Source: Anaerolineae bacterium
GTDB taxonomy: Bacteria > Chloroflexota > Anaerolineae > Aggregatilineales > Phototrophicaceae
Reading direction: 5' to 3'
NCBI GenBank assembly: GCA_030950085.1
Contig: JAUZRW010000013.1
Span: forward strand, 1 to 49,374
DNA length: 49,374 nucleotides
Positions 1 to 49,374 of the stretch are shown in pieces. The translations under genes and the position numbers were made by a program. The first letter of the stretch is position 1; every line of letters starts with the position of its first letter. Under the pieces are notes generated by a model that had not been told where the DNA came from, ran no database searches, and saw nothing but the letters and a program-made list of their open reading frames with translations.

Positions 1-81
1 TTGTTGTTGCGGATACGAAGGCGGCGGTTGCTGTTGCGGATACGAAGGCGGCGGTTGCTGTTGCGGATACGAAGGCGGCGG
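1..81. repeat. 27-bp tandem repeat, three units, coding
   Basis: Three head-to-tail 27-bp units lie at 1-27, 28-54 and 55-81. They are identical apart from a single base in the first. They are in frame and encode QQQPPPSYP on the minus strand. The array reaches the window edge, so its true copy number is unknown. Confidence 0.9.
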
Positions 82-141
82 TTGCTGCTGTGATTTGCGT
101 TGAGGCGGTGTGCGACGTGGTTTTTGCGATTTTTGACTCAT
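1..141 (-). CDS. Pro/Gln-rich repeat protein, N-terminal fragment
   Basis: This is the first 47 codons of a gene that runs off the left edge. It starts with ATG on the minus strand and begins MSQKSQKPRRTPPQRKSQ, a basic head. It then enters a nine-residue repeat, QQQPPPSYP, encoded by three near-identical 27-bp DNA units. Nothing of the downstream domain is visible. Such Pro/Gln/Tyr-rich heads often precede a membrane or zinc-ribbon domain in bacterial proteins, but nothing here decides that. The function is unknown. Confidence 0.6.
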   Translation of the reverse strand, partial: MSQKSQKPRRTPPQRKSQQQPPPSYPQQQPPPSYPQQQPPPSYPQQQ

Positions 142-215
142 GATAATTGAAACCCTCTCACATGATATAACCCCCATTGTAAGCCAAACAACATCTTTTC
201 AAAATAGGACGATGG

Positions 216-316
216 GTAGTACTCGACCAATTTAATCTTTGAAAATTAGATGATGTGTTTTTTGGGCGCAATGCCTTGCGCCCCTACATAAAAACTTTTT
301 TGGTCGTGTAGTAGTA
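216..316 (+). repeat. Family 1 MITE-like element, copy A
   Basis: This copy is about 101 bp. It has imperfect terminal inverted repeats (GTAGTACTCGACCAA at the left, TTGGTCGTGTAGTAGTA at the right) and a palindromic core of the form GGGCGCAATGCCTTGCGCCC. The same layout recurs at 21789, 24150, 24245, 31689 and 46788. It encodes no protein and ends directly against a family 2 fragment. Confidence 0.8.
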
Positions 317-355
317 ACCTTCGGTATATCTTTAGAATTCCGTCGTACTGGCGCA

Positions 356-403
356 GCGCGCTATGCCCCTACAAAACCGAGATTTTATTTTTAATTATTT
401 ACC
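356..403 (+). repeat. 48-bp repeat, identical inverted copy at 49241-49288
   Basis: Reading the reverse complement of 49241-49288 gives the same 48 bases without a mismatch. The unit starts with GCGCGCTATGCCCCTAC and ends in an AT-rich tail. It shares the CCCCTAC motif with the other dispersed repeats in the window. Confidence 0.85.
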
Positions 404-443
404 GATTCTTACTTTTTGGTGAATAAGGGCGACTGCTTTAACC

Positions 444-2057
444 TTATTCACGGTTTTCAGCGTAAATTCGCACATGGCGTTTGGGGTCTTTGCCGTGTGT
501 CTTGCTGAATAGGTTATTCGCACGGGCGATTTCGTGTTGTTCGCGGCGAATAGTCGATATTTGCGGCGCGAGAACAACAACATCTTCGCCAGAACGGATT
601 CGCATGATGGCTTGTTCAGCCTCAACCACTGCTTTATCAAAGGGATTGACGAAACTATTGCTCTCTTCCAAACGGTAGACATCCACCAAGAAGTTTTCCA
701 TCTGTGAGACAGTATTCGCCCGAAGCACATAAATCGGCATTCCACGCCGTTCAGCATCGGTAATCACTTTGGGGCGACGACGATAGTAATTCTTGAGCGT
801 CACTACTGCATCCGCTTGACCAAAATCATCCACCACTTCCATCGGCACATTGAGGCGTTTTGCGGCTTGATGCAGTCGATTCCGAGCCACACCATAAGCA
901 TAAACGGACATTTTCTGCAAATGCGAAGGTGTCTCTATGATATAGGGTTTTGTCCCATTGGATTGTGAGGCAGCTTTTTTATTGCCGCGTATCATCCGCA
1001 CGCCACCGTTCGCATCATCACGCCCAGAAATACGCGACGATTCAATCTCGACTTGCTGTGTTTCTGTATGGATAGCACCCTTCTCATCTCGATAGCGAAT
1101 CTCTATCGGGAGCGGTTTCGCCCGTAAGATACCATCGACAGCCGCCGCAACATCTTCATGGAGAGCAATGCGGTCACGGGTTTGGATTTCGACTAAAATA
1201 TCGAATGTCGGTAAACTCCGACGTTCCAGCACTGTTTTTTGTGTACCACGTCGCCGCGCCTCATCATCCGAGAGTGTAACCGAACCAATGCCACCGACCA
1301 AATCTGAGAGTGTCGGGTTGAGCATCAAATTTTCCAGTGTATTACCGTGTGCTGTGCCAATCAACTGTACACCGCGCTCGGCAATCGTCCGTGCTGCCAT
1401 CGCTTCCAGTTCACGCCCGATTTCATCAATGATAATGACTTCGGGGTTGTGATTTTCAACTGCTTCAATCATGACTTCATGCTGCCGTTCGGGATGACTC
1501 ACTTGCATCCGACGGGCGCGTCCCACAGCCGGATGCGGCACATCACCATCGCCACCGATTTCATTACTGGTATCGACAATCACGACGCGCTTTTCTTCGG
1601 CTAATACACGAGCAGCCTCACGCAGCATCGTTGTTTTCCCGACACCGGGCGGTCCCAACATTAGCAAATTTTGACCGGATTTAATCAATTCTTCGATGAT
1701 GTCACTTGTGCCATAAACAGCACGCCCCACGCGGCATGTCAAGCCAATAACTGCCCCCCGTCGATTACGAATAGCACTGATACGGTGCAATGTGCGCTCC
1801 ATGCCAGCGCGATTATCGGCATCGAAATCGCCGATACGATGGACAACTGAATCAATCTCTTCGCGGGTTACTTCGGAGTCTGCTAGAACCATTTCGCCAT
1901 CGACAAAACGGGCTGTTGGAATGCGACCTAAATCTAGTACAACTTCGAGTAAATTAGGGGTATTGCCTAACACTTCAAGCGCCTGAATGATGTCTGTGGG
2001 GAGAACGCGCTTGAGTTCTTCAATATCGTCTGTTATACGTTTTTCAGTATATGTCAT
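444..2057 (-). CDS. AAA-type ATPase with C-terminal R3H domain (SpoIIIAA/Ycf45-like)
   Basis: This is a 537-residue P-loop ATPase of the group annotated as R3H-domain nucleic-acid-binding protein, related in its core to SpoIIIAA and chloroplast Ycf45. Walker A is GPPGVGKTT at 135-143 and Walker B is VIIIDEIG around 207-214. The segment after it (GTAHGNTLENL) is typical of the family. The last about 60 residues contain RREQHEIARANN, an R-x3-H arrangement expected of an R3H single-strand nucleic-acid-binding domain. Its ATG overlaps the TGA of the upstream gene by four bases (ATGA), so the two are translationally coupled. The precise role of the family is poorly known; nucleic-acid handling is an inference from the domains. 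Confidence 0.85.
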   Translation of the reverse strand: MTYTEKRITDDIEELKRVLPTDIIQALEVLGNTPNLLEVVLDLGRIPTARFVDGEMVLADSEVTREEIDSVVHRIGDFDADNRAGMERTLHRISAIRNRRGAVIGLTCRVGRAVYGTSDIIEELIKSGQNLLMLGPPGVGKTTMLREAARVLAEEKRVVIVDTSNEIGGDGDVPHPAVGRARRMQVSHPERQHEVMIEAVENHNPEVIIIDEIGRELEAMAARTIAERGVQLIGTAHGNTLENLMLNPTLSDLVGGIGSVTLSDDEARRRGTQKTVLERRSLPTFDILVEIQTRDRIALHEDVAAAVDGILRAKPLPIEIRYRDEKGAIHTETQQVEIESSRISGRDDANGGVRMIRGNKKAASQSNGTKPYIIETPSHLQKMSVYAYGVARNRLHQAAKRLNVPMEVVDDFGQADAVVTLKNYYRRRPKVITDAERRGMPIYVLRANTVSQMENFLVDVYRLEESNSFVNPFDKAVVEAEQAIMRIRSGEDVVVLAPQISTIRREQHEIARANNLFSKTHGKDPKRHVRIYAENRE

Positions 2058-3046
2058 TCGTGTTTTTCGTTTTCCTCATGTTTATAACAGTCATAGTAGG
2101 TGAACGACCTATAATAGTGTGTTGCAGAAGTCGTTTCCACTTTACCGTTAACGTGAATTTTTGCAAATCCCGGATGGCGGATGCCGACGGCAATTTGTTT
2201 GACCATCACGGCTTGTTCAGCCCATGATTCAAAATTGAGGGCATTCATCACATCATTAAGCCAGCTATGATAACTACGGACGCACACATAGACCGGAACT
2301 TTACTCGCACGGCTCATACGGGCAATCACGGCTGCAATGATATCGGCAGCTTCGCTCATGATATCGGGGTGCATAAAAGGTAGTAGATAAACCCCCTGCG
2401 TGCCTTCGGATACCGCAATATAGGCTTCGATACGTCCATTTTTACGATACACCAACCCATCCATATCGCTATGAGGGGCAGCGACCTGTTGCAACATCGT
2501 CGGGACTATATTGGCAATGAGTGCTGTAATACCAAGTTGGTCATTATCAGTTTCAGCTTCTAGTGTTACCTGACTATCGGTTGCGCTCAATTGCATGGCT
2601 TCATGTTGCCAAATCGTCTGACGGGCATAAGTCGCATAACCAGCACTTCGCAAGGTTTCAAAGAGTTTGCACCGAATTTCAACCTCTGCAATCAGTGAAT
2701 GCGCCCCGTGTTTACCCGCTTCGCGTGACATAGCATCCAAGATATGCAGCCAAGCGGTATCTTCCGTATCATCATCCAGCGTCGGTGCTAGATAGACAAT
2801 ATGTGCCATCGGGTCATCAGGATGGTAACGGAATTGCCCAACAACCGCTTGCTGCTCTTCGGAACGGGTGACAAGTGTATAAATGCCACGCGGAAAGAGT
2901 AGACTGCTCAATAAAAAGCTATTTTGACCACGAGCATCGCGTGTCAATTGCATTTCACTATCAAGCATCATACCCCTTGCGGTCAAACGCCGAACCAGAG
3001 GCAAATCAACCAGTGTCATATTCCGTGTATCAGTTGCGGTTGACAT
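2054..3046 (-). CDS. GNAT-like protein of unknown function
   Basis: This is a 330-residue soluble protein. Two ATGs lie two codons apart. The second (3046) sits 8 nt after GGGAGG (3055-3060) and is preferred over the one at 3052, which is too close. The first half reads like a divergent GNAT acetyltransferase (VVGQFRYHPDDPMAHIVYLAP, then LFETLRSAGYATYARQTIW). A weaker second copy of the same fold may fill the C-terminal half. No acetyl-CoA pyrophosphate loop is clear, so catalysis is doubtful. It is the first gene of a two-gene operon with the R3H ATPase and overlaps it by 4 bp. Confidence 0.7.
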   Translation of the reverse strand: MSTATDTRNMTLVDLPLVRRLTARGMMLDSEMQLTRDARGQNSFLLSSLLFPRGIYTLVTRSEEQQAVVGQFRYHPDDPMAHIVYLAPTLDDDTEDTAWLHILDAMSREAGKHGAHSLIAEVEIRCKLFETLRSAGYATYARQTIWQHEAMQLSATDSQVTLEAETDNDQLGITALIANIVPTMLQQVAAPHSDMDGLVYRKNGRIEAYIAVSEGTQGVYLLPFMHPDIMSEAADIIAAVIARMSRASKVPVYVCVRSYHSWLNDVMNALNFESWAEQAVMVKQIAVGIRHPGFAKIHVNGKVETTSATHYYRSFTYYDCYKHEENEKHE

Positions 3047-3054
3047 GCACATTT

Positions 3055-3060
3055 CCTCCC
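3055..3060 (-). promoter_or_regulatory. Shine-Dalgarno GGGAGG that decides the start at 3046
   Basis: On the minus strand GGGAGG is followed by two nearby ATGs. The spacer is only 2 nt to the first and 8 nt to the second, which favours the second. Confidence 0.6.
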
Positions 3061-3739
3061 GACTAGCGTGGCTTATCTATTAGGCGACAAATTTTACAGT
3101 TTAGGATAGCTGTAGCTTGTCCACACGCTGAATCCAAGTTTATTATCTTTTTATGTACATTTTATAACCCCATTGCTAGGCACACGACGCGCCTTTCGTT
3201 CATTATACTATTATCTTAACGTGAGAATCATATTTTTCAAGGGTCAAAAAGGGTCACAAGTGGTTATCGCTGTTATGGAATACAAACAAGTACGCCTATC
3301 GTCTGTGCAGTGTCTTGCTAAACCTTGCTATAATGAGTATAGATTAGGACTTACGCAGTTGACTGTTATTTTCGGGCGCAGCACGCTGTCGCCTCTACGA
3401 TTTCTAGTTTGAAGTGCGTAACGCCTATAGATAATGATGGAGATATATTATGGCAGTCGATGTAACGCTCAGTGCCCCTACACAAAAAAGAGTTATCCAA
3501 AACGGATAACCCTTTTTTAACAAAGTATCTGCGATACTGTTATAATGCCTTGTCGCATATTCGCCCCTACAAATAAAATGCTTTTTGCGTAACATCCATG
3601 CCTCAGATGGGCTGAAGTCTAAGCTATGGGACACCGAGAATGACTTGCGTTTCATAAGCCATTATGCGAAATCGCTTGCCCAACTGCGATTATCAAATTC
3701 ATATTGAGCATATAATTGATTTTATTCATTGTTTTTGAC
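3061..3739. other. Long intergenic region with repeats and a hairpin
   Basis: There is no convincing gene; short open frames here have no family resemblance and run through repeats. It holds a partial repeat of the GGGCGCAGCACGCTGTCGCC type near 3373-3400, a strong hairpin at 3484-3518 and a family 3 fragment at about 3516-3555. A TGCTATAAT extended -10-like box lies at 3326-3334, too far from the next gene to assign. Confidence 0.6.
3484..3518. terminator. Bidirectional terminator-like hairpin
   Basis: The arms AAAAAAG-A-GTTATCC and GGATAAC-C-CTTTTTT pair over 15 positions with one mismatch around a short loop. This gives a stem flanked by an A-run and a T-run that could work on either strand. 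The plus-strand T-run passes straight into a family 3 repeat fragment. Confidence 0.55.
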
Positions 3740-3745
3740 AAGGAG
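3740..3745 (+). promoter_or_regulatory. Shine-Dalgarno AAGGAG deciding the start at 3756
   Basis: AAGGAG lies 10 nt before ATG 3756, inside the longer open frame that begins at 3729. The upstream start has no ribosome binding site, so 3756 is chosen. Confidence 0.6.
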
Positions 3746-3755
3746 ATTCACCCTT

Positions 3756-5051
3756 ATGGTAGCTACCCCGATTCTCATTATTTTAGCCGGTGGCGCATCA
3801 TCGCGGATGTGGCCTTTACAAGAAAAATCGTTGATAAAATTTGGTCAAGACCCCTTGCTGCTGACACAACTCAAACGTTATGCCTCACTTGGAATCACGG
3901 AAGCTGTGATAGTCGGTAATTCTGAAAATGTTGCTATGATGCGCCATATCGCCGACCAATCTGATATGACCGTACAGGTCACGATTCAGCCTGAACCCAT
4001 CGGTATGGGTGATGCGATATTACGTGCAGCCGAAAAACTAGAAGGGCGCAAAGACGAAGCGATTTATATTACACAAATCCATGATTTAACGGATATTAAA
4101 ATGCACGATGATATGCTCAAGATGTATCGTAGCAATCCGAATGCAACTTACATGGCGGGTGTCGAAATGCAAGACTATTTTCCCGGCGGTTACTTGATAG
4201 TCAATGATGATGGGCATATCACGGGCATCATCGAAAAACCGGGAGTCGCTAATCGCCCGTCTAACTTTGTGAATATCGTCGCTCATATTCACGCTCATGC
4301 TGGAAAATTATGCAACGAAATCCAGAAACAATATGATGCAAAAATCACATCGGATGACCATTATGAACGCGCCATGGATGTCCTGATGAAAGATAACCCC
4401 TTTTATCTCGTCGGTTATAGTGGTCGCTGGGATGCCCTCAAGTTCCCGTGGCATGTTTTGGATATCATGGATACCTTCCTCAAGGAAATAGACGGTCAGC
4501 AAATTGCCGATGATGTTTTTATTTCGGATAAAGCCTCGATTGTTGGCAATGTCATCATTGAATCGGGCGCGAAGATTTTCCCCGGTGCCGCCGTAGTGGG
4601 TCCAGCATACATCGGCAAAAATACGATTGTGGGCAATAATGCCCTCGTTCGTAACTCAATGGTACTCAATGATTGCCAAGTGGGTTTCACAACCGAAGTT
4701 GCCCGTTCTTATGTGGCAGATGGTGTCGGGCTGCACGCTTGTCGTGTGCTGGATAGCATTTTCGCAGATGGCGTTAATTTCAGTGCTGGCTGCACGACAG
4801 CGAACCTACGTATTGATAAAGGTATCGTGAAAACAAGCGTCAAAGGTAATCGGATGGCAACCGGACGTGATAAATTTGGCGCAGTGGTCGGCACTCATGC
4901 TTTTATCAGTGTCGATGCCATGACCATGCCCGGTGTAAAAATTGGTCAAAATGCCATTGTGGGTCCCGGCACGCATGTTTATAGCGATGTCCCGAATAAT
5001 GCCAAGTTACTTGTCAAGCAGAATCAAGAACTTATCACATCAGACGATTAA
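3756..5051 (+). CDS. NDP-sugar pyrophosphorylase with left-handed beta-helix
   Basis: This 431-residue protein has an N-terminal nucleotidyltransferase domain and a C-terminal hexapeptide-repeat beta-helix, the layout of GlmU-like and glucose-1-phosphate uridylyl/thymidylyltransferase-like enzymes. It should join a sugar 1-phosphate to an NTP for glycan synthesis. The signature is ILAGGASSRMWPLQEKS, the G-G-x-x-x-R loop followed by the usual lysine; the family's KPLLP is altered to KSLIKF. Further on are GGYLIVNDD and IIEKP. Hexapeptides run from about residue 265 (IVGNVIIESGAKIFPGAAVV) to IGQNAIVGPG near the end. Substrate specificity cannot be read from sequence. A hairpin follows the stop. 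Confidence 0.8.
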   Translation: MVATPILIILAGGASSRMWPLQEKSLIKFGQDPLLLTQLKRYASLGITEAVIVGNSENVAMMRHIADQSDMTVQVTIQPEPIGMGDAILRAAEKLEGRKDEAIYITQIHDLTDIKMHDDMLKMYRSNPNATYMAGVEMQDYFPGGYLIVNDDGHITGIIEKPGVANRPSNFVNIVAHIHAHAGKLCNEIQKQYDAKITSDDHYERAMDVLMKDNPFYLVGYSGRWDALKFPWHVLDIMDTFLKEIDGQQIADDVFISDKASIVGNVIIESGAKIFPGAAVVGPAYIGKNTIVGNNALVRNSMVLNDCQVGFTTEVARSYVADGVGLHACRVLDSIFADGVNFSAGCTTANLRIDKGIVKTSVKGNRMATGRDKFGAVVGTHAFISVDAMTMPGVKIGQNAIVGPGTHVYSDVPNNAKLLVKQNQELITSDD

Positions 5052-5064
5052 TCTGTATAAAATG

Positions 5065-5097
5065 AGGCATGAGTAGTATGAAAAATCATTCATGCCT
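5065..5097 (+). terminator. Hairpin after the sugar nucleotidyltransferase
   Basis: AGGCATGA (5065-5072) pairs with TCATGCCT (5090-5097) across a 17-nt A-rich loop. There is no strong T-run, so it is a weak terminator candidate. It separates the nucleotidyltransferase from the restriction-modification pair. Confidence 0.4.
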
Positions 5098-5125
5098 TCA
5101 ACAATAACAGTGAGGAATACACCAC

Positions 5126-6262
5126 TTGCCGATACTTCTCAAATTCGACGGTATAATACGAAACGTGAGCTATGATTCACGGACGCGATTCACAAAACTG
5201 AAAACATATCATAGTAATGACTTCAACATCAATGAAGTAGGTACAACAGGTATTGTTCAATTTGATGAAGATACATCTATCGGCTATGCGCGTTGGACTT
5301 CTCCCAAAAGGACACGAACATACCCATTTCCTCGTGTCTATAACATTTATCACCTGCCTAAAAAGGTTGCCATTATCCCTATCATCAAAGATGAGGGATA
5401 TAAAACAAACAATGATAGAATTAACTATATCACCTACTCATGGATGAACTTATCAAATGTCTATATCATTTTGGCATGGTATGAAAGTGCATTAAAACAT
5501 CCTTCTAAATGGGGGCGTATCACGAAGCAAATTTTGAATGCAGGGTTTGTGAATGAGCGATTAACAGAATTGAGAACTTATCAACAAACGGCGCTTCATT
5601 GGAATACGATGCACTTTGAGCGTGATTTTGAATCTGTTTTTCGTAATGCTGTGACGAGTTATGAAAAGGTTGTACAGAAAACAGGGGGTGTATTGGTCTC
5701 ATCTGCAACACATTTGGCTGAATTGGAAAAATACATAGATGACGGTCTTTTCAACTTAGAGCAATTCAAAGCAGTATCATTGCCCCAGTCATTTGCGGCG
5801 GCACAAAGAGAAACACAAACGTCTCATAAGTCTGAATATCTTCAAGAGACAAGTAAGGCATACTTTTTCATAACAAATTGGCTGGGTGGAGAATATCATT
5901 TGACCTGCGATGAGATTCTTTTTGAAAAAAACACAGTCATTATCCAAGAATCGAAAAACACAACAAATGATAAGCTACCGAAACTATCAGATATTCAAGA
6001 TGGCTTGTTTAAGCTGATTCTGTTTTCAAATATGGATAGTCTCAAATTGGATAAGCAATCCGTTAAATTTAGAGTCCGCCTAAAATTGACAGGCAATCTT
6101 GACAGTCAGTTAATGCTGCCAGCCGATAGCAATGCTATTGAAACCTATATCAAAAGAAACAGCTTGAAGCCGCGTGACCAGCAATATATTAGAATGCTCA
6201 ATGAAGAGGTTAAGGCAAATCCGAAGCTAGAAATAGAATTGAATCAAAATGCCAAAAGCTAA
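5126..6262 (+). CDS. Probable type II restriction endonuclease (PD-(D/E)XK)
   Basis: This is a 378-residue protein with a TTG start preceded by GAGG about 10 nt upstream. No close family name is recognised. Two facts point to a restriction enzyme. It overlaps a DNA adenine methyltransferase gene by 14 bp on the same strand. Residues of the form CDEILFEKNTVIIQESKN match the acidic residue plus ExK layout of a PD-(D/E)XK nuclease core. The recognition sequence is not inferable. The gene is visibly more AT-rich than its neighbours, consistent with horizontal acquisition. An alternative is a non-nuclease partner of the methylase, but the ExK motif argues against it. Confidence 0.7.
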   Translation: MPILLKFDGIIRNVSYDSRTRFTKLKTYHSNDFNINEVGTTGIVQFDEDTSIGYARWTSPKRTRTYPFPRVYNIYHLPKKVAIIPIIKDEGYKTNNDRINYITYSWMNLSNVYIILAWYESALKHPSKWGRITKQILNAGFVNERLTELRTYQQTALHWNTMHFERDFESVFRNAVTSYEKVVQKTGGVLVSSATHLAELEKYIDDGLFNLEQFKAVSLPQSFAAAQRETQTSHKSEYLQETSKAYFFITNWLGGEYHLTCDEILFEKNTVIIQESKNTTNDKLPKLSDIQDGLFKLILFSNMDSLKLDKQSVKFRVRLKLTGNLDSQLMLPADSNAIETYIKRNSLKPRDQQYIRMLNEEVKANPKLEIELNQNAKS

Positions 6263-7058
6263 GAGTCCCTTGCGTTATCCCGGTGGCAAATCACGGGCTA
6301 TAAAATCTATCATGAAGCATGTGCCTGTCGATTTTCAAGAATATCGTGAACCATTCTTGGGCGGTGGCTCCGTCTATTTTGCCATCAAAGAGGCTTTTGG
6401 GTCACGCATTAAATCATATTGGGTGAACGATATTTATACGGACTTATTCCACTTTTGGAGTTTTGCACGCGATGATATCAAGAACCTTGTCGAATCTGTA
6501 ACGACAATGCGCGATGCTTACCCTAATGGACGTGAACTCTATACTGAACTAAAAAAAGAAGAGGTCTATTTATCAGGCTTTGAACTTGCAGCCCGTTTCT
6601 TCATCATGAATCGTATCACTTTTTCGGGTGTCATGGATGCTGGTGGTTACTCACAACAAGCATTTGAACGTCGGTTTACAATCTCCTCTATTGAACGGCT
6701 ACAGAACATTAATTACTGGCTACAAGAGACAAAGATTACCAATGAGGATTACGCTTTACTCTTAGAATCTGAGGGCGACGATGTCTTCATTTTCCTTGAC
6801 CCACCCTATCTTTCAAAAACACACTCACGGCTCTATGGCAAAAAAGGGAAACTTCATACGTCATTTGACCATCAACGTTTGGCTGATGCCTTAAAAAAGT
6901 GTCCCCATCGCTGGTTATTGACCTACGACGACTCAGAAGAAGTCCGAGAATTATTCCAGTTTGCCAATATCATTGAATGGGAATTGCAATACGGCATGAA
7001 TAATTACAAACAAAAAACTGCCGCAAAGGGCAAAGAACTATTCATCAAGAATTATTAA
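6249..7058 (+). CDS. DNA adenine N6-methyltransferase, D12 (Dam/DpnM-like) class
   Basis: This 269-residue methylase transfers a methyl group from S-adenosylmethionine to adenine in a specific DNA site. The SAM-binding start LRYPGGKSRAIKSI and EPFLGGGSVYF come first. The catalytic DPPY (IFLDPPYLSKT) follows after the central target-recognition region, which is the order of alpha-class D12 enzymes. The length is normal for the family. It overlaps the upstream nuclease-like gene by 14 bp, so it most likely protects host DNA from that enzyme. GATC specificity is common in this class but unproven here. Confidence 0.9.
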   Translation: MPKAKSPLRYPGGKSRAIKSIMKHVPVDFQEYREPFLGGGSVYFAIKEAFGSRIKSYWVNDIYTDLFHFWSFARDDIKNLVESVTTMRDAYPNGRELYTELKKEEVYLSGFELAARFFIMNRITFSGVMDAGGYSQQAFERRFTISSIERLQNINYWLQETKITNEDYALLLESEGDDVFIFLDPPYLSKTHSRLYGKKGKLHTSFDHQRLADALKKCPHRWLLTYDDSEEVRELFQFANIIEWELQYGMNNYKQKTAAKGKELFIKNY

Positions 7059-7170
7059 CGCACTAAGCGATTCAAACGCAAGAATCCGTTAGCGCCGGAT
7101 AGTAGACTCCGTTTATGCTATTGGCATGAATGGTGCTAAAAATCGTTCACCATTCTCTATAAAATGCACA

Positions 7171-7205
7171 CTAGAGGCGCGATAATTTTTGCGCCTTTAG
7201 TTTTG
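7171..7205 (+). terminator. Rho-independent terminator after the methyltransferase
   Basis: CTAGAGGCGC (7171-7180) pairs with GCGCCTTTAG (7191-7200) in a 10-bp stem with one G-T pair, followed by TTTTG. It closes the restriction-modification unit. Confidence 0.6.
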
Positions 7206-7240
7206 CCAATCAAACAGCCACTAGAGAAGGTGTTTAGCTG

Positions 7241-8125
7241 ATGAAACCTATTCATGTCGGGGCGTTGGTGCTGCTGGGTGCTATTTGGGGTGCCTCATTC
7301 TTATTCATTCGTGTGGCAGTTCACGATTTTGGTCCTATGCCCTTGATGTTTATGCGCGTCACGCTGGGTGGATTGGTCTTATTAGCTTATGCGACATTTT
7401 TGCGCCAAACGCCCGACTTAGGGTCTCGTTGGCGCAAATTCCTGATTATGGGGTCGCTCAATGCTGCGATTCCCTTTGTGCTGATTGCATGGTCAGAATT
7501 AACAATCAATGCCTCACTTGCCGCCATCATTAATTCAATGACACCGTTATTCACGGCAGTAATTGCAGCTTTCTTGGGCAATGAAGACCTCACATGGCAG
7601 AAGGTTAGCGGTGTGATGCTCGGTATTATCGGGGTATCTGTTTTAGTGGGTGGTAGTCCAATGGAACTTAATCAAGAGGTGATTGTGGCAGTCTTGGCAT
7701 CTGTGGTAGCCGCCCTATTTTATGGTATTGGGGCAAATTACGCCTCACGTCACTTTACAGGAAAACACCCCTTGCATACCTCTATCGGGCAACTCTTAGG
7801 CGCAAGTTTGATACTATTGATTCCGGCAGGTGCGACAATTCCGTCTGCAACACCGTCTACGGCTGCCATCATAGCGATGTTAGCCTTGGTCTTGGTCTCA
7901 ACCACTTTTGCCTATATGTTGTACTTTTTCCTCTTGAACAATGTAGGTCCAACTCGTACTGTGTCGGTGACATTCCTTGTCCCTGTTTTTGGCACAATCT
8001 GGGGCATCATATTCCTTGATGAGACGTTCAATATGAGTATGTTGCTGGGGATGGCTATTATCTTAACCAGCGTCGGTCTCGTTATTGGTACACGCTATCG
8101 CAAGGCGAAAGTAGTTGAAGCATAG
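7241..8125 (+). CDS. EamA/DMT-family transporter
   Basis: This is a 294-residue inner-membrane protein with about ten hydrophobic helices arranged as two EamA halves. Signatures are LLGAIWGASFLFIRVAV at the start of half one and the corresponding VLASVVAALFYGIGANYASR in half two. The tail RYRKAKVVEA is basic and cytoplasmic. Members export small metabolites or amino acids, and the substrate cannot be told. An AGAAGG-type ribosome site lies about 10 nt before the ATG. It stands alone between a terminator and a long repeat block. Confidence 0.85.
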   Translation: MKPIHVGALVLLGAIWGASFLFIRVAVHDFGPMPLMFMRVTLGGLVLLAYATFLRQTPDLGSRWRKFLIMGSLNAAIPFVLIAWSELTINASLAAIINSMTPLFTAVIAAFLGNEDLTWQKVSGVMLGIIGVSVLVGGSPMELNQEVIVAVLASVVAALFYGIGANYASRHFTGKHPLHTSIGQLLGASLILLIPAGATIPSATPSTAAIIAMLALVLVSTTFAYMLYFFLLNNVGPTRTVSVTFLVPVFGTIWGIIFLDETFNMSMLLGMAIILTSVGLVIGTRYRKAKVVEA

Positions 8126-8168
8126 CGCCCTAGTCCGAAAACTAAAGAATTTGGCTAAATTTTGCCTT

Positions 8169-8299
8169 AAAGTAACCTTCGGTATATTTTTACAAAATGC
8201 GTAACGCAGAGGCGCAGAGAATCAGAGATGCAGAGCTTTATTTTGAATAGAAATCTTGGCGCTTTGGCGCTTCATCTTTTTTTGAAGTTCTTTCCAGAC
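8169..8299 (+). repeat. Family 2 dispersed repeat, copy A
   Basis: It begins AGTAACCTTCGGTATATTTT, continues through GCGTAACGCAGAGGCGCAGAG and ends near TTCATCTTTTTTTG. Closely matching copies lie at about 26829-26956 and 30766-30907, and shorter pieces lie near 313, 27760 and 28638. Confidence 0.8.
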
Positions 8300-8300
8300 C

Positions 8301-8400
8301 TTACTTCTTGTTTAACAAAGTAGCTTTGTTAAACCTTTAGACGTTATCTCACCATGTTATTTTGTGTGAGGCGCGATGAAACCCCGAAAGGGGCTTTTTA
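8301..8400 (+). repeat. Family 3 dispersed repeat, copy A, with terminator-like stem
   Basis: It begins TTACTTCTTGTTTAACAAAG and ends TGTGTGAGGCGCGATGAAAC followed by CCCCGAAAGGGGCTTTTTA. The terminal stem-loop plus T-run looks like a rho-independent terminator. Related copies lie at 24528-24620, 28671-28760 and, reversed, inside the DnaB intein at 39532-39628. Confidence 0.8.
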
Positions 8401-8515
8401 ATATCTCGTCCGCTATATTTATTCACCAATACTAATTCACCACATACAATCTTGCATTTTGCGTTACAATCACGGTAGAGTCATCATATATCACACAAAA
8501 TTAAGGATATTTCTG

Positions 8516-9850
8516 ATGAGAAAACTATCGTTGCTGCTTTTTCTATTGTTGTTCACAATTCTTCCTACATTGGCACAAGATATGGATAGTGCCTTTATTC
8601 GTGTTGCCCATTTCTCGGCAGATGCGTCTACTGTCGATGTTTTCGTTAATGGTGAATCGACGGTAACGGGGGTGGATTTTGCCGAACTATCGGATTGGAT
8701 GGAAGTTACAGCCGGGTCGTATACGATTGATATTGTCGCGCAGGGTGGCACTCTATCCGATGCCGTATTGTCGCAGACTTTTACAGTGGCTAGCCAAGAT
8801 TGGGCGACGATTGCCCTTATTGGCGAAGTGACAAATAGCACATTGGCTTTCCAAGCAATTATCGAGAATCTTGCGACCTTGCCCGACGAGTTGACGCGGA
8901 TTGGTATGTTCCATGTGGTATCGGAATTAGCACCGATTACCGTCTCGGATGATAGTGGGCGTAACCTTGTCATTGGATTAGGTTATCCGGGGACATTTGA
9001 AGGTAGTGATGGTTATACCGCAGTCGATGTTGCGCCGCGCGAGTACACGCTGACAATGACTGATAGTGATGGGGCTAATCTGAGCGAAATCGGACCAACT
9101 GTGCTTGGCGCAGGTCGCTATTACTTTTATGCCGCAATTGGCACGGCAGAATCGAGCGCATTTGTTTTTGATGTGACGGATATTGAAGCTGTGGTGGGTG
9201 TTGACAGTGAGCCAATAACCACATCTGATGATACCGGCACAGGCAATCTGTTCATGCGAGTCGCGCACTTAGCCTCTGATGCCCCAGAAGTTGATATGTA
9301 TCTCAACGGCAATCTAGCAATTTCTAACCTTAGCTATGCTGACATGACCGATTTCATTGCTATGGAGGGTGGGGTTTACGACGTTGCCCTTGTGCCAACA
9401 GGCGCGGCACTAGAAGATGCCATTTTTAGTGGTGAAGTGGCGCTCTTTGAAGAGACTCTCACCCTAGTTGCTGTGATTGGGCTGGTCGGTGACGAATCGC
9501 TTGATGTCGCCACAGTACAAGAAGAGGGTGGTCGCACAGGGATTGGCGAGGGGCGCATTGCTTTCTTCCAATCTATCCCAACCACAGCATTGTTCAATTT
9601 GACAGTAGATGGCAATATTCTTTTACAAGGCTTGGCATTCCCAGAAGCATTTGTAGGGGCAGGCGATGGTTATGTCGCAGTTGATATTGTGGCAGCAGAA
9701 TACGATTTTGCTATCGAGTCGCCAACTGTAGGTATTGAATTGGATACTGGCAGTATCACAATGGGTGCTGGACGCTATTATCTTTTCGTCGCAGTCGGCA
9801 CAGTGGATGCTCCGAATTATCTCTTGTTGCCGAGTGGTTTTCCGGAGTGA
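8516..9850 (+). CDS. Secreted DUF4397-repeat protein
   Basis: This 444-residue protein has a clear signal peptide (MRKLSLLLFLLLFTILPTLAQ). ATG 8516 is preferred to 8459 because AAGGA lies just upstream and the signal peptide starts there. The mature part has four beta-rich repeats in an ABAB order. The A type has FIRVAHFSADASTVDVFVNG (near the start) and LFMRVAHLASDAPEVDMYLN (middle), the DUF4397 signature. The B type follows each and ends GAGRYYFYAAIGT or GAGRYYLFVAVGT. The family is extracellular and thought to bind surfaces or glycans, but no activity is established. A perfect hairpin follows. Confidence 0.85.
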   Translation: MRKLSLLLFLLLFTILPTLAQDMDSAFIRVAHFSADASTVDVFVNGESTVTGVDFAELSDWMEVTAGSYTIDIVAQGGTLSDAVLSQTFTVASQDWATIALIGEVTNSTLAFQAIIENLATLPDELTRIGMFHVVSELAPITVSDDSGRNLVIGLGYPGTFEGSDGYTAVDVAPREYTLTMTDSDGANLSEIGPTVLGAGRYYFYAAIGTAESSAFVFDVTDIEAVVGVDSEPITTSDDTGTGNLFMRVAHLASDAPEVDMYLNGNLAISNLSYADMTDFIAMEGGVYDVALVPTGAALEDAIFSGEVALFEETLTLVAVIGLVGDESLDVATVQEEGGRTGIGEGRIAFFQSIPTTALFNLTVDGNILLQGLAFPEAFVGAGDGYVAVDIVAAEYDFAIESPTVGIELDTGSITMGAGRYYLFVAVGTVDAPNYLLLPSGFPE

Positions 9851-9881
9851 CATAGTTCCACAGGTAAACCTAGTATAAAAG

Positions 9882-9920
9882 ATGGCATCCTTATCAATAA
9901 GAATAAGATAAGGATGCCAT
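9882..9920. terminator. Bidirectional terminator between convergent genes
   Basis: ATGGCATCCTTATC (9882-9895) and GATAAGGATGCCAT (9907-9920) form a perfect 14-bp stem with an 11-nt loop, located between the converging DUF4397 and thiolase genes. The T-runs are weak. Confidence 0.65.
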
Positions 9921-9957
9921 AAGTTAACTCATCCTGCAAAATCAATTTAACAATATC

Positions 9958-11148
9958 TTAAAGTGCTTCGACCAAAACAGCCGTTCCGCCACCTGTGCCA
10001 TGACATAATGAGGCGATACCGTAACGCCCCCCTGTCTGCTTTAATCCGGTCAGTAACGTGACAATCAAGCGTGCGCCCGTCGCCCCAATCGGATGCCCTA
10101 ATGCAATAGCCCCCCCATAAATATTGAGTTTTTCGTAGGGAATGTTCAATACTTGCTTAAACAGAACGCTGTTTGTGGCAAAAGCCTCGTTATTTTCAAA
10201 CAAATCAATATCGTCAACGGTGAGTCCCTGTTTATCAAGCAATTTCTGTACGGCAGGTATCGGGGCTTCGGCAAAACGCCAACTAGGACCGGCTGCCAAT
10301 GTGCTTTTGATAACACGGGCAATCGGTTTTAGATTATGTTTCTCGACAGCCGCTTCACTAGCAAGTAATAATGCCGCCGCACCATCACTGATTTGGCTAG
10401 AATTTCCGGCAGTGAGGATGCCATTATCTGTATAAGCAGGTCGGAGGCGCTGTAAAATTTCTGGTGTTGTATCAGTACGGATGCCTTCATCTTGTGTCAG
10501 CATGGTGGTGTTTTTGCGCTGTTGCACCTCGATTGGCACAATTTCACTCGTAAATATCCCTTCTTCGCTTGCCTTCGCTGCTCGCATATGAGATTGATAG
10601 GCAACGTCATCGACTTGTTCACGAGTGACTTCATATTCGTTCGAGAGGCGGTCAGTCTCGCACCCCATATTATCATCTTCAAGGGGGTCAGTGAGTCCAT
10701 CATGCAGCAAGACATCTTTCAATTGTTCCGGCTTTCCCAGCAAGAATTTATATCCCCATCGGGCGCGGTGCGAGACGAAAAAGCCCGCTTGTGACATCGA
10801 TTCCATGCCACCTGCCAAGACCAAATCAGCCTCTCCAGCTTTGATGTTTAAGGCAGCATTCGTAACAGCCATCATGCCCGATGAACAAACCATATCTATG
10901 GCATAGCCATCAATCGTTTGTGGGATTCCAGCTTTGACGGCGGCTTGGCGCGGTAATAATTGCCCGTGTCCGGCACGAATTACATTGCCCATGATATATA
11001 AATCGAGTTGCTCGCCTTTGATTGCGGCACGTTCTAAAGCCGCTTTCATCGCATGAGCGCCGAGGTCAACCGGAGCAAAATCTTTGAGCGCCCCACCAAA
11101 TTTGCCAATTGGTGTGCGGACTGCGGATACGATATAAACATTTTCCAT
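9958..11148 (-). CDS. Acetyl-CoA acetyltransferase (thiolase)
   Basis: This 396-residue cytosolic thiolase makes or cleaves acetoacetyl-CoA or longer 3-ketoacyl-CoA. The nucleophile is Cys88 in DMVCSSGM, the His is H352 in LGHPIGATGAR, and the second Cys is C382 in SLCHGTGGGTA. The last motif is CHGTGGG rather than the commoner CIGGGQG, a two-residue longer variant. The start VYIVSAVRTPIGKFGG is standard. It lies alone, with an unknown gene 250 bp upstream on the same strand. No beta-oxidation partner is adjacent, so the pathway (butyrate, PHB, isoprenoid or fatty-acid breakdown) is open. Confidence 0.92.
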   Translation of the reverse strand: MENVYIVSAVRTPIGKFGGALKDFAPVDLGAHAMKAALERAAIKGEQLDLYIMGNVIRAGHGQLLPRQAAVKAGIPQTIDGYAIDMVCSSGMMAVTNAALNIKAGEADLVLAGGMESMSQAGFFVSHRARWGYKFLLGKPEQLKDVLLHDGLTDPLEDDNMGCETDRLSNEYEVTREQVDDVAYQSHMRAAKASEEGIFTSEIVPIEVQQRKNTTMLTQDEGIRTDTTPEILQRLRPAYTDNGILTAGNSSQISDGAAALLLASEAAVEKHNLKPIARVIKSTLAAGPSWRFAEAPIPAVQKLLDKQGLTVDDIDLFENNEAFATNSVLFKQVLNIPYEKLNIYGGAIALGHPIGATGARLIVTLLTGLKQTGGRYGIASLCHGTGGGTAVLVEAL

Positions 11149-11264
11149 TGTGGCTTGTCACTTTCTGTTTTTAATCATGATGCGTTAAATTTATTCCGTT
11201 ATCCGTGCAACCTGTTACATCGCGGACGTGAAAAATCGCGCCTTTACGGTTCAAAAATAATGCG

Positions 11265-11299
11265 TCGTAGGGACTGGCTTCTGCCTGTCCGAAAAAATC
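11265..11299. repeat. Dispersed repeat, inverted relative to 46905-46938
   Basis: TCGTAGGGACTGGCTTCTGC and the following CTGTCCGAAAAAATC match the reverse complement of 46905-46938 except for one base in an A-run. It belongs to the wider group of short repeats carrying GTAGGGAC/GTCCCTAC. Confidence 0.7.
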
Positions 11300-11399
11300 G
11301 CACGGAAGGTGAATAGATACCGTGTACCTGACCGCGACAACAGGTGATTTTTACTAATTCTATCGTATCCATTTATGATGATGCGAGAGGCAAATCGTC

Positions 11400-11879
11400 T
11401 TAGCCGCTTTGCAACAACTTCGGCAGCATCTCATCCATGAGCATGATGGTATCTTCCATTGAGGTAAAGTCATCAGCATAAGAAATGATATTCAGTTGTG
11501 GGTCAAAACTCCAAAAAGCCGCCGCATCGTACAAATAGCGAATATAAGTATAGCAAATTCCTAGTACGACTCGTGAATAGATGCTATAAGCCATATAGGG
11601 GAAGAAGAGGATGATGCCTCTTTCGTGGATGTATAGGACGATGCCTAATTGCTCATTGGGATAATGGAGTTCGACATCTCCGGCGGGTCCCTGTATGGGA
11701 ACAAGTGTCGGGTCGAGGCGTAACATATGACGAGCAAGCGCCTTACGCCGTAATTTTTTCACAGGCCAAAACGCTTCTGGTTGCTTAGAATTTTGCCCAT
11801 TTTCGTATAACCAATCCATCATGGACGGTTTGAGCTTTCCGGTTTTCGGTACATACAGGTGAATTTCGTAATTATTCAT
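11400..11879 (-). CDS. Hypothetical protein, 159 residues
   Basis: No family is recognised. The protein is soluble-looking with one aromatic hydrophobic stretch (GIILFFPYMAYSIYSRVVLG) and a mixed alpha/beta C-terminus (FDPQLNIISYADDFTSMED). The DNA overlaps nothing else and the frame is clean. It lies 21 bp downstream of the membrane protein at 11901-12650 on the same strand, so the two are probably co-transcribed. Confidence 0.6.
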   Translation of the reverse strand: MNNYEIHLYVPKTGKLKPSMMDWLYENGQNSKQPEAFWPVKKLRRKALARHMLRLDPTLVPIQGPAGDVELHYPNEQLGIVLYIHERGIILFFPYMAYSIYSRVVLGICYTYIRYLYDAAAFWSFDPQLNIISYADDFTSMEDTIMLMDEMLPKLLQSG

Positions 11880-11900
11880 CGTTTCCGCATGTTTCTCAAA

Positions 11901-12650
11901 TTATTTGTGTTTTAGCACTGCCAATAGCAGCACCGGATTATTCAATTCAGCAATGGGGACACGCGCCCATTCATCGTTATTTTGTGTGCGTAGAATGAGA
12001 TTCCCATCTTTGATATTGCGCTTACCCACATCTTGCCACAAAAGTTCGCGCCCCTCATAATTCAATCCGCTCTTGCTCAGACGCAAACCAGCGCCTACAT
12101 CCACAGTTTCGCCTTTATCTAACGCTTGTTGAATAATCAGCAAGCGGTCACGGGCGATATAGCCCTCTAAGCGCGTGACGAGTTTACGAATATCCGAAAA
12201 AAGGTTCGTGATTCGCAAGACTTCATCATCGATTGTTATCAGTGTGTAGTTAAAATTTGTGAACTGGAAAACATTAACTAAGCCGAGGCGTTGAACAGCC
12301 GGTTGTAATATCGCAATATCGGCATAGCGAAACTGCCCTTGTTGTGACCCCTGCTGATAGGTAAAGCCCTGTTCATAGAGAATAACCTCACGATTCCAGA
12401 AGTGCGCTGTATACCACACTGCGCCTAATGCGATAGCTGCAAACATCGCCGGCAAAAACCGACTCGCCGCCCCATCACTGACATCCCAGAAGAGTGCCTG
12501 CAATATCAGCACGGGTATTGCGTAAAAAATAGCGGCTCTCATCACCAAGCGAATACGGTTACTCGGATGGTGGGAGACGTATTTTCCCAGCGTCGGATGC
12601 GGCTCAAAAATAGATTGTGAACTCTCGATTTCGATTTCGTCTGTTGTCAT
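11901..12650 (-). CDS. Two-helix membrane protein of unknown function
   Basis: This is a 249-residue protein starting MTTDEIEIESSQ. The frame extends to a TTG at 12674, but the ATG is the more natural start; neither has a strong ribosome site. Two hydrophobic helices at roughly residues 37-57 and 63-83 (AAIFYAIPVLILQALFW; MFAAIALGAVWYTAHFW) are followed by a beta-rich soluble region with a PH-like feel (EVILYEQGFTYQQG, FRYADIAILQ). It resembles the DUF6585 type, from memory and unverified. No catalytic motif is seen. Confidence 0.6.
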   Translation of the reverse strand: MTTDEIEIESSQSIFEPHPTLGKYVSHHPSNRIRLVMRAAIFYAIPVLILQALFWDVSDGAASRFLPAMFAAIALGAVWYTAHFWNREVILYEQGFTYQQGSQQGQFRYADIAILQPAVQRLGLVNVFQFTNFNYTLITIDDEVLRITNLFSDIRKLVTRLEGYIARDRLLIIQQALDKGETVDVGAGLRLSKSGLNYEGRELLWQDVGKRNIKDGNLILRTQNNDEWARVPIAELNNPVLLLAVLKHK

Positions 12651-12729
12651 CGCACACAATTTTTCAATCGGCAAGTGCTATCACTGTACCACAACTTATA
12701 AAATTAGGGCATGTGCCGATGGTGTGGGC

Positions 12730-14364
12730 TTATCCTGCCGCGATACCATACAAAACAACTTTGTTCGGTTCAATTGTGACTGCCAGCAGAGTGCCATCCG
12801 GCGAGAAAGCAACATCATGCACAGCAATTGCCCCTAATTCGATAATAGCGATATTGGCATCGGATTGTGTATTCCACAAACGTAACGTGCCATCGACAGA
12901 GACACTCGCCAACAAACTGCTATCAGGGCTAAAACTAATGCTTGTCACCGCACGTAGATGTCCGCTAAGTGTCGAAACGAGGTTCAACGTCGTGGCATCA
13001 AATAAGGTGACACTGCCATCTTGCCCCCCGACTGCGATAAATTGCCCATTACGGCTCATGTCAACAGACGTATATGCGCCGTTTGTTTGTGGCACAAAAT
13101 CTGTCCTTGTCGCTATATCCCAAACATGGAGTCCACTATTATTTTCGACAACAGCTAACCTTGCGCCATCAGGTGAAAAAGCGAGGTCGGCAACGGCTGC
13201 GGCTTGTTCAAAGACTCGTTCTTGTTGCACGGTATCGTAATTCGCCACAATGACTGCATTCTCACGGTTAATATCGGCATTTGTCGCTGCATTGAAGCCA
13301 GCACTCGCAAATACTGTTTGTCCGGGATGTGCGGCAACAGCATAAATATTAGCAGCATGAGTCTGTAAAGATAGCGATTCGACAAAAGGTGTATCAACAG
13401 TCGTGACAATGTTCCAGATATGCACGCTGCCTGTATCTGTCCCGACGACTAGCTGTTGATTGTTAGGGATGAAGTCAATCGCAGAAACCCTTTCATCGCG
13501 TTCAATGACGAACGGTTGCGATAAATCACTCATCGTATAGACAAAGACTCCGTTCGCGCCATTTCCGCCGGGGACAGCTAACAAGCCATTTTGTGACCAC
13601 GCCAGTGTCGGCAAAATATTCGCCTCAATGCTCGAAAGCAGAGTCAATTGAGTCACATTATCGACAGCAATCTGACTGCGCTGTGGCAGTGGATTCGGGG
13701 GTTGCGGCACAATATAACGCTCATCGCCGAGTGATTCGGCAGTCCAGCCGACCACACCATCATAATCAATTTGCCACCAGACAATACCCTCTGCATCACA
13801 TTCGGGGCCCGTTGTCACGACAAAGACTGCCCCGTTAGGAATTTCCATCAAAATCGTGCCATCGGTTGATGGAGATTGTCGTAAGCGATTGACTGCCAAT
13901 GTCCCCACAACAGCCATTTCAGGACGAACATAGCTGCGAGCATAAGCACCGCTTTCTTCTGTGGGAGTAGGACATAGCGGATTGCTGAATTGTTCGTCTA
14001 ATGGCGGTGGGGGAGTCGGTTCACTGTTTGAACGCTGATTACACAAACGCACATTATTCGCATCTTGCGACACACGATATTCATAGATGACTCCGGCATA
14101 TTCTAAGATGAAGATATAGCCGGGTGTGATGACTTGCGCGTAAAATTCACCCTCTACAGGACAGCCCAAACTAGAATCATTGAAGGTATCCTGACTCCAT
14201 TGCCAATTTGTGAGCGTATTATTGCTAATTGTAATCTCGCGCCCAATGCGGCTGCTAAGGTCGGCTAAGGCAGCATCCATTTGTGACGGTGCGCCCTGTG
14301 CCAGTGTCAGCGATGCTAGCCATAACAGAACAAGCATAGTCCAGAAGCGTTTTTGCATGTGCAT
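12730..14364 (-). CDS. Exported SH3b plus WD40-repeat protein
   Basis: This 544-residue protein has a signal peptide (FWTMLVLLWLASLTLAQ). A Cys-containing N-terminal domain and a Pro-rich linker (EPTPPPPLDE) are followed by an SH3b-like domain around residues 150-220 (LAVNRLRQSPSTDGTILMEI, WWQIDYDGVVGWTAESL). A WD40 propeller then fills the C-terminal half, with blades such as AVTSISFSPDSSLLASVSVD-GTLRLWN and VADLAFSPDGARLAVV. Such propellers mediate protein contacts, here probably outside the cell; no enzyme is implied. GGAG lies 6 nt before this ATG; a second ATG two codons on is equally possible. Confidence 0.85.
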   Translation of the reverse strand: MHMQKRFWTMLVLLWLASLTLAQGAPSQMDAALADLSSRIGREITISNNTLTNWQWSQDTFNDSSLGCPVEGEFYAQVITPGYIFILEYAGVIYEYRVSQDANNVRLCNQRSNSEPTPPPPLDEQFSNPLCPTPTEESGAYARSYVRPEMAVVGTLAVNRLRQSPSTDGTILMEIPNGAVFVVTTGPECDAEGIVWWQIDYDGVVGWTAESLGDERYIVPQPPNPLPQRSQIAVDNVTQLTLLSSIEANILPTLAWSQNGLLAVPGGNGANGVFVYTMSDLSQPFVIERDERVSAIDFIPNNQQLVVGTDTGSVHIWNIVTTVDTPFVESLSLQTHAANIYAVAAHPGQTVFASAGFNAATNADINRENAVIVANYDTVQQERVFEQAAAVADLAFSPDGARLAVVENNSGLHVWDIATRTDFVPQTNGAYTSVDMSRNGQFIAVGGQDGSVTLFDATTLNLVSTLSGHLRAVTSISFSPDSSLLASVSVDGTLRLWNTQSDANIAIIELGAIAVHDVAFSPDGTLLAVTIEPNKVVLYGIAAG

Positions 14365-14650
14365 TTTCCTCTCCTACAATTGCGAATCCGAAGCATTGTA
14401 ATCGGCTAAGTGTAAAATTGCGATTGACTTCTGGTAGACAATAGGGAAAACCAGTTGAATCGCCAATGCGCCAAAACGCCAAAATAATGGATGAATGAAC
14501 GAGATATCATCCTACCCATAAGCTGAAATGCTAACCTGCTGACTTGCTGAATCACTCTCATGAGTCCAATATAACAAAAGGCACTGGACATTTTATTTAG
14601 ACCAGCCTAAGATATAGATAAGCAAAGGCAAATCAAAAAGTGATTATACA
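14365..14650. other. Divergent intergenic region before feoA
   Basis: It separates the WD40 gene (minus) from feoA (plus) and must contain both promoters. It holds a short stretch with CGCCAATGCGCCAAAACGCC that recurs in the family 2 tail. No Fur or DtxR operator could be recognised with confidence. Confidence 0.4.
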
Positions 14651-14896
14651 ATGACTTTGACACTAGACCAACTTAAAATCGGACAAGAGGCGGTCATCAC
14701 CAAACTCGTTTGCACAGGAATCACTCGCCGCCGTATGATGGATTTAGGTATTCTACCCGGAACACATCTTCAGGCAGAGTTCATAAGTCCTCTGGGTGAT
14801 CCAATTGCATATCGTGTGCGTGAAGCGTTAATCGCCCTGCGACACGAACAGGCAAGCCAGATTGAAATGATATTGGTGGAGGAAAGCGAAGTATGA
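14651..14896 (+). CDS. feoA: FeoA, ferrous iron transport accessory protein
   Basis: This is an 81-residue SH3-like cytoplasmic protein. It starts TLDQLKIGQEAVITKLVC and has RRRMMDLGILPGTHLQAEF, the FeoA signature, then GDPIAYRVREALIALRHEQA. FeoA is thought to regulate the FeoB GTPase. Its stop overlaps the FeoB GTPase start by four bases (ATGA), making the first joint of a coupled three-gene operon. Confidence 0.92.
   Translation: MTLTLDQLKIGQEAVITKLVCTGITRRRMMDLGILPGTHLQAEFISPLGDPIAYRVREALIALRHEQASQIEMILVEESEV
14878..14882 (+). promoter_or_regulatory. Shine-Dalgarno GGAGG for the FeoB GTPase gene
   Basis: GGAGG lies 10 nt before ATG 14893, inside the end of feoA. Confidence 0.6.
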
Positions 14897-15720
14897 CAAC
14901 GGATATAGCAGTAGATTGTAGAACTTGTCCAGCTTATAACGCTGCGGCATTGAAAAAACTGGGCATGAATGTTGAAGAGGCGGATTACATCATCGCATTG
15001 GCAGGCAATCCCAACACAGGGAAGAGTACGGTTTTTAATGCACTGACTGGCTTACGACAGCATGTGGGCAATTGGCCCGGAAAAACTGTCGCTCGTGCAG
15101 AAGGCGGACTTATTTTCAATGATAATCAATACAAATTAGTCGATTTGCCCGGAACGTATTCATTGCTTTCAACGAGTACTGACGAAGAAATAGCCCGTGA
15201 TTTCCTCTTGTTTGGTCAGCCCAGTGTAACAGTCGTGGTGGTTGATGCCACTCGCCTTGAGCGTAATCTCAACCTGACACTGCAAATTCTCGAAATCACT
15301 GAGAGCGTTGTTGTTGCCCTTAACCTGATTGATGAGGCACAGCGGCACGGCATAGAGGTCAATGAGCGCCAATTATCGCGCCAACTCGGTGTTCCGGTTA
15401 TCCCGATGGTCGCACGGCGCAAGCAAGGCATCCCAGAACTTTTGCAAGCGATTGAAGCGGTTGCCAAAGGCGATTATGTCACGCGCCCACATCGCACCCG
15501 ACAATACGATACACGGCTGGAGAAAGCTCTTGAAGCAATGGTGCAGACGATAGAGCAAACTTACCCTGACTTGCCGAATCCGCGTTGGGTAGCATTGCGT
15601 TTGCTGGATGGCGATGCCAGCATTGAAGAAGCGATACGGGAACATCGTCTCGGTGATTTATCACGAGGGAAAAGTGTCGTTCCGATTGCAGATACTATCT
15701 CGCTGGAGGTCGTTTCATGA
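14893..15720 (+). CDS. feoB: FeoB N-terminal GTPase and GDI domains as a separate protein
   Basis: This 275-residue protein contains only the cytosolic half of FeoB. The motifs are G1 GNPNTGKST (38-46), G2 in VGNWPGKTV (58-66), G3 DLPG (84-87) and G4 NLID (144-147). The C-terminal about 70 residues form the helical GDI region (ALEAMVQTIEQTYPDLPNPR, ALRLLDGDASIEEAI). The N-terminus carries a small Cys pair (DCRTCP). Ordinary FeoB proteins continue into the membrane channel in the same chain; here the chain ends at ISLEVVS and the channel is the next gene, overlapping by ATGA. It should gate Fe(II) import by GTP hydrolysis as a subunit. Confidence 0.9.
   Translation: MTTDIAVDCRTCPAYNAAALKKLGMNVEEADYIIALAGNPNTGKSTVFNALTGLRQHVGNWPGKTVARAEGGLIFNDNQYKLVDLPGTYSLLSTSTDEEIARDFLLFGQPSVTVVVVDATRLERNLNLTLQILEITESVVVALNLIDEAQRHGIEVNERQLSRQLGVPVIPMVARRKQGIPELLQAIEAVAKGDYVTRPHRTRQYDTRLEKALEAMVQTIEQTYPDLPNPRWVALRLLDGDASIEEAIREHRLGDLSRGKSVVPIADTISLEVVS
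15705..15709 (+). promoter_or_regulatory. Shine-Dalgarno GGAGG for the FeoB membrane gene
   Basis: GGAGG lies 7 nt before ATG 15717, inside the end of the GTPase gene. An ideal ribosome site at this joint argues that the split of FeoB is real rather than a sequencing frameshift. Confidence 0.65.
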
Positions 15721-17129
15721 ACGCACAAACGGACATCTTGCAAACCGCGAAACACTTCCAAAAAGAATTAGGGGAAGAGTATCACGATAAAGTCGTAGAA
15801 GCTATTTATGCCGATGCTGCCCGAATTGCTGACAATTGTGTGAGTCGGGATGCACAGAAGGCGAAGCTGAATTTCGACACGGCATTGGATAAGGCACTGA
15901 CGCATCCCATCGGCGGTTTTCTAGTCATGGGTTTGATGTTTTTCATCGTGTTCTGGCTGACGATTAGTGGGGCAAACATCCCGTCACAGATACTCGCAGA
16001 CCTACTCTTGGACAAAGCCTATTACGGGCTGCACGGTATTGCTACGGCACTCAGCGCACCGGACTGGCTCTCTGGATTCCTAATTGATGGAGTCTATTTG
16101 GCGACAGCTTGGGTCGTTGCGGTGATGCTGCCACCGATGGCTATTTTCTTTCCCCTTTTCACCTTACTAGAAGATTTCGGCTATTTGCCACGAGTTGCCT
16201 TTAATCTTGATAAATTATTCGCCAGAACAGGGGCGCACGGCAAACAATCGCTGTCGATGATGATGGGCTTTGGTTGCAATGCTGCCGGTGTGATTTCTAC
16301 CCGCATTATTGATAGCCCACGCGAACGCCTGATTGCAATTATCACCAATAACTTCAGCATTTGTAATGGGCGCTGGCCGACCTTGATTCTAATTGGGACG
16401 ATTTTCATCAGTTCCACTGCGCCGCCCATACTCGCTAGTTTTGTCGCCGCGCTGAGTGTCGTCGCTATAGCGGTATTGGGTATCGTGACGACTTTATTGG
16501 TCTCATGGGGCTTGTCAAAAACTTGGTTGAAGGGCGAAACATCGGTCTTTAGTCTGGAATTACCGCCGTACCGTCCGCCACAGATTCTTCAAACATTATA
16601 TACATCGGTCATTGACCGTACTGCGATTGTTCTTTGGCGAGCCGTACAGATGGCAGCTCCTGCTGGGGCGGTTATCTGGCTGATAAGTAATATCTATTTG
16701 GGCGATGTGAGTATCGCCGGATATTTGGTCAATTTCCTCAATCCGTTGGGCTTGCTACTGGGCATGAACGGTGTCATTCTGCTTGCCTACATTGTGGCGA
16801 TTCCTGCCAATGAGATTGTTATTCCCACCATTTTGATGCTCACACTCACACTAGGAAGCAATATTGTAGGCGCTCAGTCGGGTGTCATATTGGAACTTGA
16901 AAATACGCAAGTCTATACGGTTCTAACCCAAGTTGGCGGATGGACACTGCTCACAGCCGTCAATTTGATGCTATTCACCTTGCTGCATAACCCATGCAGT
17001 ACAACCATACTGACGATATGGAATGAAACCAAAAACCGTAAGTGGACACTCATCGCATCGCTGTTACCTGTCGCCCTCGGCTTGATTGTGACTTTCTCTA
17101 CAGCAACGCTATACCGTCTCTTTATGTAA
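15717..17129 (+). CDS. feoB: FeoB membrane (channel) subunit as a separate protein
   Basis: This 470-residue polytopic membrane protein corresponds to the C-terminal half of FeoB. It begins with a soluble helix (DKVVEAIYADAARIADNCVS) equivalent to the linker that normally follows the GDI domain. It then has ALTHPIGGFLVMGLMFFIVF, LEDFGYLPRVAFNLDKL and the Cys-containing Gate motif MMGFGCNAAGV, and then NNFSICNGRWPTLI. A second Gate half follows, ending in a TM and a short tail. With the upstream GTPase it should form the Fe(II) importer. The operon closes with a strong terminator. Confidence 0.9.
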   Translation: MNAQTDILQTAKHFQKELGEEYHDKVVEAIYADAARIADNCVSRDAQKAKLNFDTALDKALTHPIGGFLVMGLMFFIVFWLTISGANIPSQILADLLLDKAYYGLHGIATALSAPDWLSGFLIDGVYLATAWVVAVMLPPMAIFFPLFTLLEDFGYLPRVAFNLDKLFARTGAHGKQSLSMMMGFGCNAAGVISTRIIDSPRERLIAIITNNFSICNGRWPTLILIGTIFISSTAPPILASFVAALSVVAIAVLGIVTTLLVSWGLSKTWLKGETSVFSLELPPYRPPQILQTLYTSVIDRTAIVLWRAVQMAAPAGAVIWLISNIYLGDVSIAGYLVNFLNPLGLLLGMNGVILLAYIVAIPANEIVIPTILMLTLTLGSNIVGAQSGVILELENTQVYTVLTQVGGWTLLTAVNLMLFTLLHNPCSTTILTIWNETKNRKWTLIASLLPVALGLIVTFSTATLYRLFM

Positions 17130-17154
17130 CGCCAATAGCCTAGAGAACAACTCT

Positions 17155-17185
17155 AAAATAGCCCTTTCAGCGAGAGGGCTATTTT
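17155..17185 (+). terminator. Rho-independent terminator of the feo operon
   Basis: AAAATAGCCCT (17155-17165) and AGGGCTATTTT (17175-17185) form a perfect 11-bp stem with a 9-nt loop. The second arm ends in a T-run. Confidence 0.75.
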
Positions 17186-17308
17186 GATTTATTTCTGTTG
17201 TAGAATAGAGAAAACAAACGATTGAACTGCCAAAGCGCCAAGAATGTCAAGAAAAATGTTGGGGCGAATGGCAATACGCCCAAACAATTATGAGCAAGAG
17301 GAAAAATA

Positions 17309-18061
17309 ATGGCAACCTTAACTTATGGCATGGCAACAGCTATCGGACAAGGACGCAAAATCAATCACGATGCGGTTTTTGCTAATGATGGTATTTTCAT
17401 GATAGTGGATGGCATAGGTACAGATGGGCAAGAAATCGCACAACTCGTCATCCAAGAAATCAGTACCCATCTACAAGCAAAATCTATCATAAATGCCAAT
17501 GGTACAATTAACGCCCTTGCCGAAGCCTATACAAAGGCAACAGCCGCTATTCATCAGCAGGGCAACGAGGGTGGTGGTGCCAGTGCCACAACAGTTGTTA
17601 TCAAAGGCGAAATGGCTTATTTGGGGCATGTCGGTAATACTCGTGCTTATAGTGTCGCACGGCAAAGTTTTGAACTGCTGACAATCGACCATACAATGGA
17701 AGAAAAATCGCTGGAATTTGGCATGAATTTTGGCGGAGACCCCTATTCCCCTGTTCTCTATCGGGCAGTTGGCGTATCGGATGAAGCACCGGATACCCTT
17801 ATTCATCCCATAACGACGGGAACAGGTATTTTGCTCATCAGCGACGGCATTTATCGCAGCGGCGCACATATGATTGAATTTGATGGTGGCGAAGAGGTGA
17901 TTCTGCCACTTGATGATGAGGCGATGTCAAAGATTATTCGTGAGGCGGAGTCTGCTCAAACTGCTTGTGATGCTTTGATAAATGCCGCAAATGAACACGG
18001 TGGCAATGATAATCTATCAGCCGTTTTCATCTCGAACGAATTTGTCTTTAATGCTCAATAA
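17309..18061 (+). CDS. PP2C-family protein phosphatase (divergent)
   Basis: This 250-residue cytosolic protein has the PP2C order of motifs: RKINHDAVF (usual RxxNEDA), MIVDGIGTDG (usual DGMGG), GASATTVVI, LGHVGNTRAY (usual HVGDSRAY), ILLISDGIY and HGGNDNLSAVF. The metal-binding aspartates of the DG, SDG and DN motifs are present, but the Glu of the first motif is His and the Asp of HVGD is Asn. It should remove phosphate from Ser/Thr, and the Ser/Thr kinase at 31783-33309 is a possible counterpart. AAGAGG precedes the ATG. The altered residues leave activity uncertain. Confidence 0.82.
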   Translation: MATLTYGMATAIGQGRKINHDAVFANDGIFMIVDGIGTDGQEIAQLVIQEISTHLQAKSIINANGTINALAEAYTKATAAIHQQGNEGGGASATTVVIKGEMAYLGHVGNTRAYSVARQSFELLTIDHTMEEKSLEFGMNFGGDPYSPVLYRAVGVSDEAPDTLIHPITTGTGILLISDGIYRSGAHMIEFDGGEEVILPLDDEAMSKIIREAESAQTACDALINAANEHGGNDNLSAVFISNEFVFNAQ

Positions 18062-18230
18062 TGAACCATTGCATTCGGATGTAAGCCTAACGCTTCAGCA
18101 CCCTGACTTATACTCACCAAACACCGAAAGGGCTTTTTGCAAATATAGCCAAAGTCTGGGACAGCATGTATGCCGTCCGCTATAATCTCGCAGATAGGTC
18201 AACAAATGCCCTTTTTAATGATTACATGAT

Positions 18231-20015
18231 TTACGGGCAAGTCGGTAAGGACACCGTATTTCCGGCAGCATTGCTCACGGTGATAGGACCCAAACCCATA
18301 TAATCACTTGTCCCTAATATCAAAGACCCTGAATCGCCTTGCCCCGTTGCTGATTCGCTATAGCTAGTGGGTAAAGAGATAGCGGATGCCGTAATCGTAT
18401 CACCGCTGTTGCCATTCTGCCATGTGATGGTCGCATCATAACCCACGCCGTTAAGTTTGCAATCACTCAGGCGTGCCGAGAAAGTACCCTGCACAGGCGG
18501 GTTGGGGTCTGGAAGGCGCGTAATCACCCCTGTACGCTGTGTCACACAAAGATAGGCATTATCTTGATAGGCACGCACCTCCCATGATAATTCACTACCT
18601 GTCGGGATTTGCCCCACATTGAGTTCAATCGACGTACTAGGGGTGAAGAATGACTGTGCAAAAGCGCCCGTAAAATCATAGAAGACGATTTCATAGTCTG
18701 TCGCATTAGGCGCAGGTGTCCAAGAAAAGGTATGGTTGCGTGGCGTAATACCCTCAAAGGGACCTAAAAGCCGAAAAGCCGAACACACATCGACAATGAC
18801 TTCTTCTTCTGTGACCACGATATCAATTAGTGGTACAACGACTACAGGCGGTGGTGGCAAGGGTGTCGCTGTCGGTGGTGGGATAGGAGTAGGCAGCATC
18901 TCGCCGGGACAGAATAAATCGACAGGATAATTCAATAGTGACGATGGGATATTTTGCAACATACACCAGTCTGTCCCAATTTCATCCATAGAGACCCATT
19001 GTGCCGCCGTAAAATCACAACTGACAATTTGGTCATTGCTTTTACCATCTAAACCACGATTAGCGGCTTCGCTGAGACAAGCGACACTGCGTTGTCCGGT
19101 TTGAATCACAAGACCTGTTGGATTCATATCGTCATCTAGCACGTCAACCTTGCCATCAATCACAAAGACTTCCATCAAATCATTCGCCAGCAAACGGAAA
19201 GAAACAGTTGAACCGATACGGAAATTCGCGCCATTCACAGTCAACTCAACCTCGAATCCTTCGGGTCCTTGAATGAGGAGCATATCATCGGGGGCTTCTT
19301 GACAGCTTGGTTGCCCGATACCAGTTCGCAGATAAACAGCTTGCATCGGGGTACGACTTCTCTCTTGTTGTGCCGAAAGTGTGTCCAAATCTGGGTTATC
19401 GCGCAAGCGGCTCCGCCTGACCCAACCATCACGGTCATCTAAACGCACTTGCACCCACGCGCCATCAGAACTGAGACCGATTGCTATAAAATTAGACCCC
19501 TGTGCAAAACCTGCCAGTGCATTGAAATTATCGCCAGCACCGCTTCGGACTGTCACAAAATCGTTGCTAATGACCTGCACAGTCATTGTTGTTGCGACCT
19601 CACTGGGTTCAACCGCATTTTCGACTTCCGTATCTCCCAGTAAGATAAAGGTCACATTTTGACCCGGTAATGTATCGGGCAGATTAGCCTGCACATTCAT
19701 CACGGCGACACCCCATGTATCATTATCTTCATCAAGTGGCGAGGTGGTAATCGTTTGCAGTTCAATAATGCTCGTGACATCGGCTGGTTGTGCAAAAAAA
19801 TCATCTGCCACAGGTGTTTGAAACTCGGCACGAACTAAATCATAGCCATAACAGGCTTGATTGTGGTCAATGCTGTCACAATTTGCATCCACTTCGCTAA
19901 GAGCTTGCTCCACCAATAAAGTGCATGTATTTTGTGCTGTAGTGACAGTGATAGAACTGATAGAGAGCAGCATGAGTAAAAGGATAAACACAGACCCGAA
20001 TAGTATTCTTCGCAT
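18231..20015 (-). CDS. Secreted SH3b-domain multidomain protein
   Basis: This 594-residue protein starts MRRILFGSVFILLLMLLS, a signal peptide. AGGGG lies 9 nt upstream of this ATG, so it is preferred over 20024 and 20036. After a Cys-bearing N-terminal domain comes an SH3b domain (VRSGAGDNFNALAGFAQG, AWVQVRLDDRDGWVRRSRLR). A FecR-like beta domain follows (VSFRLLANDLMEVFVIDGKV), then a Pro/Thr linker (TPIPPPTATPLPPPPVV) and an Fn3/Ig-like C-terminal region (FSWTPAPNATDYEIVFYDF). It is probably an envelope or extracellular binding protein. It has no catalytic signature and shares style, not close identity, with the proteins at 12730 and 34083. Confidence 0.82.
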   Translation of the reverse strand: MRRILFGSVFILLLMLLSISSITVTTAQNTCTLLVEQALSEVDANCDSIDHNQACYGYDLVRAEFQTPVADDFFAQPADVTSIIELQTITTSPLDEDNDTWGVAVMNVQANLPDTLPGQNVTFILLGDTEVENAVEPSEVATTMTVQVISNDFVTVRSGAGDNFNALAGFAQGSNFIAIGLSSDGAWVQVRLDDRDGWVRRSRLRDNPDLDTLSAQQERSRTPMQAVYLRTGIGQPSCQEAPDDMLLIQGPEGFEVELTVNGANFRIGSTVSFRLLANDLMEVFVIDGKVDVLDDDMNPTGLVIQTGQRSVACLSEAANRGLDGKSNDQIVSCDFTAAQWVSMDEIGTDWCMLQNIPSSLLNYPVDLFCPGEMLPTPIPPPTATPLPPPPVVVVPLIDIVVTEEEVIVDVCSAFRLLGPFEGITPRNHTFSWTPAPNATDYEIVFYDFTGAFAQSFFTPSTSIELNVGQIPTGSELSWEVRAYQDNAYLCVTQRTGVITRLPDPNPPVQGTFSARLSDCKLNGVGYDATITWQNGNSGDTITASAISLPTSYSESATGQGDSGSLILGTSDYMGLGPITVSNAAGNTVSLPTCP

Positions 20016-20139
20016 GACAACCATCCCCTGAAACATTATCTTGTCATACTTATTGTAGGTTAGTTTCAGATTTTCGCTGGCAGTTCAGGGTGATTGTTAT
20101 CGGTTTTCTACAAAACAAAATGATTACACTTAATTTCTA

Positions 20140-20263
20140 AAGTTATGCAGTTTCTGTTTTGAACCTAATTTTAGTCCAAATGACTATGATAATTAGGTTT
20201 GTAAAAGGTCTTTAAGGGTTAAGTTTTGCCTAAAGACCGCTAAATTTCAAAAGTGCATAACTT
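20140..20263. repeat. Structured 124-bp intergenic element with nested inverted repeats
   Basis: The outer arms AAGTTATGCA (20140-20149) and TGCATAACTT (20254-20263) are perfect complements. Inside lie two separate hairpins. One is AACCTAATT/AATTAGGTT (162-170 and 191-199 after 20000) with an inner TAGTC/GACTA. The other is GGTCTTTA/TAAAGACC (20207-20214 and 20231-20238). The layout is that of a three-way junction. It could be a small structured RNA or a nonautonomous mobile element. It lies between rpiB and the SH3b gene and matches none of families 1-3. Confidence 0.6.
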
Positions 20264-20307
20264 CAGTTACTGTGTAGGAGAATTCGCGGTAGCTCTCCAA
20301 AACTGAA

Positions 20308-20757
20308 TTAAGACTGTTCCATATCTTGAACCTGCTTGAAGCGCCGCATGTAACGGTCTGGTTCGGTGAGGAAGGTTGCGCTGATGAAAGCATCCGCTAG
20401 GCGCTCTGCAACAGCGACACCGACTATTTTTGAGCCTAATGCCATGATATTCATATTGTCATGCTCAACACCTTGCGCGGCACTATAAGCGTCGTGGGTG
20501 ATGGCACAATAGACTCCCTTGATTTTATTCGCCGCAATCGACGCACCGACTCCACTACCACAAACCAAAATACCCCGTTCGGCTTTCCTATCCACAACTG
20601 CCTGACCAACTTTTTTTGCTGCATCGCTATAATCGACACGGACAGCATCGGTATCGACCCCTAAATCAATAATATCGTGACCGTGTTTACGCAAATAATC
20701 GACAAGATGTTGTTTCAACGGGTATCCGGCATGGTCAGATGCAAGTGCTAATTTCAT
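20308..20757 (-). CDS. rpiB: Ribose-5-phosphate isomerase B
   Basis: This 149-residue enzyme interconverts ribose 5-phosphate and ribulose 5-phosphate in the non-oxidative pentose phosphate pathway. It starts MKLALASDHAGYPLKQHL, with GAGG 7 nt upstream of this ATG; the longer frame to 20871 has no support. Cys66 in LVCGSGVGASIAANK matches the catalytic cysteine of the family. ITHDAYSAAQGVEHDNMN carries the conserved His and Asn residues. The related LacAB/RpiB group is hard to subdivide, but RpiB is the usual assignment. Confidence 0.92.
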   Translation of the reverse strand: MKLALASDHAGYPLKQHLVDYLRKHGHDIIDLGVDTDAVRVDYSDAAKKVGQAVVDRKAERGILVCGSGVGASIAANKIKGVYCAITHDAYSAAQGVEHDNMNIMALGSKIVGVAVAERLADAFISATFLTEPDRYMRRFKQVQDMEQS

Positions 20758-20894
20758 GATATGTCCTCTTTCATCGTCATTATACCGCCATTCTAACCAA
20801 TCTGAGCCTGTACGGTAATAGTCGGTTCGGACACATTTCCTGAACACGGTACAATAGGGCGCGAATAGCAACTGTTTACATGGGAGATTTTTTA

Positions 20895-21791
20895 ATGAGC
20901 GAAAAAGTGGGCTTTGTGGGTATTGGCATTATGGGCAGGGGCATGAGTGCAAATTTACTCAAAGCTGGATTTGATGTCGTGGTTTGGAATCGCACCAAGA
21001 GCAAAACAGACGCATTGGTTGAACAAGGGGCGACAGTAGCCGAGAGTCCATCTGCTGTTGCCGCGCAATGTGACATGATTATCGTCTGTGTCAGTGATAC
21101 CCCCGATGTTGAAGCGGTGATTTTGGGCGAAAATGGGATTATTCAGGGTGTTAAAGCAGGCGCACTCGTGATTGATTGCTCAACGATTAGTCCTCATGCC
21201 ACTCGTGAGATTGCCGATAAACTCAACGCAAAAGGTGTCAAAATGCTCGATGCGCCGATTAGTGGCGGTAGTGAAGGCGCAGCGAACGGCACACTGAGCA
21301 TCATGGTAGGCGGCGATGCTGTGCAATTTGAACGCGCTCAAGCTATTTTTGCGGCGATGGGCAAAACAATTACCCATGTTGGCGGTCAAGGGGCTGGTCA
21401 GACTGTGAAACTTGTGAATCAGATTCTGGTTGTCGGCAATATGATGGCAACCGCAGAGGCACTATTATTCGCGGCGGCTGGCGGACTCGATTTGCAAAAG
21501 ACATTGGATGCCGTCACAGGTGGGGCGGCTGGTAGTTGGATGCTGGCGAATCGTGGGTCACAATGTATCGTCCGCGATTGGCGACCCGGTTTCACGATTG
21601 ATTTGCAACAGAAAGATTTGCGGCTTGTCTTAGAAGCGGCTGACCAAATGGGCGTGCCAACGATGACGACGAGTCTCATTTTTAATATGTATCGCACCTT
21701 ACAACAACAGGGCTTAGGTGGCGATGGCAATCATGCGCTCATCAAGGCACTAGAAAAAATGACCAATATCACTGTTGGCGAGGCACACTAG
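20895..21791 (+). CDS. NAD(P)-dependent beta-hydroxyacid dehydrogenase (3-hydroxyisobutyrate dehydrogenase family)
   Basis: This 298-residue enzyme has an N-terminal Rossmann fold (VGFVGIGIMGRGMSANLLKA). The substrate motif is DAPISGGSEGAANGTLSIMV and the catalytic-Lys motif is GQTVKLVNQIL. ATG 20895 is used because GGGAG lies 8 nt upstream; the frame opens 15 bp earlier. Family members oxidise 3-hydroxyisobutyrate, tartronate semialdehyde or similar acids, and the exact substrate is not decidable. Its TAG stop coincides with the end of a family 1 element. It is divergent from rpiB, with a TTCGGA-18-TACAAT promoter candidate between them. Confidence 0.88.
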   Translation: MSEKVGFVGIGIMGRGMSANLLKAGFDVVVWNRTKSKTDALVEQGATVAESPSAVAAQCDMIIVCVSDTPDVEAVILGENGIIQGVKAGALVIDCSTISPHATREIADKLNAKGVKMLDAPISGGSEGAANGTLSIMVGGDAVQFERAQAIFAAMGKTITHVGGQGAGQTVKLVNQILVVGNMMATAEALLFAAAGGLDLQKTLDAVTGGAAGSWMLANRGSQCIVRDWRPGFTIDLQQKDLRLVLEAADQMGVPTMTTSLIFNMYRTLQQQGLGGDGNHALIKALEKMTNITVGEAH

Positions 21792-21877
21792 CACTTGACC
21801 AATTTAATTCTTGAAGATTGGGCGCAGCACGCTGTCTCCCCTACGAAACCTTAAAAACTTTTTTGGTCGTGTACTAG
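21789..21877 (+). repeat. Family 1 MITE-like element, copy B
   Basis: It runs from TAGCACTTGACCAATTTAAT to TTTTTTGGTCGTGTACTAG. It has the shorter core type GGGCGCAGCACGCTGTCTCC. The first three bases are the stop codon of the upstream dehydrogenase gene. Confidence 0.75.
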
Positions 21878-21966
21878 CAAAATCACCAATGAGCGTATAC
21901 GCAATACGTCCACCAATTCACATTATGATATACTATTGTCAAACTGTGTGATATGAGGACACAACC

Positions 21967-22332
21967 ATGCCGCCGATACTTGAATTACTGTTGTTATTTA
22001 TCATTGGATTGGTGGCACCAATACTGCTTTTTCGTTGGCTTCTGCGGAAATATGTCGGCAGCGACGAAGGCACACTTGATAGGGTGGAAGGTTATGCGCG
22101 TGGTTGGGGGGATGCCCATTGGCAACAGTTGAATAATCGCCAACAAGGGGAAGCCGAAAAGCCCAAACATAGTCATGCTTTTGAAGGCGCACGCATCCGA
22201 GCCGAACCTAGCCCGATGCACATGCCACAACCCTCACGTTTGTCAGTATCAGAGGATGCTGACCCAATACCCTTGTCTGATTTACTGCCGGATTTGCTAC
22301 TGGACGAAGACTCTCAGCAAAACCGCCAATAA
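21967..22332 (+). CDS. Small single-pass membrane protein, unknown
   Basis: This is a 121-residue protein with one N-terminal helix (PPILELLLLFIIGLVAPILLF), a basic stop (RWLLRKYVG) and a hydrophilic, probably cytoplasmic tail. The tail has acidic Leu-rich clusters (LSDLLPDLLLDED). GAGG lies 9 nt before the ATG. No family is recognised. It lies 128 bp upstream of ino1 on the same strand and may be co-expressed. Confidence 0.65.
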   Translation: MPPILELLLLFIIGLVAPILLFRWLLRKYVGSDEGTLDRVEGYARGWGDAHWQQLNNRQQGEAEKPKHSHAFEGARIRAEPSPMHMPQPSRLSVSEDADPIPLSDLLPDLLLDEDSQQNRQ

Positions 22333-22460
22333 TCCGACTTTACACTTGCGCTTTATCCCCATAATATACTCGCGCTATTCACACAAAAATCGTGTAGAAT
22401 GGCGCGTTGGTATTTATTACGAAATGCCTTTCTAAGTCAAAATACAAATGAGGAGCTAAC

Positions 22461-23591
22461 ATGGGTGATAAGAAAGTCAGAGTCGCAATTATTGGAGTTG
22501 GCAACTGCGCGAATTCATTGGTGCAGGGAGTCGAATATTATAAGAACGCCAAAAACGATGAATTTGTACCCGGTGTGATGCACGCTTTATTAGGCGACTA
22601 TCACATTGGCGATGTTGAATTTAGTGCTGCTATCGACATTGACAAAGAAAAAGTCGGTAAAGACCTCAGTGATGCGATTTGGGCTGGGCAAAATAATACC
22701 ATCAAGTTTGCGGATGTCCCACGCAAAAAAGTCAAAGTAGAGCGCGGCATGACACATGATGGTTTGGGTCCGTATTTATCACAGAAAATCACCAAAGCAT
22801 CGGGTTCAACCACAAATATTGTGGAATTGCTCAAAGACACAAAAACGGATGTCGTCGTGAACTATCTACCTGTCGGGAGTGAGCAAGCGACAAAATGGTA
22901 TGTGGAGCAAGTGCTGAATGCGGGTTGTGCCTTTGTGAATGCGATTCCGGTATTTATCGCTCGTGAACCCTATTGGCAAAATCGCTTTGCTGAGCGTGGT
23001 TTGCCCGTGATTGGCGACGACATTAAATCGCAAGTCGGCGCGACGATTGTTCACCGTGTTTTAACCAACCTCTATAACGATAGAGGGGTTCGTTTGGAAC
23101 GCACCAGCCAACTTAATGTCGGTGGCAATATGGACTTTTACAATATGCTGGATAGGTCGCGCTTGGAAAGCAAGAAAATTAGCAAAACCAATTCTGTCAC
23201 CAGCCAACTGCCGTATGAATTTGATGCGGATAATGTCCATATTGGACCCAGCGACTATATCCCATGGTTAACTGACCGCAAATGGGCGCATATTCGCCTA
23301 GAAGGGCGCAGCTTCGGGGATGTGCCATTAAATATCGAACTGAAACTCGAAGTGTGGGATAGCCCGAATAGTGCCGGTGTCATCATTGATGCCGTGCGTT
23401 GTGCTAAAATTGCAAGAGATAGAGGGTTAAAAGGGGCTATTGAAGCACCGAGTAGTTACTTCTTCAAGTCACCGCCGATTCAACCGAATGACAATGTTGC
23501 GCGTGCCATGATGGAGGCTTACATTGTTGGGCAACCCTATGAATGGATGGGGCAAGACCGCACCAATGGGACGAGCGCACACAAGAAGTAA
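22461..23591 (+). CDS. ino1: Inositol-3-phosphate synthase
   Basis: This 376-residue NAD-dependent enzyme converts glucose 6-phosphate to 1L-myo-inositol 1-phosphate, the first step to inositol lipids and solutes. It starts [19 protein letters not shown] (the NAD loop) and has [47 protein letters not shown] and [12 protein letters not shown]. These are the core motifs of the shorter archaeal/actinobacterial-type synthases. The length is normal for that group. GAGGAG precedes the ATG. A short AT-rich gap follows, before the convergent FmdB-like gene. Confidence 0.92.
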
Positions 23592-23662
23592 AACCAGAAT
23601 TTGATATAACAAGGTGTGACAGAATCTTTTTTGAGGAGCGTATAAAAACGCTCCTTTTAGAG

Positions 23663-24064
23663 TCAGGGATCTGTTTTAGGCTTTGCGACAGGGTTGGATT
23701 TTGGGTCATTCTCGCGTTGTTGTAGGCTTTTCTCGACCTTATCCATATTTTCGCCCTTGAGTAAGCGTTGGGTGATTTCATGGTATTGTGCGCCGAGTTC
23801 GGGCGATGTGCCGCCGATTTGGTCAAACATTTTCCCGACTTCCCGACTATCACCACTTTCAAAGACTCCTAGCATGTCGTTGCTATCCATTTTGCTGTAA
23901 TCGCGTGATGGACTCGCAACATTAATACGATTGATTACTCGCGCCAAATCAGCCGATTGGCAGTTGCTACATTGCGGAGTCGCCTCATCATAGGCTTTGA
24001 AAGATTTATAATGCAATGTGAATTCTGTCTGACAATTTTTGCAGCGAAAATCATAAGCGTGCAT
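23663..24064 (-). CDS. FmdB-family zinc ribbon protein
   Basis: This is a 133-residue protein. The first about 50 residues form the FmdB-type zinc ribbon: YDFRCKNCQTEFTLHYKSF, then PQCSNCQSADLARVINRI, with two CxxC knuckles. The rest is a hydrophilic helical tail (LLKGENMDKVEKSLQQREND) of no recognised function. The family name comes from a supposed regulator, but its role is not established. GAGG precedes the ATG. It is convergent with ino1. Confidence 0.85.
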   Translation of the reverse strand: MHAYDFRCKNCQTEFTLHYKSFKAYDEATPQCSNCQSADLARVINRINVASPSRDYSKMDSNDMLGVFESGDSREVGKMFDQIGGTSPELGAQYHEITQRLLKGENMDKVEKSLQQRENDPKSNPVAKPKTDP

Positions 24065-24149
24065 CAGCCCAACCTCAATCTTGTATTTCGATTATAGACC
24101 TATCCTAGCAGAGCGACATTAGAGAAAAAATAGATAATAATCTGACTTA

Positions 24150-24249
24150 TAGTACATGACCAAAAAAGTTTTTATGTAGGGGCGCAAGGCATTGCGCCCA
24201 AAAAACACATAATCTAATTTTCAAAGATTAAATTGGTCATGTAATAGTA
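24150..24249 (-). repeat. Family 1 MITE-like element, copy C
   Basis: It runs from TAGTACATGACCAAAAAAG to TTAAATTGGTCATGTAATAGTA, with the core GGGGCGCAAGGCATTGCGCCC. It is in opposite orientation to copies A and B. Its last five bases (TAGTA) are shared with the start of copy D. Confidence 0.85.
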
Positions 24250-24332
24250 CTTGACCAAAAAAGTTTTTGAGGTTTCGTAGGGGCGACAGCGTGCTGCGCC
24301 CAATCTTCAAGAATTAAATTGGTCAAGTAGTA
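24245..24332 (-). repeat. Family 1 MITE-like element, copy D, abutting copy C
   Basis: It runs from TAGTACTTGACCAAAAAAG to TTAAATTGGTCAAGTAGTA, with the shorter core GGGGCGACAGCGTGCTGCGCCC (same sub-type as copy B). It is in head-to-tail tandem with copy C; the two overlap by TAGTA, as expected if one inserted at the other's terminal TAGTA. Confidence 0.85.
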
Positions 24333-24336
24333 TGTT

Positions 24337-24564
24337 ATGAAGCGTATTCTACGTATTGTTGGAATTATTGTTGCTGTTTTGCTTGTCCTTGTGCTTGTTG
24401 GTGTGGGATATATCTTCGCTGAAAATGCAGGCGTGGATTGGTCGCTGGACGACTTCATAATAGCTCTGCGTACGGGTGTCCATCCTAATGGTACACAAAT
24501 CAATCCTGACCAGATGCCGTGGACTTCATTCTTGTTTAACAAACTATCTGCGATAACGCTCTAA
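24337..24564 (+). pseudogene. Cytochrome c remnant: signal anchor joined to C-terminal piece
   Basis: The open frame encodes 75 residues. It begins with a membrane anchor (MKRILRIVGIIVAVLLVLVL) and continues into FIIALRTGVHPNGTQINPDQ-MPW. That second part looks like the end of a class I membrane-bound cytochrome c, where LRTGV.P.G...-MPW supplies the axial Met region. The CxxCH haem site that should lie between them is missing, so an internal deletion is inferred. Its last 12 residues (SFLFNKLSAITL) are encoded by a family 3 repeat, and its ATG lies 4 bp after a family 1 element. It is unlikely to work as a cytochrome. Confidence 0.6.
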
Positions 24565-24620
24565 TGCCTGTCTGACTTTGTAACTTTGTGTGAGGCGCAG
24601 TGAAACCCCGAAAGGGGCTT
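24528..24620 (+). repeat. Family 3 dispersed repeat, copy B
   Basis: It begins TTCTTGTTTAACAAACTATC and ends TGTGTGAGGCGCAGTGAAAC followed by CCCCGAAAGGGGCTT. It overlaps the 3' end of the cytochrome remnant and ends in the stop codon of icd on the other strand. By eye its reverse complement matches the intein segment 39532-39628 at roughly four bases in five with no gaps over about 90 bases. Confidence 0.85.
24603..24620 (-). terminator. CCCC/GGGG stem directly after icd
   Basis: On the minus strand AAGCCCC-TTTC-GGGGTTT follows immediately on the icd TAA. The stem is short but GC-only and has a T-run. It is the end of the family 3 repeat, so the repeat may supply this gene's terminator. Confidence 0.45.
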
Positions 24621-26070
24621 ACTGTCCTTGCCCTAATGAAAAAGCAGGTTCGCCATCAAAGGTATAGAGATTTTCTGTTTTGATGAAGTCCAATCCGGCA
24701 GCATCAAACTTTTGCAGCAAATCGAGAATCTGCTTATGTGATATCACACCATTATTTTTTTGTTGGAAGCGACAACGCCAATGGTCTGTCGAGAAAGTTT
24801 TAATCTCGTTAGCTGGATACACTTTTAAGCCGCGATTGGTAATCATGACCAACTTCATCTCGCCACTGTTGACCTTATCTTCTAGCAATTTTCCAAGCAC
24901 AGAGGGGTCACGTCCTTGTTCGTCCCAATCTAAGAAGACATCTATACCCACCAACTCTTTATGCACATTAACTTGTGTCGGCGGCATACTGAGTTGGGTA
25001 ATGATATCGCCTTGATAATTCACCGCTTCTAAGATTTCCGGCTTGTAACCGAGCCTCTGTTGCACCTCAAAGGCAAATTCAGTTGTGCCAACACGGACTT
25101 TACTACGGTCTGCCTTGTAGATATCGGGTGTATGAATGCCTTCTTCTAAAGTGCGTTTCCATGCGTTATGAATACGTTCGGCAACATCAGCCTTACCAAG
25201 ATGAATCAGCATCGGGACAGCTGCCAGTAGCAAGCCGGATGGATTGGCAATACCACGTCCAGCAATATCGGGGGCGCTACCGTGAACCGCTTCAAACATC
25301 GCGTATCTATCCCCAATATTGGATGAAACACCCAGCCCGACAGAACCCGTTAACTGCGAAGCGACATCCGAGAGAATATCGCCATACAAATTCGGGGCAA
25401 CAATCACATCAAATATTTCTGGTTGGGCAGCCAGTTTCGCCGTACCAATATCAATAATCATATGCTCGGCTTCAATAGTGGGATATTCTGTTGCAATTTC
25501 ATCGAAAACTTTGTGGAACAAGCCATCACTCAATTTGAGGATATTATCTTTGGTCAAACAGGTGACTTTCTTGCGTCCTGTGCGTTTGGTGAACTCAAAG
25601 GCATAACGCACGATTTTTTCTGTCCCCGGACGAGTAATCAGCTTAAGGGCTTGGTAGACTTCGGCAGTCTGGCGATGTTCAATACCTGCATAGAGGTCTT
25701 CTTCGTTTTCGCGCACAATGACCAAATCCATCATCGGGTGATTAGTATCTACAACCGGATAATAACTCGCGGACGGACGCACATTGGCATATAAACCGAG
25801 TGAATTGCGAATCGTCACATTGAGGCTTTTGTAGCCGCCGCCTTGTGGTGTCGTAATAGGAGCTTTATAGAGAACATGGGTATGCTGCAAAATATCCCAC
25901 GTATCTGGTCTAATGCCCGACGAAAACCCTTCCCGATAGACCTTCTCCCCGACTTCAATTTCGGTAATCTCCAAATCTGCCCCAGCCGCATCCAAAATTC
26001 GCAGACAAGCGGACATAATCTCTGGTCCAATACCATCTCCATATGCGACTGCTATCGGTACTTTCGCCAT
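24619..26070 (-). CDS. icd: NADP-type isocitrate dehydrogenase, long Thermus-like form
   Basis: This 483-residue enzyme catalyses oxidative decarboxylation of isocitrate to 2-oxoglutarate in the TCA cycle. ATG 26070 (MAKVPIAVAYGDGIGPEIM) follows AAGGAG at a good distance; the frame runs 135 bp further without support. Isocitrate-binding and catalytic motifs include SLNVTIRNSLGLYANVRP, DLVIVRENEEDLYAGIEH, VIVAPNLYGDILSD and FEAVHGSAPDIAGRG. The conserved S/R-x-x-R binding loop is present (TIRNSLGLYANVR). A C-terminal extension of about 140 residues (VGIDVFLDWDEQGRDPSVLG) matches the extra domain of the Thermus/Rickettsia type. Its stop lies at the edge of a family 3 repeat. Confidence 0.88.
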   Translation of the reverse strand: MAKVPIAVAYGDGIGPEIMSACLRILDAAGADLEITEIEVGEKVYREGFSSGIRPDTWDILQHTHVLYKAPITTPQGGGYKSLNVTIRNSLGLYANVRPSASYYPVVDTNHPMMDLVIVRENEEDLYAGIEHRQTAEVYQALKLITRPGTEKIVRYAFEFTKRTGRKKVTCLTKDNILKLSDGLFHKVFDEIATEYPTIEAEHMIIDIGTAKLAAQPEIFDVIVAPNLYGDILSDVASQLTGSVGLGVSSNIGDRYAMFEAVHGSAPDIAGRGIANPSGLLLAAVPMLIHLGKADVAERIHNAWKRTLEEGIHTPDIYKADRSKVRVGTTEFAFEVQQRLGYKPEILEAVNYQGDIITQLSMPPTQVNVHKELVGIDVFLDWDEQGRDPSVLGKLLEDKVNSGEMKLVMITNRGLKVYPANEIKTFSTDHWRCRFQQKNNGVISHKQILDLLQKFDAAGLDFIKTENLYTFDGEPAFSLGQGQ

Positions 26071-26237
26071 TATTGCTCCTTGAGTGTTCACCAAAAAACC
26101 CGCGACAGTGCATCGGGTGTGGATATTCGATATGCGACCCGTTGAGTAAGAGGTCATTCCTTCAATCATACCAGCAAGCAGTTTTTTTGGGTGGGTGATT
26201 TTCAAGCTATTAAGAATATTGATGGATTAGCAAAGAT

Positions 26238-26280
26238 AATCGTAGGCTAGGCGAGAAAACTCGATGGCTACCCTACGATT
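26238..26280. other. Imperfect hairpin between rhodanese and icd genes
   Basis: AATCGTAGG (26238-26246) pairs with CCTACGATT (26272-26280). An inner GCGAG/CTCG stem continues across an AAAA loop, with a small bulge. There is no T-run. It may be a degenerate terminator of the rhodanese gene or a palindromic repeat. Confidence 0.45.
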
Positions 26281-26390
26281 ACTCAACGAAAAGATAACAC
26301 TCGCCGCCATTGATGAAATTGCGAAGCCAGCCTATCTTAATCTGACGGGCGCACACGCGGGTACGCCCCTACAATTCCATGTTGTTGAGG

Positions 26391-26711
26391 CTACGCTTCA
26401 ATCGACAAGCCGCGATTAATCCAACCCTTTGTTCCTTCTAGCAGGTTATACAAATTATTATAGCCGTTGGCACTTAATGCCTGTGCCGCCATCTCACTGC
26501 GAACCCCTGTATGACAGACCAGCACAATATGTTTAGTCTTATCGACTTCATCCATGCGAAGGTTCAATTCGCTGAGAGGTAAATGAATAGCATTCGGCAG
26601 ATGCCCTGCCACAAATTCCTTTTGTTCGCGCACATCAATGAGGACATAATCTGCATCCTGATTGTTGACAAAGTGTGCCTGATAATCTTCGATGTTGAGT
26701 TGCTCGTACAT
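26391..26711 (-). CDS. Single-domain rhodanese
   Basis: This 106-residue sulfurtransferase-type domain moves sulfane sulfur from a donor to an acceptor such as cyanide or a thiol protein. The active-site loop is CHTGVRS with Cys66, and the entry motif is VLIDVREQKEFVAGHLPNAI. The six-residue loop size is that of thiosulfate-type rhodaneses (GlpE-like). AGGACAG precedes the ATG. It stands alone on the minus strand and its partner is unknown. Confidence 0.9.
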   Translation of the reverse strand: MYEQLNIEDYQAHFVNNQDADYVLIDVREQKEFVAGHLPNAIHLPLSELNLRMDEVDKTKHIVLVCHTGVRSEMAAQALSANGYNNLYNLLEGTKGWINRGLSIEA

Positions 26712-26828
26712 AGATAACTGTCCTTAACGACTTATGGTTGGATACCCTCATTATGAAATGAAACGGCTTTATTTTCCATATTTGAGTTTTGTACTTTTCG
26801 TGATTTTGCAGATTCTAATCCACTACAG

Positions 26829-26956
26829 AAAGTAACTTTCGATATATTTTTACAAAATGCGTAACGCAGAGACACAGAGAATCAGAGAATCAGAGCATTA
26901 TTTTGAATAGAAATCTTGGCGTTTTGGTGGTTCATCTTTTTTTGCAATTATTTACC
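26829..26956 (+). repeat. Family 2 dispersed repeat, copy B
   Basis: AGTAACTTTCGATATATTTT begins the copy, and GCGTAACGCAGAGACACAGAG and TTTTGAATAGAAATCTTGGC follow in the same order as at 8169. It occupies the promoter-side region of the DUF4230 gene. Confidence 0.8.
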
Positions 26957-26992
26957 GAAGGTTATTTTTGATGATAAGGATGGAGTCAAAGA

Positions 26993-27739
26993 ATGGGCAA
27001 AGAGAAAGAATCAGCATCCAGCAATACTTTTGTTGAGGGTTGTATGCGAGCGATTGGTAATGTCTTTGGCAAAGTATTGGGGTGGGTAATTATTGGCTTG
27101 CTCTTAGGGGGCGGTCTCTATATCGCCGTTGATATGCTGATAGGTCGTCCGGCAGCTTATTTTTGCAATGCCACTGGCTTATGTTCAGTCGCCCGTTTAC
27201 CTGTTCCGAAAAATGTCTATGTCCCAACCGTTGAGCGTGTCCAAGCCTTATCGCAGTTGACAACCACGCGCTATAACTACGCCAACATTATCACCGGACA
27301 AACAGATATACCGTCTTTTCTCAATAGACTATATGGTGAAAGTCTCGTGATGGTGGCAGTTGTTCACATCAACGCCGGAATTGATATTGGTGAGATTACA
27401 GAAGAAGACATCGTTTATGATGAGGTGAACGACATGGTAACAATTACACTACCTGCCCCTACTCTGCAAGATTGTTTCTTAGATGAAGGTCAATCGCATA
27501 TTGCAGACCGTTCATCCGGCATTTTCGCACAACCCTCAACCGACCTTGATACCGCCACACGCCGCTTTGCCCTCGCGCAATTCCGTGACCAAGCTCTCGA
27601 AGAGGGTATTCTCACGGATGCGGCGCTCGAAGCCCAAGCCGTCGTATCAGAGTTTTTCGCAGTCGCTAGTGATATTGACATCACGGTTATTGTTGAGCCG
27701 ATTAATCCTGATGCTCCGTTGCCAGAAACGTGTTCATAA
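26993..27739 (+). CDS. DUF4230 membrane-anchored protein
   Basis: This is a 248-residue protein with one N-terminal transmembrane helix (VLGWVIIGLLLGGGLYIAVD) and an extracytoplasmic domain. That domain has VVHINAGIDIGEITEEDI and DMVTITLPAPTLQDCFLDE, the signature of DUF4230. It then has a helical stretch with DQALEEGILTDAALEAQAVV, and FFAVASDIDITVIV. GGAGTC precedes the ATG. The function of the family is unknown. Upstream it is flanked by a family 2 repeat, so it is likely monocistronic. Confidence 0.82.
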   Translation: MGKEKESASSNTFVEGCMRAIGNVFGKVLGWVIIGLLLGGGLYIAVDMLIGRPAAYFCNATGLCSVARLPVPKNVYVPTVERVQALSQLTTTRYNYANIITGQTDIPSFLNRLYGESLVMVAVVHINAGIDIGEITEEDIVYDEVNDMVTITLPAPTLQDCFLDEGQSHIADRSSGIFAQPSTDLDTATRRFALAQFRDQALEEGILTDAALEAQAVVSEFFAVASDIDITVIVEPINPDAPLPETCS

Positions 27740-27867
27740 TATAGAGTCCAAGCATTTTCTGGAAAAAGCGTAACCCAGAGAAACTGAGAAGCAGAGGCAT
27801 AATTGCGCCTGTTATTTAGGTGACTGTAACCATAAAATGTATCTTGTCATACGAGGAACTTCATCCG

Positions 27868-28284
27868 ATGAATACTAAATTTACCTTATCTCATACTGAG
27901 GCAATGACCATTATTAAGGCGATTCGTGAACGGGCTGAGGCTGAAAATGTGGGACTCGCGGCGGCTGTCGTTGATGAACACGGCGAACTCATCGCTTTTT
28001 TACGAACAGATGGCTGCCGTTTGCCTTCGATTCAAATTGCACAAAACAAAGCCTATACTGCCGTTCGTGAGCAAATCGAATCGAAAGAATTAGGCAATCG
28101 CGCTCAGTCGCTACAAGACGGTTTCCCAATGACAAATTTCGGTGAATTGCGCTACGTGACATGGGGTGGCGGTGTGCCGATTCGTTATCAAGGGCAAGTC
28201 GTCGGCGCAGTCGGTGTGAGTGGTTTGCCAGAAAGTGTCGATATAGACTATGCCAAACACGGGGTTGCCGCACTATTAGCCTGA
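27868..28284 (+). CDS. GlcG/HbpS-family heme-binding-like protein
   Basis: This is a 138-residue single domain (DUF336/GlcG): LSHTEAMTIIKAIRERAEA, VGLAAAVVDEHGELIAFLR, then ASIQ-like PSIQIAQNKAYTAV and GGVPIRYQGQVVGAVGVSG. ATG 27868 follows GAGGAACTT and gives the family's usual length; the earlier start at 27820 adds an unrelated head. Members include GlcG of the glycolate operon and HbpS, which senses haem and redox in Streptomyces; the role here is not known. It converges with the next gene with only 3 bp between stops. Confidence 0.85.
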   Translation: MNTKFTLSHTEAMTIIKAIRERAEAENVGLAAAVVDEHGELIAFLRTDGCRLPSIQIAQNKAYTAVREQIESKELGNRAQSLQDGFPMTNFGELRYVTWGGGVPIRYQGQVVGAVGVSGLPESVDIDYAKHGVAALLA

Positions 28285-28287
28285 TGC

Positions 28288-28632
28288 TCAGTCAAGATTA
28301 GATAATGTCAGACCGTTATTGCTGGTTCGGATTAAGCGCCCACTTTTCGATTTCCAACTGAGGGTATTTGCCGCCGTAGTCAGGGCATCCCATGTGCCAT
28401 CCAGCGCCACTAGAACAGATTCGCCAGCCGTCGCATTCTCGGCAGGCTCACCGTCGATGATAATGCTCTCAATAGTGAGGTTGATTATTCCTCGTTGCTG
28501 CCGTGATTTTGCCTTTTTGCCATCTTCAAAAACAACACTAAACGTATCACCGACAGCAATATCAGCAAGGCAGGTACCTGCAATGAAAAGTAGCGTGCCT
28601 TTGGCTTCTATTAAATCAATTGTTAGGCTCAT
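28288..28632 (-). CDS. Hypothetical beta-rich protein, 114 residues
   Basis: It has alternating hydrophobic strands (LIEAKGTLLFIAGTCLADIA, VGDTFSVVFEDG, INLTIESIIIDG, ESVLVALDG) that suggest a beta barrel like a translation-factor domain 2. The match is loose and no function is assigned. It has no Shine-Dalgarno. The sequence just upstream of its ATG is a family 2 plus family 3 mosaic (28636-28760), so its promoter region lies in repeat DNA. Confidence 0.6.
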   Translation of the reverse strand: MSLTIDLIEAKGTLLFIAGTCLADIAVGDTFSVVFEDGKKAKSRQQRGIINLTIESIIIDGEPAENATAGESVLVALDGTWDALTTAANTLSWKSKSGRLIRTSNNGLTLSNLD

Positions 28633-28670
28633 TAAAAAAGTAACCTTCGCTATGTTTTTTGAAAATGCTT

Positions 28671-28760
28671 CATCTTGTTTAACAAAGTATCTGCGATAAT
28701 GCGACTTGTCTCACAATGTTATTTTGTGTGAGGCGCGGTAAAACCCCGAAAAGGTCTTTC
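28671..28760 (+). repeat. Family 3 dispersed repeat, copy C
   Basis: CATCTTGTTTAACAAAGTAT begins it and TGTGTGAGGCGCGGTAAAAC plus CCCCGAAAAGG ends it. The terminal stem is degenerate. It is joined on its left to a shortened family 2 copy beginning at about 28638, the same 2-then-3 order as at 8169-8400. Confidence 0.8.
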
Positions 28761-28927
28761 GATAGATTAATTCCTAGATATCCCTAAAGAACATCTTACA
28801 ACACGATGCTGTCATCTAAAATATTGATGCTGGAATTTCAGGACATAAATTGCGGTCTCACGGATTATCGTTTATCATAGGGGACAGATAGTCCTTATAC
28901 TGATTTTAACTAATTCGGAGGTGTGCC

Positions 28928-30100
28928 GTGAGTCGTTGGCCCAACAAATACGTTATCGGCCTCACGGGGAACATTGCAACTGGGAAAAGTGTCGTGCGAA
29001 AGATGCTGCAACATGCAGGCGCTTACACGATTGATGCCGATCAATTGGCACATCAAACCATGATGCCCGGTGCACCCGCTTATAAACCCATTATTGATAC
29101 ATTCGGTCAATTTGTTATTGGGTCGGATAAACGTATCAATCGTGAACTGCTCGGTAAGATGGTATTTGGTAATCCCGATGCCATGAAAAAGTTAGAAGCG
29201 ATTACCCATCCTATTGTGCGACAAGGGATTGATGTCCTCGTGAAACGTTCCAAACAACCGATTGTCGTGGTTGAGGCAATAAAATTGCTAGAAGGCGATT
29301 TGAAAGATTGGGTCGATAGCATTTGGGTTGTGAATGCCAGTAAAAAAACGCAATATATTCGGCTTGTCAAACAACGCAAAATGAGTGAGGACGATGCCAA
29401 ACGGCGTATCCTCTCACAGAATAAGCAAGGAGATAAGCTGAAGGCTGCTCATGTCATTATTGATAATGATGGTGATGTTGAAAAAACTTGGAAGCAAATT
29501 CAAACCCAATGGGCTGAGATTCGCAAGCAATTAAGCAAATCAGCAGGCGGAGACACAACGTCTGCCAGCGCGAGTATGGATGAGCCACAAGCTGTTTCGA
29601 TTGCTGGCTTAAATGTGCGGCGTGGAATGCCTAACAATGCACAGAGTATCGCTGATTTTATCACGGCACATGGCAATGGTGGGCAAGTAAGTCGCATGGA
29701 TGTGATGATGTCCTTTGGGCAGAAAAGTTATCTTATCGCCCAAGATGATAAAGAAGATGTGCTGGCACTGATTGGTTGGACAGTCGAAAACCTTGTCACC
29801 CGTATGGATGATTTCTATATTAAACAAGGTGTTCCCGTTGATAAGGCTGTTCATGCGATTTTGACGGCGGTTGAAGATGCGTCCAGCGACTTGTCGAGTG
29901 AAGCAGCGTTTGTCTTCCTAGCGACAAGTGCATCGGATGCCATATTCAATGCGTTTACGGCTCATGACTACGCCACCATCACACTCAAGGAAATTAAAAT
30001 TCCGGTGTGGCGTGAGGCTGTAGAAGAGGCTCTGCGCGACAATGACCGCATTGTCTTGTGGAAGCAATTACGCAAAGACCGTGTTTTACAACCGATTTAA
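28928..30100 (+). CDS. coaE: Dephospho-CoA kinase with C-terminal extension domain
   Basis: The N-terminal about 200 residues are CoaE, which phosphorylates dephospho-CoA in the last step of CoA synthesis. P-loop: VIGLTGNIATGKSVVRKML. Other motifs are DADQLAHQTM and VVVEAIKLLEGDL. It has a GTG start with GGAGG 7 nt upstream. Ordinary CoaE is about 200 residues, but this one is 390. After a Ser/Thr-rich linker (KSAGGDTTSASASMDE) comes about 160 residues (FGQKSYLIAQDDKEDVLALI, ENLVTRMDDFYIKQG) that look like a divergent GNAT fold. No catalytic motif was recognised there. A hairpin follows, before convergent msrA. Confidence 0.88.
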   Translation: MSRWPNKYVIGLTGNIATGKSVVRKMLQHAGAYTIDADQLAHQTMMPGAPAYKPIIDTFGQFVIGSDKRINRELLGKMVFGNPDAMKKLEAITHPIVRQGIDVLVKRSKQPIVVVEAIKLLEGDLKDWVDSIWVVNASKKTQYIRLVKQRKMSEDDAKRRILSQNKQGDKLKAAHVIIDNDGDVEKTWKQIQTQWAEIRKQLSKSAGGDTTSASASMDEPQAVSIAGLNVRRGMPNNAQSIADFITAHGNGGQVSRMDVMMSFGQKSYLIAQDDKEDVLALIGWTVENLVTRMDDFYIKQGVPVDKAVHAILTAVEDASSDLSSEAAFVFLATSASDAIFNAFTAHDYATITLKEIKIPVWREAVEEALRDNDRIVLWKQLRKDRVLQPI

Positions 30101-30114
30101 GCAACGACACTTGT

Positions 30115-30134
30115 GGACGGCAAAAATGCCGTCC
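30115..30134. terminator. Perfect hairpin between coaE and msrA
   Basis: GGACGGCA-AAAA-TGCCGTCC is an 8-bp perfect stem. It is followed by CCTACAAA, so it is also a member of the GTCCCTAC repeat group. A second weaker hairpin with a T-rich tail (about 30157-30180) follows. The genes converge here. Confidence 0.5.
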
Positions 30135-30186
30135 CTACAAAATAATTGGATATCATAGGACGCGATTTTTCGTGTCCGTTTTGTAT

Positions 30187-30729
30187 TCAGACCGCCTCAG
30201 CTTTCAATTGATTGAAAAACTTCTTGCGGAACTTCGCTACCTTCGGCGCAACCACTACCTGACAGTACGGCTGGTTCGGATTATTGGCGAAATATGCCTG
30301 ATGCACATCTTCTGCCACATAAAATTTATCGAATGCCGTCACTTCGGTCACAATCGAGTCTGACCATACTGTATTGTTGAATTCTTTGATTTTCTCATCG
30401 GCAATGCGTTTTTGTTCATCGCTATGATAATAAATCGCGCTGCGATATTGTGGACCCACATCATTGCCTTGACGATTGAGGGTTGTTGGATCATGGATGG
30501 TGAAGAAAATATCGAGAATATCCGCAAAGCTAATGACCTCGTTATCAAATTCCACTTGAACCACTTCAGCATGTCCAGTCGTTTTGTTACATACTTCACC
30601 ATAAGTCGGATTACCGACATGCCCACCACTATAACCAGACAAGGCACTGTTCACGCCTTTCAGTTGATTATAAACCGCTTCGATGCACCAGAAGCATCCA
30701 CCACCAAGAGTTGCAATTTCTGTCGCCAT
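30187..30729 (-). CDS. msrA: Peptide methionine-S-sulfoxide reductase
   Basis: This 180-residue enzyme repairs oxidised methionine in proteins. The active motif is GCFWC (11-15, catalytic Cys12), within ATLGGGCFWCIEAVYNQLKG. YSGGHVGNPTYGEVC and GHAEVVQVEFDNE follow, with HDPTTLNRQGNDVGPQYRSA further on. The Cys after the GxxxxPTYGEV motif is present; C-terminal resolving cysteines like those of E. coli MsrA are not seen. AAAGGA precedes the ATG. It stands alone, with a family 2 repeat just upstream. Confidence 0.95.
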   Translation of the reverse strand: MATEIATLGGGCFWCIEAVYNQLKGVNSALSGYSGGHVGNPTYGEVCNKTTGHAEVVQVEFDNEVISFADILDIFFTIHDPTTLNRQGNDVGPQYRSAIYYHSDEQKRIADEKIKEFNNTVWSDSIVTEVTAFDKFYVAEDVHQAYFANNPNQPYCQVVVAPKVAKFRKKFFNQLKAEAV

Positions 30730-30765
30730 AGAGATATTCCTTTAACTGATATAACTCTTGTTCAA

Positions 30766-30907
30766 TAGTAACCTTCGGTATATTTTTACAAAAAGCGTAA
30801 CGCAGAGGCACAGAGAATCAGAGGCGCAGAGCATCATTTTGAATGAGTTTCTTTGCGTTTTTCGCGCCATTGCGGTTCATCTTTTTGTGATTTCTTTCCA
30901 GATGTTA
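30766..30907 (+). repeat. Family 2 dispersed repeat, copy C
   Basis: AGTAACCTTCGGTATATTTT, AAGCGTAACGCAGAGGCACAG and TTCATCTTTTTGTGATTTC occur in the family order. It fills most of the space upstream of msrA. Confidence 0.8.
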
Positions 30908-30966
30908 CTAATGCTGCCCATATTAGATAGAAAATGTGTCATCGGTCTTACTCAAGCATCATAGTT

Positions 30967-31251
30967 TTATTGGATTTTGTTTGCTTCATTTCCTTGTTGG
31001 CGTGCGAACATAAAACTACCAATTGCAACAATAAACATCCCAATCGCATATGCCAAACTATCACCGCCGAATACAAGACTGCCTAAAAGCAATAGTATAC
31101 CTCCGATAGCATAAGCTCCAGCGACGAAATACGTATTTTTGCTATTCGCTTGCGTTGGATTCTGTAATCCATTGCGTTTTTGATAAGCGAGATAGATGCC
31201 TAAGCAAAGAAAAGTTAATCCAGCAAATGTCATCGCAATATTGACAATCAT
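30967..31251 (-). CDS. Small membrane protein, unknown
   Basis: This is a 94-residue protein with three hydrophobic segments (AMTFAGLTFLCLGIYLAY, AGAYAIGGILLLLGSLVFGG, AYAIGMFIVAIGSFMFA) and a short basic loop between the first two. GAGG precedes the ATG. No family is recognised. It lies 41 bp downstream of the 2TM-domain gene on the same strand. Confidence 0.6.
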   Translation of the reverse strand: MIVNIAMTFAGLTFLCLGIYLAYQKRNGLQNPTQANSKNTYFVAGAYAIGGILLLLGSLVFGGDSLAYAIGMFIVAIGSFMFARQQGNEANKIQ

Positions 31252-31292
31252 TTAACGCCTCACTTCAGTAACACAGATACAAGAATTCTTGC

Positions 31293-31667
31293 CTAATCTT
31301 CATAGCCGATGAGTTCGCCATCGTCGCCTAACCATGAGGGGTGTTCGTCCTCGTCATAATCAAAATCACCATTGTCATAGCGGTCATAGATATCGGCATA
31401 ATCGCGTTTACGTTTGACCACCTTGTTAATTTCAGCTTCGACTTCTTGCTCAATCGCTTGTTCGAGGTTGTTGAGGTAATTATTGTATAGCCAGTGACCC
31501 ACCCATGCCCCAACCCATATCAAGAACAATACAGGCGAACCCAAACTGCCAACAACAGCAATCCCCAACACGAAAACTAATGAATGGGCATAAAAGCGAT
31601 AGCGACGTTGCACACGGTCACGCACACGGCGTTGAATTTCATCATAATTAATCGGGTCTTGTGACAT
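31293..31667 (-). CDS. 2TM-domain membrane protein
   Basis: This is a 124-residue protein. A basic N-terminal helix (RRVRDRVQRRYRFYAHSLVF) leads into two transmembrane segments (VLGIAVVGSLGSPVLFLIWV, then GAWVGHWLYNNYL). A long charged C-terminal tail is very acidic (YDNGDFDYDEDEHPSWLGDD). The arrangement matches the 2TM domain often attached to bacterial histidine or Ser/Thr kinases. The neighbouring Ser/Thr kinase gene carries the same domain at its C-terminus, so the two may associate in the membrane. GGTGAG precedes the ATG. A family 1 element lies between the two genes. Confidence 0.75.
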   Translation of the reverse strand: MSQDPINYDEIQRRVRDRVQRRYRFYAHSLVFVLGIAVVGSLGSPVLFLIWVGAWVGHWLYNNYLNNLEQAIEQEVEAEINKVVKRKRDYADIYDRYDNGDFDYDEDEHPSWLGDDGELIGYED

Positions 31668-31688
31668 GGATGCTTACTCACCTATCTT

Positions 31689-31787
31689 ACTACTACATGA
31701 CCAATTTAATTCTTGATGATTAGATTTGTGTTTTCGGGCGCAATGCCTTGCGCCCCTACATAAAAACTTTTTTGGTCGTGTACTACT
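31689..31787 (+). repeat. Family 1 MITE-like element, copy E
   Basis: It runs from TACTACATGACCAATTTAAT to TTTTTTGGTCGTGTACTACTG, with the core GGGCGCAATGCCTTGCGCCC. Its right end supplies the TAG stop codon (complement of 31783-31785) of the kinase gene. Confidence 0.85.
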
Positions 31788-33309
31788 GATGACGACGTTG
31801 TTCACCAATGAAACTATCGGTCAATTCACCTTCATCGTTTAAGCGCACACGGTCTTGCTTGGCATCTAAATCTTCTAGGCTGAGACGCTGTTCGCCTTGC
31901 TTTGCTTTTGCGGCAATTTTTGATTTTTCTTGACGCTTGTTCCGCAGCATCTCACGCTGAACTTCGGCTTCAAACTGTGCTTCTGTCCGTTGTGCGCCGG
32001 GTCCATATTTGGAATAATACTCACTGCCGCGCTTGATAACCGCTATCCCCCAGAAAAATAATGAGAAGAAAGGCCAGAAAAACCCTGCTCCGGTGAAGAA
32101 CCAAATCGCCAATAAGATGCTGTTCACCGTGAGATAAGATGTTAAGTTGGCAATAAATTCTTGACGTGCTTTCATCCGTTTCGCCACTTTGCGCCGCACC
32201 AACTCTTCTTCGGTGAGGGCGAGACCGAGTCGTTGACGTAATTCTGTATCAATACGGTCTTCAATCATCTCAGCGAGGTTAGCAACCCCCGTCTTAAAAC
32301 GTTTACCTAATTGAGAAAAATTAATCTCACCCAGATTCACCTCAAATTCAGATTGTCGAGATGTGCGCGGTATCGCACTTGGGATAGCGACTTCTTGCGG
32401 TGGTGCTGTGCCTAAATCATTAAAACGAGGACGTGCTGCAAGTGGCTGTTCATTGGCAGGCTTTGGAAATACTTTAGAATCGGTATTGGCAATCGCATCC
32501 GCAAATGCTTGTATCAGTATCTTGGCTGTCGGGAAGCGGTCACTGGGTTTCTTCGCTAAGGCTCTATCCATCATATCATCCACTTCGGGCGATAAGTCAG
32601 GATTGATATCAGACGGTGTGGTAGGGGTCGCGTTGATATGTCCATTAACGATAATATAAGGTGTATCGCCTTCAAATGGTACGCGCCCGGTGATGAACTC
32701 ATACAGAATCACGCCGAGCGAGTAAATATCCGTTCGACTATCGAGGTCTTTGCTACCTTGTGCTTGTTCGGGTGAAATATAAAAGGGCGTACCGAGCATC
32801 ATATCGGTACTAATCGTTGATGCCCCCATTTCTGCCATGCGTGCCAGTCCAAAATCGGTAATGAAAGGCTGATTGCCGCTATTAATCAAAATATTTGAGG
32901 GCTTCATATCACGGTGCAGAATCCCCTTTTCGTGGGCATAATCTAAGCCTTCGGCAATACTCATCAGAAAATCGCGAGTGTCTTCGAGCGTCAAGCCTGT
33001 TTTGATAGCGTAGCGCTTGAGTGTCATGCCATCGACATATTTCATCACGAGAAAAGGAATCCCCTCGTGTTCGTTATAATCGTAAATTGGCACAATATTG
33101 GGATGTTCTAACTTGGCAACAATCTGTGCCTCACGTTGAAACCGTGTGCGAAAGTCTTCATCTTGCAAGAATGTTTCGTGCATCAGTTTAATCGCTACGT
33201 AGCGGTCAAGTTTTTCGTGATGTGCTTTGAAGACGGTTGCCATCCCACCCTGCCCCAGATGATTCTCAATTTTATAGGAGCCAATCAAGTCTCCTGTTTG
33301 CAATCTCAT
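31783..33309 (-). CDS. Ser/Thr protein kinase with C-terminal 2TM domain
   Basis: This 508-residue Hanks-type kinase phosphorylates Ser/Thr in proteins. Kinase motifs: glycine loop LGQGGMATVFKAH (18-30), Lys41 in VAIKLM, catalytic loop HRDMKPSN (132-139), DFG (152-154), and activation segment GTPFYISPEQAQG. A linker of low complexity follows, then a 2TM domain (about residues 395-450: SYLTVNSILLAIWFF and FFWPFFSLFFWGIAVIKRGS) and a charged helical tail (AKQGEQRLSLEDLDAKQDR). There is no extracellular PASTA or sensor domain. The stop codon lies in a family 1 repeat, so the original C-terminus may have been altered. Confidence 0.9.
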   Translation of the reverse strand: MRLQTGDLIGSYKIENHLGQGGMATVFKAHHEKLDRYVAIKLMHETFLQDEDFRTRFQREAQIVAKLEHPNIVPIYDYNEHEGIPFLVMKYVDGMTLKRYAIKTGLTLEDTRDFLMSIAEGLDYAHEKGILHRDMKPSNILINSGNQPFITDFGLARMAEMGASTISTDMMLGTPFYISPEQAQGSKDLDSRTDIYSLGVILYEFITGRVPFEGDTPYIIVNGHINATPTTPSDINPDLSPEVDDMMDRALAKKPSDRFPTAKILIQAFADAIANTDSKVFPKPANEQPLAARPRFNDLGTAPPQEVAIPSAIPRTSRQSEFEVNLGEINFSQLGKRFKTGVANLAEMIEDRIDTELRQRLGLALTEEELVRRKVAKRMKARQEFIANLTSYLTVNSILLAIWFFTGAGFFWPFFSLFFWGIAVIKRGSEYYSKYGPGAQRTEAQFEAEVQREMLRNKRQEKSKIAAKAKQGEQRLSLEDLDAKQDRVRLNDEGELTDSFIGEQRRHQ

Positions 33310-33447
33310 CGCAATGCCTGTTTATACTGTGTGTCGCCCCTATTGTACGGTGGACAAGCAGTAAAACACAAGTTTTAGTCATCGCAAATGAGAAATTGCA
33401 CACAATAGCAACGAATCATGGGGCATTTGTGAGGGTTTTATTTCGGT

Positions 33448-33954
33448 TTAGGGTAGGGTGATTTTTGGCAATTCAGAGGTGGGGACGTTATTTTTCTGAA
33501 TTGCGCCGATGTGTTCTACATGCTCGATGGCAGCTTCAAGACTTACTTGCATCCGTGCAAGATGCTTTTTATCTTCATCACAAGAGGCTTTTTGTAGCAT
33601 GTGCATCGACAAATTGAGCGAGGTAATCGGACTACGCAGGTCGTGTAAGGCAGCGCGTAAGGCTTTGGTTTTGTGGATTGCCTTCGCCTCTCGTTTGCGT
33701 TGATATTGCAACTGAGACTGCATGTCTAGTATTTGTTGCTGCATTTTGTGGTTGCGCCATGCGAGATGCAGGACACAAGTGACAATAGCGATGGCGGCTA
33801 TTCCACGAATGGCATAGTACAAACTCGCTTGAGGGAAAAATTCGGTGGGCAATAAGCTGAAAAAGACACTCAGTGTAACAATTGCCAGCGTCACCATCGA
33901 GATAGGCAAAGATGGGATATGCTTGTGGCTTTTGTGTGCTTTTATGGTAATCAT
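33448..33954 (-). CDS. Membrane HisKA-only protein without ATPase domain
   Basis: This is a 168-residue protein with two transmembrane helices (SMVTLAIVTLSVFFSLLP and AIRGIAAIAIVTCVLHLAW), a coiled coil (MQQQILDMQSQLQYQRKREA) and a dimerisation/phosphoacceptor helix pair. The H-box is ALHDLRSPITSLNLSMHML with His104. No HATPase_c domain follows in this frame or nearby on this strand. It therefore cannot autophosphorylate by itself. It may be a truncated kinase or a phosphotransfer/dimerisation partner. It lies 138 bp upstream of the Ser/Thr kinase gene on the same strand. Confidence 0.7.
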   Translation of the reverse strand: MITIKAHKSHKHIPSLPISMVTLAIVTLSVFFSLLPTEFFPQASLYYAIRGIAAIAIVTCVLHLAWRNHKMQQQILDMQSQLQYQRKREAKAIHKTKALRAALHDLRSPITSLNLSMHMLQKASCDEDKKHLARMQVSLEAAIEHVEHIGAIQKNNVPTSELPKITLP

Positions 33955-34082
33955 TTTTACAAACCATTCAAAACTACAGACCGCACAATAACGTTGTACC
34001 TCTTAGCCATAGGATACGCGATTTGCTGCGAAAATGTATCACGAAATGCTTACGTTAACTTGCCATTTATCCACCTTTGGGG

Positions 34083-35144
34083 TCAGCGAGCAAATTCATT
34101 GGGGTTGATTGTCGAAATCCAATATCCTACGCCTTGTGACCCTTCTGCCATCCAACCTGTGACTGTCACACTGCTCAAAACTTCGATTTGCCACCAATTG
34201 AGGTTATTACGACAGACAGGACCCCCAACGACAATGAAGGGCACACCATCAACCAATTGGAACATAATCGGCGACTCTATGCCCGGTGCAATCCGCATGT
34301 TACGCGGTATTTCTTCTAGCGAGTGAACGTAAGCGCGTTGTCCAAAGGGTAAATCGAGCGCTACGCCGCACAATGTCCCGTCATCTGAATCAGGGAGATT
34401 AGTTGGCAACAACCAAACCAGCCCATCGACTCCTTCCGCCATCCAACCCTCGTAAATAACATCCACGACTTCTACTCGCACGAGCCACCAACGAATACCG
34501 TCAACACATTCTGAGCCACCAACGACAAAAACAGGACTCCCTGCCGCCGCAACGGTTCGTACTCGCGCATTGAGACTCGGCTCTGTGCGGACTCGTGCGT
34601 CAAGCATCAAATCTGCTAATTGACCAGCTTGCAATTCAAAATATGAGGCACAGTCACGCGCAATAACACTAGAATGGATGAGATAGCCGCCGCTACTAAA
34701 GGGACGACCCTCCGATACCCAGCCGTCATTACCCGGTAACGTCACGCGCCACCAATTTGTCCCTGTATCGCAGACCGGACCCTCAAGCACTGTGGCGATA
34801 ATTTGCAGGGGATTGGCAATCACATTACCATCTTCATCACGATTGTTCACGACAGTATTCCATACAATCGGGCTAGACCCACTAGGCGCAGAGCGAATAT
34901 TGACACCCGATTCGATATAAATCACCTGCCCGACTTCAATCGGCAAGGGGGCATAACAGTCTGTATACGGTAAAGTTGGTTGAATACTTTGTCCAGATAG
35001 GGGTTGCCCCGGCGTTAGCGGAACAGGGGGAGTCCCGACATCGGCATCTTGCGCTGTCACAACTGTTGGTAGCGTGACAACAAATGCCAGTATGGGAAGC
35101 ATCAATAAGACTGTGATAAATACAAGAATCCGTGCTTTAAGCAT
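34083..35144 (-). CDS. Secreted triple SH3b protein
   Basis: This 353-residue protein has a signal peptide (ARILVFITVLLMLPILAFVV). A Pro-rich stretch (PPVPLTPGQPLSGQ) is followed by three SH3b-like repeats. Each has a R-x-x-P motif and a W-W-x-V/I element: NIRSAPSGSSPIVWN/WWRVTLPGNDGWV; RVRTEPSLNARVRTVA/WWLVRVEVVDVIYEGWMAEG; NMRIAPGIESPIMFQ/WWQIEVLSSVTVTGWMAEG. Each repeat also carries a paired Cys (GPVCDTG, GSECVDG, GPVCRNN). It is probably an envelope ligand-binding protein; no catalytic site is seen. AAGGAG lies 11 nt upstream of the ATG. Confidence 0.85.
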   Translation of the reverse strand: MLKARILVFITVLLMLPILAFVVTLPTVVTAQDADVGTPPVPLTPGQPLSGQSIQPTLPYTDCYAPLPIEVGQVIYIESGVNIRSAPSGSSPIVWNTVVNNRDEDGNVIANPLQIIATVLEGPVCDTGTNWWRVTLPGNDGWVSEGRPFSSGGYLIHSSVIARDCASYFELQAGQLADLMLDARVRTEPSLNARVRTVAAAGSPVFVVGGSECVDGIRWWLVRVEVVDVIYEGWMAEGVDGLVWLLPTNLPDSDDGTLCGVALDLPFGQRAYVHSLEEIPRNMRIAPGIESPIMFQLVDGVPFIVVGGPVCRNNLNWWQIEVLSSVTVTGWMAEGSQGVGYWISTINPNEFAR

Positions 35145-35213
35145 CGTGACATGTCTCCTTACGTGATGTGCTTATTGTAGCCGACGTTAGCAAATAGCGC
35201 ATGGGTTAGGGTC

Positions 35214-35222
35214 TGCTATAAT
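35214..35222 (+). promoter_or_regulatory. Extended -10 box TGCTATAAT upstream of the M3 peptidase
   Basis: TGCTATAAT is a perfect extended -10 box, 36 nt before the ATG at 35259. No good -35 lies at the expected distance, which extended -10 promoters can tolerate. Confidence 0.4.
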
Positions 35223-35258
35223 TCATCTCAATAGCGATTGTTAAACAGGAGAGTTTTG

Positions 35259-36989
35259 ATGCACGATAATTTCCCCTCGGATTATACGGTCTGTCTCGAT
35301 TGGCAATGGGCAGATTGGCAAGCGCATTATCAAAGGCTGATTGAGACCGATTTGAACGCTGATACGATAGTTACGTGGCTCAAAGCGTGGGATATTGTAG
35401 TACGGATGAATAGCGAAGTTCGCTGGCGTTTGGAATTACAAGCCGACCTTGATACCACGAATGAAATTGCCGAGAAGACATTCACCAATTTTATTGAAAG
35501 CATCGTGCCAGAAGTCGATAAGGCGACTTTTATACTCAACAAGAAATTAGTTGCCAGTGGATTAGCCCCTGCTGCTTTGAAAATTCCTATGCGCCTAATT
35601 GAGGCACAGATTAAATTATTCAACGAAGAGAATTTGCCGATTCTCACGCAATTAAGCGATGCAGATATGCGCTATCGTAAGCTGCGAGGTTCGCAAACAG
35701 TGGCGTGGGATGGTGAAGAAATCACATTGAATCGCCTCAGAGCAGTTTTTGAAGAACCAGACCGTGAGCGCCGTGAAAAAGCGTGGCATCTACTCCAAGA
35801 GTGCATCAGCCAAGACCGTGAGAAAATAGACGAGATTTGGCGCGATATGATGCAACTTCGCAAGCAAATTTATCAAAATGCTGGATTAGAGACGTATCGG
35901 GATTATCGCTGGCTAGAATTAGGGCGTTTCGATTATTCGCCCGAAGATGCCTTATCGTTCGTCGAAGCGATTGAAAAAACGATTGTGCCTGTTGCAAAAC
36001 GTTTGCGCGAAGATGCCTTGTCTGAACTCGGTTATGATAGCTTGCGCCCGTGGGATTTGGGCTTATTTTCTCACGAAATCGTCTTTGACCTCAAGGGTCG
36101 TCCGCCATTAAAGCCCTACGACAAAATGGGTGATTTCATTGCGACAAGTGAGACAATCTTTAACCAAGTCGATACTGAATTAGGGAGCTTCTTTCGTACC
36201 ATGAAAGAAGAAAAGTTACTCGATTTGGATAATCGTAAAGGCAAGGCACCCGGCGGCTATTGCACGATGTTCCCTTATAGTAAACGCCCCTTCATCTTTA
36301 TGAATGCTGTCGAAACAGCCGGCGATGTCACAACACTGCTGCATGAGGCAGGTCACGCCTTCCATGTCTTTAGCATGTCGCGCCAAGAATATATTTGGCA
36401 ATGGGATTTCGATATGATTCCGATTGAATTTGCCGAAGTGGGGTCAATGGCAATGGAATTATTGGCGACTCCTTATCTGACGAAAGATAAGGGCGGTTAC
36501 TTCACACCAGAAGAAGTCGTTCGCTACCGCAGTGACCATCTCAAAGGTATTGTCTTTGCCTTGCCCTATATGGCAGTTGTCGTCGCCTTCCAACATTGGA
36601 TTTATACGAATCATGACATGGCGACAGATGCCACAAAATGCGATGAAAAATGGGTTGAACTCTGGAATCGTTTTATCCCCGGTGTGGATTGGTCAGGCTA
36701 TGAAGAAAAGATGTGCAATCGTTGGCGTTTACAGGGGCATATTTACGGCTCGCCCTTCTATTATATCGAATATGCCTTAGCACAATTAGGCGCAGTGCAA
36801 GTGTGGGCAAATTCACTCGACGACGAAAAATCTGCCATTGCTGCTTATAAACAGGCACTCAATCTCGGCGGAACAGCGACTCTGCCGCAATTGTTTGAAG
36901 CGGCTGGCGCAAAATTAGCCTTCGATACAGAGACATTGCAAAAAGTCGTTGACTTGATAAATCGCACACTGGCTGAACTGGAAAGCTAA
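35259..36989 (+). CDS. M3-family oligoendopeptidase (PepF-like)
   Basis: This 576-residue cytosolic zinc metallopeptidase cleaves oligopeptides. The zinc motif is HEAGH (362-366) in TTLLHEAGHAFHVF; the third ligand Glu lies in EFAEVGSMAMELLATPY about 25 residues later. The N-terminal alpha-helical domain and the C-terminal YYIEYALAQLGAVQVW are typical. GGAG precedes ATG 35259, which is preferred to the TTG at 35238. A hairpin follows the stop. It is monocistronic. Confidence 0.92.
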   Translation: MHDNFPSDYTVCLDWQWADWQAHYQRLIETDLNADTIVTWLKAWDIVVRMNSEVRWRLELQADLDTTNEIAEKTFTNFIESIVPEVDKATFILNKKLVASGLAPAALKIPMRLIEAQIKLFNEENLPILTQLSDADMRYRKLRGSQTVAWDGEEITLNRLRAVFEEPDRERREKAWHLLQECISQDREKIDEIWRDMMQLRKQIYQNAGLETYRDYRWLELGRFDYSPEDALSFVEAIEKTIVPVAKRLREDALSELGYDSLRPWDLGLFSHEIVFDLKGRPPLKPYDKMGDFIATSETIFNQVDTELGSFFRTMKEEKLLDLDNRKGKAPGGYCTMFPYSKRPFIFMNAVETAGDVTTLLHEAGHAFHVFSMSRQEYIWQWDFDMIPIEFAEVGSMAMELLATPYLTKDKGGYFTPEEVVRYRSDHLKGIVFALPYMAVVVAFQHWIYTNHDMATDATKCDEKWVELWNRFIPGVDWSGYEEKMCNRWRLQGHIYGSPFYYIEYALAQLGAVQVWANSLDDEKSAIAAYKQALNLGGTATLPQLFEAAGAKLAFDTETLQKVVDLINRTLAELES

Positions 36990-37005
36990 TCGAAATAGTT
37001 TTAGT

Positions 37006-37032
37006 GTGGGTAAGCCACGCAGAATTACCCAC
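37006..37032 (+). terminator. Hairpin after the M3 peptidase
   Basis: GTGGGTAA (37006-37013) pairs with TTACCCAC (37025-37032) around an 11-nt loop. A short pyrimidine stretch follows. It is moderate as a terminator. Confidence 0.5.
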
Positions 37033-37048
37033 CCTATTTGCTTTGGTC

Positions 37049-37057
37049 TGATATAAT
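37049..37057 (+). promoter_or_regulatory. Extended -10 box TGATATAAT upstream of the toxin-antitoxin pair
   Basis: TGATATAAT lies 26 nt before the antitoxin ATG at 37084. No clear -35 was seen. Confidence 0.4.
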
Positions 37058-37083
37058 GACGCTATATTTATAGGACAAATGCC

Positions 37084-37410
37084 ATGACTAAACTAGAAAT
37101 AAGTAGCCAAGCAGCAAAGAAACTCAAAGAGGCATCAGAGATGGCTCAAAAAACCATTGATGAGTTTATTTTGTCATTTGTAGATAGCTATGTGGCTACC
37201 ATCGATTCTGATGTGCAAACGCCTCTCGAAAATGATGTGGCTTGGACTGAAGAAGAAGTTCAAGAACTCATAAAACCAGTGCCGCTTACAGGTAAGGAGA
37301 TGGTAGAAGGTGGCTTTGTTGGTGGATGGGAAGACAAAGGCATTAGTGATCCTGTCGCTTTTTTAGAACAACAAAGAGTTAACCGTAAGTGGAATAAGTT
37401 TTCATGGTAG
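37084..37410 (+). CDS. Probable antitoxin paired with the PIN toxin
   Basis: This is a 108-residue acidic protein. The N-terminal part (KLEISSQAAKKLKEASEMAQ, then TIDEFILSF) looks like a ribbon-helix-helix DNA-binding region. The C-terminal half (EEEVQELIKPVPLTGKEM) would wrap the toxin. It overlaps the PIN-domain gene by 7 bp, the usual antitoxin-first order. The assignment rests on this pairing more than on sequence. Confidence 0.65.
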   Translation: MTKLEISSQAAKKLKEASEMAQKTIDEFILSFVDSYVATIDSDVQTPLENDVAWTEEEVQELIKPVPLTGKEMVEGGFVGGWEDKGISDPVAFLEQQRVNRKWNKFSW

Positions 37411-37784
37411 TCTCTCTTGTTGATAGTTCTATTGTAATTGATATTCTTCGTAGCTATCCTGCCTCATTGACATGGTTACAGTCTCAAAATCAGAAGGTGG
37501 GACTTACTCGCTATGTATGGCTTGAGGTACTTGAGGGATGTCGCAATAAGCAAGAACAAAAAGCTGCCATCCGTGTTCTGGATAAATTTGATTTAGTGTC
37601 TATTACAAATAACGACATTGAGTGGGCAGTAGCGGCTTTTCTCCAACACTATCTAAAATCAAACACTGACCCTTTTGACTGCTTAATAGCCGCCACAAAT
37701 CATAGGTTACAAGTCCCACTCTACACAAGAAATCTCAAACATTTCAAACCCTTGCTGGGAGTGCTTGCTCAAAAACCATATTAA
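37404..37784 (+). CDS. PIN-domain toxin, VapC-like
   Basis: This is a 126-residue PIN ribonuclease. Conserved acidic residues lie in SLVDSSIVIDIL (first Asp), YVWLEVLEGC (Glu) and NTDPFDCLIAATNH (Asp pair), followed by PLYTRNLKHF. VapC toxins cut RNA (often initiator tRNA or 23S rRNA), and the target here is unknown. The gene overlaps its antitoxin and has no other partner. The pair is followed by about 140 bp without features, before dnaB. Confidence 0.85.
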   Translation: MVVSLVDSSIVIDILRSYPASLTWLQSQNQKVGLTRYVWLEVLEGCRNKQEQKAAIRVLDKFDLVSITNNDIEWAVAAFLQHYLKSNTDPFDCLIAATNHRLQVPLYTRNLKHFKPLLGVLAQKPY

Positions 37785-37928
37785 TATTTTGTCGTCGTTC
37801 CTCATGATAATGATAGTTGAATCCTGCGCGTAGAAAACGATTCTAACTATATCGACAATTGCATGAAAATCATCTTAGCATGACAATACAAGTCTATCAA
37901 ATCGACCAAATAATACTTGAAATTGACC

Positions 37929-40019
37929 ATGACGAAACCCAGCGATATTAGCCATGACCCCAGCGCACCGTTTAGCCAAGAGGCAGAAGAGGCTGTACTC
38001 GGCTCTGTTTTGCTAGACCCAGCACAATTTATTTCTTTGACGAGTTTCCTGAAAGCCGATGATTTTTTTCTGTTGCGCCATAATTACATCTGGAAAGCAT
38101 TCGAGCGCCTGAATGAACGCGGCGACTCGGTTGATTATATTACTGTCGGCGAAGAACTGGAAAATATGGAAGTTCTCGACAATATCGGCGGACGGGCGTA
38201 TCTGTTGCAATTGGTGAATAATACGGGTACAGCGATATATGCCGAAGTCTATGGGCGTTTGGTGGAGCGCACGGCTATTCGGCGGCGTTTGATGATTGCC
38301 TCTGATGAAATCAAGAAAATAGCACTCGATGAATCGCTCAATATTGAGCATGTCATCGGTGAGGTCGAGAGCAAACTATTCAGCGTGACCGAAGCACAGG
38401 TCAAGCGCGAATTTGTCCCGATGTGGGATGCCCTCAGTGCCTATTATGACCGTATGGAGTATATGCTCCAACATCCGCAAGAAGCCTCTGGCACACCGAC
38501 AGGCTTCCGTGACCTTGACCAACTACTTGGCGGTTTCCAGAAATCGGATTTGCTCATTTTCGCTGGGCGGCCGGGAATGGGCAAGACGTCATGGCTGTTG
38601 ACCACTGCGATGAATGTGGCGCGATTTGGGGCGCGAGTTGCCATTTTCACAATGGAAATGGGGGTTGAGCAAATGGTACAGCGTATGATGGCAATGGAAA
38701 CCGGAATCAATGTGCAGAAGTTACGCCTCGCCCGTTTGAATCCACAAGAAGCTGCGCGTTTTACAGAAGCTGTCGGGCGCATCAGTGAATTTTATATTTT
38801 CATTGATGATACGCCCGCAATGTCACCAATGGAGATTCGCACTAAAAGCCGCCGTCTCAAGCATGAATATGGACTTGATTTGGTGATTATCGATTATATG
38901 CAATTGATGAATGCCGGCGGCAATTACGAAAACAACCGTGTCCAAGAAATCAGCTATATCAGCCGTGCGCTGAAAGAACTCGCTCGTGAATTGAATGTAC
39001 CTGTCATCAGTGCCGCGCAGTTATCGCGTGCTGTCGAACAACGCCAAGATAAGCGTCCTGTATTGAGTGATTTGCGTGAATCGGGTTGTATCACAGGCGA
39101 ATCACAAGTCTATTTGCCAGATTGTGGTTACAGTGTTCCGATTAAAGACCTCATTGGCAAAACAGGTTTTCGTGTGATGAGTGTGAATACTGAAACATGG
39201 AAAGCTGAACCTGCGATTGTGACAAATTCATTTTGTACAGGGGTGAAGCCTGTCTATAAAATGACAACAGCACTTGGGCGTTCGATTCGGGCAACAGGCA
39301 ATCATAAATTCTTGACGATTGACGGCTGGAAACGGCTTGACGAATTATCGCCTGATGACCATATTGCGATACCAACAGCAGCAGCATTTGTTGTACAAGA
39401 AACTATTGAAAGCAAACTCCACCCCCTAACCCCCACCCCGAATTCAAGGAAGGGGGATTTAACCTCTCCTGAACTTGAGGGAAGTGTTATTTTAGCGATG
39501 GTGGAGGATACAGTAAAATATTGTTTTGCGAAAAAGCCCCTTTCGGGGTTTCATCACGCCTCACACAAAATTGCAAAATTAGACAAGCACGAGGACATTA
39601 TCACAGACAGTTTGTTAAACAAGAAGTATCACACCCCTACAAATGACAATGTTTCTGTAGGGACTGCATCTATGCTGTCTGAAACAAAAGTCGAAGAACA
39701 CATTTATTGGGACAAAATCAAGTCGATAGATCCCGATGGCGAAGAAGAGGTGTTTGACCTTACTGTAGAACTTAATCAGAGCTTTGTTTCCAATGCAATA
39801 TTACTTCATAATTCTATCGAGCAGGACGCAGACATAGTTATGTTCCTCTATCGTGATGAAGTTTATAATGATGCAACAGAATTTCCCAATCAGGCTGATG
39901 TGATTGTGGCGAAGCATCGTAACGGACCCACAGGTGTCGTTTCATTGTATTTTGAGAAAGCTCTAACCAAATTCATGGATGCAAGTGTCCACCGAGTTGA
40001 CTTAAGTGATTTAGAATAG
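37929..40019 (+). CDS. dnaB: Replicative DNA helicase DnaB with intein
   Basis: This 696-residue precursor splices to a helicase of 454 residues. DnaB unwinds DNA at the replication fork. The N-terminal domain (SQEAEEAVLGSVLLDPAQF) is followed by the RecA-like domain with Walker A GRPGMGKT (213-220) and LVIIDYMQLM. The motif DLRESG is interrupted by the intein (residues 387-628) and resumes at SIEQDADIVMFLYRDEVYN. ATG 37929 is used; the frame opens at a TTG at 37917, and neither has a strong ribosome site. A lone MNT gene, DnaD, a DnaC-like loader and a GNAT follow on the same strand, making a primosome cluster. Confidence 0.93.
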   Translation: MTKPSDISHDPSAPFSQEAEEAVLGSVLLDPAQFISLTSFLKADDFFLLRHNYIWKAFERLNERGDSVDYITVGEELENMEVLDNIGGRAYLLQLVNNTGTAIYAEVYGRLVERTAIRRRLMIASDEIKKIALDESLNIEHVIGEVESKLFSVTEAQVKREFVPMWDALSAYYDRMEYMLQHPQEASGTPTGFRDLDQLLGGFQKSDLLIFAGRPGMGKTSWLLTTAMNVARFGARVAIFTMEMGVEQMVQRMMAMETGINVQKLRLARLNPQEAARFTEAVGRISEFYIFIDDTPAMSPMEIRTKSRRLKHEYGLDLVIIDYMQLMNAGGNYENNRVQEISYISRALKELARELNVPVISAAQLSRAVEQRQDKRPVLSDLRESGCITGESQVYLPDCGYSVPIKDLIGKTGFRVMSVNTETWKAEPAIVTNSFCTGVKPVYKMTTALGRSIRATGNHKFLTIDGWKRLDELSPDDHIAIPTAAAFVVQETIESKLHPLTPTPNSRKGDLTSPELEGSVILAMVEDTVKYCFAKKPLSGFHHASHKIAKLDKHEDIITDSLLNKKYHTPTNDNVSVGTASMLSETKVEEHIYWDKIKSIDPDGEEEVFDLTVELNQSFVSNAILLHNSIEQDADIVMFLYRDEVYNDATEFPNQADVIVAKHRNGPTGVVSLYFEKALTKFMDASVHRVDLSDLE
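39532..39628 (-). repeat. Family 3 repeat inside the intein coding sequence
   Basis: Reading from AAAAGCCCCTTTCGGGGTTT through CGCCTCACACAAAATTG to AGTTTGTTAAACAAGAAGTA, this is the reverse complement of the family 3 order at 24528-24620 and 8301-8400. It aligns without gaps over about 90 bases with roughly one mismatch in six by eye. It is translated as 32 codons without a stop. Confidence 0.85.
39634..39682. repeat. GTAGGGAC/GTCCCTAC-type repeat pieces inside the intein
   Basis: CCCCTACAAATGAC and GTAGGGACTGCATCTATGC face each other. The reverse complement of the second piece, with ACAGCATAGATGC and AGTCCCTAC, matches AACAGCATAGATGCTGTCCC at 46725-46744 in the intergenic repeat there, and CCCTACAAATGACC occurs next to it. 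Confidence 0.7.
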
Positions 40020-40050
40020 TAGCAAAATTGGAGTCTATAGGTCGTGAATC

Positions 40051-40356
40051 ATGGAACAATACATTCAGATTGATTTGCCAATTGAAGCAATACAAACATA
40101 CTGCGAAAAGCAGCCGATACAACGTTTGTCACTCTTCGGGTCAGTATTGCGTGATGATTTTACACGCGCCTCCGATATTGATATGCTGGTGGACTATATG
40201 CCAAATTCTGGTATGACACTTTTTGATATGGCACAGCAAGAATATGACTTAACAGATATTATCGGGCGCAAGGTTGATTTACGCACACCCAATGAACTGA
40301 GCAAGTATTTTCGGCAAAAGGTTATTAATTTAGCGGTATTGATTTATGACACATAA
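40051..40356 (+). CDS. MNT-type minimal nucleotidyltransferase, unpaired
   Basis: This is a 101-residue pol-beta-like nucleotidyltransferase: LSLFGSVLRDDFTRASDIDM contains the G-S motif (30-31) and D42/D44. LVDYMPNSGMTLFDMA and GRKVDLRTPNELS follow. MNT proteins usually pair with a HEPN toxin (HepT/MntA system), where MNT modifies the toxin. No HEPN gene is adjacent here. Instead it lies between dnaB and a DnaD gene and overlaps the latter by 11 bp. Its substrate is unknown. Confidence 0.85.
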   Translation: MEQYIQIDLPIEAIQTYCEKQPIQRLSLFGSVLRDDFTRASDIDMLVDYMPNSGMTLFDMAQQEYDLTDIIGRKVDLRTPNELSKYFRQKVINLAVLIYDT

Positions 40357-41059
40357 ATTCAACGGATTTTCAAACGGCAAAGTGCATAGCATCCCGATTC
40401 ACGCTCAATTTTTTAGCGATGTCTTGCCGCTTGTCGATGACTTGGCAGAGATGAAAGTGATTCTGTTTTGTTATTGGGCATTGCAGCAAAAACAGGGTAA
40501 TTATCGCTATTTGTGCCGCAACGATTTTGCCAACAGTGACTCGCTGATGCAAGGATTGGCAACCATTGATAGCAATAGCGACACTCTACTCGATAGCGCA
40601 CTCGCACGCGCCGTTGAACAGGGTATATTGTTGCTGATTGATATCGAACTGGACACGGGGCAAGAAAAATTGTATTTTGTAAATACCGATAGAGGGCGCA
40701 CAGCAATTGAGCAAATAAAAGCGGGTAACTGGCATCCGAGCGATGAAGCGCCTATCGAAATCTTGCCAGAACGCCCGACAATTTATAAATTATACGAAGA
40801 AAATATCGGACCACTCACCTCTGGGATTGCCGAACGCCTCAAAATGGCAGAAAACGATTATCAGTACGAGTGGATTGTCGATGCTATCAATATCGCCATC
40901 GAAAACAATGTGCGCCGTTGGAAGTATATCAGTGTCATACTTGAACAATGGCAGCAGGAAGGACGCAGTGATGAAGCGAATACAGCGTTTAAGCGAAATC
41001 GCAGCCAAGATGGAAGGGACTATACAACTGGGGAATACGCAGACTTCATCGAGTCTTGA
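40346..41059 (+). CDS. DnaD-domain primosome protein
   Basis: This 237-residue protein has an N-terminal winged-helix-like half (IPIHAQFFSDVLPLVDDL, LARAVEQGILLLIDIELD). Its C-terminal half is a DnaD domain: YKLYEENIGPLTSGIAERLK, and VRRWKYISVILEQWQQEG. DnaD acts in primosome assembly in Gram-positive bacteria, bridging initiator and helicase loader. It sits directly upstream of a DnaC-like ATPase and overlaps it by 89 bp, and lies downstream of dnaB, supporting a role in loading DnaB. It also overlaps the MNT gene by 11 bp. Confidence 0.85.
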   Translation: MTHKFNGFSNGKVHSIPIHAQFFSDVLPLVDDLAEMKVILFCYWALQQKQGNYRYLCRNDFANSDSLMQGLATIDSNSDTLLDSALARAVEQGILLLIDIELDTGQEKLYFVNTDRGRTAIEQIKAGNWHPSDEAPIEILPERPTIYKLYEENIGPLTSGIAERLKMAENDYQYEWIVDAINIAIENNVRRWKYISVILEQWQQEGRSDEANTAFKRNRSQDGRDYTTGEYADFIES

Positions 41060-42401
41060 TGATGCGTTGATGCAACCCCTCACGATTAGCTGCTACGACC
41101 CTGAATATCCTGATAAACCGTGTCCGATTTGTCGTGGCTTGGGTGTGATTAAATATGCAGTAACACCCGATGACCGCCGCTTCGGTAAGTTATTTCGCTG
41201 CCCCAACAATCCCATTGAAGACGATACAGACCGCCAATCTCGCTTGCGCCAAATCAGCAATTTAGAGGCTTTCAAAGACAAAACTTTTCGTAACTTTGAA
41301 GTCGATAACCCCACCTATTCTCCATCAGAACTCGAATCATTAACGACGGCACGCGGTACTGTTGAATCATATTCGAAAGATATGCAAGGCTGGTTATTAT
41401 TGCAGGGGTCATTTGGGACAGGCAAAACGCATCTCGCGGCGGCTGTTGGCAATGAACGCTTACGGCATGGGGATGTTGTTATCTTCATTACAACGCCGGA
41501 TTTGCTTGACCATCTGCGCGGAACATATGCGCCTAATAGTAGTGTTGCTTATGACGAACTATTTGACCGTGTCCGCAATGCCGAACTGCTCATTTTAGAT
41601 GATATCGGCACTGAAAATCCGAGCGAATGGGCGCGAGAAAAATTGTTCCAAATTTTGAATCATCGCTATACTCATCAACTACCCACCGTGATTACAACCA
41701 ATATTCCAGTTGAAGACCTAGACCCACGAATTGCAAGCCGCATGATGGACAATAACGTGATTCGGCGAGCGATTATCAATGCGCCGGATTATCGCAGTAC
41801 AGGGGTACAAGGTGGCAAAGGTCGAAATGCGGAAAGAGCCTTAAATTATTCTAAGATGACATTTGATAATTTTGATTTTGAGACCCATACGACAAAGGAT
41901 GTGCGCGAGAATCTATTACGGGCAGTCGAAACAGCTTATCGTTATGCAGAGAATCCGCGCCGCGAAAATGTCTGGTTACTCTTGATGGGTTTATATGGTT
42001 GTGGGAAAACGCATCTTGCGGCGGCGATTACCAATTATCGTCTCGAACAATATGGCGAAGCGAGTATGTTAATCACCGTGCCGGATTTGCTTGACCACTT
42101 GCGAACAGCCTTTGACCCCAAAGTAGACGCTACATTTGATAAATTGTTTCATCAAGTACGGAATGTGCCGTTATTGGTGCTGGATGATTTAGGCACGGAA
42201 AGCACGAAACCTTGGGCGCAAGAAAAGTTGTTTCAGATTATTGACCATCGCTATGTCAGTCGTTTACCCACTGTGATTACCACCGCGAAAAAAATGGACG
42301 AACTGAACGCCCGAATCGTGAGTCGCTTACTTGACCATCGGGTTTGTCGCAATATCGCCATTACTGCTAAAAGTTATGCCTTACGAATGAAACGCAAATG
42401 A
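40971..42401 (+). CDS. Helicase loader with two tandem DnaC-type ATPase domains
   Basis: This 476-residue protein starts at ATG 40971 with AGGAAGG about 8 nt upstream; the open frame extends earlier but lies inside DnaD. A four-Cys zinc ribbon (SCYDPEYP, PCPICRG, RCPNN) leads into two AAA+ domains related to DnaC/DnaI/IstB. Walker A1 is GSFGTGKTH (146-154) and Walker A2 is GLYGCGKTH (340-348). Walker B motifs are LLILDDIGTE and LLVLDDLGTE. The two share long stretches (PDLLDHLR, then EKLFQI..HRY...LPTVITT), so they arose by internal duplication. Normal DnaC has one such domain. Both copies keep the P-loop. It should load DnaB onto DNA. Confidence 0.88.
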   Translation: MKRIQRLSEIAAKMEGTIQLGNTQTSSSLDDALMQPLTISCYDPEYPDKPCPICRGLGVIKYAVTPDDRRFGKLFRCPNNPIEDDTDRQSRLRQISNLEAFKDKTFRNFEVDNPTYSPSELESLTTARGTVESYSKDMQGWLLLQGSFGTGKTHLAAAVGNERLRHGDVVIFITTPDLLDHLRGTYAPNSSVAYDELFDRVRNAELLILDDIGTENPSEWAREKLFQILNHRYTHQLPTVITTNIPVEDLDPRIASRMMDNNVIRRAIINAPDYRSTGVQGGKGRNAERALNYSKMTFDNFDFETHTTKDVRENLLRAVETAYRYAENPRRENVWLLLMGLYGCGKTHLAAAITNYRLEQYGEASMLITVPDLLDHLRTAFDPKVDATFDKLFHQVRNVPLLVLDDLGTESTKPWAQEKLFQIIDHRYVSRLPTVITTAKKMDELNARIVSRLLDHRVCRNIAITAKSYALRMKRK

Positions 42402-43252
42402 TGACCACGCCGCTACTTGTCGATTATGAACGGAAACATCGTCATGATGTTTTATCGTTGTTATTTTATAGTCGGCGCACGCACACACACCTCGATTGGT
42501 ATAAAACCGGACACTGGCTCGATTTACAAGGCAATATGATTCAACTTGCTTATGATGGCAAAGGCAAACTCATTGGCGTGTTAGGATTATCCGCAGTCTT
42601 AAATGAGGGGTGTTGGCTGCGTTTATTGGCTATCGCACAGGGGGCTGATATTCGCCATATCCTCACTGTCTTGTGGCAATCGCTGTGTCCGCGGTTTGAA
42701 AATGCAGGGGTACGAACTGTCGCTATTCTCGTGATTAATAATTGGTTGACTGCTTATCTGCCACTAATGGACTTTCGCTACATTGAAGATGTGGTAACGA
42801 TGCACCGCACAGGGGTCGATTTGCCCACAGCGCCCACTCACCCCCTTCTGCTCAGGAATGGCTATAGCGAAGATATTGCCGATATGATGCGTGTTGACCA
42901 TGCGGCTTTTCCGTCTCCGTGGCAAATGACACGCGCCGATTTTTTCAATTCACAACGACAGGCTGCTTCCTGTACGCTGGCTGAATACAAGGGGCGTGTA
43001 GTGGGCTACGAAGTCAGTACCCGTCATCATACCAGTGGACATCTAGCACGCTTGGCTGTCATACCACAGCTACAAGGCAAGCGTGTTGGCTCTGTGTTAC
43101 TGCATAACCTCCTCAGTAAATTCAATCGGCGCGGCGTTCGCAGTATGACGGTCAACACCCAACAAAGCAATATTCGCTCACAGCGATTGTATGCCCGTTA
43201 TGGTTTCCGGCGCAATGGCTTCGATATTCCGATTTGGCAGTGGGGCGTATAA
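42398..43252 (+). CDS. GNAT acetyltransferase
   Basis: This 284-residue protein has a divergent GNAT-like N-terminal half and a well-formed GNAT domain at the C-terminus. The C-terminal domain has HAAFPSPWQMTRADFFN, then HLARLAVIPQLQGKRVGSVL (acetyl-CoA loop) and VNTQQSNIRSQRLYARYGF. The C-terminal half resembles RimI-type N-terminal acetylases. It overlaps the loader gene by ATGA, so it is coupled to the primosome cluster. The substrate is unknown. Confidence 0.85.
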   Translation: MMTTPLLVDYERKHRHDVLSLLFYSRRTHTHLDWYKTGHWLDLQGNMIQLAYDGKGKLIGVLGLSAVLNEGCWLRLLAIAQGADIRHILTVLWQSLCPRFENAGVRTVAILVINNWLTAYLPLMDFRYIEDVVTMHRTGVDLPTAPTHPLLLRNGYSEDIADMMRVDHAAFPSPWQMTRADFFNSQRQAASCTLAEYKGRVVGYEVSTRHHTSGHLARLAVIPQLQGKRVGSVLLHNLLSKFNRRGVRSMTVNTQQSNIRSQRLYARYGFRRNGFDIPIWQWGV

Positions 43253-43379
43253 AAAGTGCTGAGTGCCTAGATTGCGTTAAATGACCCTTTTTAGCGTTTT
43301 GGCGGTTCATTTTCCGTATTTGTACCCTTATCCGAAACTTAGGTTATAATTATAATATGCCGAAATGAAGGATAAGCTG

Positions 43380-43682
43380 ATGCCTACTATTCATCCGATT
43401 GATACAATTGTATCTGACCCTGATATCTCTTATGGACAACCTGTGATTATAGGAAGTCGTGTTCGTGTGGTTGATTTGGTTGCCAGCCATCTTTATCGAC
43501 AATTGACGGCTGATGAGCTTGCAACCAATTTCAATCTCGACCTTGGGCAAGTTTATGCGGCGCTTGCCTATTATTATCAACATAAAACTGAGCTTGATGC
43601 CACACTACGGTCAGAGGCACAACAAGCAAAAAAATATCTCCAGCAACTTGATGAACAAGGAAAGCTAATTCATCGTGGTTGA
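43380..43682 (+). CDS. DUF433-family antitoxin
   Basis: This is a 100-residue protein with a DUF433 winged helix: IVSDPDISYGQPVIIGSRVR, then LTADELATNFNLDLGQVYAA, and YYYQHKTELDA. AAGGA lies upstream of this ATG, which is preferred to 43365. DUF433 proteins form type II toxin-antitoxin pairs with DUF5615 PIN-like toxins. It overlaps its partner by 8 bp. The gene is short and normal for the family. Confidence 0.88.
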   Translation: MPTIHPIDTIVSDPDISYGQPVIIGSRVRVVDLVASHLYRQLTADELATNFNLDLGQVYAALAYYYQHKTELDATLRSEAQQAKKYLQQLDEQGKLIHRG

Positions 43683-44019
43683 CCTGCGTTTTTACTTCGA
43701 TGAAAGTGTCGAACTTGCTGTGAGTCTTCAGCTTGAGCGAGCTGGCATTGATGTTGTATCCGCACATAGTTTAGCACGACTTGGAGATAGTGACGATAAT
43801 CATTTACAACGCGCTACAGACCTTGAACGTGTCCTCTGCACATATGACCAAGATTTCTTGCGCTTGGCAGCAGAAGGCACAAGCCATCATGGTATTATCT
43901 TCGCGCAACAGCAAAGTGCCTCTATTGGTGGATGGGTGCGAGAAATTAAAGTGATTCATACACAAATGGAAGCCGATGACCTGCTTGAACAAGTTTTGTA
44001 TTTATCCATGAAATCTTGA
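43675..44019 (+). CDS. DUF5615 PIN-like toxin
   Basis: This is a 114-residue PIN-like domain with a GTG start: FYFDESVELAVSLQLERAGI, VVSAHSLARLGDSDDNHLQR and RVLCTYDQDFLRLAAEG. The conserved D at the start (FDES) and the TYDQDF motif are those of DUF5615 (VapC-related) proteins. With the DUF433 protein it is a likely type II toxin-antitoxin pair with RNase activity assumed, not shown. Confidence 0.88.
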   Translation: MVDLRFYFDESVELAVSLQLERAGIDVVSAHSLARLGDSDDNHLQRATDLERVLCTYDQDFLRLAAEGTSHHGIIFAQQQSASIGGWVREIKVIHTQMEADDLLEQVLYLSMKS

Positions 44020-44034
44020 TGATTTCAACTACGG

Positions 44035-44691
44035 TTAAAGAATGTCTCGAATGACCGTAGCTGGATTACCTGCCGCAATGACACCGGCTGGAATATCGCG
44101 TGTGACGACACTGCCGGCTCCGATAACACTGCCTGCGCCGATTGTCACGCCTTTGAGAATAAGCGATTGCATCCCGATAAAAACATCATCTTCAATGACA
44201 ACAGGGGCTGTTTGACCATCAAGTGGTGTCGTATGGCGTTGTTGTGCATCAAGTGGATGAAAATCAGTATCAGTAATGATGCTATTTGCTCCCATAAAAA
44301 CCCGATTCCCGATAGTGACGTGTTCTTCACAGATGATGCTGCCACCTGTCATGCCGAAATTATCGCCAATTGTGAGGATAGCCCCACGTTGACGAGTCGT
44401 GAGGATACACGGGCGATTCGGACCCAATGGATTACTACGGGCGCTACTCCGCAGATTGGCATTTGAACCGATTGTTAGCTGACTATCGCGGTGTTTTTGT
44501 AAAATCGGCAAACCGTAACATTTCCACCCCTTGTCAATCTGTACGCCTATGACACGAAAACCGAGCCACGCAAACGGAATCAACAGTAAGCGTTCGATTT
44601 CATTGCGTGCCTTCCAAGGAGTCTCGAAAGCCAAGCGGATTGCTTGCCACGACAACAGTGAATCAGGGGGTGTTTTGTCTCTATCAGTCAT
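44035..44691 (-). CDS. Hexapeptide-repeat acetyltransferase
   Basis: This 218-residue trimeric left-handed beta-helix enzyme probably transfers acetyl groups to a sugar or lipid-linked glycan. Hexapeptide turns are seen in IGSNANLRSSARSN, LTIGDNFGMTGGSIICEEHV, VTIGNRVFMGANSIITD and VTIGAGSVIGAGSVVTRDI. The catalytic His is probably in TDTDFHPLDAQQ, as in maltose/galactoside O-acetyltransferases. The first about 50 residues (LLSWQAIRLAFETPWKARNE) form an alpha-helical extension. It has no strong ribosome site. Its stop faces the DUF5615 gene, 15 bp away. Confidence 0.85.
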   Translation of the reverse strand: MTDRDKTPPDSLLSWQAIRLAFETPWKARNEIERLLLIPFAWLGFRVIGVQIDKGWKCYGLPILQKHRDSQLTIGSNANLRSSARSNPLGPNRPCILTTRQRGAILTIGDNFGMTGGSIICEEHVTIGNRVFMGANSIITDTDFHPLDAQQRHTTPLDGQTAPVVIEDDVFIGMQSLILKGVTIGAGSVIGAGSVVTRDIPAGVIAAGNPATVIRDIL

Positions 44692-44844
44692 AGAAACAGC
44701 ATAATGGGGACAGGGATTGATTGCAATGTGAGATATTCAAGCACAGGGCGGACAATCTGACTATTTTCTTATCGCGCAGGACTAAAGTATCTAGGCTATA
44801 ATAGCAAAATATGTCCACGTCAATTATTGAGGAGAGCCTAGCCT

Positions 44845-46680
44845 GTGCATCGCCTACCTTATGTTTTGATTGCCTTAGTCCTATTACTTCCCCTGACCAT
44901 AGTGGCGCAGGATTTACCAGTAAGCGACCCTAGTACCGTGCGTGGCAATTTTTCAGTTGGCAGCGCCCCTGTGCTTTTAGAACCCACTCAGAACTTGAGC
45001 CTCCGTTTTGCTATAGATGGCTTTGTGGGAAATGCTCCCGTTGATGTTTATACCTCTGCGGATGGGATTCAACGCTTTTGCAGTGGTGAACTGGATATTG
45101 TCCTCACAGACCGTCAGATTAACCCTCAAGAAGTCGATAATTGTGTCGCAAATGGGCGCAATCCGGCGGTCTTTCGCATTGGGACAAAATCTATCACAGT
45201 CGCTATCAGTCCGTCGAACGACTTTATTGATAGTTTAAGCACGGCTGAATTGCAAGTCATTTTTAGAGATGCGCCGCGTTGGAGCGACATTCGCCCAGAG
45301 TGGTCACAAGAAATCATTGAACGGTATGGAACGGGTGTCACATCATTAGAAGTGACTTATTTCGCGCAAGCTGTCTTTGGTGGCGATAGCAACATCTTAA
45401 CGACGGCTCTCGGCGCACAATATAATGATGACCCCGATGTCGCCTTGAATGGCGTAGCGGTTTCTCCAAATGCGATTGGCATTTTTGACTCCGGTTATGT
45501 GAATGAGAATCGTGATTTTGTACGCCCCGTCATCATTGATGGCGTTGAACCGCGTTTCGATACGATTTCTAGTGGGGCTTATCCCCTATCACGTCCCTTG
45601 TACTTGTATTCATCATCCGCCATCATGCAAGAAAAACGACACGTTGCCGAGTTCATCAACTACTATTTGCAAAATCTTGAACTTGAATTTTCGGCTGTTA
45701 ACCTGTTTCCGGCTGATGTTGCAACACAGCAGATTGCCATCAATACGTGGTTTGCAGCACTCGGACAATCGGTTGTTGAGCCAACATCAGAAGCACCACC
45801 GCCAACCGCCACAGAAGAAATCGCGGTGATAGACCCACTTCCCGAACCGACAGCGATTGCCCCAGACAGTCGTGAACCTGTATTACCATTTGCGGCTGAT
45901 GTCATCCCCTTGCTGATTGCCACACGGACTGATTTGGAAGTCATGGCAACCGAAGTTTTAGGGATTCAGCGCACGCCGGGCTGGAGTGGGAGTCTCGATA
46001 TTAATGACCCCCAATTAGCCTTGTTGGTCAGGCTAGATTTAGAGTTGTTATCGGCTGTTGTCTATGGTGATAGTCGTCCGGAGTCTTGGTTTGGAGCAGT
46101 TGGGAGTACACAACTCGCCATTGTGCGCGATATTCGCCACGATTTAGAGGTGATAGCGGATACGGTCTATACAGGGCAACGACCCACTGATTGGGTAGGT
46201 GGCGACCCACTTTATCGCTGCAATCGTGCCACACAAGCTCTTGTCGCTGTCTTACAACGCACGGGTCTCTATAGTGTCACAGCGAACTCCGAAGCGTCTG
46301 ATTATTGCCAGCAGGTTGAAAATGATGTATCGCGTTATGCCGAACTCAACCTAGTGGGAGAAAGTGGACTTGTGATGGGTGAAGGGGGTGAGGTGCTGGA
46401 TATTAACCGCGAAGCAGAAATTGTCACTGAATATGCAGTCGCATTTTTGACCCGTAATGCAGAACCTTCTGTCGGCATTATGCCAGTCGCTACACAATTA
46501 ACGCCTATTGGACGCAGCTATGTGACAGGTTCCAATATGACCCTTATTGAAGGGTTGGATTACCTCGTCTTTGTCGAATATATCAATACTGACCTGACAG
46601 GCGACGAGTGGGAACGCTTGCCCAATATTGACGACATTGAGGCTTACGAGACTTATTGTCAGGCGATTTGGTGTCGATAA
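44845..46680 (+). CDS. PstS-like substrate-binding protein with C-terminal extension
   Basis: This 611-residue secreted protein has a GTG start after GAGGAG. Signal peptide: YVLIALVLLLPLTIVAQ. The first about 300 residues are a phosphate-type periplasmic binding fold (GSAPVLLEPTQNL, RFCSGELDIVLTDRQINPQE, then LSTAELQVIFRDAPRWSDI and RPLYLYSSSAIM). A Pro/Thr linker (PTSEAPPPTATEE) follows. The C-terminal about 250 residues have no recognised family; they contain two similar segments (LLIATRTDLEVMATEVLGIQ/R-TPGWSG and IVRDIRHDLEVIADTVYTGQ/R-PTDWVG). No ABC permease is adjacent, so transport is unproven. Confidence 0.82.
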   Translation: MHRLPYVLIALVLLLPLTIVAQDLPVSDPSTVRGNFSVGSAPVLLEPTQNLSLRFAIDGFVGNAPVDVYTSADGIQRFCSGELDIVLTDRQINPQEVDNCVANGRNPAVFRIGTKSITVAISPSNDFIDSLSTAELQVIFRDAPRWSDIRPEWSQEIIERYGTGVTSLEVTYFAQAVFGGDSNILTTALGAQYNDDPDVALNGVAVSPNAIGIFDSGYVNENRDFVRPVIIDGVEPRFDTISSGAYPLSRPLYLYSSSAIMQEKRHVAEFINYYLQNLELEFSAVNLFPADVATQQIAINTWFAALGQSVVEPTSEAPPPTATEEIAVIDPLPEPTAIAPDSREPVLPFAADVIPLLIATRTDLEVMATEVLGIQRTPGWSGSLDINDPQLALLVRLDLELLSAVVYGDSRPESWFGAVGSTQLAIVRDIRHDLEVIADTVYTGQRPTDWVGGDPLYRCNRATQALVAVLQRTGLYSVTANSEASDYCQQVENDVSRYAELNLVGESGLVMGEGGEVLDINREAEIVTEYAVAFLTRNAEPSVGIMPVATQLTPIGRSYVTGSNMTLIEGLDYLVFVEYINTDLTGDEWERLPNIDDIEAYETYCQAIWCR

Positions 46681-46787
46681 TCGCCACTTTCAGTAAATCA
46701 CGGTTTTGTATTTTGCGGCGAACAGCATAGATGCTGTCCCTACAAATGACCCCATTGCGAACTGTTGGGACACAATAGATTGTGTCC

Positions 46788-46886
46788 GTAGTACATGACC
46801 AAAAAAGTTTTTATGTAGGGGCGCAATGCCTTGCGCCCAAAAAACACACAATCTAATTTTCAAAGATTAAATTGGTCGAGTAGTAC
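46788..46886 (-). repeat. Family 1 MITE-like element, copy F
   Basis: It runs from GTAGTACATGACCAAAAAAG to TTAAATTGGTCGAGTAGTACC, with the core GGGGCGCAATGCCTTGCGCCC. It shows the cleanest terminal inverted repeats of the set. Confidence 0.85.
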
Positions 46887-46904
46887 CTATTCAGCTATCC
46901 GTGA

Positions 46905-46938
46905 GATTTTTCGGACAGGCAGAAGCCAGTCCCTACGA
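46905..46938. repeat. Dispersed repeat shared with 11265-11299
   Basis: GATTTTTCGGACAGGCAGAAG and the following CCAGTCCCTACGA match the reverse complement of 11265-11299 except for one base in the T-run. Confidence 0.7.
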
Positions 46939-47091
46939 ATAATGATTGTTGAACTGTAGGGACGGGATTTTTACATCCGCGATAGCACAAGTTCATGGGT
47001 AGGTGAACTGTTGCTGTCATTCATGCCACAGTCTAAACTATTACGTTACGTGAGAGTCAAGCGATTGGGTAGAGTCTGTAATTTTTTGACT

Positions 47092-48075
47092 TTAGCGCCC
47101 GACTATCCATTGCTGCACAGCGAGGATTGCTTGTAAATTACGATTGAACTCGGTTTCAGAAGAGCTTGCCAGTTCAACATCAACAGCCGGAATGCCCAAG
47201 CCATCAATCCATGAGACCGCTGTTCCCGTCACGCGATAAGCAGAAAAAGCCTCACCATAGGGATAGCGCGAGGCTTCACCATAGATTTGGGCGAGTTCAT
47301 CTGAAACGCCGCCTGTTTCACAATCGCCAGCAAAAATACCATTGGCTGCCGCATGATAAAACATCACGGCTGCTGGCTGCACACGCTGAATCAAACTGCC
47401 AAGCGCCGTTGTTTCCGGCTCAGAGAAAGGTTCTGCGCCGGGGTCAACAGCCCCATTGTTAAATTCAGCATTTTCTGACCAATCACAGCCCCAATTGCGA
47501 TTCAAATCGACCTGATTGCCATTGAAGCGCCCGCGTATCACACGCCCAAATGTGAGACCATCAGGATTGAAGGCTGGCACAATCAATAGCGTCACATCGC
47601 GCTCAATCGCTTGTGGATTCAATGCAAAGTGTGAGCGCAGTTCATTCATTAAATCGACTGTATTCGCTTCAAAGCCAGCATGAATCCCACCCGCCAGCAA
47701 AATAATGTGTTGTCCTGTGCCGAAACGATAAGCGAGTAAATCGCGTCCCTGTGCCGAATGCCCGAATGTAAAGGCTTCCGGTAGCGGCGTTGCGGTCTGT
47801 GTCGGCGGTGGTGGGATAGGGGTATCGCTCGGCGTGAGTGAAATTTGGATAATGACTCCGGGTGTATCGGTAATCGTTGGCGAGGGCGTTAGCGTTGCAG
47901 TTGCGGCTTCTGTAACAGTTGATGTCGGCGTAAAAGTAGCTGTCATTGTTGGGGTAATTTGTGTCGGTACTGGAGTCGATAATTGTGCCAATGTCGGAAC
48001 AATCACATCCGATTGGCAGGAAACCAGTGTCAACATAGCAAATAGCGATATAATTAGAGTAAATCGTTGTATCAT
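47092..48075 (-). CDS. M14-type zinc carboxypeptidase lipoprotein
   Basis: This is a 327-residue lipoprotein. Its signal peptide leads to a lipobox-like LVSCQ, then a Thr/Pro-rich linker (TMTATFTPTSTVTEAATA). The peptidase domain has a zinc-site motif GGIHAGFEANTVDL (H-x3-E variant), LIVPAFNPDGLTFGR, VDLNRNWGCDW and MFYHAAANGIFAG (third ligand). The catalytic Glu is probably in AVDVELASSSETEF. It likely trims peptides outside the cell. ATG 48075 is chosen over a TTG at 48090; neither has a good ribosome site. It diverges from the lipoprotein at 48158. Confidence 0.85.
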   Translation of the reverse strand: MIQRFTLIISLFAMLTLVSCQSDVIVPTLAQLSTPVPTQITPTMTATFTPTSTVTEAATATLTPSPTITDTPGVIIQISLTPSDTPIPPPPTQTATPLPEAFTFGHSAQGRDLLAYRFGTGQHIILLAGGIHAGFEANTVDLMNELRSHFALNPQAIERDVTLLIVPAFNPDGLTFGRVIRGRFNGNQVDLNRNWGCDWSENAEFNNGAVDPGAEPFSEPETTALGSLIQRVQPAAVMFYHAAANGIFAGDCETGGVSDELAQIYGEASRYPYGEAFSAYRVTGTAVSWIDGLGIPAVDVELASSSETEFNRNLQAILAVQQWIVGR

Positions 48076-48157
48076 AGGTACTATCGTCAATATTGCGATT
48101 TATATTAAAATGAAAAGTGCGATACACTATTGTACCGACACTTAAGGTTGGGGACTA

Positions 48158-49195
48158 ATGGTCAAAATTAAATTCTTACCCTTGATATTCATGTTGTTAT
48201 TGGCAGCTTGTCAACAAGAAGATATCGTTATTCCAACATTGCGCGTCTTGCCGACCGCGACAAATACTGCCACATTAACAGCCACGCCCACCGCGACACA
48301 GACGTTGACTCCAACAGTTACGCCTTCGCCGACCCTAACATTGACACCGACAGCGACACAGACAAATACCCCTCTGCCGACCTCATCACCAACCAATACT
48401 TTGACCCCTTTTCCCACAAGGACAAATACAGCGACACCCAGCCTGACACCACTCCCGACGCGAACCTTAGAGACATTAGCTATCGCTCTGTACCAATCCA
48501 ATATTCGCGTTGGCAATTATGGCGACCCAGTACGTTTCCGTTGGGAGACAAACGGCGATTCAGCACGGATTGAACGTCTCGATACGAATGGCAATCTCGT
48601 TGAAACTATCGCAGTTAACCCCATTGGCTCTTATCAAACCAACTTGCCAACATCGGGCGCTGTTGCAATTTATCGGCTAGTGACAATGCGTGAAGGTCAA
48701 GAAGTTCGTAGTTCTATTTCTTTTGATTTTCGTGCCGCTTGCACCATCACATGGTATTTTAGCACTGCCGATGACATTGGTTGCCCGTCGAGTGGTGCGA
48801 GTAGTGGGCAATTGAGTTATCAACAATTTGAACAAGGTTTCATGATTCGCTTGCGTTCAGCCGGAACAGACCGTGTATGTGGTATCCAGAATAGCACGCA
48901 AATTTATACATGCTTTGTATTTGCAGCCTTTACAGGGACAGCACCTGCAACGCCCGTCCCGAATCGCTTTGAGCCGGGTGATAGCTTTGCCGATGCCTAT
49001 TACAATCAATTGGCAATTGGTGGTTTTTGGTATGAGCAAATTGGTTGGGGAACATCGCAAGAAATCTCAACGATAGCGAGTGTGCAAAGCAGCGACAGGG
49101 GCTTCATCTATATAGATACGCCACAAGGGATTATCGGCTTTGACCAGAATTTGAATGGTGGGCAAACCATCATTCGGGTCATAGAGCAAGAATAA
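48158..49195 (+). CDS. Thr/Pro-rich lipoprotein, unknown C-terminal domain
   Basis: This is a 345-residue lipoprotein: signal plus lipobox LLLAACQQ, then about 80 residues of Thr/Pro-rich linker (TATPTATQTLTPTVTPSP). A C-terminal about 240-residue beta-rich domain follows, with no recognised family (VRFRWETNGDSARIERLD, CTITWYFSTADDIGCPSSGA, FIYIDTPQGIIGFDQNLN). Cys residues may form disulfides. The stretch just after the lipobox (QQEDIVIPTLRVLP) is like that of the divergent M14 lipoprotein (QSDVIVPTLAQLS). AAGG and GGGG lie upstream of the ATG. The role is unknown. Confidence 0.75.
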   Translation: MVKIKFLPLIFMLLLAACQQEDIVIPTLRVLPTATNTATLTATPTATQTLTPTVTPSPTLTLTPTATQTNTPLPTSSPTNTLTPFPTRTNTATPSLTPLPTRTLETLAIALYQSNIRVGNYGDPVRFRWETNGDSARIERLDTNGNLVETIAVNPIGSYQTNLPTSGAVAIYRLVTMREGQEVRSSISFDFRAACTITWYFSTADDIGCPSSGASSGQLSYQQFEQGFMIRLRSAGTDRVCGIQNSTQIYTCFVFAAFTGTAPATPVPNRFEPGDSFADAYYNQLAIGGFWYEQIGWGTSQEISTIASVQSSDRGFIYIDTPQGIIGFDQNLNGGQTIIRVIEQE

Positions 49196-49240
49196 CGAAA
49201 CACAACCGTTAAACGAAACGATATGCTTATAGTAAGAACA

Positions 49241-49288
49241 GGTAAATAATTAAAAATAAAATCTCGGTTTTGTAGGGGCATAGCGCGC
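49241..49288 (-). repeat. 48-bp repeat, identical inverted copy of 356-403
   Basis: The reverse complement is identical over all 48 bases to 356-403. It lies 45 bp after the last gene. The rest of the tail to 49374 has no gene; AGTAGCCTACGGCGATATG near 49319 resembles the start of family 2. Confidence 0.85.
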
Positions 49289-49374
49289 TATGCCCTTACC
49301 TAGACTTTGGCACATTAAAGTAGCCTACGGCGATATGTCGAGAGCTACTTTTCGTTATAAAGTGTTATAAAAAG

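Follow-up and report, generated by a model that had tools for sequence, protein, structure and literature searches.

A cloverleaf-folding 130 bp intergenic element of an Anaerolineae bacterium, probably a MITE, has ends similar to those of other short elements

Results

The element and its surroundings

The window analyzed in this study is a 49,374-nucleotide stretch of an Anaerolineae bacterium (assembly GCA_030950085.1, contig JAUZRW010000013.1), whose genome assembly (G000) comprises 5.09 Mb in 266 contigs. Between an ORF of the RpiB/LacAB isomerase family and a 601-aa ORF lies a noncoding stretch with a cloverleaf-like fold (Table 1). The stretch comprises only 130 bp, it is overlapped by no ORF of 80 aa or longer, and no promoter- or terminator-like site was found within it.

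Table 1. Features of the element, its window neighbors, and the target duplications found at its copies and at related elements.
Feature	Position	Strand	Remarks
Complete element, 130 bp, CTG end to TAG end on the minus strand	20137..20266	-	Boundaries common to C204:81941-82070 and C249:4223-4352
Terminal inverted repeat, right end, CTAAAGTTATGCA	20137..20149	.	Near-identical word ends elements with another interior
Terminal inverted repeat, left end, CTGAAGTTATGCA (minus-strand reading)	20254..20266	.	CTTTTGAAATT follows inward
Internal palindrome 1	20162..20199		9 bp stem 20162-20170/20191-20199; from RNA folds
Nested 5 bp stem within internal palindrome 1	20172-20176/20182-20186		From RNA folds
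Internal palindrome 2	20207..20238		10 bp stem 20207-20216/20229-20238, one G-U; from RNA folds
Flanks of the window copy	left 20130..20136, right 20267-20273	+ (left)	ttaattt (left), ttactgt (right); 5/7 identical
RpiB/LacAB isomerase-family ORF	20308..20871	-	PF02502, E 3.4e-46; element 41 bp beyond stop codon
601-aa ORF without Pfam match	18231..20036	-	Element 100 bp ahead of first possible start
Target duplication, C204 copy			TGTATAA, 7 bp, perfect
Target duplication, C15 copy			TAATAATA, 8 bp, perfect; TAA repeat, low complexity
Target duplication, G105 L106			TAATTTGA, 8 bp, perfect

A preliminary description of this DNA had reported a 124 bp unit in which a perfect 10 bp outer stem encloses two hairpins, one of them with a nested stem. 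The structure was found as described: AAGTTATGCA (20140-20149) was fully complementary to TGCATAACTT (20254-20263), and both hairpins, including the nested stem, appeared in the RNA folds of both strands. The extent, in contrast, had to be revised. The inverted repeat extends outward to CTA/CAG, giving 13 pairs with one G-U on the minus strand; the outer stem is therefore the core of a 13 bp terminal inverted repeat, CTRAAGTTATGCA, and the symmetric unit is an element of 130 bp (20137-20266). Inward of its left end lies CTTTTGAAATT, most of which is common to the group B elements described below.

A three-way junction of this kind had also been called uncommon by chance. In comparison with shuffled sequences, the fold was far stronger on both strands. 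The RNA fold reached -36.6 kcal/mol on the plus strand (shuffle mean -20.33, z -5.20) and -33.9 kcal/mol on the minus strand (z -5.93), and a DNA fold of 20137-20266 gave z -5.28; in each case 0/200 shuffles folded as well. Fold strength was thus about equal on both strands, which is how a DNA palindrome behaves, and by itself it does not point to an RNA.

Two other repeat families were observed in the window. A MITE-like family with units of about 97 bp, whose ends resemble TAGTACATGACCAA and which contains the palindrome GCGCAATGCCTTGCGCCC, was located at 217-313, 24150-24246, and 46789-46885, and partly at 31688-31789. A family of 130-nt repeats starting with AAAGTAACCTTCGGTATATTTTTACAAAATGCGTAACG occupied 8169-8298, 26829-26958, and 30765-30894.

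Copies of the 130 bp element in its own genome

The cloverleaf stretch was said to match none of the repeat families present, which was correct within the window among the repeats listed (at least 25 nt; all but one family and one pair) but not genome-wide. Two further full copies, both 98% identical to the window copy, were detected on other contigs of G000 (match limits C249:4222-4360 and C204:81941-82071), together with nine short additional matches limited to the element ends. The C249 match overran the element by seven bases into one flank. The three copies agreed over exactly 130 bp, from CTG to TAG, and outside these boundaries only a few AT-rich bases were alike. Of the four positions that varied among them, three are unpaired, and the change at the fourth disrupts a pair of the nested stem; none of the changes was compensatory. 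Counted by pairs, 0/42 were compensatory and 41/42 were invariant, which is a weak test with three near-identical copies.

All three copies lay between ORFs, and their neighboring genes were unrelated, with none in common. The C204 copy was near a response-regulator gene. Starting 24 bp past the C249 copy (L038 1655-2301) were an 80-aa ORF and, behind it, a PIN-domain gene, which are possibly a toxin-antitoxin pair.

Similar ends on other elements

Ends of the same kind were found on elements with a different interior, here termed group B, of which two complete copies (202 and 204 bp) were identified in G000. The left end of group B, CTGAAGTTATGCACWTTTGAAATT, is nearly that of the 130 bp element, its right end, CTAAAGTTATGCGTTTTCTGTTTTG, is similar, and its interior also folds well (z -4.99). 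Group B occupied 20 places in G000, counting fragments and the query itself (the C15 copy); this number was derived from 26 matches to the C15 copy by subtracting four ends of the 130 bp element and joining two split places. The number of whole elements is below 20 because some places are fragments (short ones at C81, C91, and C10) and at nine the match runs up to the end of a contig. Two further short elements, at C10:8458 and C32:12855, had ends that look alike but agree more loosely. The end word, allowing at most one mismatch, occurred at 31 places in G000, compared with 13 for a reversed-pattern control.

We then considered the distribution beyond this genome. The 130 bp element matched none of the 97 other genomes of the family (1/98, its own genome only), and a covariance model, R1, applied with strict filters, detected no copy in the 153 other genomes of the order (1/154, again its own). 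A check for covarying copies, suggested in the preliminary description, thus yielded further copies in the genome (the two full ones) but none in relatives by R1, and no compensatory changes. The left end alone (20-mer, at most 2 mismatches) was present in 3/154 genomes of the order, namely, its own (12 places), G105 (5), and G140 (1). G105, which belongs to another family of the same order, contained elements of its own with similar ends, CTCAAGTTATGCACTTTTG and CTGAAGTTATGCATTTTT. Four of these copies measured 184-217 bp, and a fifth, of 299 bp, is doubtful; one of the G105 copies folded with z -3.25. When a 114-base piece was compared with G105, 11/24 matches started at the left end (40/46 candidates scored).

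In a sample of the class that did not include G105, 2/396 genomes matched, its own and G366, which had a single end. An exact 23-mer gave 0 matches in genome_contigs, an exact 19-mer gave 0 in viral_contigs, and the element was found in neither plasmids nor phages (0 each). Two lone matches to the exact 19-mer, in a Flavobacterium MAG and in Faecalibacillus faecis, were both inside long ORFs and were taken as chance.

Target duplications

Duplications were scored at the ten copies with both ends recognized, that is, three of the 130 bp element, two of group B, and five from G105 (including L118, which is doubtful), and copies with one end were excluded. Perfect 7-8 bp duplications flanked 3/10 complete copies, one from each of these sets (Table 1), compared with 0/270 mismatched flank pairings. 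The other 7/10 copies, including the window and C249 copies, had no perfect duplication. The flanks of the window copy are a decayed target duplication at best and were excluded from the duplication count. The 8-base flanks were 80% AT, compared with 54% for the window; this preference is weak evidence, because a high AT content may simply be usual in intergenic DNA and because half of the flanks belong to a genome other than that of the window.

Candidate parent transposase

Tabulating ends and ORFs around the end-word places of G000 revealed no gene with such ends, and none of the nine ORFs in four of these loci matched a transposase in Pfam. Searching the draft assemblies of G000 and G105 with the DDE_Tnp_1 profile revealed no gene with these ends and no gene of the ISPepr1 type (YREK). 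The profile matched two genes in G000, for which the closest NCBIfam models were those of IS701, and one in G105, an ISAs1 gene. One of the G000 genes, cut by a contig end, scored below the NCBIfam cut-off. Around these two genes the inner 10 bases of the end were matched loosely (one place with 1 mismatch and four with 2), and no match followed CT-AA. Around the G105 ISAs1 gene, the 13-base end was not found with fewer than 3 mismatches. The IS701-like gene on C217 (L082 1360-1917), truncated by the contig end, was followed after its stop codon by GCGAAAGTCCTA. On C62, a CRISPR-like repeat-spacer array with the unit GTTTCAACCCCCCGAAGGGGTAAGCCCCATATGAGAC extended downstream of position 2112 to the end of L083, adjoining an IS701-family transposase gene.

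The ends themselves were compared with those of known groups. Table 1 of PMC2266710 lists, for the ISPepr1 subgroup of IS4, the end pattern YT-AA-YTT---A together with 7-8 bp direct repeats, and the text of that paper describes 5'-CT ends and preferential insertion into AT-rich DNA. In the window copy, each of the two ends fitted 7/8 of these tabulated positions, as did 0.17% of the 13-mers of the window, and position 9 was A rather than T. Among 22 left ends, 19 fitted 7 of the tabulated positions and 3 fitted 6; among ten group B right ends, nine fitted 6/8 and one fitted 5/8. IS982, whose ends mostly start with AC and whose direct repeats range from 2 to 60 bp in the excerpted part of PMC7335449, was also considered as the parent and was rejected on these two features.

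Discussion

The results presented here suggest that the cloverleaf stretch is very probably the body of a non-autonomous MITE with matching ends, a familiar sort of mobile element. This reading, and with it the earlier idea of a mobile element, is supported by the copies at further sites, by the similar ends that enclose different interiors, and by the target duplications flanking some of the copies. The element has terminal inverted repeats, occurs at several sites, and carries no transposase gene, and duplications occur in the family as a whole. Like bacterial MITEs in general, it is short and noncoding, folds strongly, and is present in several copies, some with target duplications; unlike them, this subtype has only three copies, and its three-way junction stems from two extra internal palindromes. 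The best overall explanation, to which we assign a probability of roughly 0.85, is a MITE that relies on a DDE transposase acting in trans for its movement. The 13 bp terminal repeats and about ten conserved bases inside each would serve as binding and cleavage sites for such an enzyme, which would move the element and insert it at a staggered 7-8 bp cut in AT-rich DNA. For the three 130 bp copies, insertion would have occurred between genes. The internal palindromes would be passengers that may adopt a stable three-way fold if transcribed from neighboring genes, and an effect of the element on neighboring transcripts is possible.

The preliminary description had also proposed a structured RNA acting on the neighboring gene. 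A cis-regulatory leader or small RNA that had spread in a few copies would agree with the strong fold on both strands and with the position of all three copies between ORFs, for example, ahead of the small ORF on C249. This explanation is nevertheless highly improbable. The neighbors of the copies are unrelated, the window gave no match to Rfam 15 at the gathering score, the differences among the copies include no compensatory change (weak evidence with three near-identical copies), R1 found nothing in the 153 other genomes of the order, and ends like these also delimit elements whose interior is different; the lack of promoter- or terminator-like sites and the nearly equal folding of both strands also argue against it. 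An element of the REP/REPIN or IS200/IS605 type, for which a single-strand (HUH) transposase recognizing hairpins would be responsible, would likewise be palindromic and present in several copies, and REP/REPIN sequences also lie between genes. Against this origin, which we regard as extremely improbable, stand the terminal inverted repeats, which are longer here than in REP/REPIN sequences, and the 7-8 bp duplications at some of these copies, which HUH elements are not known to make.

If the element is a MITE, the identity of its parent enzyme is a separate matter. A member of the IS4 family of the ISPepr1 type is our preferred candidate, at only slightly better than even odds, because the comparison was made after the ends had been seen and ten groups were on offer. 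CT ends, agreement at 7/8 of the tabulated end positions in the window copy, direct repeats of 7-8 bp, and AT-rich targets are in accordance with the ISPepr1 features given in that source; in contrast, the element has no transposase gene, differs at position 9, and its parent was not found among the DDE_Tnp_1 matches. Derivation from the IS701-like transposases encoded in its own genome is unlikely. These two genes are the sole DDE_Tnp_1 matches in the assembly, and the word after the C217 gene resembles the ends of the short elements at C10:8458 and C32:12855. However, IS701, as described in PMC2266710, makes 4 bp duplications and has ends of the form ---YACT-Y--YR, compared with 7-8 bp and 4/7 positions (by eye) here. 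At the loci of the two genes, moreover, the matches to the inner 10 bases were all loose, and CT-AA preceded none of them. It is very unlikely that the enzyme is of an undescribed type or came from outside and that the three-way palindromes were kept for helping transposition or insulating neighboring transcripts. The 98% identity of the three copies would then imply recent mobility, in an assembly in which no matching transposase was found. Excerpts of the open-access literature on MITEs of Chloroflexi, ISPepr1, or cruciforms (including PMC3542288) contained no description of the element.

In conclusion, reading the element as a MITE explains a striking cloverleaf as the body of a transposon, and the end family CTRAAGTTATGCA links short elements of differing makeup in two bacterial families that belong to one order. 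This may help to annotate such genomes and to avoid taking such folds for regulatory RNAs.
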